Shown: piece by piece, positions 1-49,107 of the stretch
Layout: the number at the start of each line of letters is the position of its first letter
How positions within the stretch are numbered: position 1 is the first letter of the stretch
From: Actinomycetota bacterium
GTDB lineage: Bacteria; Actinomycetota; Actinomycetes; Actinomycetales; Microbacteriaceae
Length of the DNA: 49,107 nt
Direction of reading: 5' to 3'
NCBI GenBank assembly: GCA_009704535.1
Contig: WLEA01000003.1
Location: 1-49,107, forward strand
Translations under genes and position numbers: made by a program
The notes under the pieces: generated by a model
The model's input: the letters and a program-made list of their open reading frames with translations, nothing else
The model's database searches: none
What the model was told of the DNA's origin: nothing

Positions 1-572
1 AGCCGGCACCGCTGAACCTTCACATCGAAGCAGCAAGTCTGTTGGAGAACTATCAGGACCTTGCGGCGCCGGTGCAGCAATTCCTCTTCAAGACTGCTCC
101 GGAGGAGGCGTCGGCCTTTGTTGACGGGGTTCCTGCTGAAGAAATCCGTGTGGTCTTTAGCAATCGCATCCAGTCCAACTGGGAGTGGGATGCCGCTACG
201 GGCACCTATCTCAAGTTTCTTCTGAATGGCTCCCCGGATCTTGACGCCAACGGGACTCAAATCTCTGCTACCAACCTCCTGATTTTTGCCCCCAACTATT
301 TCGATGTGGAGGGGTTGCCCTCCGCCAAGGTTGGCCAGTCGCGTGAGGACGCAATCATTGCTACCGGTGGGAAGCTGATCTACGGGCTTTTTGATACGAA
401 GGAGTTGGGAGCACCAATCAAGCTGTTCTATGGCGCCGATCAGTCGGTTTTCTTGTCGCCTGGCAAGACGTTCATTCTGCTTCCTCCGGGTGTTGGATCG
501 CTTGCCTCTGGCGTAACCCCGGGGAGCATAACCTACGTCTCCAACGGTGAGGAAATCGCCAGAGGTTTCTAG
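1..572 (+). CDS. DUF3048-family (YerB-like) protein, C-terminal part; runs off the left edge of the window
   Basis: Frame is open to the window start (PAPLNLHIEAASLLENYQDL...); the C-terminal pattern resembles DUF3048 lipoproteins. Confidence 0.65.
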   Translation, partial: PAPLNLHIEAASLLENYQDLAAPVQQFLFKTAPEEASAFVDGVPAEEIRVVFSNRIQSNWEWDAATGTYLKFLLNGSPDLDANGTQISATNLLIFAPNYFDVEGLPSAKVGQSREDAIIATGGKLIYGLFDTKELGAPIKLFYGADQSVFLSPGKTFILLPPGVGSLASGVTPGSITYVSNGEEIARGF

Positions 573-913
573 GACGTCTGCTCCTCAATTTGCGAGAGTT
601 TGCGCTCACGCATGGCTAGGAATAGTGGGAACGTGAAGGCAAAAGCCGTCACGCCTGAAGCAACGATGTAGAGCCACACCCTTTTCATTCCAAGCTTTTT
701 GGCCTCCATAATCATGAGGGCTGATCCGGCGATGGCCACAATCAAGATGTCCAGCGAGAGCACCCAGTCAACGGCACTTCCAAACCAGGCATTCAGGTAG
801 TTTTGGCCCTGCACGCTGGCAATGCCATTGAAGACCATGGCAGTCACTAGGCCAAAGATGGCGAGAATAAGGAAAAAGACGAAGCGGGCTTGCCGATTGG
901 GTTTCGTTGTCAT
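569..913 (-). CDS. DUF2834-like small membrane protein
   Basis: ORF 569-919 with three hydrophobic segments; start at 913 preferred because TAACAT lies 6 nt upstream (the ORF track starts at 919). Confidence 0.6.
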   Translation of the reverse strand: MTTKPNRQARFVFFLILAIFGLVTAMVFNGIASVQGQNYLNAWFGSAVDWVLSLDILIVAIAGSALMIMEAKKLGMKRVWLYIVASGVTAFAFTFPLFLAMRERKLSQIEEQTS

Positions 914-978
914 GGCCACATGTTAGGCCTCACTGCCCTGTGAGAGGTTGCCGGTGGCGTCCCCTAGCGTAGACAGCG

Positions 979-1614
979 ATGAATCAGAACTTTCACCGAC
1001 CGGTTCGAATGACCACCGAGCGCCTTGAAGCATCCCTCTCGGGTGACCCCGCAGACTTTGTCATCGACCCCGCGGAAGCCTCCGCCATCGCTCACCACAC
1101 GGCCCGAGCGCTCCTAGCCAGGGGACGAGATTTCGACAGTGACGAGTTGGTGCAACGCCTTGTCGCATTTGCTGATGAACACGGTCTCGACACCCTGGCC
1201 GAGCTTTGGGCCCGCTCCTCTCCAACCAGCCTGCCAGGCGCCCTTTGGCGGCTCTATCTGGTGCGTGCGATTCTGCAACACAACCCAGAGGATGCCAGCG
1301 AGTTGTTCCAGCGGGGAATTGACGAGCTCAGCACCATTGACCAGGTTGTCGCCGGAGCGCCGAATCCCCTGAGCGCTGAGGGGTTCTCTGGCCTCCTCGA
1401 TGACATACTCCACGGGGCTTTTGTCGGCGAGCTCTCCGAGGCGCTCAGCCGGGCTGCTGCCGTTGCCAGGGCCGTCTCGGCTGGGGCGATCTCGCTGGCC
1501 TGGCTGTCTGAAAAGCAAGCTCACTATTTGACAGGTCGATCGCTCAATTGGAGCGTCATCGCAGGCGAGCTGGCGCAGGCTGCTTCGGTGGCACGATCTG
1601 GAAAACTGGACTGA
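979..1614 (+). CDS. Conserved actinobacterial hypothetical protein
   Basis: 211-aa ORF with coding-like composition; no confident family. Confidence 0.7.
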   Translation: MNQNFHRPVRMTTERLEASLSGDPADFVIDPAEASAIAHHTARALLARGRDFDSDELVQRLVAFADEHGLDTLAELWARSSPTSLPGALWRLYLVRAILQHNPEDASELFQRGIDELSTIDQVVAGAPNPLSAEGFSGLLDDILHGAFVGELSEALSRAAAVARAVSAGAISLAWLSEKQAHYLTGRSLNWSVIAGELAQAASVARSGKLD

Positions 1615-1648
1615 AAGAACCGCCAGGTCAGAGAGCTAGAATTTCTCT

Positions 1649-1727
1649 GCCGAACCGCAGTAACCCCGGGCTCCATCATTAGCCGCCTAGAGCGGCCTCG
1701 CGCCGAGAGGCGTTTCTGCGGTTCGGC
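1649..1727. other. Structured intergenic element: 12-bp closing stem with two internal hairpins; possible bidirectional terminator or ncRNA
   Basis: GCCGAACCGCAG (1649-1660) is the exact reverse complement of CTGCGGTTCGGC (1716-1727); internal GCCGC-CTAGA-GCGGC (1682-1696) and CGCC-GAGA-GGCG (1701-1712). Confidence 0.75.
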
Positions 1728-1733
1728 GCTTCT

Positions 1734-2684
1734 TTAGGGCACTGCGGGTGGTTCGTGGGTCTCCACGGCAACGATCTGGGGGGTTGGTGTGGTGAGCGAG
1801 AAGTGAATCACGCTGAAGCTTCCAACATTCAAGCTCGCTGCCCTCTGGAGGCTCTTGCTAGAGCCCCCGTTACCAATTTCTGCCGCAGCAGAAACCAACT
1901 GAGGCAGAACGGGGCCGTGTGAACAGATGACGGTGCCTTGGCGCTTAGACACCCTCTTCTGCACGGCGGAAAAGGGTTTAGTGCCCTTGGACTGATAGGC
2001 ATCCTGGCTGATTCCCGCCGAGGTCTTGAGCTCGAGCTGACCCTTAGCCAGGAGTGGTTCGACGGTGCCGATGCAGCGAGCAGCGGTGCTGCTGATCACC
2101 CGCTCTGGGCCAAAAGCGAGAATGCCACCGGCGACCATCCGTGCTTGGGTAAGACCTTTGTGAAGGAGCGGCCTGCTGTGGTCTGGCCCATCCCAGGCTT
2201 CAGCGGGCATCGCTTTGGCATGGCGCAGAAGAATCAGCGGAAAGGTTTTGGCTCGGCCGCTCTCATAGAGAGAGTTGAAATTCTCCAGGATGTCGGCATC
2301 ATGCTCGTAGGTGAGCTTCTTCATTGCTTTCTTGAGGGGCATCCATTCCAAGGCAAAAATCTCGTCGTTGGATTCAAACGGTGATCGTTCCGCTTCACCG
2401 GGATCTACTTCGGCCGCCCAGTAGTGGACCTCTTTAGGTTTTTTGCTGGGAAGAAGGTAGTCAACACGACCCAGATAAGCGCCGAGAGTGATGTGGAGGC
2501 CGGTTTCTTCCAGGATTTCCCTTTGGGCGGTTTCTGGCACTGTCTCACCTGGGTCACATTTGCCTTTCGGCAAAGAAACATCCTTGTGCTGGGTTCTATA
2601 AACCAGGAGAACCCGCACTTCGTTATCGACGACCTTCCAACAGACTGCTCCGCCGGCCACCACCGTCTCCGGGGTAGAACTCAT
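1734..2684 (-). CDS. mutT1: NUDIX hydrolase fused to histidine phosphatase domain (MutT1-like)
   Basis: Nudix box [23 protein letters not shown], then the LRHAKA phosphohistidine motif and a CSHGPVLP motif. Confidence 0.85.
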
Positions 2685-4873
2685 CGGGGGGCGGCTCCGC
2701 GTTTTCTCGTCATGATTTCGGTCATCGTCTCATTCTGGACATCGAGGAGAGGATTACCGTCCTTTGTTGTGGAGTGTCGAACCCATTGACCTGAGGGTTC
2801 CAGCGACCAGGCCTGCACGTCATCGCTCATTCCCCGGGTAAGTTGCGCATCGATTTGGGCTATGTGAACAGGATCGGTGATTTGCAGTAGCGCTTCGATG
2901 CGGCGATCCAGATTGCGGTGCATCATGTCGGCACTGCCGATGTAGACCGTCGGCTCACCGGCGTTGTCGAACCAGAACACCCGAGAGTGCTCCAGGTATC
3001 GACCGAGCACGCTTTTGACGGTGATGTTTTCGCTGAGTCCTGGCTCTCCAGGAATGAGCGCACAAATTCCCCTCACCCAAATCTCTACTGGAACACCGGC
3101 TATTCCCGCCCGATAGAGCGCGTCGATGATGATTTCATCGACCAGTGAGTTGAGCTTCAGCCGAATCCTGGCCGGCTTACCGGCCAGGTGATTCCTGATT
3201 TCTGCGGCGATGTGACGGAGGAGGCCCTGCCGGAGATAGCGGGGGGCGACCAACATGCGCTTGTATTTCTTCTCAATCGCATAGCCCGAGAGCTCATTGA
3301 AAAGCCGGGTGAGTTCTTTTCCGACCTGCTTATCGGCGCTGAAATAGCCGTAGTCCTCGTAGATGCGACTGGTCTTGGGGTTGTAGTTTCCGGTTCCCAC
3401 GTGGGAGTAGTGGCCAAGCGTTCCATCGTCTTCTTGACGAATGACCAGGGCGAGCTTGCAGTGGGTTTTTAGGCCCACCAGTCCATAGACGACGTGCACA
3501 CCAGCCTTCTCGAGCTTCCTCGCCCACGAGATGTTGGCCTGTTCATCAAAGCGGGCCTTGATTTCGACCAGCGCCAACACAGACTTCCCGGATTCAGCGG
3601 CCCGAATCAAGGCCTCGATGACAGGGCTGTCACCGCTTGTTCGATAGAGAGTCTGCTTGATGGCGAGCACTTTGGGATCCAGAGCTGCCTGCTCAAGGAA
3701 AGCCTGCACGCTGGTGGCAAAAGATTCATATGGGTGATGCACAAGAACATCACCGGCCCTAATCGAGCGGAATATGTCCGGCTCTTCGGTGGGCTCTGAG
3801 GGCTGCAATTGTCGTGCCGTCACCGGCAAGTGCGGTGGGTATTTGAGGTCGGGTCGATTGAGACCCGCGATGTCAAACAGCCCGGTGAGCCCCAGTGGTG
3901 CGGGAAGCCTAAAGACCTCGTGACGGGTGATGCCGAGCTCGGTAATCAACAGCTCGAGCGTGACCGGGTCCATATCGTCGGTAATCTCCAAGCGAATCGG
4001 CGGACCAAACCGTCTGCGTAGTAGCTCACGCTCGAGTGCCTGAATTAGATTCTCCGATTCGTCTTCGTCGACTTCGACGTCCTCGTTGCGGGTGACCCGG
4101 AATTCGTGGTGCTCGAGGACCTCCATACCGGGGAAGAGCTCACCGACGTGCTGGGAAATAAGGTCTTCAATGGCGATGAATCTCAGGCGACCCGACCCAT
4201 CATCTGGCAGCGGAGCGAAACGCGAGAGGATCGGTGGAACCTTGAGCCTTGCGAAATCTACGCTGTCGGTTTTGGGGTTTCTAATCCGCACCGACAGGTT
4301 CAGGGAGAGACCCGAGATGTACGGAAAGGGATGTGCTGGGTCTACAGCGAGTGGCATCAACACCGGGAAAATTTGCTCGGTAAAGAACTCGTCGAGGCCT
4401 TCTCGGTCACTCTCTGCAAGATCGGCCCAGGTCTCAATGTGAATGTTCTCTTCATCGAGGGCTGGTTTCACAAGCTCCCGGAACGCTGATGCGTGCCGCT
4501 GCTGGAGCGCCTCCGCCGTGGCGAAAATGTCATCGAGTACCGCTTGCGGAGAGCGACCGGTGTTTGTCGGCACAGCAATCCCTGTGACAATGCGCCTCTT
4601 GAGGCCGGCAACACGGACCATGAAGAATTCGTCGAGATTGCTGGCAAAGATTGCCAAAAAGTTCACCCGCTCGAGCAGTGGAATCGTCGGGTCCTCGGCG
4701 AGCTCAAGAACGCGCTGATTAAAGGCCAGCCAACTGATCTCTCGATCGAGGAACCGTTGAACCGGTAGATCCTCGCTAGGTGGGGCTTCCCCCTCATCGA
4801 AATCGTCGGCAAAATCGCCACCAACGCCGGTGGCGACGTCATAGCCGGGCCGCAACTCGTTCACGCCAGTCAT
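2681..4873 (-). CDS. ppk1: Polyphosphate kinase 1
   Basis: 730 aa; [45 protein letters not shown] motifs. Confidence 0.97.
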
Positions 4874-4921
4874 TGTGCCACCCTGGGGCGCCCGGGCACT
4901 AGGGAAAAGGTAAACAGGAGG

Positions 4922-5644
4922 TTACGCGCCGGAAGTGGACGTGGTCGCATCCGAGGCTGACTGTTGCTTTTCCTTGACCTCGTCTGACGCCTCAGCAACA
5001 GTGAAGCGGTAACCCACGTTGCGCACAGTACCAATGAGGGACTCCATGTCACCGAGCTTGGCCCTGAGGCGTCTCACGTGAACGTCGACTGTTCTTGTGC
5101 CACCGAAGTAGTCGTATCCCCACACTTCACTGAGCAGTTGCTCTCTGGTGAAGACGCGTTGTGGGTGGCCTGCGAGGAATCTCAGGAGTTCAAACTCCTT
5201 GTAGGTGAGGTCAAGGGCTTTGCCATTGACCTTCGCTTGATAGCTTGCCTCATCAATGGTGACGCCGGAGGCAGAAATCATCTGCTCCTCGGGGCCTGCC
5301 TGGCTCTTGGTGGTGACTAGGCGCAGTCTGGCATCGACCTCGCCGGGACCGGCGGAGGCAAGAACAATGTCGTCAAAGCCCCACTCGTAGTTGAGCGCTG
5401 GCATTGCTGCTTCGGTCACCACAACGATTAAGGCTGCAGATATACCCGTGGTCGTCAGGATGCGACACAGAGCCTTCGCTTGAACCAGGTCGCCCCTTGC
5501 GTCCACCATCACCACGTCTGAGCGCGGCGCGTTCACGAGAGCTGCCGGCTCAGCAGGAATAGTCCGAACGCGGTGGTTGAGGAGGCTCAGGGAAGGCAAC
5601 ACCTGCGAGGCGTCCTCGGGGCTCAACACAAGAATGCTTGCCAC
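4922..5644 (-). CDS. glnR: OmpR-type orphan response regulator, GlnR-like nitrogen regulator
   Basis: GTG start; C-terminal wHTH LTYKEFELLRFLAGHPQRVFTREQLLSEVWGYDYFGGTRTVDVHVRRLRAKLG; N-terminus resembles actinobacterial GlnR. Confidence 0.85.
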   Translation of the reverse strand: MASILVLSPEDASQVLPSLSLLNHRVRTIPAEPAALVNAPRSDVVMVDARGDLVQAKALCRILTTTGISAALIVVVTEAAMPALNYEWGFDDIVLASAGPGEVDARLRLVTTKSQAGPEEQMISASGVTIDEASYQAKVNGKALDLTYKEFELLRFLAGHPQRVFTREQLLSEVWGYDYFGGTRTVDVHVRRLRAKLGDMESLIGTVRNVGYRFTVAEASDEVKEKQQSASDATTSTSGA

Positions 5645-5707
5645 TGTGGCACCCCCCTGGTTGATTTGCTTTCAGACTCCAGTCTAACCGCGCCCTAGCA
5701 TGGTGGT

Positions 5708-5974
5708 GTGGCCAAGTTATTGATTAACGTCGTCCCCGTCTGGGCAATCACCGCTATTGGTGTGGGCTTGGTGGGTTTTCTGGTCAGTGAAGACAATCGT
5801 GTCGCCAGCATGGTTGCCGTGCTGGCGGGGTCACTACTGATGGCCTTCATCCTTCAGGTTGGGGCCTATCAGTCCGAGGGGCTTGTGCGCAGACTGTCCT
5901 GGGCAACAACCGGGAGTGCGCTGTTAACTGCGCTTGCCGCCGTGGTGTTTCAGGTGCTCTCCGTCGTAGACTAA
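5708..5974 (+). CDS. Small membrane protein, hypothetical
   Basis: 88 aa, hydrophobic; TAGCAT + 6 nt + GTG. Confidence 0.6.
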   Translation: MAKLLINVVPVWAITAIGVGLVGFLVSEDNRVASMVAVLAGSLLMAFILQVGAYQSEGLVRRLSWATTGSALLTALAAVVFQVLSVVD

Positions 5975-5978
5975 AGCC

Positions 5979-6089
5979 ATGCTTCTAGCGCTCGAAATCT
6001 TTTTCCTCGGACTCCTGGTACTTGCTGGGCTTGCGATCGCCTGGGTCTCGGGAATTGTTGTGCTGAACCTCTTCCGGGGTCAGCGCTAA
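5979..6089 (+). CDS. 36-aa membrane microprotein (not in supplied ORF track)
   Basis: ATG...TAA, MLLALEIFFLGLLVLAGLAIAWVSGIVVLNLFRGQR; TAGACT box 6 nt upstream of ATG. Confidence 0.55.
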   Translation: MLLALEIFFLGLLVLAGLAIAWVSGIVVLNLFRGQR

Positions 6090-6120
6090 TCACTGACCAA
6101 GCGCTCGGGGTGATCACCAC

Positions 6121-7134
6121 ATGACGGGCGAACACTTTGGCGACATTCTTGGTGAGATGAGAGCGCTCGCCAGGGGTGGGGCATACGTCGACGCGTCTGA
6201 CCGCCAAATCGTTCAGGTCGCAGGCTCCGACCGCTTGATCTGGCTGAACAGTCTCATTACACAGCTCGTGCTGGACTTGGCGCCGGGTGTCACGAAAGAA
6301 AGCCTGATTCTTGACCCTCACGGTCACATCGAGCACGCGTTCCTTGTCCAGGATGATGGCGAATGTTCGTGGCTCTTGAGCCCTCCTGGCCGGGCAGCGG
6401 CTTTGGCTTCCTGGCTTGAGTCGATGAAGTTTCGTATGCAGGTGACGATCAGCCATGAGCCGGGAGCCTGGTTTATTGCAGCGTCGGCGAATACTCAGCT
6501 ACTCGGAGCCGAAGCACCCCGCGTTCGCCTTGTAGACCCCTGGCCCGCCGCGCAGGAAGGATCCGTCGGTTACGCACCAGAACCGCACCTTGGCGCCGAT
6601 TTTGCTATGACCTACAGCGTCTATTCGAACCACACGGCGCCCAAGCTCCAGGGAGTGCCTAAGGCCGGAACCCTCGCCCTGACCGGCCTCGAAATCGCAG
6701 CGGGACGACCATCCCTGCACGAAGTCGATGACAAGACGCTGCCGCACGAGTGCGACTGGTTGAGGACTGCTGTGCACCTGAACAAGGGCTGCTACCGAGG
6801 ACAAGAGACGGTGGCGAAAGTCCACAATCTGGGTCACCCACCGAGGCGCTTGGTCCTTCTGCACCTCGATGGCTCGGAATCCGTGATTCCGATTGCTGGA
6901 GATCGGGTCATGGCGGGTGAGCGAGACATTGGGTCCATCACCCGCGCGGCTTGGCACTACGAGCTTGGCCCGATTGCGCTGGCCCTGATCAAGCGCTCGG
7001 TTGACTCGAGAATCGAACTGGAGGTTGTCACTGGCAACACGCGCATACCGGCAAACCAGGAATTGCTTGTGCCAGTTGATGCGGGTGCCACCAGAGCCGT
7101 GCCGAGGCTACCTCGGTTGGGTCGCCGGGGCTAG
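6121..7134 (+). CDS. ygfZ: Folate-binding protein YgfZ (GcvT-like)
   Basis: KGCYRGQETVAKVHNLGHPPRRLVLL signature. Confidence 0.9.
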   Translation: MTGEHFGDILGEMRALARGGAYVDASDRQIVQVAGSDRLIWLNSLITQLVLDLAPGVTKESLILDPHGHIEHAFLVQDDGECSWLLSPPGRAAALASWLESMKFRMQVTISHEPGAWFIAASANTQLLGAEAPRVRLVDPWPAAQEGSVGYAPEPHLGADFAMTYSVYSNHTAPKLQGVPKAGTLALTGLEIAAGRPSLHEVDDKTLPHECDWLRTAVHLNKGCYRGQETVAKVHNLGHPPRRLVLLHLDGSESVIPIAGDRVMAGERDIGSITRAAWHYELGPIALALIKRSVDSRIELEVVTGNTRIPANQELLVPVDAGATRAVPRLPRLGRRG

Positions 7135-7150
7135 TCGGTAGGCTTGGACT

Positions 7151-7900
7151 ATGGCTAACACGCTCATTCTTCTTCGCCACGGTCAATCCGAGTGGAACGA
7201 AAAGAACTTGTTCACGGGCTGGGTGGATGTTCGACTCACGGAGCGCGGCCACGAGGAGGCAAAGACAGCCGGTGAGCTGCTGGTCCGTCACAAACTGCTC
7301 CCGGACGTCGTCCACACGTCGTTGCTCTCGCGTGCTATCCAGACAGCCCATGGTGCTTTGGATGCAGCAGATCGACTCTGGATTCCCGTCAAGCGCTCGT
7401 GGCGCCTCAACGAGCGCCACTATGGGGCCCTTCAGGGGAAGGACAAAGCTGCGACGCTTGCGGAATACGGTGAGGAGCAATTCCAACTCTGGCGCCGAAG
7501 TTTTGATGTTCCCCCGCCTCCCATTGACCCCAAAAACCCCTACGCCCAACAGGGCGACCCTCGCTATGCAGATATTGAGGAGTTTGTGCCAAAAACTGAG
7601 TCGTTGAAGCTGGTGATTAATCGGATGCTTCCGTACTGGAAGTCAGACATCGCCTCGGATGTTGCGGTGGGAAAAGTAACCCTGGTAGTCGCCCACGGCA
7701 ACAGCCTGCGGGGACTAGTGAAGCACTTGGAGGGCATTACTGACGAAGAAATCGCCGAGTTGAACATCCCCACGGGAATCCCGCTGGTCTATCAGCTTGA
7801 CAAGAACTTGAAGCCCACTAAACCCGGCGTATATCTCGATCCAGCGGCTGCGGAGGCTGGAGCTGCCGCAGTGGCTAAACAGGGAGCAAAGAAGGCCTAG
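7151..7900 (+). CDS. gpmA: 2,3-bisphosphoglycerate-dependent phosphoglycerate mutase
   Basis: [52 protein letters not shown]. Confidence 0.97.
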
Positions 7901-8550
7901 TGCTTGGGTGGGTTCCACTCACCAGTAGCGAGATACATCATCTTCTTGGCAATTGAGACCGCGTGGTCTGCGAAGCGTTCAAGGTAACGAGATGCGAGGG
8001 TGGCATCCACTGTCGTCTCCGTGCCCTGACTCCATGAGTCGCTGAGCACCGTCTCGAATACCGAGAGGTGCAGAGCATCGACTTTGTCGTCTTCGTCGCG
8101 AATCTTCTCTGCGATCTCGACATCTTCGGTCTTCAGGAGAACCACCAGCATCTTCGCAAGCTCGATGTCGAGCACGCCCATCTCCTTGAAGATGGGACGA
8201 ATGGTCTTGGGAACAACTTTTTCTGGGAAACGGTAGCGGGCAAGCTGGGCAAGGTGCTCTGCCATGTCACCCATGCGCTCGAGAGAGGCACTGATGCGCA
8301 ACGCGCTGACGACGATGCGCAAGTCTTTGGCCACTGGTGCCTGCCTCGCCATGATGGCGATGGCAAGCTCGTCGAGCGCGACAACAGCGTCATCAATCTT
8401 GTTGTCGCGGACGATGACCGATTCCGCAAGGGTCACATCTGATTTGTTGAAGGCTTCAACAGCGTCGGTGATGGCATCAACGACCAGTTGTGCAATCTCA
8501 ACAAGGCGGTCTTGAACTTCGTGGAGTTCTTGTTGGAAAAGCTCGCGCAT
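7897..8550 (-). CDS. phoU: Phosphate signalling complex protein PhoU
   Basis: [52 protein letters not shown] before ATG at 8550; the longer ORF start is not supported. Confidence 0.93.
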
Positions 8551-8579
8551 GGTGCTCCTCAATCGAGCGGTATTCGGGT

Positions 8580-8641
8580 GTTCACAACCTCTCGTAGTTG
8601 GGTTAACAAACAGTGAGATTTCGCTTAACACTCGCTTCGTG
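8580..8641. promoter_or_regulatory. Putative Pho-box/RegX3-type direct repeat region between divergent phoU and senX3
   Basis: GTTCACA (8580), GTTAACA (8602), CTTAACA (8624) at exact 22-nt spacing; weaker units GTGAGAT (8613) and CTTCGTG (8635) fit an 11-nt register. Confidence 0.6.
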
Positions 8642-8701
8642 TGGTCCAGTTTAGCGCTGGGGACGCCCCTTTGGTTGGAGTGCGCACCGTAGGCTTGGGG
8701 T

Positions 8702-9973
8702 ATGGAGCCTTTCTGGTCGCCCGCCTGGATGCTGCTTCTTGGCATGGCGCTGGGGGTCGGTATCGCTGCGCTTGTCTGGGCGGGCGCCGGGTGGCATCGG
8801 CGTGCGGAGCAAGTTCTTGAGCCCCCTGTTCCTGACGGCGTGGATACCGCCCTCGAGGTCATTGGTGCCACGGGCGTGGTGCTGGACGCTGACAATCGAG
8901 TGTTGAGGGCCTCGAAGTCTGCTGTGGCGCTCGGGATCGTGGATAACCGAGACATCGTCTACCAACCCATTCTCGACCTGGTGAAACAGGCCCGCCGCGA
9001 AGGGGTGCCCGCAGCGCGGGAGTTTGAACTTGCCGGAACTGGGCGCGACGCTCCGCCAGTCCACCTGCTCGTCAGGGTCGCCCCGTTGGGCCTGCGGCTT
9101 ATGTTGGTGGTTGCCGATGACCGGTCTGAGATGTATCGGCTCGACGCTGTTCGCCGCGATTTTGTGGCCAATATCTCCCATGAGTTGAAAACCCCAATTG
9201 GTGCAGTGTCTCTGTTGGCTGAGGCGCTTCACTATTCAGCGGATGACCCTGAACAGGTTCGCGCGTTTGCCGAGACACTCGAGCGCGAAGGTCACCGACT
9301 TGCCGAGATGACCAATGACATCATTGAGCTCACAAGACTTCAATCGGTGGGAACCATTCAAGACCCCGATATTGTGTCCATTGACTCGGTGGTAGAGCAG
9401 GCGATTGCCTCCAACTCCGTCTTGTCCAAGAAGTCAGGAATCACCGTCGCGGTGTCCGCGAGCACAGGCGCTTACGTTCTGGGCGACGCCACGTCACTGG
9501 TGACAGCGCTGCATAATCTTGTGCGTAATGCGATTACCTATTCGCGAGGGCCCTCGCGCGTCGGGGTCGGGGCTGTGGTCAAGAGTGGAATCGTGGAAAT
9601 CTCCGTGACTGACCAAGGCCAAGGAATTGCGAACAATGACCTCGAGAGAATTTTTGAGCGCTTCTATCGAAGCGATCCAGCCAGGTCCCGAGAGACCGGC
9701 GGGACTGGTCTTGGCCTCGCGATCGTGAAGCACGTGGTGAACAACCACCAGGGAGACGTTCGAGTCTGGTCGCAGCTGGGCAAAGGATCCACCTTCACTA
9801 TTCGACTGCGCGAGGCCCCCGCCGACGTCGTGACACGCCACCTCAGCCAGACTGGGCCGATGGCTGAACTCAAGCCCAAGAAACTTCCTCGACCGGCCGA
9901 GTACCTCGCAACGGATGAGATACCGATGCTTCGCGTGGATGACGATGAGACATCACTGAGAGGCAGCGCATGA
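8702..9973 (+). CDS. senX3: Sensor histidine kinase SenX3
   Basis: H-box FVANISHELKTPIGAVSLLAEAL, G-boxes GTGLGLAIVKHVVNNHQGDV; directly followed by the response regulator and divergent from phoU. Confidence 0.92.
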   Translation: MEPFWSPAWMLLLGMALGVGIAALVWAGAGWHRRAEQVLEPPVPDGVDTALEVIGATGVVLDADNRVLRASKSAVALGIVDNRDIVYQPILDLVKQARREGVPAAREFELAGTGRDAPPVHLLVRVAPLGLRLMLVVADDRSEMYRLDAVRRDFVANISHELKTPIGAVSLLAEALHYSADDPEQVRAFAETLEREGHRLAEMTNDIIELTRLQSVGTIQDPDIVSIDSVVEQAIASNSVLSKKSGITVAVSASTGAYVLGDATSLVTALHNLVRNAITYSRGPSRVGVGAVVKSGIVEISVTDQGQGIANNDLERIFERFYRSDPARSRETGGTGLGLAIVKHVVNNHQGDVRVWSQLGKGSTFTIRLREAPADVVTRHLSQTGPMAELKPKKLPRPAEYLATDEIPMLRVDDDETSLRGSA

Positions 9974-10650
9974 CGAAGATCCTGCTAGTCGAAGACGAGA
10001 AATCACTCAGTGAGCCACTGTCCTATCTGTTGCGGCGAGAGGGTTATGAGGTCCAGGTCGTGGATAACGGTCTGGCGGCGGTGAGTGCGGTCGAGGCAAC
10101 TCCGCCTGATCTGATGCTTCTCGATTTGATGTTGCCGGGTTTGCCAGGCACCGAGGTCTGTCGCGAAGTGCGGCAGCGCTCATCGCTGCCGATCATTATG
10201 TTGACCGCCAAAGATTCCGAAGTGGACATTGTGGTGGGCTTGGAGCTCGGGGCTGATGATTACGTCACTAAGCCCTATTCCTCAAGGGAATTGTTGGCAA
10301 GGATTAGGGCTGTGCTTCGACGCAGGGCCGAAGACCCGCATGCCTCGCAGAGCATCTTGGAATACCACGGCATCGTGTTGGATAGCGATCGGCACCAGTT
10401 GGTGGTGCGGGGCACTCCCGTATCGCTGCCGCTCAAAGAGTTCGAGCTTCTTGAGCTCTTGATGCTAAACGCCGGCCGTGTTCTCACGAGAGGCCAGATT
10501 ATTGACCGTGTCTGGGGATCGGATTACTTCGGAGACACCAAGACGCTCGATGTTCACATCAAGCGTCTGCGATCGAAGATTGAGGACAATCCGTCTGAAC
10601 CGACGATAATCCTCACGGTTCGAGGGCTTGGATACAGGTTCGAAGCCTAG
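9970..10650 (+). CDS. regX3: OmpR-family response regulator RegX3
   Basis: KILLVEDEKSLSEPLSYLL...DLMLLDLMLPGLPG, wHTH C-terminus; 4-nt overlap with senX3. Confidence 0.93.
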   Translation: MTKILLVEDEKSLSEPLSYLLRREGYEVQVVDNGLAAVSAVEATPPDLMLLDLMLPGLPGTEVCREVRQRSSLPIIMLTAKDSEVDIVVGLELGADDYVTKPYSSRELLARIRAVLRRRAEDPHASQSILEYHGIVLDSDRHQLVVRGTPVSLPLKEFELLELLMLNAGRVLTRGQIIDRVWGSDYFGDTKTLDVHIKRLRSKIEDNPSEPTIILTVRGLGYRFEA

Positions 10651-11117
10651 GGAACGAGGAGTTCGTACTCGGGCAGAGTGCCATCGAGGACGGGGACATA
10701 CACGAGCTCGCCGGGGACGCTACCGTACTCGAAGTAGACGGGGAACAAGCCTCCAACTAACAGGTCGCGCCCCGACATCACGATGCCAGCGCTCGGATCG
10801 TCGCCGATACGGGTGCGCTCGGGCACGGCCGAAAGTTTGAGAGGCTCGGTAACTCGAGTGGAACCGCTGTCGAATTGAACATTCAGGGTGATGTCTTCGC
10901 CGCTGGTGTTCACGACTGTCATCACCAGGTTGGCTTCGCCAGCATCGTTGCTGATTAGCAGGATGTTGCGCAGTGCTACATCACCAAGGTCGGCACCGAC
11001 ACCGTCAGAAGGGTTGTATTCCTTCATCGTCGCAATATCAGCTGACAGCGTGCACCCCGTGGTTCCGGTGAAGATGGCAACTACTACAACAAGTGGAGCA
11101 AAGAAACGGCGTCGCAC
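10647..11117 (-). CDS. LpqE-like lipoprotein
   Basis: GTG start with SD GGAAGGA; signal peptide and lipobox FTGTTGC; next to carD as lpqE is in M. tuberculosis. Confidence 0.7.
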   Translation of the reverse strand: MRRRFFAPLVVVVAIFTGTTGCTLSADIATMKEYNPSDGVGADLGDVALRNILLISNDAGEANLVMTVVNTSGEDITLNVQFDSGSTRVTEPLKLSAVPERTRIGDDPSAGIVMSGRDLLVGGLFPVYFEYGSVPGELVYVPVLDGTLPEYELLVP

Positions 11118-11301
11118 GACACATCCTTCCGATGGCTGGTGAGGCTTACCGCCTTCAGTGTCCACTGCGATGGTGAACAACTCCAGCCTACTGGAATGGG
11201 GGCCTGGGCCCGCGCCACCGGGCCCTTTCAGCCGGCAAGACCGGGGGTTAGCGTGGGTAGCTCGCTGTGCTAAAATGGAAAGTTGGGAAAGGTTGGCAAG
11301 C

Positions 11302-11784
11302 ATGCTGTTTGAAGTTGGCGAAACAGTCGTATATCCCCACCACGGAGCGGCTACCATCACCGAAGTTAAGACTCGCACGATTCGGGGCGAGAAAAAGATG
11401 TATCTCAAGCTCAATGTGAAGCAGGGGGATCTCACTATCGAGGTTCCCGCTGAGAACGTTGACCTCGTCGGCGTCCGTGACGTTATCGGCAAAGAGGGCC
11501 TCGACAAGGTGTTTGAAGTGTTGCGTGCCCCCTTCACAGAAGAGCCCACCAACTGGTCCAGGCGTTACAAGGCAAACCTTGAGAAGCTCGCGTCCGGCGA
11601 TGTCATCAAAGTGTCCGAGGTTGTCCGTGACCTGTGGCGTCGCGATCAAGATCGCGGGTTGAGTGCGGGCGAGAAGAGAATGCTTGCCAAGGCACGTCAG
11701 ATTTTGATTTCTGAGCTGGCACTGGCCGAAAAAACGGATGAAGAGAAGGCTTCGACGGTTCTCGACGAAGTTCTCGCCTCCTAG
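11302..11784 (+). CDS. carD: CarD-family transcriptional regulator
   Basis: [19 protein letters not shown]...; [33 protein letters not shown]. Confidence 0.96.
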
Positions 11785-11807
11785 GTAGAATTCCCAGGCC
11801 ACGACCA

Positions 11808-12947
11808 GTGACCACTGTAGTAGTCATTGTCGCGGCCGGTAGCGGCACAAGACTTGGCTCCAACCAGCCGAAAGCCTTTGTGGCACTTGCCGGTGCGACC
11901 CTGCTCGAGCAGTGCGTGAGAGGTGTTCGGTCCTGGTCTAGACCCTTTTCGTTGGTGGTCGTTGTCCCTCCGGGTTGGGAAACGCCAGCCCGTCAATTGT
12001 TAGCTGTCTACGGTGATGTCACAGTCGTTACTGGCGGTGAAACCCGCACCGATAGTGTTCGAGCGGGCCTTGGTGCATTGCCGGGTGGGACGACGGCCGT
12101 CCTCATTCACGACGCGGCACGCGCACTGACCCCCGTCGCCGTGTTTGATCGAGTACTGGATGCGCTGAAGAGCGGAGCAGAGGGTGTCGTCCCGCAGATT
12201 GCGGTGGTGGATACCCTCATCAGTGTTGACAGGTCATCCATGGCCACGGGTGATGCAATGGACCGTTCCGCGCTTGGCGCCGTCCAGACGCCTCAGGGTT
12301 TTCACGCTGCGTCACTGATTGCCGCCTACGAGGCCATCGAGGGTGATTTCACCGACGATGCAGCAGTTCTTCGGGCAGCAGGCCATGAAGTGGTCGCTGT
12401 TGATGGTGACGCCATGAGTTTCAAAATCACCTACCCGGCTGATCTTCAGCGGGCGGTATCCGTGCTGGGCGGGACTGGGGGCCACCGGGTCGGGACCGCG
12501 GTGGATGTTCACCAGTTCGACCCAGGTGTTCCGCTCACGCTAGCCGGCCTGGCCTGGCCTGGCGAAGACGGACTGGCCGGTCACAGCGATGGTGACGTCG
12601 TCATTCACGCCATCGTTGATGCACTTCTGCAAGCTGCCGGCATGGGCGATCTTGGCACCCACTTTGGAGCCAATCGCCCAGAGTTCGAGGGCGCGAATAG
12701 TCGTGTGTTCCTTGCGCACGCGCTGAATCTGATCAGAGATGCGGGCTATGCGGTGAGTTCTGTGGGGGTGCAGGTTATTGCTCAGAAGCCAAAGATTGGC
12801 CCACGCCGCCTCGAAGCTGAGACTGTTTTGACTGAACTCGTTGGGTGCCCGGTAGCGCTCAGTGCTACCACCAGTGACGGGCTTGGTTTCACCGGTCGCG
12901 GCGAAGGCGCTGCCGCCCTGGCAACAGCGGTATTGGTCGTTATTTAG
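11808..12947 (+). CDS. ispDF: Bifunctional IspD/IspF (MEP pathway)
   Basis: IspD part (AAGSGTRLG, HDAARALTP) followed by IspF part (RVGTAVDVHQFDPG..., GHSDGDVVIHAIVDALLQAAGMGDLGTHF). Confidence 0.95.
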   Translation: MTTVVVIVAAGSGTRLGSNQPKAFVALAGATLLEQCVRGVRSWSRPFSLVVVVPPGWETPARQLLAVYGDVTVVTGGETRTDSVRAGLGALPGGTTAVLIHDAARALTPVAVFDRVLDALKSGAEGVVPQIAVVDTLISVDRSSMATGDAMDRSALGAVQTPQGFHAASLIAAYEAIEGDFTDDAAVLRAAGHEVVAVDGDAMSFKITYPADLQRAVSVLGGTGGHRVGTAVDVHQFDPGVPLTLAGLAWPGEDGLAGHSDGDVVIHAIVDALLQAAGMGDLGTHFGANRPEFEGANSRVFLAHALNLIRDAGYAVSSVGVQVIAQKPKIGPRRLEAETVLTELVGCPVALSATTSDGLGFTGRGEGAAALATAVLVVI

Positions 12948-13008
12948 GCTCAATCCATCCTCGGCCGGCCGACCGAGATAGTGAGCACTCTCTCGCTACC
13001 ATGAAGCG

Positions 13009-14406
13009 GTGGCCATCAGACTCTATGACTCGAAACGCCAGGAGGTGGTGGACTTTGTTCCCCTCCTGCCCCGTCACGTGTCGATCTATGTGTGTGGTCC
13101 GACGGTTCAGTCCGCCCCCCACGTCGGTCACCTGAGAAGCGCGCTCGTTTATGACCTCTGGTCGCGTTGGTTCAGCTATCGGGGCTTTGAGGTGACTCTG
13201 GTGCGTAACGTCACGGACATAGACGACAAAATCTTGGAAAAATCCGGTGAAACAGGCGAAGCATGGTGGGCGCTTGCCGCGAGAGTAGAACAAGAGTTTC
13301 AGGAAACCGCCAGCTCCCTGCGCATTCTCCCGCCCACCCGTGAGCCACGGGCAACCGGAGACATCCCCGCCATGATCCAGCTGATTAGTCAGCTTCTTGC
13401 GACCGGTCACGCTTATGCCTCCGAAGAGGGCTCCGGAGATGTCTATTTCGACGTCAGCCGCTGGGCCCGCTACGGGGAGCTCACCCGCCAAAGCATCGAC
13501 AGTCTTCGGCAGGGCGAGGACGCCTCAGGCGCCAAGCGCAACCCAGAAGACTTTGCTCTTTGGAAGGGTCACAAGGCTGGTGAGCCAGCCACCGCTTCGT
13601 GGTCGGCGCCGTGGGGCGCTGGGCGGCCAGGCTGGCACATCGAGTGCTCAGCGATGGCAATGCGCTACCTCGGTGGAGAATTTGACATTCACGGTGGTGG
13701 CGTTGATTTGCGCTTCCCGCACCACGAAAACGAACTAGCCCAGTCCGCTGCCGCTGGACATGGATACGCCAGACACTGGTTACACAACGCCCTGGTCGTG
13801 GTGGGCGGGCAGAAAATGTCGAAGTCGCTTGATAACAGTGTCTACGCGAGGGATCTCCTGGATAGGGCGCCAGCAATCGTCGTCCGCTACGCGCTTGCCT
13901 CTGCGCACTATCGATCTGAGCTCGATCTTCACGAGGGTTTCCTGGATGAAGCGACCGCTGCTTTTTCGCGGATTGACGGTTTCTTGTCTAGAGCTCGCCA
14001 GGAAGGCTTCGATGTTGAGGGGACTGTGGTCCCCTCGGCTTTCGCCTTGGCGATGGACGAAGACCTCTCAGTGCCGGCGGCGCTCGCCGTTGTTCACGAG
14101 ACGGTGAGGGCTGGAAACAACGCTCTGGACTCGGGGGATCGTCCACTGGCCGCGTCCTCGGCAATCGAAGTCCGTGCAATGGTGAGAGTCTTAGGCATTG
14201 ACCCGCTTGATCCCGAGTGGGCACGAGCATCATCGAGAGGCGATGGGGCATTGGCATCCTTAGTGGAATCGGTCATCGAATTGCGGTGGCACGCAAAAGC
14301 GGAGAAGAACTTCGAGCTCTCCGATGCCTTGCGCGATGTTTTGGACCGCGCGGGCATTGATGTGAACGATGGCGCTGCTGGAAGCACCTGGAGTATTCGT
14401 GGCTAA
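13009..14406 (+). CDS. cysS: Cysteinyl-tRNA synthetase
   Basis: YVCGPTVQSAPHVGHLRSALVYD; GGGVDLRFPHHENELAQS; KMSKSLDN; GTG start. Confidence 0.97.
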   Translation: MAIRLYDSKRQEVVDFVPLLPRHVSIYVCGPTVQSAPHVGHLRSALVYDLWSRWFSYRGFEVTLVRNVTDIDDKILEKSGETGEAWWALAARVEQEFQETASSLRILPPTREPRATGDIPAMIQLISQLLATGHAYASEEGSGDVYFDVSRWARYGELTRQSIDSLRQGEDASGAKRNPEDFALWKGHKAGEPATASWSAPWGAGRPGWHIECSAMAMRYLGGEFDIHGGGVDLRFPHHENELAQSAAAGHGYARHWLHNALVVVGGQKMSKSLDNSVYARDLLDRAPAIVVRYALASAHYRSELDLHEGFLDEATAAFSRIDGFLSRARQEGFDVEGTVVPSAFALAMDEDLSVPAALAVVHETVRAGNNALDSGDRPLAASSAIEVRAMVRVLGIDPLDPEWARASSRGDGALASLVESVIELRWHAKAEKNFELSDALRDVLDRAGIDVNDGAAGSTWSIRG

Positions 14407-15397
14407 GAAAGGTCACCCAGCAGCCCGCAAAACCAAGAAGACCCCGACCGTGGGAACAGGTGGCCATGGTCGCCAAGCGTTAGAAGGTAAAGGCCCCACA
14501 CCAAAAGCCGAAGACAGATCGTGGCACCCCGCTGGCAAGCGCAAGGCCGCCAAAGAGCGCTTAGCGAGCGCTCAGGCCCGACATGGAGCCTCATCGAGCC
14601 CAGCACCCGCCAGGCGGACTGTCCGACCACTGAGTGCCGACACCGAGTTGGTGACTGGTCGGAACTCAGTCCTTGAGGCTCTGCGCGCAAAGATTCCCGC
14701 GGTTAGCCTGCATGTTGCGACCAAGATCGACATGGACGATCGAGTTCGTGAAACCTTGGCGCTGGCCAACAAGCGTGGCTTGCCTCTCCTGGAGATTCCG
14801 AGGCCCGAGCTTGATCGGATGACCGGTCCCGATACCGTGCACCAGGGCATTGCCCTGAGCGTGCCGCCCTACAACTACGTGCATCCGATGGAACTTGCCG
14901 ATAAGGCGGAGAAGCACACAGCAACGCCGATTTTTGTGGCCCTCGATGGGGTGACAGACCCTAGGAACCTCGGTGCGATTGTTCGCTCTGTTGCCGCCTT
15001 TGGGGGCAACGGTGTGATTCTTCCCAAGCGTCGATCCGTTGGTGTGAACGCAGCCGCGTGGAAAACCTCAGCCGGGGCCATTGCCCGCACCCCCGTGGCA
15101 ATGGCAGCGAACCTGACCCAAACGCTCAAGGCGTTTCAAGAGCGCGGATACATGGTGGTGGGCCTCGATGGAGGCGGCGATGTTCCCACTCCCGGCATGG
15201 ATTTTGGCACAGCACCCGTTGTCCTGGTTGTTGGCAGCGAGGGGAAGGGCCTCTCGAGGCTCATCACAGAGACCTGTGATGCCATCGTGACGATCCCGAT
15301 TAGCTCCAATGCTGAATCCTTGAACGCGGGAATCGCCGCGAGCGTTGTTCTTTACGAGATCACGAGAGGACGTTTTCTCGCCGGCAAGAGCCTCTAA
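14399..15397 (+). CDS. rlmB: 23S rRNA (guanosine-2'-O-)-methyltransferase RlmB (SpoU family)
   Basis: GRNSVLEALRAKIP, DGVTDPRNLGAIVRSVAAFG, VVGSEGKGLSRLI, SLNAGIAASVVLYE; GTG start. Confidence 0.93.
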   Translation: MAKKGHPAARKTKKTPTVGTGGHGRQALEGKGPTPKAEDRSWHPAGKRKAAKERLASAQARHGASSSPAPARRTVRPLSADTELVTGRNSVLEALRAKIPAVSLHVATKIDMDDRVRETLALANKRGLPLLEIPRPELDRMTGPDTVHQGIALSVPPYNYVHPMELADKAEKHTATPIFVALDGVTDPRNLGAIVRSVAAFGGNGVILPKRRSVGVNAAAWKTSAGAIARTPVAMAANLTQTLKAFQERGYMVVGLDGGGDVPTPGMDFGTAPVVLVVGSEGKGLSRLITETCDAIVTIPISSNAESLNAGIAASVVLYEITRGRFLAGKSL

Positions 15398-16674
15398 ACC
15401 CGATCCCGCCAATTGAGCTCAATCGTGGGGTTTGGCATCGTGATGGCCTCTGTCGGCGGCCCTGTCACCATCGCTTCGTCTCTTCGGTGTTGCAGAACTT
15501 CATCGATGTAGGAGGCCACACTTTCCTCACGGGTGATGTCGCGGTCCTCCCTCTGAGACCTGGATGCACGGTGCTCCAACCACTGGTGGAAGATTTCCGC
15601 AGGTTCAAGTTTTACCCGGTATTCCTTCGGAATTGAGCGAATAACCGGGTCATAAACTTCGCTCAGCCATTCGTGGGCCACCATTTCTTCGTCGACGTCT
15701 TCTTGCGGGTAGTGGAAGGCCCGATAGGCGTCAAGATCGTTGAGGAGCCGCCTGGCTTGGTTCTCACCGGCATCAATGCCGGTGAGACGCAGCAGGCGCC
15801 TGGTGTGGTGTCCTGCGTCAACGACTTTTGGCTGAATTTGAAGCTTGGTCCCGGCGTCATTGCTCGAGATGGTGAGGTTCTCAATGTCGAACCCCAATTC
15901 GTTGAGGCGGTGCACGCGTTCTGAAATCCGCCAGCGCTCAGATTGGTCAAAGCTTTCCCAGCCGGTGAGTTCCGTCCACAACAGCCGATAGGAATCAATG
16001 ATCGACTGCGCGACTGCAACGGGATCGATGTCGTCGTCCAGGCGGCCGCCCGCCTGGAGGTCAAGAAGTTCGCCTGCCACATTGACCCTTGCAATCTCAA
16101 GGTCGTTTTCCCGCTGGCCATCGGAAAGACTCCCTGGCATTAACTCGCCTGTCTCAGCATCGACAAGGTAGGCGGCAAAAGCTCCTGCATCGCGCCGGAA
16201 AAGAGTGTTCGAGAGGGAAACATCTCCCCAAAAGAATCCGACGATGTGAAGGCGAACCAACAACACAGCCAGAGCGTCAGCAAGCCTTGTCGCGGTGTCA
16301 GGGCGGAGCGTTTGTGAATAGAGCGCTCTATAGGGCAGCGAGAAACGAAGGTGTCTGGTGACGAGTGCAGTCGGAAGGGACGCACCGTGGCGATCGGTTC
16401 GGCCAGAGACGATAGCGACGGGCTTTACACAGGGCACTGCGAGCTTGGCTAGTTTTTTCAGCATCTTGTATTCGCGCACCGCGAGTGCTTCGGTTGTTTC
16501 CTTGACCGCCACGATGTGAGCACCCATGTGAATGAAGCGCACAATGTGCCGGGAAATACCCTTGGGCAGTGCGGCGACTGTTTTGTCCGGCCATTGCTCA
16601 AGCGGCAATTCCCATGGCAGCTCGAGAAGCTCGGGGCCCGCCACAGACGCGGTGATCGAGAGTGACCCGCTCAT
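15394..16674 (-). CDS. DUF4032-domain protein with kinase-like N-terminal region
   Basis: LPKGISRHIVRFI, GFFWGDVSLSNTLFRRDAGAFAAYLVDAETGEL kinase-like motif; DUF4032-type C-terminus. Confidence 0.8.
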   Translation of the reverse strand: MSGSLSITASVAGPELLELPWELPLEQWPDKTVAALPKGISRHIVRFIHMGAHIVAVKETTEALAVREYKMLKKLAKLAVPCVKPVAIVSGRTDRHGASLPTALVTRHLRFSLPYRALYSQTLRPDTATRLADALAVLLVRLHIVGFFWGDVSLSNTLFRRDAGAFAAYLVDAETGELMPGSLSDGQRENDLEIARVNVAGELLDLQAGGRLDDDIDPVAVAQSIIDSYRLLWTELTGWESFDQSERWRISERVHRLNELGFDIENLTISSNDAGTKLQIQPKVVDAGHHTRRLLRLTGIDAGENQARRLLNDLDAYRAFHYPQEDVDEEMVAHEWLSEVYDPVIRSIPKEYRVKLEPAEIFHQWLEHRASRSQREDRDITREESVASYIDEVLQHRRDEAMVTGPPTEAITMPNPTIELNWRDRV

Positions 16675-16689
16675 TACTGCGCCGTTGCT

Positions 16690-16728
16690 GGGTGGCGTGG
16701 GGAGGGGGTTGCCCCCCTCACACCACCC
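16690..16728 (-). terminator. Strong GC hairpin between ugpC-like gene and DUF4032 gene
   Basis: GGGTGGCGTGGGGAGGGGGTTGCCCCCCTCACACCACCC: GAGGGGG/CCCCCTC core plus outer GTG/CAC and GGGTG/CACCC pairings. Confidence 0.65.
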
Positions 16729-16734
16729 ACAGTT

Positions 16735-17838
16735 CTAGGAACCAGCGGAGATGGCTTCTTTGGTGAGCCGCACTCCGGTTGCCGTGTCGAACACGTGCAT
16801 GTGGTCTTCGATGGGCAACAGGGAGATCTTGTCTCCTGCAACAGGGTGGTTTCTGCCATCGACTCGCACGACGACATCGATGTTCTGGCCATTCACCTGC
16901 GTGCTGCCATAGAGGTATCCATCAGCACCGAGCTCCTCGACGAGCTCGACGGTGGTCTGCAGGCCCTTGCCGGTCTTTGAGACGGTCAAGTCCTCGGGAC
17001 GAATTCCCACGGTGACGCGGCTCCCCGAGGCACCGGCGAGGGTTTTGCGGTCAACCTTGACGGTTGCGGTGCCAAACTGCACACCGCCCTCGACCACGTC
17101 CGCGTCAAAGAGGTTCATCGCGGGGGAGCCGATAAACCCTGCAACGAAAGAGTTCGCGGGAGCTTCATAGAGATCCCGGGGGGTTCCGACCTGCTGCAGG
17201 ACACCATCCTTCAACACTGCGATGCGATCACCCATGGTGAGCGCTTCGGTCTGGTCGTGGGTCACATAGACGGTTGTCACACCAAGGCGTCGCTGCAATG
17301 AAGCAATCTGTGTGCGGGTCTGGACGCGAAGCTTCGCGTCCAGGTTCGACAGCGGTTCATCCATCAAGAAGACCTGGGGTTCGCGGACGATTGCGCGCCC
17401 CATGGCGACTCTCTGACGTTGGCCACCGGAGAGTGCCTTTGGTTTGCGGTCGAGGTAGGGCTCGAGGTCCAGGAGCTTGGCGGCTTGAACGACTCGTGCA
17501 ATCCGCTCGTCTTTGTTGACGCCGGCGATCTTGAGCGCGAAGCCCATGTTCTCGGCAACGCTCATGTGAGGGTAAAGGGCATAGTTCTGGAACACCATCG
17601 CGATGTCGCGGTCCTTGGGAGCAACATCGGTGACGTCCCGGTCGCCAATCAGGATGCGCCCAGAATTGATTTCTTCGAGGCCCGCCAACATGCGCAACGA
17701 TGTCGACTTCCCACAACCGGAGGGGCCTACAAGGACCAGAAACTCCCCGTCATCGACGGTGAGATCGAGGGAGTCCACTGCCGGAGTGGTGGTTCCCGGG
17801 TAGATGCGACTTGCTTTGTCGAACGTCACTGACGCCAT
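16735..17838 (-). CDS. ugpC: Carbohydrate ABC transporter ATP-binding protein (UgpC/MsmK/MalK type)
   Basis: Walker A GPSGCGKST, LSGGQRQRVAMGRAIVREPQVFLMDEPLSNLDAKLR, C-terminal regulatory domain; start MASVTFDKASRIYPG with SD GGAGAG. Confidence 0.9.
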   Translation of the reverse strand: MASVTFDKASRIYPGTTTPAVDSLDLTVDDGEFLVLVGPSGCGKSTSLRMLAGLEEINSGRILIGDRDVTDVAPKDRDIAMVFQNYALYPHMSVAENMGFALKIAGVNKDERIARVVQAAKLLDLEPYLDRKPKALSGGQRQRVAMGRAIVREPQVFLMDEPLSNLDAKLRVQTRTQIASLQRRLGVTTVYVTHDQTEALTMGDRIAVLKDGVLQQVGTPRDLYEAPANSFVAGFIGSPAMNLFDADVVEGGVQFGTATVKVDRKTLAGASGSRVTVGIRPEDLTVSKTGKGLQTTVELVEELGADGYLYGSTQVNGQNIDVVVRVDGRNHPVAGDKISLLPIEDHMHVFDTATGVRLTKEAISAGS

Positions 17839-18081
17839 GATTTTCTCTCCTTCACCGGCAGGTACGTGCCGGACGATCCTTCGTGAATGGATGGCCCACC
17901 TATTTGCTGCGAGCTGGTTGCCATTATGCCAGGTTTTCCAGCACTCACTCTTCCCGGGTAGCCATGCGCCAGCTTCCGGGTTAGTATTGCCCCTTGGCAT
18001 CTCTCAGCTCCCGCTGAGGAAATGTTTGCCAGTCTGGGATGAAGCCCCAAGACAGACACTGTTGCTGAAGAGAGAGTTTCG

Positions 18082-18942
18082 ATGAATTCTGAATCGCGTC
18101 CGACCAAGAACGAAAAGCGCCAGGAAGCCAGAGACAAGGCTCGCACTCTTCGGGAAGCGCAGTCGAAGAAGGCCAAGCGCAATAAGGTCCTCATCCAGAG
18201 CTCACTCGCAGTGGGCATCATTGCTGTCATTGCCGTTGTCACCGTCTTCATTATTTCCTCACTCCGTCCGCCAGGACCTGGACCCCTCAACATGCAAAGC
18301 GACGGCATCAAGATCGGTGAGGGCTTCGTCGCTGTGCCCACCCCGGCGCTTGCGGCTGAAGAGGCACCAACGCCTTCTGCAGAGAACCCTGAGGGTATTC
18401 CTGCAATCGACATCTTCATTGACTACTCTTGCCCTGCGTGTGCGCAGTTCGAGTCGGTCTATGGTCCGCTTTTCCGCACCTGGTTAGACAATGGCACCGC
18501 GACCATCGAGTACCACCCCTTGGCCTTCAGGGATGCCCAGACTGCCGGCACTCGCTATGCGACTCGAGCGGCGAACAGCGTGGCGTGCGTTGCTGAACAT
18601 TCTCCCAACAACTACTTTGATTACAGCGAGCTCCTGCTCGCAAGCCAGCCTGTGCCACCGGCAAAGTACGAGCTCGCCGACGACGAAATGGTCGAATTAG
18701 TTACGGCCTCTGGGGCATCCAATGTCGAGCTAATTGAAGGTTGCATTCGGGCTGAGACCTTTGCAAACTGGGTTTCCTCCGCAACGGCACGCGCGATGAG
18801 CACGGGCCCGTTGCCGGTGCGGAACTCCGAGATTCCTCTAGTGATGGGCACTCCGACCGTTCTGGTTAACGGTAAGGAGTACCAGCCTGAGGTTCATGGC
18901 GACTTGGCTAGCTTCGTTGCCTCCGTGGAGACCAGCGGTTAG
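18082..18942 (+). CDS. Membrane-anchored thioredoxin-fold (DsbA-like) protein
   Basis: N-terminal TM, FIDYSCPACAQFE CxxC motif, C-terminal GTPTVLVNG. Confidence 0.9.
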   Translation: MNSESRPTKNEKRQEARDKARTLREAQSKKAKRNKVLIQSSLAVGIIAVIAVVTVFIISSLRPPGPGPLNMQSDGIKIGEGFVAVPTPALAAEEAPTPSAENPEGIPAIDIFIDYSCPACAQFESVYGPLFRTWLDNGTATIEYHPLAFRDAQTAGTRYATRAANSVACVAEHSPNNYFDYSELLLASQPVPPAKYELADDEMVELVTASGASNVELIEGCIRAETFANWVSSATARAMSTGPLPVRNSEIPLVMGTPTVLVNGKEYQPEVHGDLASFVASVETSG

Positions 18943-18944
18943 TT

Positions 18945-18961
18945 CACTACTCCCGGTAGTG
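18945..18961 (+). terminator. Putative terminator hairpin after DsbA-like gene
   Basis: CACTAC-TCCCG-GTAGTG perfect 6-bp stem followed by TTGTCCTTG. Confidence 0.5.
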
Positions 18962-18992
18962 TTGTCCTTGCTCGGTGGGGAACTACGAGCGT

Positions 18993-19065
18993 GCCGGCTT
19001 GGCGCAATTGGTAGCGCATCCGACTTGTAATCGGAAGGTTGCGGGTTCAAGTCCCGCAGCCGGCC
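18993..19065 (+). tRNA. tRNA-Thr (anticodon UGU)
   Basis: Cloverleaf: GCCGGCT/AGCCGGC acceptor, GCGC/GCGC D-stem, TCCGA-CTTGTAA-TCGGA anticodon arm, GCGGG-TTCAAGT-CCCGC T-arm; 3' CCA apparently not encoded. Confidence 0.95.
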
Positions 19066-19075
19066 CAGTTCTTGA

Positions 19076-19249
19076 CTAGGAGCGTGAGCTTTCCCGCACG
19101 CTCGCAATTGCCAGCACCAGGGAGATTAGCCAGCTTGCCCACAGCAGGCCTACCTGCCAAGTGAACGGTCCGCGAATTGTTCGCCGTAGAAGACCGATTC
19201 CGGCCGCCAGGGCGCTCAGCATTGCGCTGCTGAAAATGAAGGATCGCAT
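19076..19249 (-). CDS. 57-aa small membrane protein (below ORF-track cutoff)
   Basis: MRSFIFSSAMLSALAAGIGLLRRTIRGPFTWQVGLLWASWLISLVLAIASVRESSRS; TAAGCT box 6 nt upstream of ATG; fills an otherwise empty gap. Confidence 0.6.
   Translation of the reverse strand: MRSFIFSSAMLSALAAGIGLLRRTIRGPFTWQVGLLWASWLISLVLAIASVRESSRS
19080..19103. terminator. Hairpin downstream of tRNA-Thr
   Basis: GAGCGTG (19080-19086)/CACGCTC (19097-19103) 7-bp stem. Confidence 0.45.
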
Positions 19250-19354
19250 AGTGTCAGCTTACTCTGGCGCCACTGAGGAGTGCGAGGCGAATCTTTCTGA
19301 CGACTCTCGGGGGGCCGCATCGAGTGACTTGGGCTTGTCGATATCTTTGAACCC

Positions 19355-20788
19355 ATGCCCCCAGCACGCGCTCTGCCGATTGCGGCACGTCGCTGGCTCA
19401 CTGCGGTCGCCGCCCTGGTCGTTACTGCGCTGGCAGCGGGCGGATCTTTTGCTCTGGGTGCCCTGGTGCCAGAGGGCGAGCTTAGCGAAGGGTCATTGGC
19501 TCCAGAGCCCGAGGTTCAGGTCGCTGATAGTGGTCGCGTTGTTCCTGCGACGATGCCGGTGCCACTGAGAATCAGGACCTGCTCGGTGGCGGAGGCCTCG
19601 CTCAATGAAGCCTTGGGTGACTTCTCCGGGGTCGTCGTTGACCCCTACACCGGCGATGTTCTGTTTTCACGAGCCTCAGAGGCCCTGGTCCCGCCGGCGA
19701 GCGTCATGAAGATTGTGACCGGCGCGGCAGCACTCGCAGTCTTGGGCCCGGAGATGCGGTTTAGCACTTCGGTGCTAGCCACCGATGATCCAGCGCGCGT
19801 TGTCTTGGTAGGCGGTGGTGATTCAACGTTGAGTCGTCTCGCCACTGGCACCCCGAGCGTTTATTCCGGTGCAGCAACGCTTCAGAACTTGGCAGAAAAG
19901 ACCATCGCGACCGCCCAGGCCGGGCTTCCAGAGGGCGAGAGGGTCACCATCACGGAGGTTGTGGTCGATGCAGCGCTCTGGCCCACGGAGGACGCCTTCG
20001 ATGCGTCCTGGTCCAGAGACGCAGCGTCTAATGGATTCATTTCGAGGGTCACTGCTCTGCAAGTCGATGGAGACCGCGATAACCCGCAGGTCGAACTCAG
20101 CAAGCGGGGTAGCGATCCCGTTCGTCGAGCTGGTGATGAGTTTGTGAAGGCTCTCCGAGCCGCCGGTAATGCTGGGCGCTACGTGAAGGTGACTGTCGGG
20201 GATGCCCCGGTGGAGGGACCAGTTCTCGCCTCTGTAGAGTCGCCTCCGGTGTCTGATCTCGTGCGCTACATGATGAAAGAGAGTGACAACACGCTGGCAG
20301 AAATGTTGGCTCGCCATGTCTCACTAGCGCAGGGAGCTGGGGGGACCGCTGCCAGTTTGGCCACGGTGATCCCCTCCGTCATTGCCGGTTTGGGGCTTCC
20401 CCCGGAGGGCATCGTCGTTCAGGACGGTTCTGGTCTCAGCCCACTGAACCAGGTGAGCCCAGCCTTTATTGCCTTACTGCTCTCGGAAGTGGCTCGTGGA
20501 GACGGGCCCCTAGCCTCCCTGCGTCAGTCCCTGCCGATTGCTGGTGTTGACGGGTCCCTGGACGACCGCTTTATCGGGACTAACACGATTGTCCATGACC
20601 GTGTCCAAGCCAAGACAGGCAGTATCACCGGCGTGCGCTCCCTCGCTGGATTTGTCACCGGAGCAGACGAAGAGCCCCTCGCCTTTGCCTTTTTCGCTCA
20701 GGGAACCGTGGGGGATGAGACCCGTTTTGCCATCGAGAGCTTGGTTACCGCTGTGTATAGGTGCGGTTCTAACCTGGCAGACTTCTAA
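19355..20788 (+). CDS. dacB: D-alanyl-D-alanine carboxypeptidase/endopeptidase (PBP4/DacB)
   Basis: PPASVMKIVTGAAAL (SxxK), KESDNTLAEMLARHV (SxN), QAKTGSITGVRSLAG (KTG). Confidence 0.93.
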   Translation: MPPARALPIAARRWLTAVAALVVTALAAGGSFALGALVPEGELSEGSLAPEPEVQVADSGRVVPATMPVPLRIRTCSVAEASLNEALGDFSGVVVDPYTGDVLFSRASEALVPPASVMKIVTGAAALAVLGPEMRFSTSVLATDDPARVVLVGGGDSTLSRLATGTPSVYSGAATLQNLAEKTIATAQAGLPEGERVTITEVVVDAALWPTEDAFDASWSRDAASNGFISRVTALQVDGDRDNPQVELSKRGSDPVRRAGDEFVKALRAAGNAGRYVKVTVGDAPVEGPVLASVESPPVSDLVRYMMKESDNTLAEMLARHVSLAQGAGGTAASLATVIPSVIAGLGLPPEGIVVQDGSGLSPLNQVSPAFIALLLSEVARGDGPLASLRQSLPIAGVDGSLDDRFIGTNTIVHDRVQAKTGSITGVRSLAGFVTGADEEPLAFAFFAQGTVGDETRFAIESLVTAVYRCGSNLADF

Positions 20789-20812
20789 GTAGACAAGCGA
20801 GGAAGGCTTCTG

Positions 20813-21394
20813 GTGCGCGGGTTATTGATTGTAGATGTGCAAAACGACTTCTGTGAGGGCGGAGCGCTCGGTGTCGATGGTGGCACAGCAGTTGCAGAGG
20901 GAATCAGCGAGTGGCTTCGGGATCATTCCGATGACTACGCCGTCATTCTTGCCTCCAGAGATTGGCACAACCCCGACGGCGACAATCAGGGGCATTTCGC
21001 ACCCGCCGGAGCTGAGCCGGATTTCGTCCACACGTGGCCTGTGCACTGCGTCGCTGGCGCTCCTGGCTCTGAGTACCATCCGGGCCTCGAGCTCGGCACG
21101 GTGACCCACCACATCACCAAAGGGCAGGGCAAGCCCGCATATTCAGTCTTTGAGGGAATTGGCCCCGATGGCCAATCGGCCGCCGATATCCTCTCCGATG
21201 CCGGTGTTGATTCCCTTGATGTGGTCGGGATTGCGACCGATTACTGTGTTCGCGCTAGCGCGCTTGATGCGAAAAAGACCGGATTCCAGGTCAGAGTGCT
21301 GACCGATCTGGTCGCGGCGGTTGCGGAATCTTCCGCGGCGACGACACTGGAGGAACTGAGGCAGGCGGGGGTGACGCTTGAGCGCTCCCGCTAG
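20813..21394 (+). CDS. pncA: Nicotinamidase
   Basis: LLIVDVQNDFCEGGAL, SRDWHNPDGDNQGHF, WPVHCVAG, VVGIATDYCVRASALDA; SD GAGGAAGG before GTG. Confidence 0.93.
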   Translation: MRGLLIVDVQNDFCEGGALGVDGGTAVAEGISEWLRDHSDDYAVILASRDWHNPDGDNQGHFAPAGAEPDFVHTWPVHCVAGAPGSEYHPGLELGTVTHHITKGQGKPAYSVFEGIGPDGQSAADILSDAGVDSLDVVGIATDYCVRASALDAKKTGFQVRVLTDLVAAVAESSAATTLEELRQAGVTLERSR

Positions 21395-22196
21395 CCCCAC
21401 ATACACCGTGGTGTCCTGTCACTACGGGGATATCTTCTGGATTGGCCACATGTTGGAGCAGGTGGCTGAGTTTTCGGGTGGCCGTGTCACAGAGGCCGTA
21501 GTTGTCGATCAATCACGAAAATCCCAGGACGTGTTAGCCAAGCTTCCACTGGTCCGTTCAGTGCTGACCTTTGAGCCTGACAAGGCGCAGATTGCAGTGG
21601 AGGGCCATGATCACCCCTCCGCACTCGATCGGGCAATCGCGCAGACTACGTTCACTACCTCCCACATCATCGTCATGGATTCGGACGCCTTCCCCACGAA
21701 AGCCGACTGGCTAGACAAGGCTGACGACATTTCCTTGGCTTTGGTTCCAGGCAGCACGTCACAAACGCACCCGTGCCTGATGATTTTTCCAACTGAACTC
21801 AAGGCGGCGGTGAATTTTTCCGAGGACTATCTCGAACGCGCCACGCGTAAAGGAGCTCCAGACACGGGCCGTCGGGTCGGAGTCCAGCTCAAGAGCACGG
21901 GTCGCCCGGTCACTCTGCTTCCTCACGAGCCAGCCTTCAATGGCTACCGCGGCTCGTTCTACCTTGGTGGCTCCTATTACCACCACGGCCATGGTTCGTT
22001 CGTTGGAGGGGACCACGATCAATACAAGGGGTTTGTGTCTCAAGCCAGCGAGCGTCTCTATCGCAAACGCGTCTTGCAGAACCGCTTTGGTTTGACGCCA
22101 CTCGATTTCGTGGGGCTGTTCATTCGCTATGTGTGGCGCCGGTTCTCCAACAGGGTTCGACTGGCCGTCTTCGGGCCAGTCGCAAAGCCCCAGTAA
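21378..22196 (+). CDS. Glycosyltransferase-like protein (GT-A/family-2-like), hypothetical
   Basis: HIIVMDSDAFPTKADWLD (DxD-like), PHEPAFNGYRGSFYLGGSYYHHGHGSFVGGDHDQYKG; start codon (TTG at 21378) uncertain. Confidence 0.55.
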   Translation: MSAPASPTYTVVSCHYGDIFWIGHMLEQVAEFSGGRVTEAVVVDQSRKSQDVLAKLPLVRSVLTFEPDKAQIAVEGHDHPSALDRAIAQTTFTTSHIIVMDSDAFPTKADWLDKADDISLALVPGSTSQTHPCLMIFPTELKAAVNFSEDYLERATRKGAPDTGRRVGVQLKSTGRPVTLLPHEPAFNGYRGSFYLGGSYYHHGHGSFVGGDHDQYKGFVSQASERLYRKRVLQNRFGLTPLDFVGLFIRYVWRRFSNRVRLAVFGPVAKPQ

Positions 22197-24098
22197 CTAG
22201 ACCAACAGCTGGTGTTCGGCCAGGTCTTTGTAGAGGTCAGAGGACAGCAGTAGTTCGTCGTGAGTGCCCACTGCTTCCACCTTGCCGTGGTTCACCACGA
22301 TGATTTGGTCGCTATCCACGACGGTGGCTAAACGGTGAGCAATAACCATCACGGTTCGGTCCTTTGCGACACGGTCAATAGCGTGCTTCATCAGCACTTC
22401 GTTGGGGCCGTCCAGAGACGAGGTGGATTCGTCCATCAGCAGAATCGGAGGCGCCTGCAACAGGGCCCGTGCAATAGCGAGTCGCTGGCGCTCTCCGCCC
22501 GAGAGGAGGATTCCTGCCTCGCCAACCTCCGCATCAAGGCCACGTGCGTCGCGCTCAAGAATTTCCGTGAGGTTGACACTCTCGAGTACTGTGCGAAGCT
22601 GCTCCTCATTCGCGCTAGGGGCGCCAATGAGGAGGTTGTCTCGAATAGTTCCTGCTAGAACGGGAGCGTCTTGTTCGACATAGCCGAAGTATCCGCGGAG
22701 CTGACCGCGTTCTAGGTCTCCCACCGGGGTTCCAAAGACAGAGATGGAACCGGCCTGCGGGTCATAGAAACGCTCCATCAGAGAGAGAATGCTGCTCTTG
22801 CCAGCACCACTGGGCCCCACGATTGCTGTCTTGCTGCCGAGGGGTACCGTGAACGACACATTGTCCAGCACGCGATCGCGAGTCGGACGAAGGGCAGCAA
22901 TTTCACCAGTGGCCAGGGCCTCCACCTCGTGCTCACCGAGCGTCTCGGCAACGAGCTTTTCCGCTTCGGTTTTGTGGGCTGATTCGGGATAGCTAAAGCT
23001 CACTCCAGAGAACTCGACCGCGATCTTCCCGCGGGGGGTTGGAGCCTGTGCCGGACTGACCTGCACTCGGTCATTGTCGGTTTCACCGGGCAACGAAATG
23101 ATCTCTTGGATGCGGCCTAGCGCGCCAAGGGCTTGGTTGACCGAGGTGATGGCGCCAAATGCTTGGCCGAGAGGCATGATCATCATGAACAAGAACAGGA
23201 TGAACGCGACCAAGTCAGCAATAGGAAGCGCCCCGCTAGCGACCCGGAAACCACCCACGCCAAGAACCACCAGGAACGCCACCTGCAGGGCGATGCCGGA
23301 GATGGGAACTACCAGAGCTGACACCTTCGCCACATCTAAACCGAGGCGCCACGCACCCTCGGCATCCTTTTCCACGCCAACAATTTCTCGCTCGGTCGCG
23401 TTCGCTGCCCGAACCGTGCGCACGGCACTAATCGCGCGCTCAACACTGGCTGTCAAGTCCCCGACCTTGTCTTGAGATTTGCGACTCGCCACGCGAATCC
23501 GCCTGGACAAGGTCACGACGGTCGTGACCGCTACCGCAACCACGATGGCGGTCAGAGAGAAGAGAACCGGGTCCAAATAGATCATGGCGATGACCGCACC
23601 GAGGAAGGTTAGCGTTCCGCCGACGGCTTCCACCAACCCTTGAGTGAGAACAGCGCGTAGCAGAGTCGTGTCACTCCCCACTCGCGAGACCAGATCGCCG
23701 GTCCGGCGTTGATCAAATTCAGAAATCGGCAAATTCAACATCCGACGAACCAACAGTTTGCGACTGGAGAGCACTACTCCTTCACCGGTTCGCTGCAGGA
23801 GGTAGTGGCGAAAGCCCGACAGGGCTGCAGAGACAACAACCAGACCTACCAAAACCCATACGAGGTTGCCCAGCGGCTCCGCCGCCTCGACCACCGTGAT
23901 GACCTGGCTGACAACGAGTGGCTGGGCAAGCGTGGTGAGGGCACCCGCCATGCTCAGTGCGATGACGACTGAGAGCACCCGCTTGTGTTCCATCAAAAAC
24001 GGAAGCAGCTGGCGGAACGTGGCCCTGGGGGAGCCGTCATCGTCATGCCGATAATTCGTGGAAGACCCGCGGCGACGTTGACCAAAACCCATGCTCAT
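22197..24098 (-). CDS. ABC exporter, fused permease/ATPase (MsbA-like)
   Basis: Six-TM N-terminus; Walker A GPSGAGKSS, signature LLSGGERQRLAIARALLQAPPILLMDESTSSLD. Confidence 0.92.
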   Translation of the reverse strand: MSMGFGQRRRGSSTNYRHDDDGSPRATFRQLLPFLMEHKRVLSVVIALSMAGALTTLAQPLVVSQVITVVEAAEPLGNLVWVLVGLVVVSAALSGFRHYLLQRTGEGVVLSSRKLLVRRMLNLPISEFDQRRTGDLVSRVGSDTTLLRAVLTQGLVEAVGGTLTFLGAVIAMIYLDPVLFSLTAIVVAVAVTTVVTLSRRIRVASRKSQDKVGDLTASVERAISAVRTVRAANATEREIVGVEKDAEGAWRLGLDVAKVSALVVPISGIALQVAFLVVLGVGGFRVASGALPIADLVAFILFLFMMIMPLGQAFGAITSVNQALGALGRIQEIISLPGETDNDRVQVSPAQAPTPRGKIAVEFSGVSFSYPESAHKTEAEKLVAETLGEHEVEALATGEIAALRPTRDRVLDNVSFTVPLGSKTAIVGPSGAGKSSILSLMERFYDPQAGSISVFGTPVGDLERGQLRGYFGYVEQDAPVLAGTIRDNLLIGAPSANEEQLRTVLESVNLTEILERDARGLDAEVGEAGILLSGGERQRLAIARALLQAPPILLMDESTSSLDGPNEVLMKHAIDRVAKDRTVMVIAHRLATVVDSDQIIVVNHGKVEAVGTHDELLLSSDLYKDLAEHQLLV

Positions 24099-24205
24099 GA
24101 CGTTGACCCTTCCACCACCGTGACCCGTTCAGTGTGCCCTACAAACCGACCCCGCACGGTGATGTTCGCTCCCCGGATAACTCACCCTGTCGATAAACTC
24201 GCTCC

Positions 24206-25357
24206 ATGCCCTCCGCTGGACGCGTCATTGTTCCCAGGCGCTCTCGACTTGTGGGCGCGGGTCGCTATCTGCGGATGCGCCTTGGGCAGCTGTTGCGGGG
24301 GAGCCCCGAGCCTGCCCCGGTCGGTCGCCCTGATTACTACAAACGTGAGCTTCACCCTTCGTTGCTTGTGCGCTCCGCGACGTCGTTGCCGGTCAGAGAT
24401 TTGCTCGAGCCCGGTCACCAGGAACGAAGCGTTCTCGATGCTGCACGCGAGTGTTTCCGTCGCGATGGTGTCTATCCGCTGAACTTTTCGTTTCCTCGTC
24501 CAGAACTCATGCCCCCAGAAATCGGTGACCGGCCACACTTTCTCTCCAGCACAATCCCTGGCGAACCTTTCTCGTTTGACTCGTGGGATGACTACCTGGC
24601 CGAATACCGCAGCGCATACTTTGCCCTCTCCACGAAGAAGGGTGGGTGGGACACCTTTCGCCACTTAGAAATTCTTTTTTCGGGCGGCATCCCGCTGATG
24701 CCAGGCCTTGGCAAAGCCCACCAGCACTCGCTCGCCCATTTTCCGAAGAGGGCTTTGGTTGGCGTGTACGACAGCCTGGTTCAGGATGGTCCAGCACTGC
24801 CCAGTGAGACAACCCAGGAGTTCTTCAGGGACTTCGCCAGATCGCACCTGAGCTCAGACGCAATGGCCCGGTATGTGCTTCGGCTCACTGGGCTTGAGTC
24901 ATCATCGATTCTGTTTGTCGACGAGTCTTTGCCCCGGCGCACGGATTACTTGAGCGCCTTCACGTATATCGGTCTCAAGCAGGCGACTGCGCAGCGCACT
25001 CAGGCAGCGTTTGAGCCCCACTTCCTCTTTGATGACTTCACCGGGGACACCAGCACGCTCTATGGCAGAGGGTTCGGCTATTCGCGGAGCCTTCCCTCAA
25101 CCCTGCGGGGTTCTCTCGCCACTACTGGCCACGCTGGTGCACACCAGCTCGCTGAACTCAGCGCGTCCTTCGACGCAATCGTGGTTGGCAACTATGACGC
25201 AAACCGCGGGCTTGTTGACCAACTGCGGCAACGCGGTGTTCCTGCCAACAAGTTTGTCTGCATCGTCGGCTCAGATTTACCCACTGACTTCAGGCTCCGG
25301 CACGACATGGCCAGGAGCGGCATGACCTTCTTTGTCCGCGAGTTTGTGAAGCTCTAA
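24206..25357 (+). CDS. Exostosin/GT47-like putative glycosyltransferase
   Basis: FALSTKKGGWDTFRHLEILFSGGIPLMPG resembles the GT47/GT-B donor-site pattern; otherwise unassigned. Confidence 0.5.
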   Translation: MPSAGRVIVPRRSRLVGAGRYLRMRLGQLLRGSPEPAPVGRPDYYKRELHPSLLVRSATSLPVRDLLEPGHQERSVLDAARECFRRDGVYPLNFSFPRPELMPPEIGDRPHFLSSTIPGEPFSFDSWDDYLAEYRSAYFALSTKKGGWDTFRHLEILFSGGIPLMPGLGKAHQHSLAHFPKRALVGVYDSLVQDGPALPSETTQEFFRDFARSHLSSDAMARYVLRLTGLESSSILFVDESLPRRTDYLSAFTYIGLKQATAQRTQAAFEPHFLFDDFTGDTSTLYGRGFGYSRSLPSTLRGSLATTGHAGAHQLAELSASFDAIVVGNYDANRGLVDQLRQRGVPANKFVCIVGSDLPTDFRLRHDMARSGMTFFVREFVKL

Positions 25358-25821
25358 AGACCGCGCAGCACCAGAGCGGTGTGAAGTGCCGCTTCGGCAG
25401 CCTCAGCACCTTTGTCTTCGTTAGAGCTCTCGAAACCAGCGCGATCAATGCCCTGTGCCTCGTCATCCAGGGTCAAGACACCAAAGCCAACCGGTTTACC
25501 CGTGGCCAGTGCAACATTGGTCAGGCCTGTGGTGGCAGCAGAGGATACGTAGTCAAAGTGAGGTGTTCCACCACGAATAATGACCCCGAGTGCCACGACC
25601 GCATCGGCGCCCTTCTGAAGGGCCGCCTGGGCCACTACCGGAAGTTCAAAGGAACCGGGAACTCGGATGAGCGAGTGATCGCAACCAGCCGCATCAAGCA
25701 CGCGGATGGCACCAGCGATGAGGCCTTCTGCGATCGTCTCGTGCCACATCCCGGCAACAATGACGACTCGAAGAGCGCTAGCGCCATTCAAGTCGATGCG
25801 TGGTGCTCCGTGGCCGCTCAT
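25354..25821 (-). CDS. ribH: 6,7-dimethyl-8-ribityllumazine synthase
   Basis: VPGSFELPVVAQAALQKGADAVVALGVIIRGGTPHFDYV. Confidence 0.97.
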   Translation of the reverse strand: MSGHGAPRIDLNGASALRVVIVAGMWHETIAEGLIAGAIRVLDAAGCDHSLIRVPGSFELPVVAQAALQKGADAVVALGVIIRGGTPHFDYVSSAATTGLTNVALATGKPVGFGVLTLDDEAQGIDRAGFESSNEDKGAEAAEAALHTALVLRGL

Positions 25822-27104
25822 AGGTTTTCTCCGTTCTCGGGGAGCGTGATGGCTCCAGTGGCAAGTTCTCCCGGAATGTGGTGTCCCATGCGGTCGCGCT
25901 TGGCCTCCAGGTATGCGGTGTTGACAGCGCCCACGCCCACAAGAAGGGGGACCAACTCGGTCACCGTGATGCCGTGTTGTTCCAGCTGGCGTCGTTTTTC
26001 AGGGTTGTTGCTCAGTAGCCGGACGGAAGAAATGCCCATGTCTGTAAGGATTGCGGCTGCTGCCCCGTAGTCTCTGGCATCCGCGGGGAGGCCTAATGCC
26101 AAGTTTGCATCCAGGGTGTCGAGACCGGCTTCTTGAAGGCGGTAAGCACGCAGTTTGTTCACAAGTCCAATACCGCGGCCTTCATGGCCTCGCAGGTAGA
26201 TCACGACGCCGCCGTCGGCGTTGATTTGTTCCATGGCTGCGTCCAACTGCGGGCCACACTCACACTTCAGGGAGCCCATTGCTTCACCGGTTAGGCACTC
26301 TGAGTGCAGGCGCACCAGCATGCCATCTCGGGGTTCCCCGGAGACGATAGCGATGTGATCAGCACCAGTAGCGCGGTCACGATAGGCGTGAAGGTCGAAG
26401 ATGCCGTGTTCGGTGGGAACACGGGTCTTGACCTCAAAAATGACGCGCTGGTCGGCGACAGCCCTGTGGCGGGGTGTCCGAGCGTCGCTACCGGAATCGG
26501 TCTCATCGAGTTCCTTGAGTAGCTGGGCAATGGTCACCACCGGAATCTTTTCCCGTTCACCCAGATCCAGCAGTTGTGGCAACCGCAAGAGCTCGCCGTC
26601 ATCACCGACAACCTCGCCGATGACGGCGACTGGTTCCAGCCCAGCCAACTGCATCAGCTCGACTGCCGCTTCGGTGTGTCCAGCGCGCTCCTTGACTCCA
26701 CCGGGGGCTGCCTTCAACGGCACGATGTGGCCGGGGCGAATCACTGACTCCGGCGTGGAGAGGGGATCTGCCAACACACGCAGGGTGCGCGTGCGATCAG
26801 ACGCGCTAATTCCTGTGGTGATGCCAGACGCTGCATCCACGCTCACCGTGTAGGCGGTTTTGCGGGGGTCTTCGTTGTCTTCGACCATCGGTGGCAACCT
26901 AAGGGCCACTGCTCGCCAAGCGGGCATTGGCGCACACAGGTATCCGGAGGAGTGACGAATCGTCCAACCCACCCATTCCGGGGTTGCCAGCTGAGCACTC
27001 AGGATGATGTCGCCCTCGTTCTCGCGCGCTTCGTCATCAACCACAATGATGGGACGACCGAGCCTCAGGTGCTCGAGCGCCTCTGCGATTGTCCCGATAC
27101 TCAT
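25818..27104 (-). CDS. ribBA: Bifunctional DHBP synthase/GTP cyclohydrolase II
   Basis: VDDEARENEGDIILSAQLAT (RibB), HSECLTGEAMGSLKCECGPQL and GHEGRGIGLVNKLRAY (RibA). Confidence 0.97.
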   Translation of the reverse strand: MSIGTIAEALEHLRLGRPIIVVDDEARENEGDIILSAQLATPEWVGWTIRHSSGYLCAPMPAWRAVALRLPPMVEDNEDPRKTAYTVSVDAASGITTGISASDRTRTLRVLADPLSTPESVIRPGHIVPLKAAPGGVKERAGHTEAAVELMQLAGLEPVAVIGEVVGDDGELLRLPQLLDLGEREKIPVVTIAQLLKELDETDSGSDARTPRHRAVADQRVIFEVKTRVPTEHGIFDLHAYRDRATGADHIAIVSGEPRDGMLVRLHSECLTGEAMGSLKCECGPQLDAAMEQINADGGVVIYLRGHEGRGIGLVNKLRAYRLQEAGLDTLDANLALGLPADARDYGAAAAILTDMGISSVRLLSNNPEKRRQLEQHGITVTELVPLLVGVGAVNTAYLEAKRDRMGHHIPGELATGAITLPENGENL

Positions 27105-27709
27105 GCGAGAGTCTCCTGAACAATGAATTCCTTGAGGCGAAGTACCTGACGAGCCAGGATATCGGTCTCGATGTTGACCACGTCGCCCACCGCGGCGCGG
27201 CCGAGCGTTGTTGCACTCAGTGTTTCAGGAATCAACGAGACTTCAGCCCAGTCTCGTCCCACCGCAGACACGGTGAGTGAGACACCATCGATTGTGATCG
27301 AACCCTTGTGAGCAACCAGGGGGGCGACCTCTGGAGACAAGGACACTTTCACCACTTGCCACTGGTCACCAGGGCGCACGTCTAATACCTGAGCGGTCGC
27401 ATCAACATGCCCCTGGACTATGTGACCGCCGAGGCGGTCGCCCACACGGGCTGCTCTCTCCAGGTTGACGGGCACCCCTGGTGCCCACTTCGCAGCGGCA
27501 GATTGATTGAGGGTTTCTTTCATCACATCGGCAACAAAGTGTTCTGAATCGAACTGGGTCACCGTCAAGCACACACCACTTACAGAAATCGAGTCACCGA
27601 GTGACACGTCACTGAGCACGAGGGACGCGGCCACGCTCACTTCGGCGCCATCACCCTTCTCGCTGATTGCCCGGATGGTGCCAATTTCCTCAATCAGTCC
27701 TGTGAACAT
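27101..27709 (-). CDS. ribE: Riboflavin synthase alpha chain
   Basis: MFTGLIEEIGTI, GDSISVSGVCLTV, GGHIVQGHVD. Confidence 0.97.
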   Translation of the reverse strand: MFTGLIEEIGTIRAISEKGDGAEVSVAASLVLSDVSLGDSISVSGVCLTVTQFDSEHFVADVMKETLNQSAAAKWAPGVPVNLERAARVGDRLGGHIVQGHVDATAQVLDVRPGDQWQVVKVSLSPEVAPLVAHKGSITIDGVSLTVSAVGRDWAEVSLIPETLSATTLGRAAVGDVVNIETDILARQVLRLKEFIVQETLA

Positions 27710-27715
27710 TGCCGC

Positions 27716-28759
27716 CTACTTTCCACTGCGGGGTCTGGCGGTGACGACTACGTCGTCACCGAGTCTGGTGATGTCTCGAATATCGAGGCCGATGACCTCT
27801 GGCATCGTGTTCACGCCAAGGTCGCGAACGGCCATCATGGGGCCGCCAATGAGCATTGGCCCTACCGTGATGTGGATTTCGTCGACAATTCCGGCTTTGA
27901 TGAAGGCACTCGCGAGGGTGGGGCCACCCTCAACATAAACGCTGCGAATGCCCTCGGAAAATAGTTGGGCCAGTACTGCGTGGGGATCGTGGCCGGGGAC
28001 GCGACGAAAACCGCCAGGGTGAGAGCGAATCTTGGCACCCTGTGGCACCTCCGTGTTGCCTGCCACCACCGCGAGAGGCTGGTGATTGTGCAGATCACCG
28101 CTGGAGGTTCTGGCGGTCAAACTCGGGTCATCAACGAGCACGGTGTTGGTTCCGACCACGATTGCATCGTGTTCTGAGCGATCCTGGTGAACCTTCTCCC
28201 TGGTTGCAGGGCCGGTAATCCACTGGCTTGTGCCGTCAGCAGCTGCTGCGCGGCCGTCCCAGGACATTGCCCACTTGAGTGTCACCCAAGGGCGCCCCGA
28301 CGATACAGAATGGTGCCAACGCTCGATGAGCGCTACACCTTCCTGGTTCATAAAGCCTCGAACAACCTCGATGCCGGCACCCTCGAGCACCTGGGCACCA
28401 CCGCTCGAGTCGACGCCAGGGTCATCGACACTAAAGACAACCCGTGCTATTCCGGCTTCCACGAGGGCCTCCGCGCACGGGCCAGTCTTGCCGGTGTGTG
28501 CGCAGGGCTCGAGTGTCACAACAGCTGTGAGGCCCTCTGTAGAAATACCGGCAGCTCGAGCAGTGGCCATGGCCATGATTTCTGCGTGCGGTGTCCCAGA
28601 TCCTTCGTGCCAGCCCTCAGCGCAGATGGCGTCAGTGCCGTCGAGAAGAACGCAGCCAACACGAGGATTACCGCCTGCCATGGGCCCCTTGGTCGCAAGT
28701 TCCAACGCGCGAGCCATCCCCGCTGCCAGGGCAACTCTCGGGGTGTTCGTGGCGTTCAT
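27716..28759 (-). CDS. ribD: Riboflavin biosynthesis deaminase/reductase RibD
   Basis: [34 protein letters not shown]; reductase domain [16 protein letters not shown]. Confidence 0.96.
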
Positions 28760-28769
28760 CCGGTTCTCT

Positions 28770-28787
28770 ACTCCACTAGGGGGGAGT
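28770..28787 (-). promoter_or_regulatory. Putative SD-sequestering hairpin upstream of ribD
   Basis: Minus strand ACTCC-CCCCTAGT-GGAGT; the 3' arm contains the only SD-like GGAG before the ribD ATG. Confidence 0.4.
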
Positions 28788-28841
28788 CTCCGGGGAAGGC
28801 AACGCGAAATTGGGCCGGAAAATTTCCAGCCTGGCGTTCAC

Positions 28842-28966
28842 GCCTCCTCTCATCCGGACTATTACCGTCGGTCTGGGAGTTCCACCCAGTCAACCGCCGA
28901 CAAATTTCTTTGCAGTCGGGTCGCGGACTATCACCGCCGGTTCAGATTTTCACTGACCCCGGAGCA
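28842..28966 (-). ncRNA. FMN (RFN) riboswitch upstream of ribD
   Basis: Minus strand GCTCCGGGGTCAGTGAAAATCTGAACCGGCGGTGATAGTCCGCGACCCG...ACTGGGTGGAACTCCCAGACCGACGGTAATAGTCCGGATGAGAGGAGGC matches the RFN consensus. Confidence 0.95.
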
Positions 28967-29036
28967 CGTTTACTATGCTTCACTATACGGTTTATGGCCT
29001 GGAAATGGGCAGCCAATAATGACGATGAGGTTACCC

Positions 29037-30539
29037 GTGGTTCCCTACATACTCTCCATTGACCAGGGAACGACGAGCTCCAGGGCCATTATTTTTGACC
29101 ACGACGGCAAGATTGTGTCCCAGAGTCAGCGGGAACACCAGCAAATCTTGCCTCAGGCTGGGTGGGTCGAGCACGATCCGATGGAAATCTGGGTCAACGT
29201 TCGTGGAGTTTCTGGTGAAGCGCTCTCCAGAGCACAGCTGACCCGGCACGACATCGCGGGCATTGGCATTACTAACCAGCGAGAGACCGCCATCATCTGG
29301 AACAGAAAGACGGGCCTCCCCGTCTATAACGGGCTGGTCTGGCAGGACACGAGAACTCAGGATCTCATTGACGCTGTGGAAGCCTCTCACGGCAGCGATT
29401 TCTTCCGAAAGAAAACCGGTCTGCCCCTTGCCACCTACTTCTCTGCCAGCAAGATCGTCTGGATTCTTGACAACGTCGAGGGAGCGAGGGCAGCTGCCGA
29501 GGCTGGGGAACTAGCCTTTGGCACGCCCGACACCTGGGTTTTATGGAACTTGACTGGTGGGGTTGACGGTGGCGTTCACGCCACCGATGTCACCAATGCC
29601 AGTCGAACTCTTCTCATGGACCTAGTAACTTGCGCCTGGGACAAGGATTTGATTGGCGCGTGGGGGATTCCTGCTTCGTTGCTTCCTGAAATCCGATCAT
29701 CCTCTGAGATTTATGGCCACGCGCACTCCTCAAGCCTTCTTCGTGAGGTGCCTATCTCTGGAATCTTGGGCGACCAACAAGCAGCAACCTTCGGTCAGGT
29801 GGCATTCGACGTGGGAGAGTCAAAGAACACCTATGGAACAGGGAACTTCCTCATCGCTAACACGGGAACGACGCCTGTGCATTCAAAGAACGGCTTGCTA
29901 ACTACCGTTGCCTATCAACTAGGAGATGAGGCCCCTCGCTATGCGCTAGAGGGGTCCATCGCGGTGACCGGTTCTCTCATCCAGTGGTTGCGCGACAACT
30001 TGGGCCTGATTTCGGAAGCGTCCGAGGTTGAGGCGCTCGCCGCGACTGTCCCTGACAACGGTGGCTGCTATGTCGTCCCCGCGTTCTCTGGCCTTTTCGC
30101 CCCTTATTGGCGCTCAGACGCCAGAGGCGTCATCGTTGGGCTCACTCGTTTCATCAACAAAGGTCACATCGCACGAGCGGCCTTGGAAGCAACCGCGTTC
30201 CAGACTCGGGAGGTGCTCGATGCCGTCAACGCCGATGCCGGCGTTGACCTCACTGAGCTCAAGGTCGACGGCGGGATGGTCAAGAACGAGACCCTTATGC
30301 AATTCCAGGCAGACATTTTGGGCGTTCCCGTGATCAGGCCTCAAGTCGCTGAAACAACAGCGCTCGGGGCCGCCTATGTGGCGGGTCTTGCTGTTGGCTA
30401 CTGGAGTAGCCGGGAGGAGTTGCGCGGAAAATGGGCAGAAGACAAGCGATTTGTGCCTGGCATGTCTGCTGACACGAGCGCGAAGCTACTGGCCGACTGG
30501 AAGAAGGCGGTCACCCGGACGTTTGATTGGGTGGACTAG
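29037..30539 (+). CDS. glpK: Glycerol kinase
   Basis: [62 protein letters not shown] at 29037 preceded by GAGG; ATG 29019 is an alternative. Confidence 0.95.
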
Positions 30540-31849
30540 GAACGTCCCATTCCGCGATAGCGGAAGCCTGCCTTTTTCCACGCGTCGCTATCGAGGCAGT
30601 TGCGACCGTCAATCACGAGCGCGGTTGCTAGCAACCCGGCGACCACGACAGGGTCTGCGGTGGAGAACTGTTTCCATTCGGTGGCAATGACGAGCGCATC
30701 TGCGTTGCGGGCAGCCACTAGGTGGTCGTCGGTGAGTGAAATCGAATCCGATAACCCAGACTGTGCGAGCCGCCTCTGCGCTGGCAGTAGGGCCGCAGGA
30801 TCAGCGGCGACAACCTTCGCACCGGCTCGCGCCAAGGACTCAGTGATGTCTAGGGCGGGGGAGTCACGAATGTCATCGCTGTCGGGCTTGAACGCCATTC
30901 CCCACACAGCGATTGTCTTTCCGGTGAGGTCTCCGAGCTCTTCCACCAACATCTCGAGCACACGTCCGCGCCTGCGCAGATTGATGGCATCAACATCGCG
31001 CAGGAACGACAGCGACTGGCCCACTCCTAGTTCTTCCGCGCGGGCCACGAATCCACGGATGTCCTTGGGGAGGCAGCCTCCACCGAAACCAACACCGGCG
31101 TTCAAAAACCTCCGGCCGATGCGAGCATCGTGACCAATCGCATCAGCCAACTGCGTCACATTCGCTCCGGTCACCTCGGCGATCTCGGCCATCGCGTTGA
31201 TAAAGGAAATCTTGGTGGCAAGGAAAGCGTTTGCCGAGACCTTGACCAACTCCGCTGTGGCAAAGTTCATGAGCAGCCGAGGTGTCCCCGTGGCAAGGAT
31301 CTGCTCGTAGAGTGCATCGAGCGTCGCTCTTGCCCACTCGCCCGAGTCCCCTTCCGGGATGCCATAGACCAGGCGATCTGGGGAAAGGGTGTCCTGGACA
31401 GCAAAGCCTTCCCTCAAAAACTCTGGGTTCCACATCAACACCGCTCCAGTGGAGGTGACCTGTTCTGACAGACGCTCGGCAGTGCCGACTGGCACCGTGG
31501 ATTTGCCGACGACCAGATGGCCTTCACTGATGAAAGGCAGCAGCCCTTCGATTGCTGAGTTCACATAGGTCATGTCGGCCGAGCCGTCACTGGCTTGAGG
31601 TGTTCCAACAGCCACAAAGTGGACCTTGGCCTCCTTCACGACCGACATGTCGGTCGTGAAGGTAAGCCGGGTGGCATTCTTCTGAAGAATGTCGTCAAAG
31701 CCTGGCTCGTGAAATGGGGCTTTTCCGCGGGCGAGTGTGTCGATGCGTACCTCGTCAACATCGATGCCAATAACGTCGTGACCCAGTTCTGCCATTGAGG
31801 CGGCGTGGACTGCACCCAAGTAACCACACCCGATGACAGAAATCTTCAT
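30536..31849 (-). CDS. ugd: UDP-glucose 6-dehydrogenase
   Basis: [58 protein letters not shown]. Confidence 0.95.
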
Positions 31850-31871
31850 AAAGAAAACCCTAGGGGATGGG

Positions 31872-32879
31872 CTAGCGCAGGGGCTTGATAAAGCCCACGG
31901 CATCGTGGACGCGAGCAAGGGTTGCTTCAGCGATGACCGATGCCTTGGCGGCCCCAGCGCCAAGAATCCGATCGAGCTCAGCGACATCGCTCAAAAGCTC
32001 GTGGGTTCGCACCCTAATGGGCTCCAATAGTGCGACCAGCGCGTCTGCCGTCTGGGTCTTGAGAGCCCCATAACCGCCGCCTGCCAGCTGGTCTTGCCAC
32101 GACTCAACGCTCTGCTCGGTGGCTAGAGACAGAAGTGTCAGCAGGTTGGACACCCCGGGCTTGCCCTCGGAGTCAAAGCGAATCTCCGAGTCAGTGTCGG
32201 TGACAGCCGACTTCACTTTCTTTGCAATCACCGAGGGCTCGTCCATAAGCCAGATGATGCCGGCCGGGGAATCGCCGGACTTAGACATCTTGGCGCCTGG
32301 GCTCTGCAGGTCATAAATCTTCGCGGCAGCCTCCAGGATCCGCACCTCTGGGACGCTGAGGGTCTTGCCAAAGCGCTGGTTGAAACGCTCTGCGATATCG
32401 CGGGTGAGCTCGATGTGTTGACGCTGATCTTCGCCAACGGGCACCACCGCGGAGTCATAGAGCAGGATGTCGGCAGCCTGCAGGATGGGGTAAGTGAAGA
32501 GGCCAACGGTCGCGTTGTCGGAGCCCTGTTTCTGGGATTTGTCCTTGAACTGGGTCATCCGGCTGGCCTCACCAAAGCCGGTGAGGGTGTTCAAAATCCA
32601 GGCCAGTTCGCTGTGGGCGGGGACGTGGGATTGGACAAACAGTGTTGAAACTTCGGGGTCAATACCGGAAGCGATGTATTGGGCCGCAGTGCGCCTGGTG
32701 TTGGCAGCCAGTTGTTTCGGGTCTTGGGGGACCGTGATTGCGTGCAAGTCAACAACGCAGTAGACGGCATCGTGGTTCTTTTGCATGTCTATCCACTGCA
32801 CAAGCGCACCCGCGTAATTGCCGAGGTGCAGGGAGTCGGCCGATGGCTGCATGCCAGAAAACAGCCGGGGTCTGCTCAT
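31872..32879 (-). CDS. trpS: Tryptophanyl-tRNA synthetase
   Basis: [40 protein letters not shown]; start at 32879. Confidence 0.97.
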
Positions 32880-32896
32880 ACAGGTAGCGTAACGGA

Positions 32897-33724
32897 CTAG
32901 ATGTCGTAGTCGGCGATGACCGGAGCGTGGTCGCTCCACCGGGTGTCATAGCTTGGAGCCCGGTCGACCCGGTAGTTCAGCAGAGCGCCGGCGAGGCGGG
33001 TATTGGCCAGGTGGTAATCAATTCGCCACCCTGCGTCGTTGTCGAAGGCTTTGCCTCGCCAACTCCACCAGCTGTAGGGGCCCTCGACTTCGCCGTGGAA
33101 TGCTCGGCCGATGTCGACGAATCGGCCAGCAGCACCCTTGTTGTACTGCTCAGATTCCTCGTGACCAATCCACGCATCGAAATACGCGCGCTCTTCTGGC
33201 AAGAAGCCAGCGTTCTTGAGGTTGCCCTTCCAGTTCTTGATATCAAGCGTTCGGTGACCAACGTTCAGGTCCCCCATCACGAGCGCGCCAGAGGCTTGGC
33301 CACCGAGCTGGCCCATACGAGTGTCCATGTGCTTCAAGAATTCATATTTCGCATCCTGCTTGGGCGTTCCAGCCTCGCCTGAGTGGACATAGCAACTCAC
33401 GATCGTGAGGGGGTTTCCTGAGGGCGTGGTGATGTCCACTTCAATCCAGCGGCCTGCCGTGTCGAGGGCCTTCGGGCCAAGCTCAACACTGACCTCGCGG
33501 TGCGCCTGCCGTGTGGCCACGGCAACGCCAGCTCTGCCTTTGGCGGTGGCCGGGTCGTGGGCGATGACCCAGTCGTCACCGAGAAGGGCTTCTAAGTCCT
33601 CGCGCTCGGCTCGGACTTCTTGAAGCGCCAGAACATCAACCTCGGCTTGATCAAGCCAGGGTTGCATTCCCTTGCGAAAGGCAGCGCGAACGCCATTGAC
33701 GTTAACGCTCGCAACCCGAAGCAT
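32897..33724 (-). CDS. xth: Exodeoxyribonuclease III
   Basis: [59 protein letters not shown]. Confidence 0.93.
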
Positions 33725-33732
33725 CGGACTAC

Positions 33733-34485
33733 TTAGGGCTTACCGCGAAGAATCGCCTGCTTGACCTCAGAGATGGCCTTGGTCACTTCGATTCCACGGG
33801 GGCATGCCTCACTGCAGTTGAAGGTGGTGCGGCAACGCCACACACCCTCTTTATCGTTGAGAATGTCCAGGCGAACCTGCGAGCCTTCGTCTCTGGAGTC
33901 AAAGATGAAGCGGTGGGCGTTGACGATGGCTGCTGGGCCAAAGTATTGGCCATCCGTCCAGAACACGGGGCAGCTTGAGGTGCAGGCTGCACACAAGATG
34001 CACTTAGTGGTGTCGTCAAAGCGGGCGCGGTCTTCGGGAGACTGCAGGCGTTCCTTGTCTGGCTTCGAGGAAGCAATGAGGAAGGGCTGGACCTGACGAT
34101 AGGACTCAAAGAAGGGCTCCATGTCGACAATCAAGTCTTTTTCCAAGGGCAGACCCTTGATTGCCTCGATGTAAATCGGCTGGGTGATGTCGAGGTCCTT
34201 GATGAGCGTCTTGCACGCAAGGCGGTTACGACCGTTGATGCGCATCGCATCCGAGCCACAAATGCCGTGGGCGCAGCTTCTACGGAAGCTCAGCGTGCCA
34301 TCAATTTCCCACTTTATTTTGTGAAGACCATCGAGCACCCGGTCGGTAGCGAACATCTGGACGTCATAGTCTTCCCAGTGGGGCTCGGCGTCGCTCTCGG
34401 GGTCAAACCGACGAACAATAAACGTCACTGTGAACGAGGGCACCTCCGCCACAACAGCAGGAGCGTTAGCAACAGTGGTAGCCAT
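33733..34485 (-). CDS. sdhB: Succinate dehydrogenase iron-sulfur subunit
   Basis: CAHGICGSDAMRINGRNRLACKTLI; CILCAACTSSCPVFW; CRTTFNCSEACPRGIEVTKAI. Confidence 0.97.
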   Translation of the reverse strand: MATTVANAPAVVAEVPSFTVTFIVRRFDPESDAEPHWEDYDVQMFATDRVLDGLHKIKWEIDGTLSFRRSCAHGICGSDAMRINGRNRLACKTLIKDLDITQPIYIEAIKGLPLEKDLIVDMEPFFESYRQVQPFLIASSKPDKERLQSPEDRARFDDTTKCILCAACTSSCPVFWTDGQYFGPAAIVNAHRFIFDSRDEGSQVRLDILNDKEGVWRCRTTFNCSEACPRGIEVTKAISEVKQAILRGKP

Positions 34486-36320
34486 TAGTACTTCCTCTCC
34501 ATCGGTGGGTAGTTGGTGATGACGACGGGTTTCCAATCAATGGCAATGTGGTCTTCGACGTTTGCCGACTTCGGGTCACCGGTCAAATACGCCATGGTGT
34601 GAACCAGGAAGTTCTCGTCGTCGCGCTCGGGGTAGTCATCCCGCATGTGACCACCGCGGCTCTCATGCCGATTCAAGGCTGAGGCCACGACAACCTCGGC
34701 GATGTCCAGGAGGAACCCGAGCTCAATAGCCTCGAGTAAGTCAGTGTTGTAGCGCTTGCCGCGGTCGTGAATTCCAATGTTCTTGTAGCGCTCGCGCAGC
34801 GAGTGGATGGTCTTCGCAACGCTGCGCAAAGACTTGTCCGTCCGGAACACCTGGGCGTTGCGATCCATTTCTTCTTGCAGCTCTTTCCGAAGCGCTGCAA
34901 GACGTTCGTTTCCATCCGCCGAGCGGGCCCGCTCGATCATCTCTCGGACCTCTTTGGCGGGATCCTCGGGAAGTGCAACAAACTTGGCCGAATTCGCGTA
35001 CTCCACTGAGTAACGGCCAGCGCGCTTGCCGAACACATTGATGTCGAGAAGAGAGTTTGTGCCAAGCCGATTGGAGCCGTGCACGGACACACAGGCGCAT
35101 TCACCAGCCGCATAGAGACCCTTGACGACGGTGTCGTTGTCGGAGAGCACTTCAGCCTTGATGTTGGTGGGAATGCCCCCCATGGCGTAGTGAGCAGTCG
35201 GCATCACGGGGACCGGCTCGTGAACCGGGTCAACACCCAGGTATGTTCTCGCGAACTCGGTGATGTCGGGAAGCTTGGTTTCTAGAACCTCTGCGCCGAG
35301 GTGGGTGCAGTCCAAGAGCACGTAATCCTTGTTGGGACCAGCGCCGCGACCTTCTGCCACCTCTTGGACCATATGGCGCGCAATGATGTCTCGGGGTGCT
35401 AAGTCCTTGATGGTGGGCGCGTAGCGCTCCATGAACCGCTCACCGGAGGCGTTGCGAAGAATCGCTCCTTCACCACGAGCACCCTCGGTGAGCAAGATTC
35501 CAAGGCCAGCAAGCCCGGTCGGGTGGAACTGGAAGAACTCCATGTCCTCGAGAGGAATGCCCTTGCGCCAGATGATTCCTACGCCATCACCGGTCAAGGT
35601 GTGGGCGTTGGAGGTGGTCTTGTAGATTTTCCCAAAACCACCGGTGGCGAAGACAACTGACTTGGCGTGGAAGACGTGGATATCCCCGGTAGCTAGCTCA
35701 TATGCCACAACACCAGCAGCGATGCGGGGCTTCGACTTGCCGCGGGGTTTTTTGGCGTCAGGGTCATCGACCAAGAGAAGGTCAAGAACGTAGAACTCGT
35801 TGTAGAACTCTATGCCAAGCTTCACGCAGTTCTGGAACAGGGTCTGCAGAATCATGTGTCCGGTGCGGTCAGCGGCATAACAGGACCGGCGAACCGGGGC
35901 TTTACCGTGGTCGCGAGTGTGACCACCGAATCGACGTTGGTCAATCTTGCCATCGGGGGTCCTGTTGAACGGAAGTCCCATATTCTCGAGGTCGATGACC
36001 GCATCGATTGCTTCTTTTGCAAGGATTTCTGCGGCGTCCTGGTCGACGAGGTAATCGCCACCCTTAACGGTGTCGAAGGTGTGCCACTCCCAGCTGTCCT
36101 CTTCGATATTGGCCAGTGCCGCCGCCATACCGCCCTGTGCTGCTCCGGTGTGAGAACGGGTCGGGTAGAGCTTGGAGATTACAGCGGTCTTCGCGTGTGG
36201 GCCTGCCTCGATAGCGGCACGCATTCCGGCGCCTCCGGCGCCGACAATCACCACGTCGTATTGGTGGTGGTGGGTTGTGATGTCGGAGGAGTTGGTTGTG
36301 CTTGGTGCGGTGGGTGTCAT
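34485..36320 (-). CDS. sdhA: Succinate dehydrogenase flavoprotein subunit
   Basis: [43 protein letters not shown]-like region, [27 protein letters not shown]. Confidence 0.97.
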
Positions 36321-36325
36321 CTCTC

Positions 36326-36775
36326 CTACTTCACGGACGCACAGAACGAGGGCAACAATTCGGCGGGTGAGCCAGCCGGGCACGGGTCAAACGCGTAGAT
36401 GGTCAACGTTCCCAGAGCCAAGAGAGCAATGGTTGAAATTAGTAGCGATCCATGGAGCAGTCGACGCATGCGCGGCGTCGATGCGTAGTCGTTGACGAGC
36501 GTCCGCATACCGTTGGCGCCGTGGATTAGGGCGAGCCACAGCATGGCCGTGTCCCACACCACCCAGAAGGGGTCAGTGAACTTTCCGGCGACAAAGGCGA
36601 AGTCGATGGCTTTCACTCCTTCACCGACCATCAGGTTAACGAAGAGGTGGCCGAGAATGAGAACGACCAGAATGATTCCAGAGGCCCTCATATAGATCCA
36701 CCCCCATTTTTCCCAGTTGATGCCCCGCTTTTCTGGGCGGATAGGGGAACGGGGGGTGTCGATTGTCACGCTCAT
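36326..36775 (-). CDS. sdhD: Succinate dehydrogenase membrane subunit SdhD
   Basis: TM protein with [13 protein letters not shown] motif, between sdhC and sdhA. Confidence 0.88.
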
Positions 36776-36780
36776 GTCGC

Positions 36781-37233
36781 TCACCACCCAAACACATTCA
36801 TCAGGTGACGAGGCGTGAACGCCAGCATCGTCACGACCCACAAACCGATTACGACATAGAAGAGCGCCACGTGGTGCTTGGTGCCGATGTTCCAGAAGTC
36901 CACCAGGATGATGCGCAGTCCATTGAAGGCGTGGAAGACAATGGCGGCAACCAACGCAATTTCGGCGACACCCATTAGTGGTGTTTGGTAGGCGCCAATC
37001 ACAGCGTTGTAAGCCTCAGGGCTTACCCGCACTAGCGCGGTGTCGAGAATATGAACGAGCAAGAAGAAATAGATGCCAATGCCGGTAATCCGATGGAGTA
37101 CCCACGACCACATTCCTTCGCGGCCCCTATACAGGGTCCCTCCGGGAATCACACTCTTGCGCCTGGGAGCCGGGATTTCTAACCTGACCGACACGGTGGG
37201 CTGTTGGCTGGATGAACCTGAAGATGTCGTCAC
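36781..37233 (-). CDS. sdhC: Succinate dehydrogenase cytochrome b556 subunit
   Basis: GMWSWVLHRITGIGIYFFLLVHILDTALVRVSPEAYN, HAFNGLRIILVDF. Confidence 0.93.
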   Translation of the reverse strand: MTTSSGSSSQQPTVSVRLEIPAPRRKSVIPGGTLYRGREGMWSWVLHRITGIGIYFFLLVHILDTALVRVSPEAYNAVIGAYQTPLMGVAEIALVAAIVFHAFNGLRIILVDFWNIGTKHHVALFYVVIGLWVVTMLAFTPRHLMNVFGW

Positions 37234-37327
37234 GAATATCGAATTCTTTCCATCAGTTCTGAAGTCTTCACACCATCATACGGTGTCCCCTCCGACCGGT
37301 CTCTCAGCTTGGCACTACCCTTGGCTC

Positions 37328-38449
37328 ATGGGTGAGAGCAAGTCAGGCGGAGCCAAGACCGCAGGGTCTCAGTCGTTTTACGCGGTGATTCCTGCTGGCG
37401 GGTCAGGCACCAGACTGTGGCCACTGTCTCGGTCACAGGAGCCGAAGTTTCTCCTGGATTTGCTTGGGACGGGCAACTCGCTCTTGGTCGACACGATCAA
37501 GCGGTTGGCGCCATTCGCGAACGTTGACGAAATCATGGTCGTCACCGGGGAAGCTCATAAGAAGCTCGTGCGCACCCAGGTGCCCGCACTCCCTCTGGCG
37601 AATGTTCTTGTTGAACCATCCCCGAAGAACTCTGCAGCTGCGGTGGGCCTCGCCGCTTACGTGTTGGCCGAGTCCGTTCCAGACGCAGTTGTCGGGTTCT
37701 TCGCGGCCGACCATGTCGTGAGCGACGATGATGCCTTTCACTCGGTGTTGGCGACGGCAATTGAGGCGGCTAAGTCGGGGCACCTTGTCACAATTGGAAT
37801 AAGCCCCACTGAACCCTCGAGTGCCTTTGGTTATATCAAGAAGGGTGAGCCCAACGACCTCGACGGTGTTTTCCACGTTCAAGAGTTTGTGGAGAAACCG
37901 TCGTTCAAGGATGCTGAGCGTTTTGTGGCCAGTGCGAACTACTTCTGGAATGCCGGCATCTTTGTGGGCACCGTCCAGGCCATTGTTGACTCTTTCGACA
38001 GGTTTGCACCGGTCATGGGAGCTCCGCTTCGCCAGATCGCCAAGCGCTTGCTGGCCGGTGAAGACTTCTCCGAGCTCTGGAGTGAACTCCCATCCCAGGC
38101 GTTTGACTACGCCGTGGCGGAACCAGCAGCTGCCGACGGTCGCTTCCTCGTTGTGCCGGGAAGTTTCGGCTGGCGCGACGTTGGAGATTTTGCCTCCCTG
38201 GCTCAGGCGCAGGGTGGTGCTGCAGGCTTGGAGGTGACCGTGGTGGGCGATGCCGGCAAAGTTCACCCGCGCGATTCCACCGGAATCGTGGTCGCCACCT
38301 CCGGGCGCATCATCACTCTCCTTGGTGTCCACGACATTGTTGTGGTCGACACCCCTGACGCGCTGCTGGTGACAACAAAAGAGCACGCTCAGGATGTGAA
38401 ACAGGTCGTCGAGCAGATGAGGGCCGAAGGGCTCGACGGGGTTCTGTAG
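37328..38449 (+). CDS. manC: Mannose-1-phosphate guanylyltransferase
   Basis: [65 protein letters not shown]. Confidence 0.93.
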
Positions 38450-38486
38450 ATCCTGGATAAACACATCGGCAGATAGCATGGTACCC

Positions 38487-39431
38487 ATGCGAATTTTGAT
38501 TACCGGTGGTGCAGGTTTCGTAGGTTCCCACCTCGCTGAACGACTGCTGGCGGCCGGCAACGAGGTCGTAGTGGTTGACAACTATTTCACGGGGTCCAAA
38601 GATAACGTTGCCCACCTGCTCGGAAACCCCAAGTTTGAGCTCCTTCGTCACGACGTGACGTTCCCGCTGTATGTCGAAGTTGACGCGATTTATAACCTGG
38701 CATCGCCTGCCTCGCCGATTCACTATCAGCACGACCCGGTGCAAACCACGAAGACCAATGTGATGGGTGCGATCAACATGTTGGGCCTGGCCAAACGCTT
38801 GAGGGTCCCCATTCTTCAGGCCTCCACGTCAGAGGTCTACGGGGACCCGGAAGTTCATCCCCAAACCGAGGACTACTGGGGCAAGGTAAATCCGATTGGG
38901 CCGAGGGCCTGTTACGACGAAGCGAAGCGCGTCGCGGAGACTTTGTTCTTTGACTACCACCGCCAGCACGGACTGGCGATTCGTGTTGCTCGTATTTTCA
39001 ACACCTACGGTCCAAGGATGGCCGCCGATGACGGGCGCGTCGTCAGTAATTTCATTGTTCAGGCTCTGCGCGGTGAGCCACTGACCATCTATGGCGATGG
39101 ATCGCAAACCCGATCGTTCTGTTATGTAGACGACCTTGTCGGGGGATTGATTGCCTTGATGGAGAACACGGCCGGCGAAGTGGGACCAGTAAATCTTGGC
39201 AACCCCGGCGAGTTCACGATGCTGGAGCTCGCGGAGAAGGTTCTTGAGCTCACCGGCTCGTCCTCGACTATCGAACATTTGCCTTTGCCCCAAGATGATC
39301 CGAAGCAGCGACAGCCAGACATTTCCCGCGCAAAGAAATCCTTGAGCTGGGAGCCGACTGTTCCGTTGAACGAGGGGCTTGTGAAGACCATCGAGTACTT
39401 CTCGAAAACTGTTGGCGCCAGAGCCTCCTAG
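38487..39431 (+). CDS. UDP-glucuronate decarboxylase (UDP-xylose synthase), SDR family
   Basis: [69 protein letters not shown] 38487 preferred over 38478. Confidence 0.9.
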
Positions 39432-39432
39432 G

Positions 39433-40422
39433 GTGAGCGTCCCGTTCATTCTTGACACGGACACAGCGCAGGACGACTGTGTCGCGATTCTGCTCGGCAT
39501 CCTGGACCCAGTAGCCGATTTGCGGGCACTCACCATGGTCGCGGGAAATGTTGGCTTCGACCAGCAGGTCGCGAACGCCATGATGACCCTCAGCGTTGCG
39601 GGCGCGCTTGGTGATTTCCCGGTGTTTTTGGGATGCAGGCGCCCGATGGTTCGGCAGTGGGTCTCTGCGGAGAATGTCCATGGTGATGGTGCAGGTGGAT
39701 TATCCATGGACATGGACGGGCTGGCACCAGACAACGAGCACGCTGTTGATGCGCTTCTGCGTCTCACCACAGAAAGTCCGGGTGAGCTCAATATTGTCGC
39801 GATCGGGCCACTGACGAACATTGCGATGGCAGTCGTGAAAGACCCAAGCTTCCCCTCTCGGGTCAAGCACCTGTTCATCATGGGTGGGTCAAACAATGCC
39901 CGTGGCAATATCACCGCTGCTGCCGAGTTCAACTTCTATGTCGACCCGGATGCTGCCAAAATTGTGTTCCAGGCCGGGTTTGAGATCACCGTGGTCCCCT
40001 GGGAGCCACTCAGTGTCAACGATGCACTGTTCACCAGGGAGCAGATGGCTGAGATTGGTTCGCAGCCCTCACCGGTGGCACAGTTTTTCCGCCAGGTGTG
40101 TGAAGCAACGCTCGAGTTCGATGAGAGCGTGGGCATCCACGGCTCGACCCACCCTGACTCGCTCACGGTTGCGGTAATGCTTCATCCCGAGCTTGTGACT
40201 AAGAGTGCCGCGTATGCCGTCGATATCGAGGCAGATTCTGAGCTGACCCGCGGGTATTCAGCGATGTCGTGGGGCATTCACGGCCTGCAGCCAAATGCCC
40301 GGGTTATCGAGGCCGTCGATGAGTCGGCGTTCTTCGAGTACATCAAGAGTCATATGGCGATTGCAACAAAGCCCACCAGGGCGCTGCGGGGCTTGCCCCC
40401 TAAGCCTTCAAGTCGGGCTTGA
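39433..40422 (+). CDS. Inosine/uridine-preferring nucleoside hydrolase
   Basis: FILDTDTAQDDCVAILLGI, VHGDGAGGL, NIVAIGPLTNIAMAV, MGGSNNARGNITAAAEFNFYVDPDAAKIV; start (GTG 39433 or TTG 39412) uncertain. Confidence 0.9.
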   Translation: MSVPFILDTDTAQDDCVAILLGILDPVADLRALTMVAGNVGFDQQVANAMMTLSVAGALGDFPVFLGCRRPMVRQWVSAENVHGDGAGGLSMDMDGLAPDNEHAVDALLRLTTESPGELNIVAIGPLTNIAMAVVKDPSFPSRVKHLFIMGGSNNARGNITAAAEFNFYVDPDAAKIVFQAGFEITVVPWEPLSVNDALFTREQMAEIGSQPSPVAQFFRQVCEATLEFDESVGIHGSTHPDSLTVAVMLHPELVTKSAAYAVDIEADSELTRGYSAMSWGIHGLQPNARVIEAVDESAFFEYIKSHMAIATKPTRALRGLPPKPSSRA

Positions 40423-40427
40423 AGCGC
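40381..40427 (+). terminator. Multi-hairpin element overlapping the nucleoside hydrolase stop codon
   Basis: Outer GCGCT/AGCGC encloses GGGG-CTTG-CCCC and TTCAAG-TCGGG-CTTGAA hairpins. Confidence 0.5.
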
Positions 40428-40579
40428 ATATGTTGACCGGCCGGGTGACTAAATTCTTTGTAAACATTTGGCCTCTAGGATGTGAACCACAGCGCCGGAT
40501 TCATCTGCCTGAGAGCTTCCTTTGAGGCGAAGGACAAAGGTGGGGCCCGGTATCGAATCACAACGAGAGGAACACGTAA

Positions 40580-41671
40580 GTGAAATCAATCACTTCAAGG
40601 CGGGCCTTCGCAGGCTTCGCTATTTTGGGCGCATCAGCCATGGTTTTGGCTGGATGTGCTGCAGCACCTGAGGAAGAAGCACCCGCCGAAGAGACCGTAG
40701 AAGAAGCAGCGCCTGCGCTTGACTTCCTCGCTTGCGCTGTCTCCGACGAAGCAAGCTTCCAGGACAACTCCTTCAACGAGGCCGTGTATGACGGCCTTCT
40801 TCAGGCAGAGTCCGAGCTAGGCGTTCAGATCCTCGAAGCGGAGTCCAACAGCGCCGAGGACTTCGCTCCTAACCTCCAGGCCATGGTCGACGCCAGCTGT
40901 GACGTCATCGTCGCCGTGGGCTTCAACTTGGTCGCTGACGTCAACCTTGCTGCTGCCGCCAACCCTGACGTGAGTTTCGTCACCGTTGATGGCTGGAGCG
41001 AAGGCAACGACAACCTCAAGCCCGTTGGCTACAAGATGCACCAGTCCAGCTACCTCGCTGGTTACCTTGCAGCTGCCTACTCCACGACCAAGGTTGTGGG
41101 TACCTACGGTGGAATGCAGATTGACGCTGTGACCGACTTCATGTCTGGCTTCTACTACGGCGCCAAGGCCTACGAGACCGAGACCGGTACCCCGGTCACC
41201 GTTCTCGGGTGGGACCCCGTAGCTGCAACCGGTGACTTCTGGGGTGGATTCGCCCCTAACGACGCTGTCGGCAAGAGCATCGCAGCCTCGCAGCTCGAGC
41301 AGGGCGCTGACGTTCTCTTCCCCGTGGGTGGAGACCAGTTCGGTGCTGGTATCGAAGCCATCAAGGAAGCCGGCGACAAGGCAGTCATGATCGGTGTCGA
41401 CAAGGACATCGCGCTGACCTCCCCCGACTACGCTGACTACATCCTGACTTCCGCTGAGAAGCGCATGGGTGCAGCAACGTTCGACATCATCAAGGAGTAC
41501 GCAGTCGACGGTGTCTTCACCGGTGACTACTACCTGGGTGACCTCGCCAACGCCGGAACGGACATTTCTCCGTTCTACGCCTTCGAAGACCTGATCGACC
41601 AAGCAATCAAGGATCGCTTGGCTGAGCTGAAGGCTGGCATCATCGACGGATCGATCGACCCACTGGCCTAA
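40580..41671 (+). CDS. bmpA: BMP-family ABC transporter substrate-binding lipoprotein (nucleoside)
   Basis: GTG start with SD GAGAGG; lipobox VLAGCAAAP; BMP-family DxSFN and GxQ-type motifs; precedes NupABC-like genes. Confidence 0.93.
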   Translation: MKSITSRRAFAGFAILGASAMVLAGCAAAPEEEAPAEETVEEAAPALDFLACAVSDEASFQDNSFNEAVYDGLLQAESELGVQILEAESNSAEDFAPNLQAMVDASCDVIVAVGFNLVADVNLAAAANPDVSFVTVDGWSEGNDNLKPVGYKMHQSSYLAGYLAAAYSTTKVVGTYGGMQIDAVTDFMSGFYYGAKAYETETGTPVTVLGWDPVAATGDFWGGFAPNDAVGKSIAASQLEQGADVLFPVGGDQFGAGIEAIKEAGDKAVMIGVDKDIALTSPDYADYILTSAEKRMGAATFDIIKEYAVDGVFTGDYYLGDLANAGTDISPFYAFEDLIDQAIKDRLAELKAGIIDGSIDPLA

Positions 41672-41701
41672 TCGGTCAGTCGTCATCGTGATGTAACCGA
41701 C

Positions 41702-41733
41702 GGGGGGCCCTGGACACTGGTCTGGGGCCCCTC
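41702..41733 (+). terminator. Hairpin between bmpA and the ABC ATPase gene (terminator/attenuator)
   Basis: GGGGCCC (41704-41710)/GGGCCCC (41725-41731), extended by GG/TC, then TTCGTTTCCCCTTATTCTT. Confidence 0.6.
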
Positions 41734-41783
41734 TTCGTTTCCCCTTATTCTTAGAGTCATCAACGGCGAAGGACGGTCAGGCA

Positions 41784-43298
41784 ATGAAGCTTGAACTGCG
41801 GGATATGACCAAAAATTTTGGTCCGGTCGTGGCAAACGACAGCATCTCTTTGTTAGTTGAGCCCGGCCAAATCCATGCCCTCCTCGGCGAAAATGGCGCA
41901 GGCAAGTCCACCCTGATGAACCTCCTCTATGGGCTTTACAAGCCAGACTCGGGCCGCATTCTCCTGGATGGCGTAGAGGTAACGTTTTCCAATCCCGGCG
42001 ATGCTATGGCTGCCGGAATCGGCATGGTCCACCAACACTTCATGTTGGTCCCCGTCTTTAGTGTGGCCGAAAACGTCGTGCTCGGTCACGAGCCCTCAAC
42101 CCGTATGGGATCCCTTGACCTCGATAAGGCGCGTGAGCGGGTTCACGAGATTTCTGCCCGCTTTGGCTTTGATATTGACCCCGATGGCATCATCGAAGAT
42201 TTGCCGGTGGGTATTCAACAGCGCGTGGAAATCATCAAGGCGCTAGCCCGCGACGCTGAAATTCTGATTCTTGACGAACCAACTGCGGTGCTCACGCCTC
42301 AAGAAACCGATGAATTGATGGCCATTATGCGCCAGCTGGCCGCTGAGGGTAAGTCGATTGTGTTCATTACTCACAAGCTTCGCGAGGTGAAAGCGGTCGC
42401 TGACGTGGTGACCGTTATTCGCGGGGGCAAAGTAGTCGACTCTGTCTCACCGACCACGCCCATCAACGAGCTCGCTTCGTTGATGGTCGGCCGAGAAGTA
42501 GACCTGACAGTCTCGAAGAAGGTGGCCGCGTCTGGTGCGGTGGTGCTCGCGATTGACAACCTCGTGTCCGTTGACGAGCGAGGACGCCGGGTGATCGACG
42601 GAGTGAGCCTCGAAGTCCGCGCAGGCGAAGTCTTGTGTGTGGCGGGTGTTGAGGGCAATGGCCAGACAGCCCTTGCAGAAACTATTTTGGGGCTTCGCGA
42701 AGTCCACAGCGGAAGGATAACTCTCGCTGGAAAGGACATCACACACGACCGGGTGAGGCAGGTTCTTGACGCTGGCGTTGGATACATCCCAGAAGACCGC
42801 AAGAAAGACGGTCTCGTTGGTGACTTCACCATTGAAGAGAACCTGATGCTGAACGGCTCGTTTGGCGCTCCGTGGGCAAAGGGGCTTAGCATCGATTTCG
42901 CTTCCCGCCAGCGCGAGAGCGCCAAACTGATTGAACAGTTCGATATTCGGACGCCCTCTGCCACGACGCTGGTTAAGAAGCTCTCCGGTGGGAACCAGCA
43001 GAAAGTCGTCGTGGCGCGCGAGTTGGCTAGGGAGCTGACCTTGTTTGTGGCGGCTCAGCCCACGCGAGGGGTCGATGTGGGCTCCATTGAGTTTATTCAC
43101 GAGCGCATAATTCAGACGCGGGATGCTGGCATCCCCGTTGTGATCTTCTCTACAGAACTTGACGAGGTCTATGCCCTTGCTGATCGCATTGCCGTGATGT
43201 ATCGAGGCAAGCTGGTGGGAATCGTCCCACCCTCTACATCGCGAGAAGCAATGGGGCAAATGATGGCGGGAATATCGCCAGCGGAGGTCGCAGCGTGA
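41784..43298 (+). CDS. nupA: Nucleoside ABC transporter ATP-binding protein (two ABC domains)
   Basis: GENGAGKSTLMNLLYGLYKPDSG; second domain LSGGNQQKVVVARELARE. Confidence 0.93.
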   Translation: MKLELRDMTKNFGPVVANDSISLLVEPGQIHALLGENGAGKSTLMNLLYGLYKPDSGRILLDGVEVTFSNPGDAMAAGIGMVHQHFMLVPVFSVAENVVLGHEPSTRMGSLDLDKARERVHEISARFGFDIDPDGIIEDLPVGIQQRVEIIKALARDAEILILDEPTAVLTPQETDELMAIMRQLAAEGKSIVFITHKLREVKAVADVVTVIRGGKVVDSVSPTTPINELASLMVGREVDLTVSKKVAASGAVVLAIDNLVSVDERGRRVIDGVSLEVRAGEVLCVAGVEGNGQTALAETILGLREVHSGRITLAGKDITHDRVRQVLDAGVGYIPEDRKKDGLVGDFTIEENLMLNGSFGAPWAKGLSIDFASRQRESAKLIEQFDIRTPSATTLVKKLSGGNQQKVVVARELARELTLFVAAQPTRGVDVGSIEFIHERIIQTRDAGIPVVIFSTELDEVYALADRIAVMYRGKLVGIVPPSTSREAMGQMMAGISPAEVAA

Positions 43299-44488
43299 CC
43301 GTGATTAAAGAGATTCTCTCTACCTCAGCGACTAAAGCATTTCTGTCGATTGTGATGGGCTTTGCCGTTGGCGCCATCTTCATGATGGTTTCTGGCGAAG
43401 AAGTATCCAAGGCCCTTGAATCGGGTGGGTTTTCAGAGGCGCTTCAGGCGGCATTGCGCACTGTGGCCGACGGTTATGGCGCGCTCTTCCGTGGTTCCAT
43501 CTACAACACCAGGGCCGACGACCTAGCAACCGCCATCAGGCCGTTGACGGAGACTTTCAGGCTCGCCGCTCCTTTAATTGCGGCTGGTCTTGGCATCTCG
43601 TTGGGATTCCGCGTTGGCCTCTTCAACATTGGTGGGACCGGACAGATGCTTTTTGGCATTCTCTGGGCCACATGGATCAGCACGCGAGTTGAGATGCCCT
43701 TCATCTTGCACATGCTGGTTGCCTTGGTGGTCGCAATCCTCGGAGCAGCGCTCTGGGGCGCTCTGGTTGGCTTCTTGAAAGCCCAGACGGGCGCGCACGA
43801 AGTCATTTTGACCATCATGCTGAACTACGTGGCCATCAGTCTGTTCACGTGGTTCATCCGAGACCCCAACCTGCTTCAGCAAGCGGACGGCGGTGGAACA
43901 CCGAAATCTGACGCTCCGGCGCTTACTGCCCAATTCCCTGCCCTATTCCCCGGAACCTACGCGCTTCACGCCGGATTTGTCCTTGCGCTCCTCGCTGTTC
44001 TTGTTTACTGGTGGCTGATGGAGCGCTCAGCGATTGGTTTCCGTTTCCGTATGGTTGGCCACAACCCTCACGCAGCAAGGACTGCTGGTATTTCTGTAGA
44101 GCGTACCTACGTCTTGGCGATGGCCACGTCAGCGGCATTCTTGGGCGTTGCCGGGGCCAATCAGGCACTCGGAACTCCGGTGGGGTACACCGAAACCGTC
44201 CACTCAGGCATTGGCTTTGATGGCATCACCGTCGCACTTCTGGGAGGTGGCAACGCGATAGGAATACTCTTCGCCGGCCTGCTATTCGGAGCCTTTAAGG
44301 CGGGCGGTCCCCAGATGCAGGTCATTGGAGTCTCACCCGAGGTGCTGGGAATCGTTCAGGGAGCGATTGTGCTCTTCATCGCAGCACCCCCGCTGGTTCG
44401 CGCCATCTTTAGATTGCCGATTCTTGCCTCGACCCCGAGACTCGATCGCCTCCGAGGACGTTTTGGACGAAAGGCGGTGGAATCGTGA
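43295..44488 (+). CDS. nupB: Nucleoside ABC transporter permease
   Basis: FNIGGTGQMLFGILWATWI; GAHEVILTIMLNYVA; BPD_transp_2-like. Confidence 0.92.
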   Translation: MTVIKEILSTSATKAFLSIVMGFAVGAIFMMVSGEEVSKALESGGFSEALQAALRTVADGYGALFRGSIYNTRADDLATAIRPLTETFRLAAPLIAAGLGISLGFRVGLFNIGGTGQMLFGILWATWISTRVEMPFILHMLVALVVAILGAALWGALVGFLKAQTGAHEVILTIMLNYVAISLFTWFIRDPNLLQQADGGGTPKSDAPALTAQFPALFPGTYALHAGFVLALLAVLVYWWLMERSAIGFRFRMVGHNPHAARTAGISVERTYVLAMATSAAFLGVAGANQALGTPVGYTETVHSGIGFDGITVALLGGGNAIGILFAGLLFGAFKAGGPQMQVIGVSPEVLGIVQGAIVLFIAAPPLVRAIFRLPILASTPRLDRLRGRFGRKAVES

Positions 44489-45756
44489 GCATCCAAACTT
44501 CCCCTGGAATGTTCTCCCTTGCAGAAGCAAAGGTGAGCTGGAAAGCTCCCTGGTTGATGGCAGTGTTTGCCGCCATTGTCTTTGTCGGCTTTGGCCTGTT
44601 GGGTCGGCGCGAGCCTGTGGTCTATACGCTCACTCCGGACAGCGCCTCGTTCCGGCTGCCGCCGATTGAGGTCATGTCCCACATGGTGGGGCTTGTTCTT
44701 GGCGTCGTGCTGTTTGCGATTACGGTGTTGGCGTTTGTCTGGGTGAAGCTGAACAGACCAGTTCCCCTGTGGTGGTCGCTGGTATTTGGCTTCATCAGCA
44801 TCGTCGCCCTCCTTGGTTGGTTGGCCGCAGGGGACCGGGTGCCCTTCGCCTTCATTCTGGGTAACGCCATCGTCTTGGCTCTCCCGATCATTTTCGGAGG
44901 CATGGCCGGGGTGATGTCCGAGCGTGTTGGTGTGGTGAACATTGCCATCGAAGGTCAGTTGTTGACTGGCGCCTTCGTGGCAGCCGTAGTCAGCACACTG
45001 ACGGGAAACCTATACCTCGGCATGATGTCCGCCATGGTGGCCGCAGCGCTCATGTCGATGGTGCTCGCGGTCTTTTCTATTCGTTATCTCGTCGACCAAA
45101 TCATTGTCGGTGTGGTGTTGAACGTGTTGGTGATCGGAATCACCAACTTTCTCTATTCCCAGTGGTTGACCACAGACGCAGTGAATACGAACTCGCCGGG
45201 AACGTTCGAGATTGTGGCAATCCCTCTCCTTTCAGACATTCCGATTATTGGGCCGGTGCTTTTCGAAAACCGGGTAACCGTCTATCTCGCGTTCTTGTTG
45301 ATTCCACTGCTCTGGTTTGTGCTATTCCGCACTAGCCTTGGCCTCCGTGCCCGCTCGGTCGGGGAGTACCCGACCGCAGCCGACACGATGGGTATCAACG
45401 TCGCTGCGACGCGCTTCTGGTGGGTCACGATGGGCGGGGCGCTTGCGGGCCTCGGTGGGGCTGCGTTGACGATTGGAAACGTCGGCGCCTTTGGTAAAGA
45501 AATGACGGGCGGTCAGGGCTTTATCGCTCTCGCTGTCGTCATCCTCGGCCGTTGGCACCCTTTCTATATGTCGGCAGCGGCGTTGCTCTTTGGCTTCTCC
45601 ATCATCCTCCGGGTATGGGCAAACCAGGTGAGCCCGGGTATTCCGACCGACTTCATCATCATGGTTCCCTACCTCGTCACCATCATTGCTGTGGTGGGCT
45701 TCGTTGGGAAGGTCCGTCCTCCGGCGGCAGTGGGTAAACCGTATGTCAAAGAGTGA
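44485..45756 (+). CDS. nupC: Nucleoside ABC transporter permease
   Basis: VNIAIEGQLLTGAFVAAV; VDQIIVGVVLNVLVIGITNF; GLRARSVGEYPTAADTMGINV. Confidence 0.92.
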   Translation: MSIQTSPGMFSLAEAKVSWKAPWLMAVFAAIVFVGFGLLGRREPVVYTLTPDSASFRLPPIEVMSHMVGLVLGVVLFAITVLAFVWVKLNRPVPLWWSLVFGFISIVALLGWLAAGDRVPFAFILGNAIVLALPIIFGGMAGVMSERVGVVNIAIEGQLLTGAFVAAVVSTLTGNLYLGMMSAMVAAALMSMVLAVFSIRYLVDQIIVGVVLNVLVIGITNFLYSQWLTTDAVNTNSPGTFEIVAIPLLSDIPIIGPVLFENRVTVYLAFLLIPLLWFVLFRTSLGLRARSVGEYPTAADTMGINVAATRFWWVTMGGALAGLGGAALTIGNVGAFGKEMTGGQGFIALAVVILGRWHPFYMSAAALLFGFSIILRVWANQVSPGIPTDFIIMVPYLVTIIAVVGFVGKVRPPAAVGKPYVKE

Positions 45757-46159
45757 GCCAGAAAGCGTCGACTGGTCCGCGCTCAAGTCCGCAGCAATTG
45801 ACGCAATGAATCGCGCCTATGCGCCCTATTCTGACTTTCCGGTGGGGGCGGCAGCACTGGTCGACGATGGGCGAATTGTGTCTGGCTGCAACGTGGAGAA
45901 CGCGTCCTATGGGGTCGGACTGTGCGCTGAGTGCTCTTTGGTCTCCGATTTGACTATGACCGGGGGCGGCAAAATCGTGGCCTTCACCTGCGTGGATGGG
46001 AACGAGGACGTGTTGATGCCCTGTGGCCGTTGCCGCCAGCTGCTCTATGAACACTCAGCACCAGGGATGGTGCTCGAGACGGTGAGTGGCGTGAAAACAA
46101 TTGACCAAGTGTTACCCGACGCATTCGGGCCCCGGCAACTAGAGGAGTATCGTTCGTGA
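45743..46159 (+). CDS. cdd: Cytidine deaminase
   Basis: AYAPYSDFPVGAAAL; GCNVENASYGVGLCAECSL; MPCGRCRQLLYE. Confidence 0.96.
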   Translation: MSKSEPESVDWSALKSAAIDAMNRAYAPYSDFPVGAAALVDDGRIVSGCNVENASYGVGLCAECSLVSDLTMTGGGKIVAFTCVDGNEDVLMPCGRCRQLLYEHSAPGMVLETVSGVKTIDQVLPDAFGPRQLEEYRS

Positions 46160-47283
46160 GCCATTACCTGATTCCTGGAACAGATGTCGATATTCAGACG
46201 CTCCCGAAGGTTTCACTCCATGACCACCTTGATGGGGGCTTGCGGCCACAGACAATTCTGGAGCTTGCGGACAAAGACGGTCTTGGTTTGCCAGGCGACC
46301 CGGACACCGGCAAGCCGATCGATAACGCCGCGCGTCTTGGCCAATGGTTTGCTGATCAGTCCGACTCGGGTTCTTTGGTGGAGTACCTGAAGACGTTTGA
46401 CATCACGACGGGCGTCATGCACACCGCTGACGGCTTAGAAAGGGTTGCACGTGAGTTTGTGGAAGACCTTGCCGATGACGGTGTGATTTACGGGGAAATC
46501 CGTTGGGCGCCGGAACAGCACCTGCAGAAGGGGTTGACCCTTGATGGCGCGGTGGAGGCCGTGCAATCAGGTCTGTCGCAGGGAGTCAAAAACTGCGCCG
46601 ATCGCGGCTACGAGATTCAGGTAGGGCAACTGATCAGCGCAATGCGCCACCTTGGTCGCGGGCTTGAGATAGCGCAGCTGGCGCTGCGCCACCGGGACAA
46701 GGGAGCTGTTGGTTTTGATATTGCAGGACCTGAAGCCGGGTTCCCGGCATCGCGCATGAAAGATGCGTTTGATTTGCTCGCACGGGAGATGTTCCCGGTC
46801 ACGGTTCACGCCGGTGAGGCTGACGGGGTCGAGAGTATTCGAGGCGCCCTGATCGATGGACACGCACTGCGGTTGGGCCACGGTGTTCGTATCGCCGAGG
46901 ACATCAAGAACCTTGCTGCTGATACGGCAGCCGAAGCCGGTCTTGGCCTGGTCGCACAGTGGGTTCTGGATCGTGAGATTGTGCTCGAAACTAGCCCTTC
47001 ATCAAATCTGCAAACCGGTGCTGTTGAAGCGTGGGGCACAACGATGGCTCACCACCCACTAGACGCCCTCTATCAGCTGGGTTTCGGGGTGACCATCAAC
47101 ACGGACAACCGGCTGATGAGCGGAACGACGTTGACCAAGGAACTCGGTCTCGTTGCTGAAGCGTTCAACTATGAGATCGATGACCTGCTCGCGTTCCAGT
47201 TGAATGCGGCTCAGGCTAGCTTTACCCAGTGGGACGCGAAGGAAGCCCTTGTGGACCGGCTCATCGAGGCCTACAGCCGCTAA
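46156..47283 (+). CDS. add: Adenosine deaminase
   Basis: PKVSLHDHLDGGLRP; TVHAGEADG; LRLGHGVRI; VTINTDNRLMSGTTLTKEL. Confidence 0.96.
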   Translation: MSHYLIPGTDVDIQTLPKVSLHDHLDGGLRPQTILELADKDGLGLPGDPDTGKPIDNAARLGQWFADQSDSGSLVEYLKTFDITTGVMHTADGLERVAREFVEDLADDGVIYGEIRWAPEQHLQKGLTLDGAVEAVQSGLSQGVKNCADRGYEIQVGQLISAMRHLGRGLEIAQLALRHRDKGAVGFDIAGPEAGFPASRMKDAFDLLAREMFPVTVHAGEADGVESIRGALIDGHALRLGHGVRIAEDIKNLAADTAAEAGLGLVAQWVLDREIVLETSPSSNLQTGAVEAWGTTMAHHPLDALYQLGFGVTINTDNRLMSGTTLTKELGLVAEAFNYEIDDLLAFQLNAAQASFTQWDAKEALVDRLIEAYSR

Positions 47284-48974
47284 GACAGGGCGTCGAGAAG
47301 GTGCCTGACAGCGCCCTCGAGGGACGCTAGAGATGCTTCAGCGTCCGCTCTGGCGTTGCCCGCAGTGTCGAGATAGACCTTGATTTTGGGTTCGGTGCCA
47401 CTGGGTCGAACAATCACTCTGGAGCCATCGGCTAGGTAGTAGCGCAGGATATTGTCCTGAGGGAAGCCCCCAACACCCTCCATGAAGTCATCTGCGGTGA
47501 TGACCGCATGCTCTCCAATCTGGGTGGGCTGCTTGGCGCGCAGCAGATCGGTAATTGGCGTGGCAGCAGTCGCTGGGTCAATCTTGATCGTGATTTGCCC
47601 CGAGGCAAAGGCTCCCACCGTTTTCTCGATGGCCGTCAAATAGTCCCACAGAGTCTTTCCTTCACTGGCCATGCGGTTCGCAAGATCAATAATGGCGAGG
47701 GCTGCGGAGATACCGTCTTTGTCTCGGACTACATCTGGGTCTACTAGGTAGCCCAGTGCCTCCTCAAAGCCGAACAGGAGATTTGGGACTCGCGAGACGT
47801 ATTTGAACCCGGTGAGGGTTTCTTCATGGGTCAGCCCGAAGTGCTGAGCAATCTTTCCGAGCCAGGGTGAGCTCACCAGGGAGTTGGCTAGTGCGCCCTT
47901 GCTCCCAGCCTTCTGGGCAATCTCGGCTGCACGCCAGCCGAGAATTGCGCCGACCTGGTTGCCGGTCAGTGAGGTGTATCCGGATGGCGAGGAGCTATCG
48001 AGCAGAGCAACGGCTAGCCGATCCGCATCGGGGTCATGGGCGATGATGAGCCCTGCGTTCACATCCCTGGCACGGGCGAAAGCCAGGTCAAGAGCACCCT
48101 TTTCTTCGGGGTTGGGAAAGGCGACAGTGGGGAAGCGGGGGTCAGGAGTGAACTGCTCATCAACCAGAACTGGCACCCGTAGTCCTGCTGCTTCGAGCAG
48201 CGCAAGGAACGTGTCTCCGCCAACGCCGTGCATAGGCGTGTAAACGACGGTGGGAACCGCACCAACTGCGCCTGCTGGCGTAACGGATGCAATCGTGTGC
48301 GAGATGTATGTGGCCACCAAGTCTTCTGGCGTTTCGCTGACCAACGCATCGGAGCGTGGGATGCGCTCGAAACTCAGCGTCCTGGCCGCCGTGATGATTT
48401 CTGCTTCGATGCCTGAATCGGCGGGCGGAACAATCTGAGATCCCTCATCGGCGCCGCCGAAATAGACCTTGTATCCGTTGTCCTCAGGGGGATTGTGGCT
48501 AGCCGTAATCATCACACCGGCGTCGCAGTTCAGGTGACGCACTGCGAAGGCGACAATGGGTGTTGGGACCTGATGAGGGGTCAGCAGAACCTCGATGCCA
48601 TGGCCGGAGAGCACTTCTGCTGTGTCCCTCGCAAAAACGGCCGAGTTCTTCCTGGCGTCGTATCCGACGACCACACGCAGTGTCTGCGATGAGGGCTGGT
48701 GACGCCCCAGCAGGAACGCGGCAAGTCCTGCAGTCGTTTGAGACACGACCACGCGGTTCATGGCCGCTGGCCCAGAGCCAAGGGGTCCCCGGATGCCAGC
48801 CGTCCCAAAGCTCAGGCGAGTGCTGAACTTGTGCTCGAGTAGCGCCTGTGACTCTTGGTTACCCGCCTCGGCGCGCTCAATCAGCCCGGAAAGCTCACGA
48901 GCGGTCTCTGGATCAGGGTCCTGCTCTAACCAGTGTCGCGCGTGCTCCAGAGGGTTGTCGATCTGGATATTCAC
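47280..48974 (-). CDS. Alpha-D-phosphohexomutase family protein (annotated as phosphomannomutase; possibly phosphopentomutase)
   Basis: GTAGIRGPLGSGPAAMNRVVV; MITASHNPPEDNGYKVYF; DPDADRLAVAL; VRPSGTEPKIKVYLD. Confidence 0.93.
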   Translation of the reverse strand: MNIQIDNPLEHARHWLEQDPDPETARELSGLIERAEAGNQESQALLEHKFSTRLSFGTAGIRGPLGSGPAAMNRVVVSQTTAGLAAFLLGRHQPSSQTLRVVVGYDARKNSAVFARDTAEVLSGHGIEVLLTPHQVPTPIVAFAVRHLNCDAGVMITASHNPPEDNGYKVYFGGADEGSQIVPPADSGIEAEIITAARTLSFERIPRSDALVSETPEDLVATYISHTIASVTPAGAVGAVPTVVYTPMHGVGGDTFLALLEAAGLRVPVLVDEQFTPDPRFPTVAFPNPEEKGALDLAFARARDVNAGLIIAHDPDADRLAVALLDSSSPSGYTSLTGNQVGAILGWRAAEIAQKAGSKGALANSLVSSPWLGKIAQHFGLTHEETLTGFKYVSRVPNLLFGFEEALGYLVDPDVVRDKDGISAALAIIDLANRMASEGKTLWDYLTAIEKTVGAFASGQITIKIDPATAATPITDLLRAKQPTQIGEHAVITADDFMEGVGGFPQDNILRYYLADGSRVIVRPSGTEPKIKVYLDTAGNARADAEASLASLEGAVRHLLDALS

Positions 48975-49107
48975 AGCGCAAGAACAATCTTTGCCAGCAG
49001 GGCGCTAATCACCGGCTCAGCAGCTTTACCTGAGTCCACAACTTCTTGGTGGCTCAAAGGGTGAGGGGAAATGCCTGCAGCAAGGTTGGTGATGAGTGAA
49101 AGTCCCA
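48971..49107 (-). CDS. punA: Purine-nucleoside phosphorylase, C-terminal fragment (continues past the right edge)
   Basis: GLSLITNLAAGISPHPLSHQEVVDSGKAAEPVISALLAKIVLAL*; 4-nt overlap with the downstream mutase. Confidence 0.8.
   Translation of the reverse strand, partial: GLSLITNLAAGISPHPLSHQEVVDSGKAAEPVISALLAKIVLAL

Follow-up and report, generated by a model that had tools for sequence, protein, structure and literature searches.

A probable structured small RNA gene with class-wide conservation in the Actinomycetes and a near-invariant C-rich strand

To our knowledge, few small RNAs (sRNAs) conserved across the actinobacteria are known beyond the housekeeping RNAs, 6C RNA and Ms1. The two stem-loops of 6C RNA contain C runs about six residues long (PMC4046766). 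Ms1 is a structural relative of 6S RNA and binds core RNA polymerase (PMC9130861). Within Streptomyces, PMC8388888 describes scr2952 as an expressed sRNA of S. coelicolor (Vockenhuber et al. 2011) that is conserved in more than half of the tested Streptomyces; the same source states that scr2952 and its companion sRNAs are in Rfam. The gene SCO2951 encodes a malic enzyme (PMC7494193). Here we describe an element at positions 1649 to 1727 on the plus strand of the window (the whole 49,107-nt stretch of DNA that was analyzed). It is one copy of a conserved structured RNA with a 79-nt core, and comparison with relatives indicates that it is very probably a noncoding sRNA gene in its own right, with conservation that extends through the class Actinomycetes. 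Like 6C RNA (RF01066), it is small, structured, C-rich and actinobacterial and forms an independent gene. It differs from 6C RNA in its three-way junction, its GNRA and UNCGA loops and its internal CCCCGGG strand, and it has no match in Rfam. Ms1 and 6S RNA offer a second parallel, as conserved actinobacterial noncoding RNA that possibly acts on a protein partner, but no such family was matched, the fold differs, and so does the size.

The element lies in a convergent gap of 119 bp; in the six remaining convergent pairs of the window, as called from ORFs, the genes either abut or share 4 bp. The first-pass annotation had drawn attention to this gap, and the main features that it described are present. 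A perfect 12-bp inverted repeat, GCCGAACCGCAG (1649 to 1660) and CTGCGGTTCGGC (1716 to 1727), forms the two strands of helix P1. This helix encloses two hairpins: P2 (GCCGC-CUAGA-GCGGC, 1682 to 1696) and P3 (CGCC-GAGA-GGCG, 1701 to 1712), the latter capped by a GNRA tetraloop, GAGA, at 1705 to 1708. Two further pairs, P1b, join A1662 and A1663 to UU within 1713 to 1715. The J1/2 strand between P1b and P2, CCCCGGGCUCCA (1664 to 1675), is unpaired in the comparative fold and near-invariant, and it is a candidate binding site. P1 is followed by a U/C-rich tail, GCTTCTTT (1728 to 1735), which is the likely transcript end and which shares bases with the convergent gene's stop codon. An additional stem proposed in the annotation, GCCTC/GAGGC (1695 to 1699 and 1707 to 1711), can form in this copy, but it is intact in just 31 of 99 relatives, compared with 99 of 99 for P2 and for P3, and we therefore regard it as incidental. 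Both strands were folded over 131 nt, as the annotation had suggested. The plus strand gave a z-score of -0.78, which is not significant, and the minus strand gave a z-score of -1.86, which is mild only. In addition, the minimum-free-energy structure of the window copy favors an interior pairing different from that of the comparative fold. With folding scores of this size, the anatomy alone is indecisive, and it is the comparative evidence that decides.

Forty relatives were searched by BLAST with positions 1560 to 1780 as the query, and nearly all of them had one strong site per genome. Beyond the nearest species, the matches were essentially confined to the element, at 77 to 93% identity, and reached other families of the order. 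Covariance models were built from 19 copies (R1) and from 41 copies (R2). In its own genome, the window element was matched as a single copy (99.7 bits; E = 7e-16). Among relatives, where the first-pass annotation had proposed a search of this kind, 228 of the 395 Actinomycetes genomes gave matches, representing 65 of 124 genera; most carried one copy, and some carried two or three. Five of six near-complete genomes of the window's own genus contained a match, and in two phylum samples there was no match in any genome outside the class. A pattern scan of named genomes identified carriers in Pontimonas, Cellulomonas, Microbacterium, Agromyces, Curtobacterium, Leifsonia, Rathayibacter, Nesterenkonia, Ornithinimicrobium, Promicromonospora, Micropruina and Propioniciclava, as well as in Mycobacterium/Mycolicibacterium, Nocardia carnea and Rhodococcus. 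The scan pattern left out Streptomyces-type copies by design. Those came from the covariance model and occur in 6- to 10-Mb genomes of one genus, with malic-enzyme and HelD-like neighbors; from this context, we infer that the genus is Streptomyces. A long perfect palindrome in intergenic DNA might also suggest a mobile or repetitive sequence (REP/BIME or integron attC-like). That reading is scarcely credible for an element that is present once in its own genome and usually once per relative, that keeps its synteny with one neighboring gene, and whose P1 sequence drifts with compensation.

The predicted fold is a three-way junction of P1/P1b, P2 and P3, which would leave the CCCCGGG-YYCCA strand exposed. 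In 98 distinct sequences, standard pairs filled 98.5% of the pair cells. The number of pairs changed on both sides was 10 of 23 with 19 sequences, 14 of 23 with 41 and 15 of 23 with 98, and both the double-change cells and the covariation score exceeded every shuffle and were far above the slid controls. P1 and P1b covary freely. All 12 pairs of P1 are changed on both sides among the 98 sequences, with compensated variants that include GCCGAACC/GGTTCGGC, GCCTGGTC/GACCAGGT and ACGGTGCC/GGCACCGT, and the two pairs of P1b, likewise changed on both sides, occur as AU/GC/UA and GC/AU/CG/UA. The first-pass annotation had staked its proposal of a functional RNA more elaborate than a terminator on compensatory substitutions and conservation in relatives. 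Both are strongly present, the latter across the whole class, and to this extent the proposal is supported.

The interior of the element is far more constant. P2 is near-invariant, with one covarying pair (its second, CG/UA/GC) and a loop that is mostly UNCGA; its resemblance to a T-loop is only a suggestion. The three upper pairs of P3 are invariant, and its loop is GNRA in 98 of 99 copies (GAGA in 76, GUGA in 14 and GCGA in 8), with GACA in 1. Within J1/2, which reads CCCCGGG-YYCCA across the copies, the CCCCGGG and the final CA are identical in 99 of 99, a figure that is partly ascertained by the search, since loci L051 to L130 were found with a pattern that held the core and P2 motifs, and the invariance of these motifs there is partly built in. 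That pattern left P1, P1b, the NRA of the P3 loop, the promoters and the tails free, and CCCCGGG is equally invariant in the 19 copies found by BLAST (set A1). RNAalifold offered a pairing of CCCCGGGC with P3 as an alternative; its mean probability was 0.15 and never exceeded 0.5. Both sides of this pairing are invariant, so covariation cannot judge this conformer.

SigR and SigH are sigma factors of the thiol-oxidative and heat stress responses. In order to assess the regions flanking the RNA, promoters and tails were counted in 121 distinct loci aligned on the 5' end of the element. A TANNNT -10 box starting 10 to 20 nt upstream was present in 94 of them (background, 1.0%). The motif GGAAY-N16-20-GTT was present upstream in 52, with near-identical spacing (background, 0.36%), and was most regular in mycobacteria, Streptomyces-type genomes, Microbacterium and Agromyces. 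This is the form of the SigR/SigH regulon promoters, for which the published SigR consensus is GGAAT-N18-19-GTT (PMC9205884), although about half of the RNA copies, the window copy included, show a housekeeping-like -10 box only. One or the other promoter type was found at a fixed place 5' of the element in 113 of the 121 loci, while an antisense control from the 3' side returned the two types in 1 and 0 loci. In the window, the -10 box is TAGAAT (1637 to 1642), with no clear -35 element and no GGAAY-N16-20-GTT motif; AGAAC at 1616 to 1620 may be a weak remnant of the GGAAY -35 sequence. The position of the box, 7 nt upstream of the predicted start, places that start at about G1649. The RNA is predicted to be transcribed in the window organism, and in lineages with the ECF promoter, its expression would be expected to be induced by stress.

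The position of the promoter also bears on two functions that had been put forward for the element at the outset. A 3'-UTR RNA is not supported: in most loci a promoter separates the element from the stop codon of the upstream gene, lying directly upstream of the element in the 113 loci noted above. A bidirectional terminator is at odds with signals that are one-stranded: the promoter is found on one side, and at least five U residues within 12 nt after P1 were counted in 43 of 121 loci on the sense side (background, 2.6%) compared with 7 on the antisense side. The location in a convergent gap and the CTTCTTT after P1 could still prompt the view that the element is merely a bidirectional or elaborate terminator of two convergent genes. 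However, a terminator has no need of a near-invariant interior, a dedicated promoter precedes the element on one strand, and the element also occurs in nonconvergent contexts, all of which makes this view very improbable. The P1 stem and the CTTCTTT tail may well be the end of a transcript, but one within the RNA's own gene. A loose scan picked up additional U-tailed hairpins within 80 nt at 16 loci, the strong ones mainly in Streptomyces-type genomes and Nocardia. A small ORF or other coding sequence was considered separately and rejected: element lengths, mostly 76 to 84 nt, differ by single-nucleotide steps rather than by multiples of three, and there is no stop-free frame common to all loci, each frame having stops in some copies.

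The window element and the Streptomyces-, mycobacteria- and Micrococcales-type copies matched no Rfam 15 family at the gathering score, and permissive thresholds gave chance matches only for the same copy types. In the literature searched, we found no description of the class-wide family, the fold, the SigR/SigH-type promoter or the mycobacterial and Micrococcales presence. The Streptomyces member of the family is probably scr2952. This assignment is based on gene context and numbering: the Streptomyces-type copies sit between the SCO2951-type malic enzyme and HelD-like helicase genes, which is the place that the name scr2952 implies. Despite the statement in PMC8388888, cmscan assigned the Streptomyces-type loci to no Rfam family. 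That source reports scr2952 for Streptomyces only, with no class-wide family, fold or stress promoter. We regard the RNA as a new family among the structured bacterial sRNAs.

The neighborhood of the RNA varies among lineages. In the window, the upstream gene (979 to 1614, plus strand) encodes a 211-aa protein that matched nothing in Pfam, NCBIfam, PDB sequences or PDB folds and that is modeled as all helical (AF2 mean pLDDT, 85). Of 129 loci, 79 have a homologue close to the RNA, in Micrococcales and Propionibacteriales; 63 of these homologues lie immediately 5' on the same strand, and 14 are convergent on the 3' side. The gene is a conserved neighbor, which does not imply a functional link. 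The convergent gene in the window (1734 to 2684, minus strand) encodes NUDIX and histidine phosphatase domains according to Pfam and is a lineage-specific neighbor, close on the 3' side just in the window's genus and a few others. Among the Micrococcales and Propionibacteriales, 24 loci (e.g., L016, L052 and L243) have DUF47-pit beginning 33 to 343 nt downstream on the same strand. Streptomyces-type copies are flanked by a HelD-like gene and malic enzyme, and in some mycobacteria accD is convergent with the RNA. From these varying neighborhoods, we conclude that the RNA is not tied to one mRNA. A phosphate neighborhood recurs in Micrococcales, with DUF47-pit (phosphate transport) downstream and, in the window, NUDIX-ppk on the convergent side.

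Some of these arrangements would suit a cis-acting leader, similar to a riboswitch or attenuator, that controls DUF47-pit, malic enzyme or another gene downstream. DUF47-pit follows on the same strand in the 24 loci just described, as does malic enzyme in Streptomyces-type loci, and in one locus (L046) a terminator hairpin lies between the RNA and malic enzyme. The 3' neighbor is nevertheless convergent in the window's genus, in some mycobacteria and in much of the Microbacteriaceae. With 3' neighbors that differ and are often convergent, and with no consistent same-strand downstream gene, cis regulation is not the general role of the RNA, and we consider the leader hypothesis improbable.

The comparative sequence data firmly support the identity of the predicted gene, its strand, the position of its promoter, its fold and its mostly single-copy distribution; its mode of action is less well supported. 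We favor a stress-linked, trans-acting RNA that would bind a conserved partner through its invariant core. According to this proposal, transcription would begin at or near G1649 on the plus strand, from the promoter directly upstream, which in many lineages would be of the SigR/SigH kind (GGAAY-N16-20-GTT). The transcript would end in the U/C-rich tail after P1, to which some lineages may add a separate intrinsic terminator. The three-way junction of P1/P1b, P2 and the GNRA-capped P3 would keep the CCCCGGG-YYCCA strand open, and this strand, together with the hairpin loops, would be presented in trans to the partner.

Other C-rich sRNAs pair with G-rich translation-initiation regions, and CCCCGGG-YYCCA might likewise pair with such regions of several mRNAs under the control of a stress sigma factor. 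The exposed, invariant C-rich strand, the RNA's own promoter and tail and its typical size are consistent with a base-pairing sRNA. On the other hand, the 12-nt complement of the core occurs in the window genome only within the element itself, and the exact complements in relatives are few, at sites that are neither homologous nor shared. The anti-Shine-Dalgarno-like CUCC is absent in the Streptomyces-type (GGGCCCA) and GGGUCCCA lineages, and P2 and P3 equal the strand in invariance. Complementarity to 16S and 23S rRNA was no better than for shuffled sequences. Short, imperfect mRNA targets are compatible with the absence of exact complements and of rRNA complementarity, and we treat mRNA pairing as a real possibility, though a doubtful one. 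For the trans-acting RNA that we favor, a partner that is a protein or ribonucleoprotein has a little less than an even chance of being correct. It is somewhat likelier than mRNA pairing because whole hairpins, and not just a seed, are near-invariant. A more specific and rather unlikely proposal is that this uncatalogued class-wide RNA works as a ribonucleoprotein controlled by a stress sigma factor, in which a three-way junction with GNRA and perhaps T-loop-like (UNCGA) hairpin loops would present the invariant CCCCGGG strand to a core cellular protein or machine. If this were true, the RNA would rank with 6S/Ms1 or tmRNA as a regulator.

An RNA of this kind, usually single copy and present in roughly half of the Actinomycetes genera sampled (mycobacteria among them and, by context, Streptomyces), with an almost invariant core, often a redox-stress promoter and no matching Rfam family, can now be annotated in many genomes with the covariance model, and its putative partner and stress role are testable in tractable species.

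Several further observations were made during this work. At the gathering score, the known RNAs in the window are an FMN riboswitch (28838 to 28971, minus strand), an msiK RNA (17841 to 17899, minus strand) and a tRNA-Thr (18993 to 19065, plus strand). Cellulomonas telluris carries two diverged copies of the present RNA in one genome (L051 and L125). A diverged copy in family f20 (L050; G242:C1:1105741-1105846) spans 106 nt with an expanded P2 region and is possibly a distant subtype. Two Arthrobacter replicons of 0.75 and 1.0 Mb (L243 and L242, respectively), filed as plasmids, each carry an RNA copy in a DUF47-pit context. The RNA, the 211-aa gene, DUF47 and pit are also found together in a GenBank record labeled "Bacteriophage sp." and UNVERIFIED (L241; MT835541.1, 27651 to 33729), which looks like actinobacterial chromosome mislabeled as phage.
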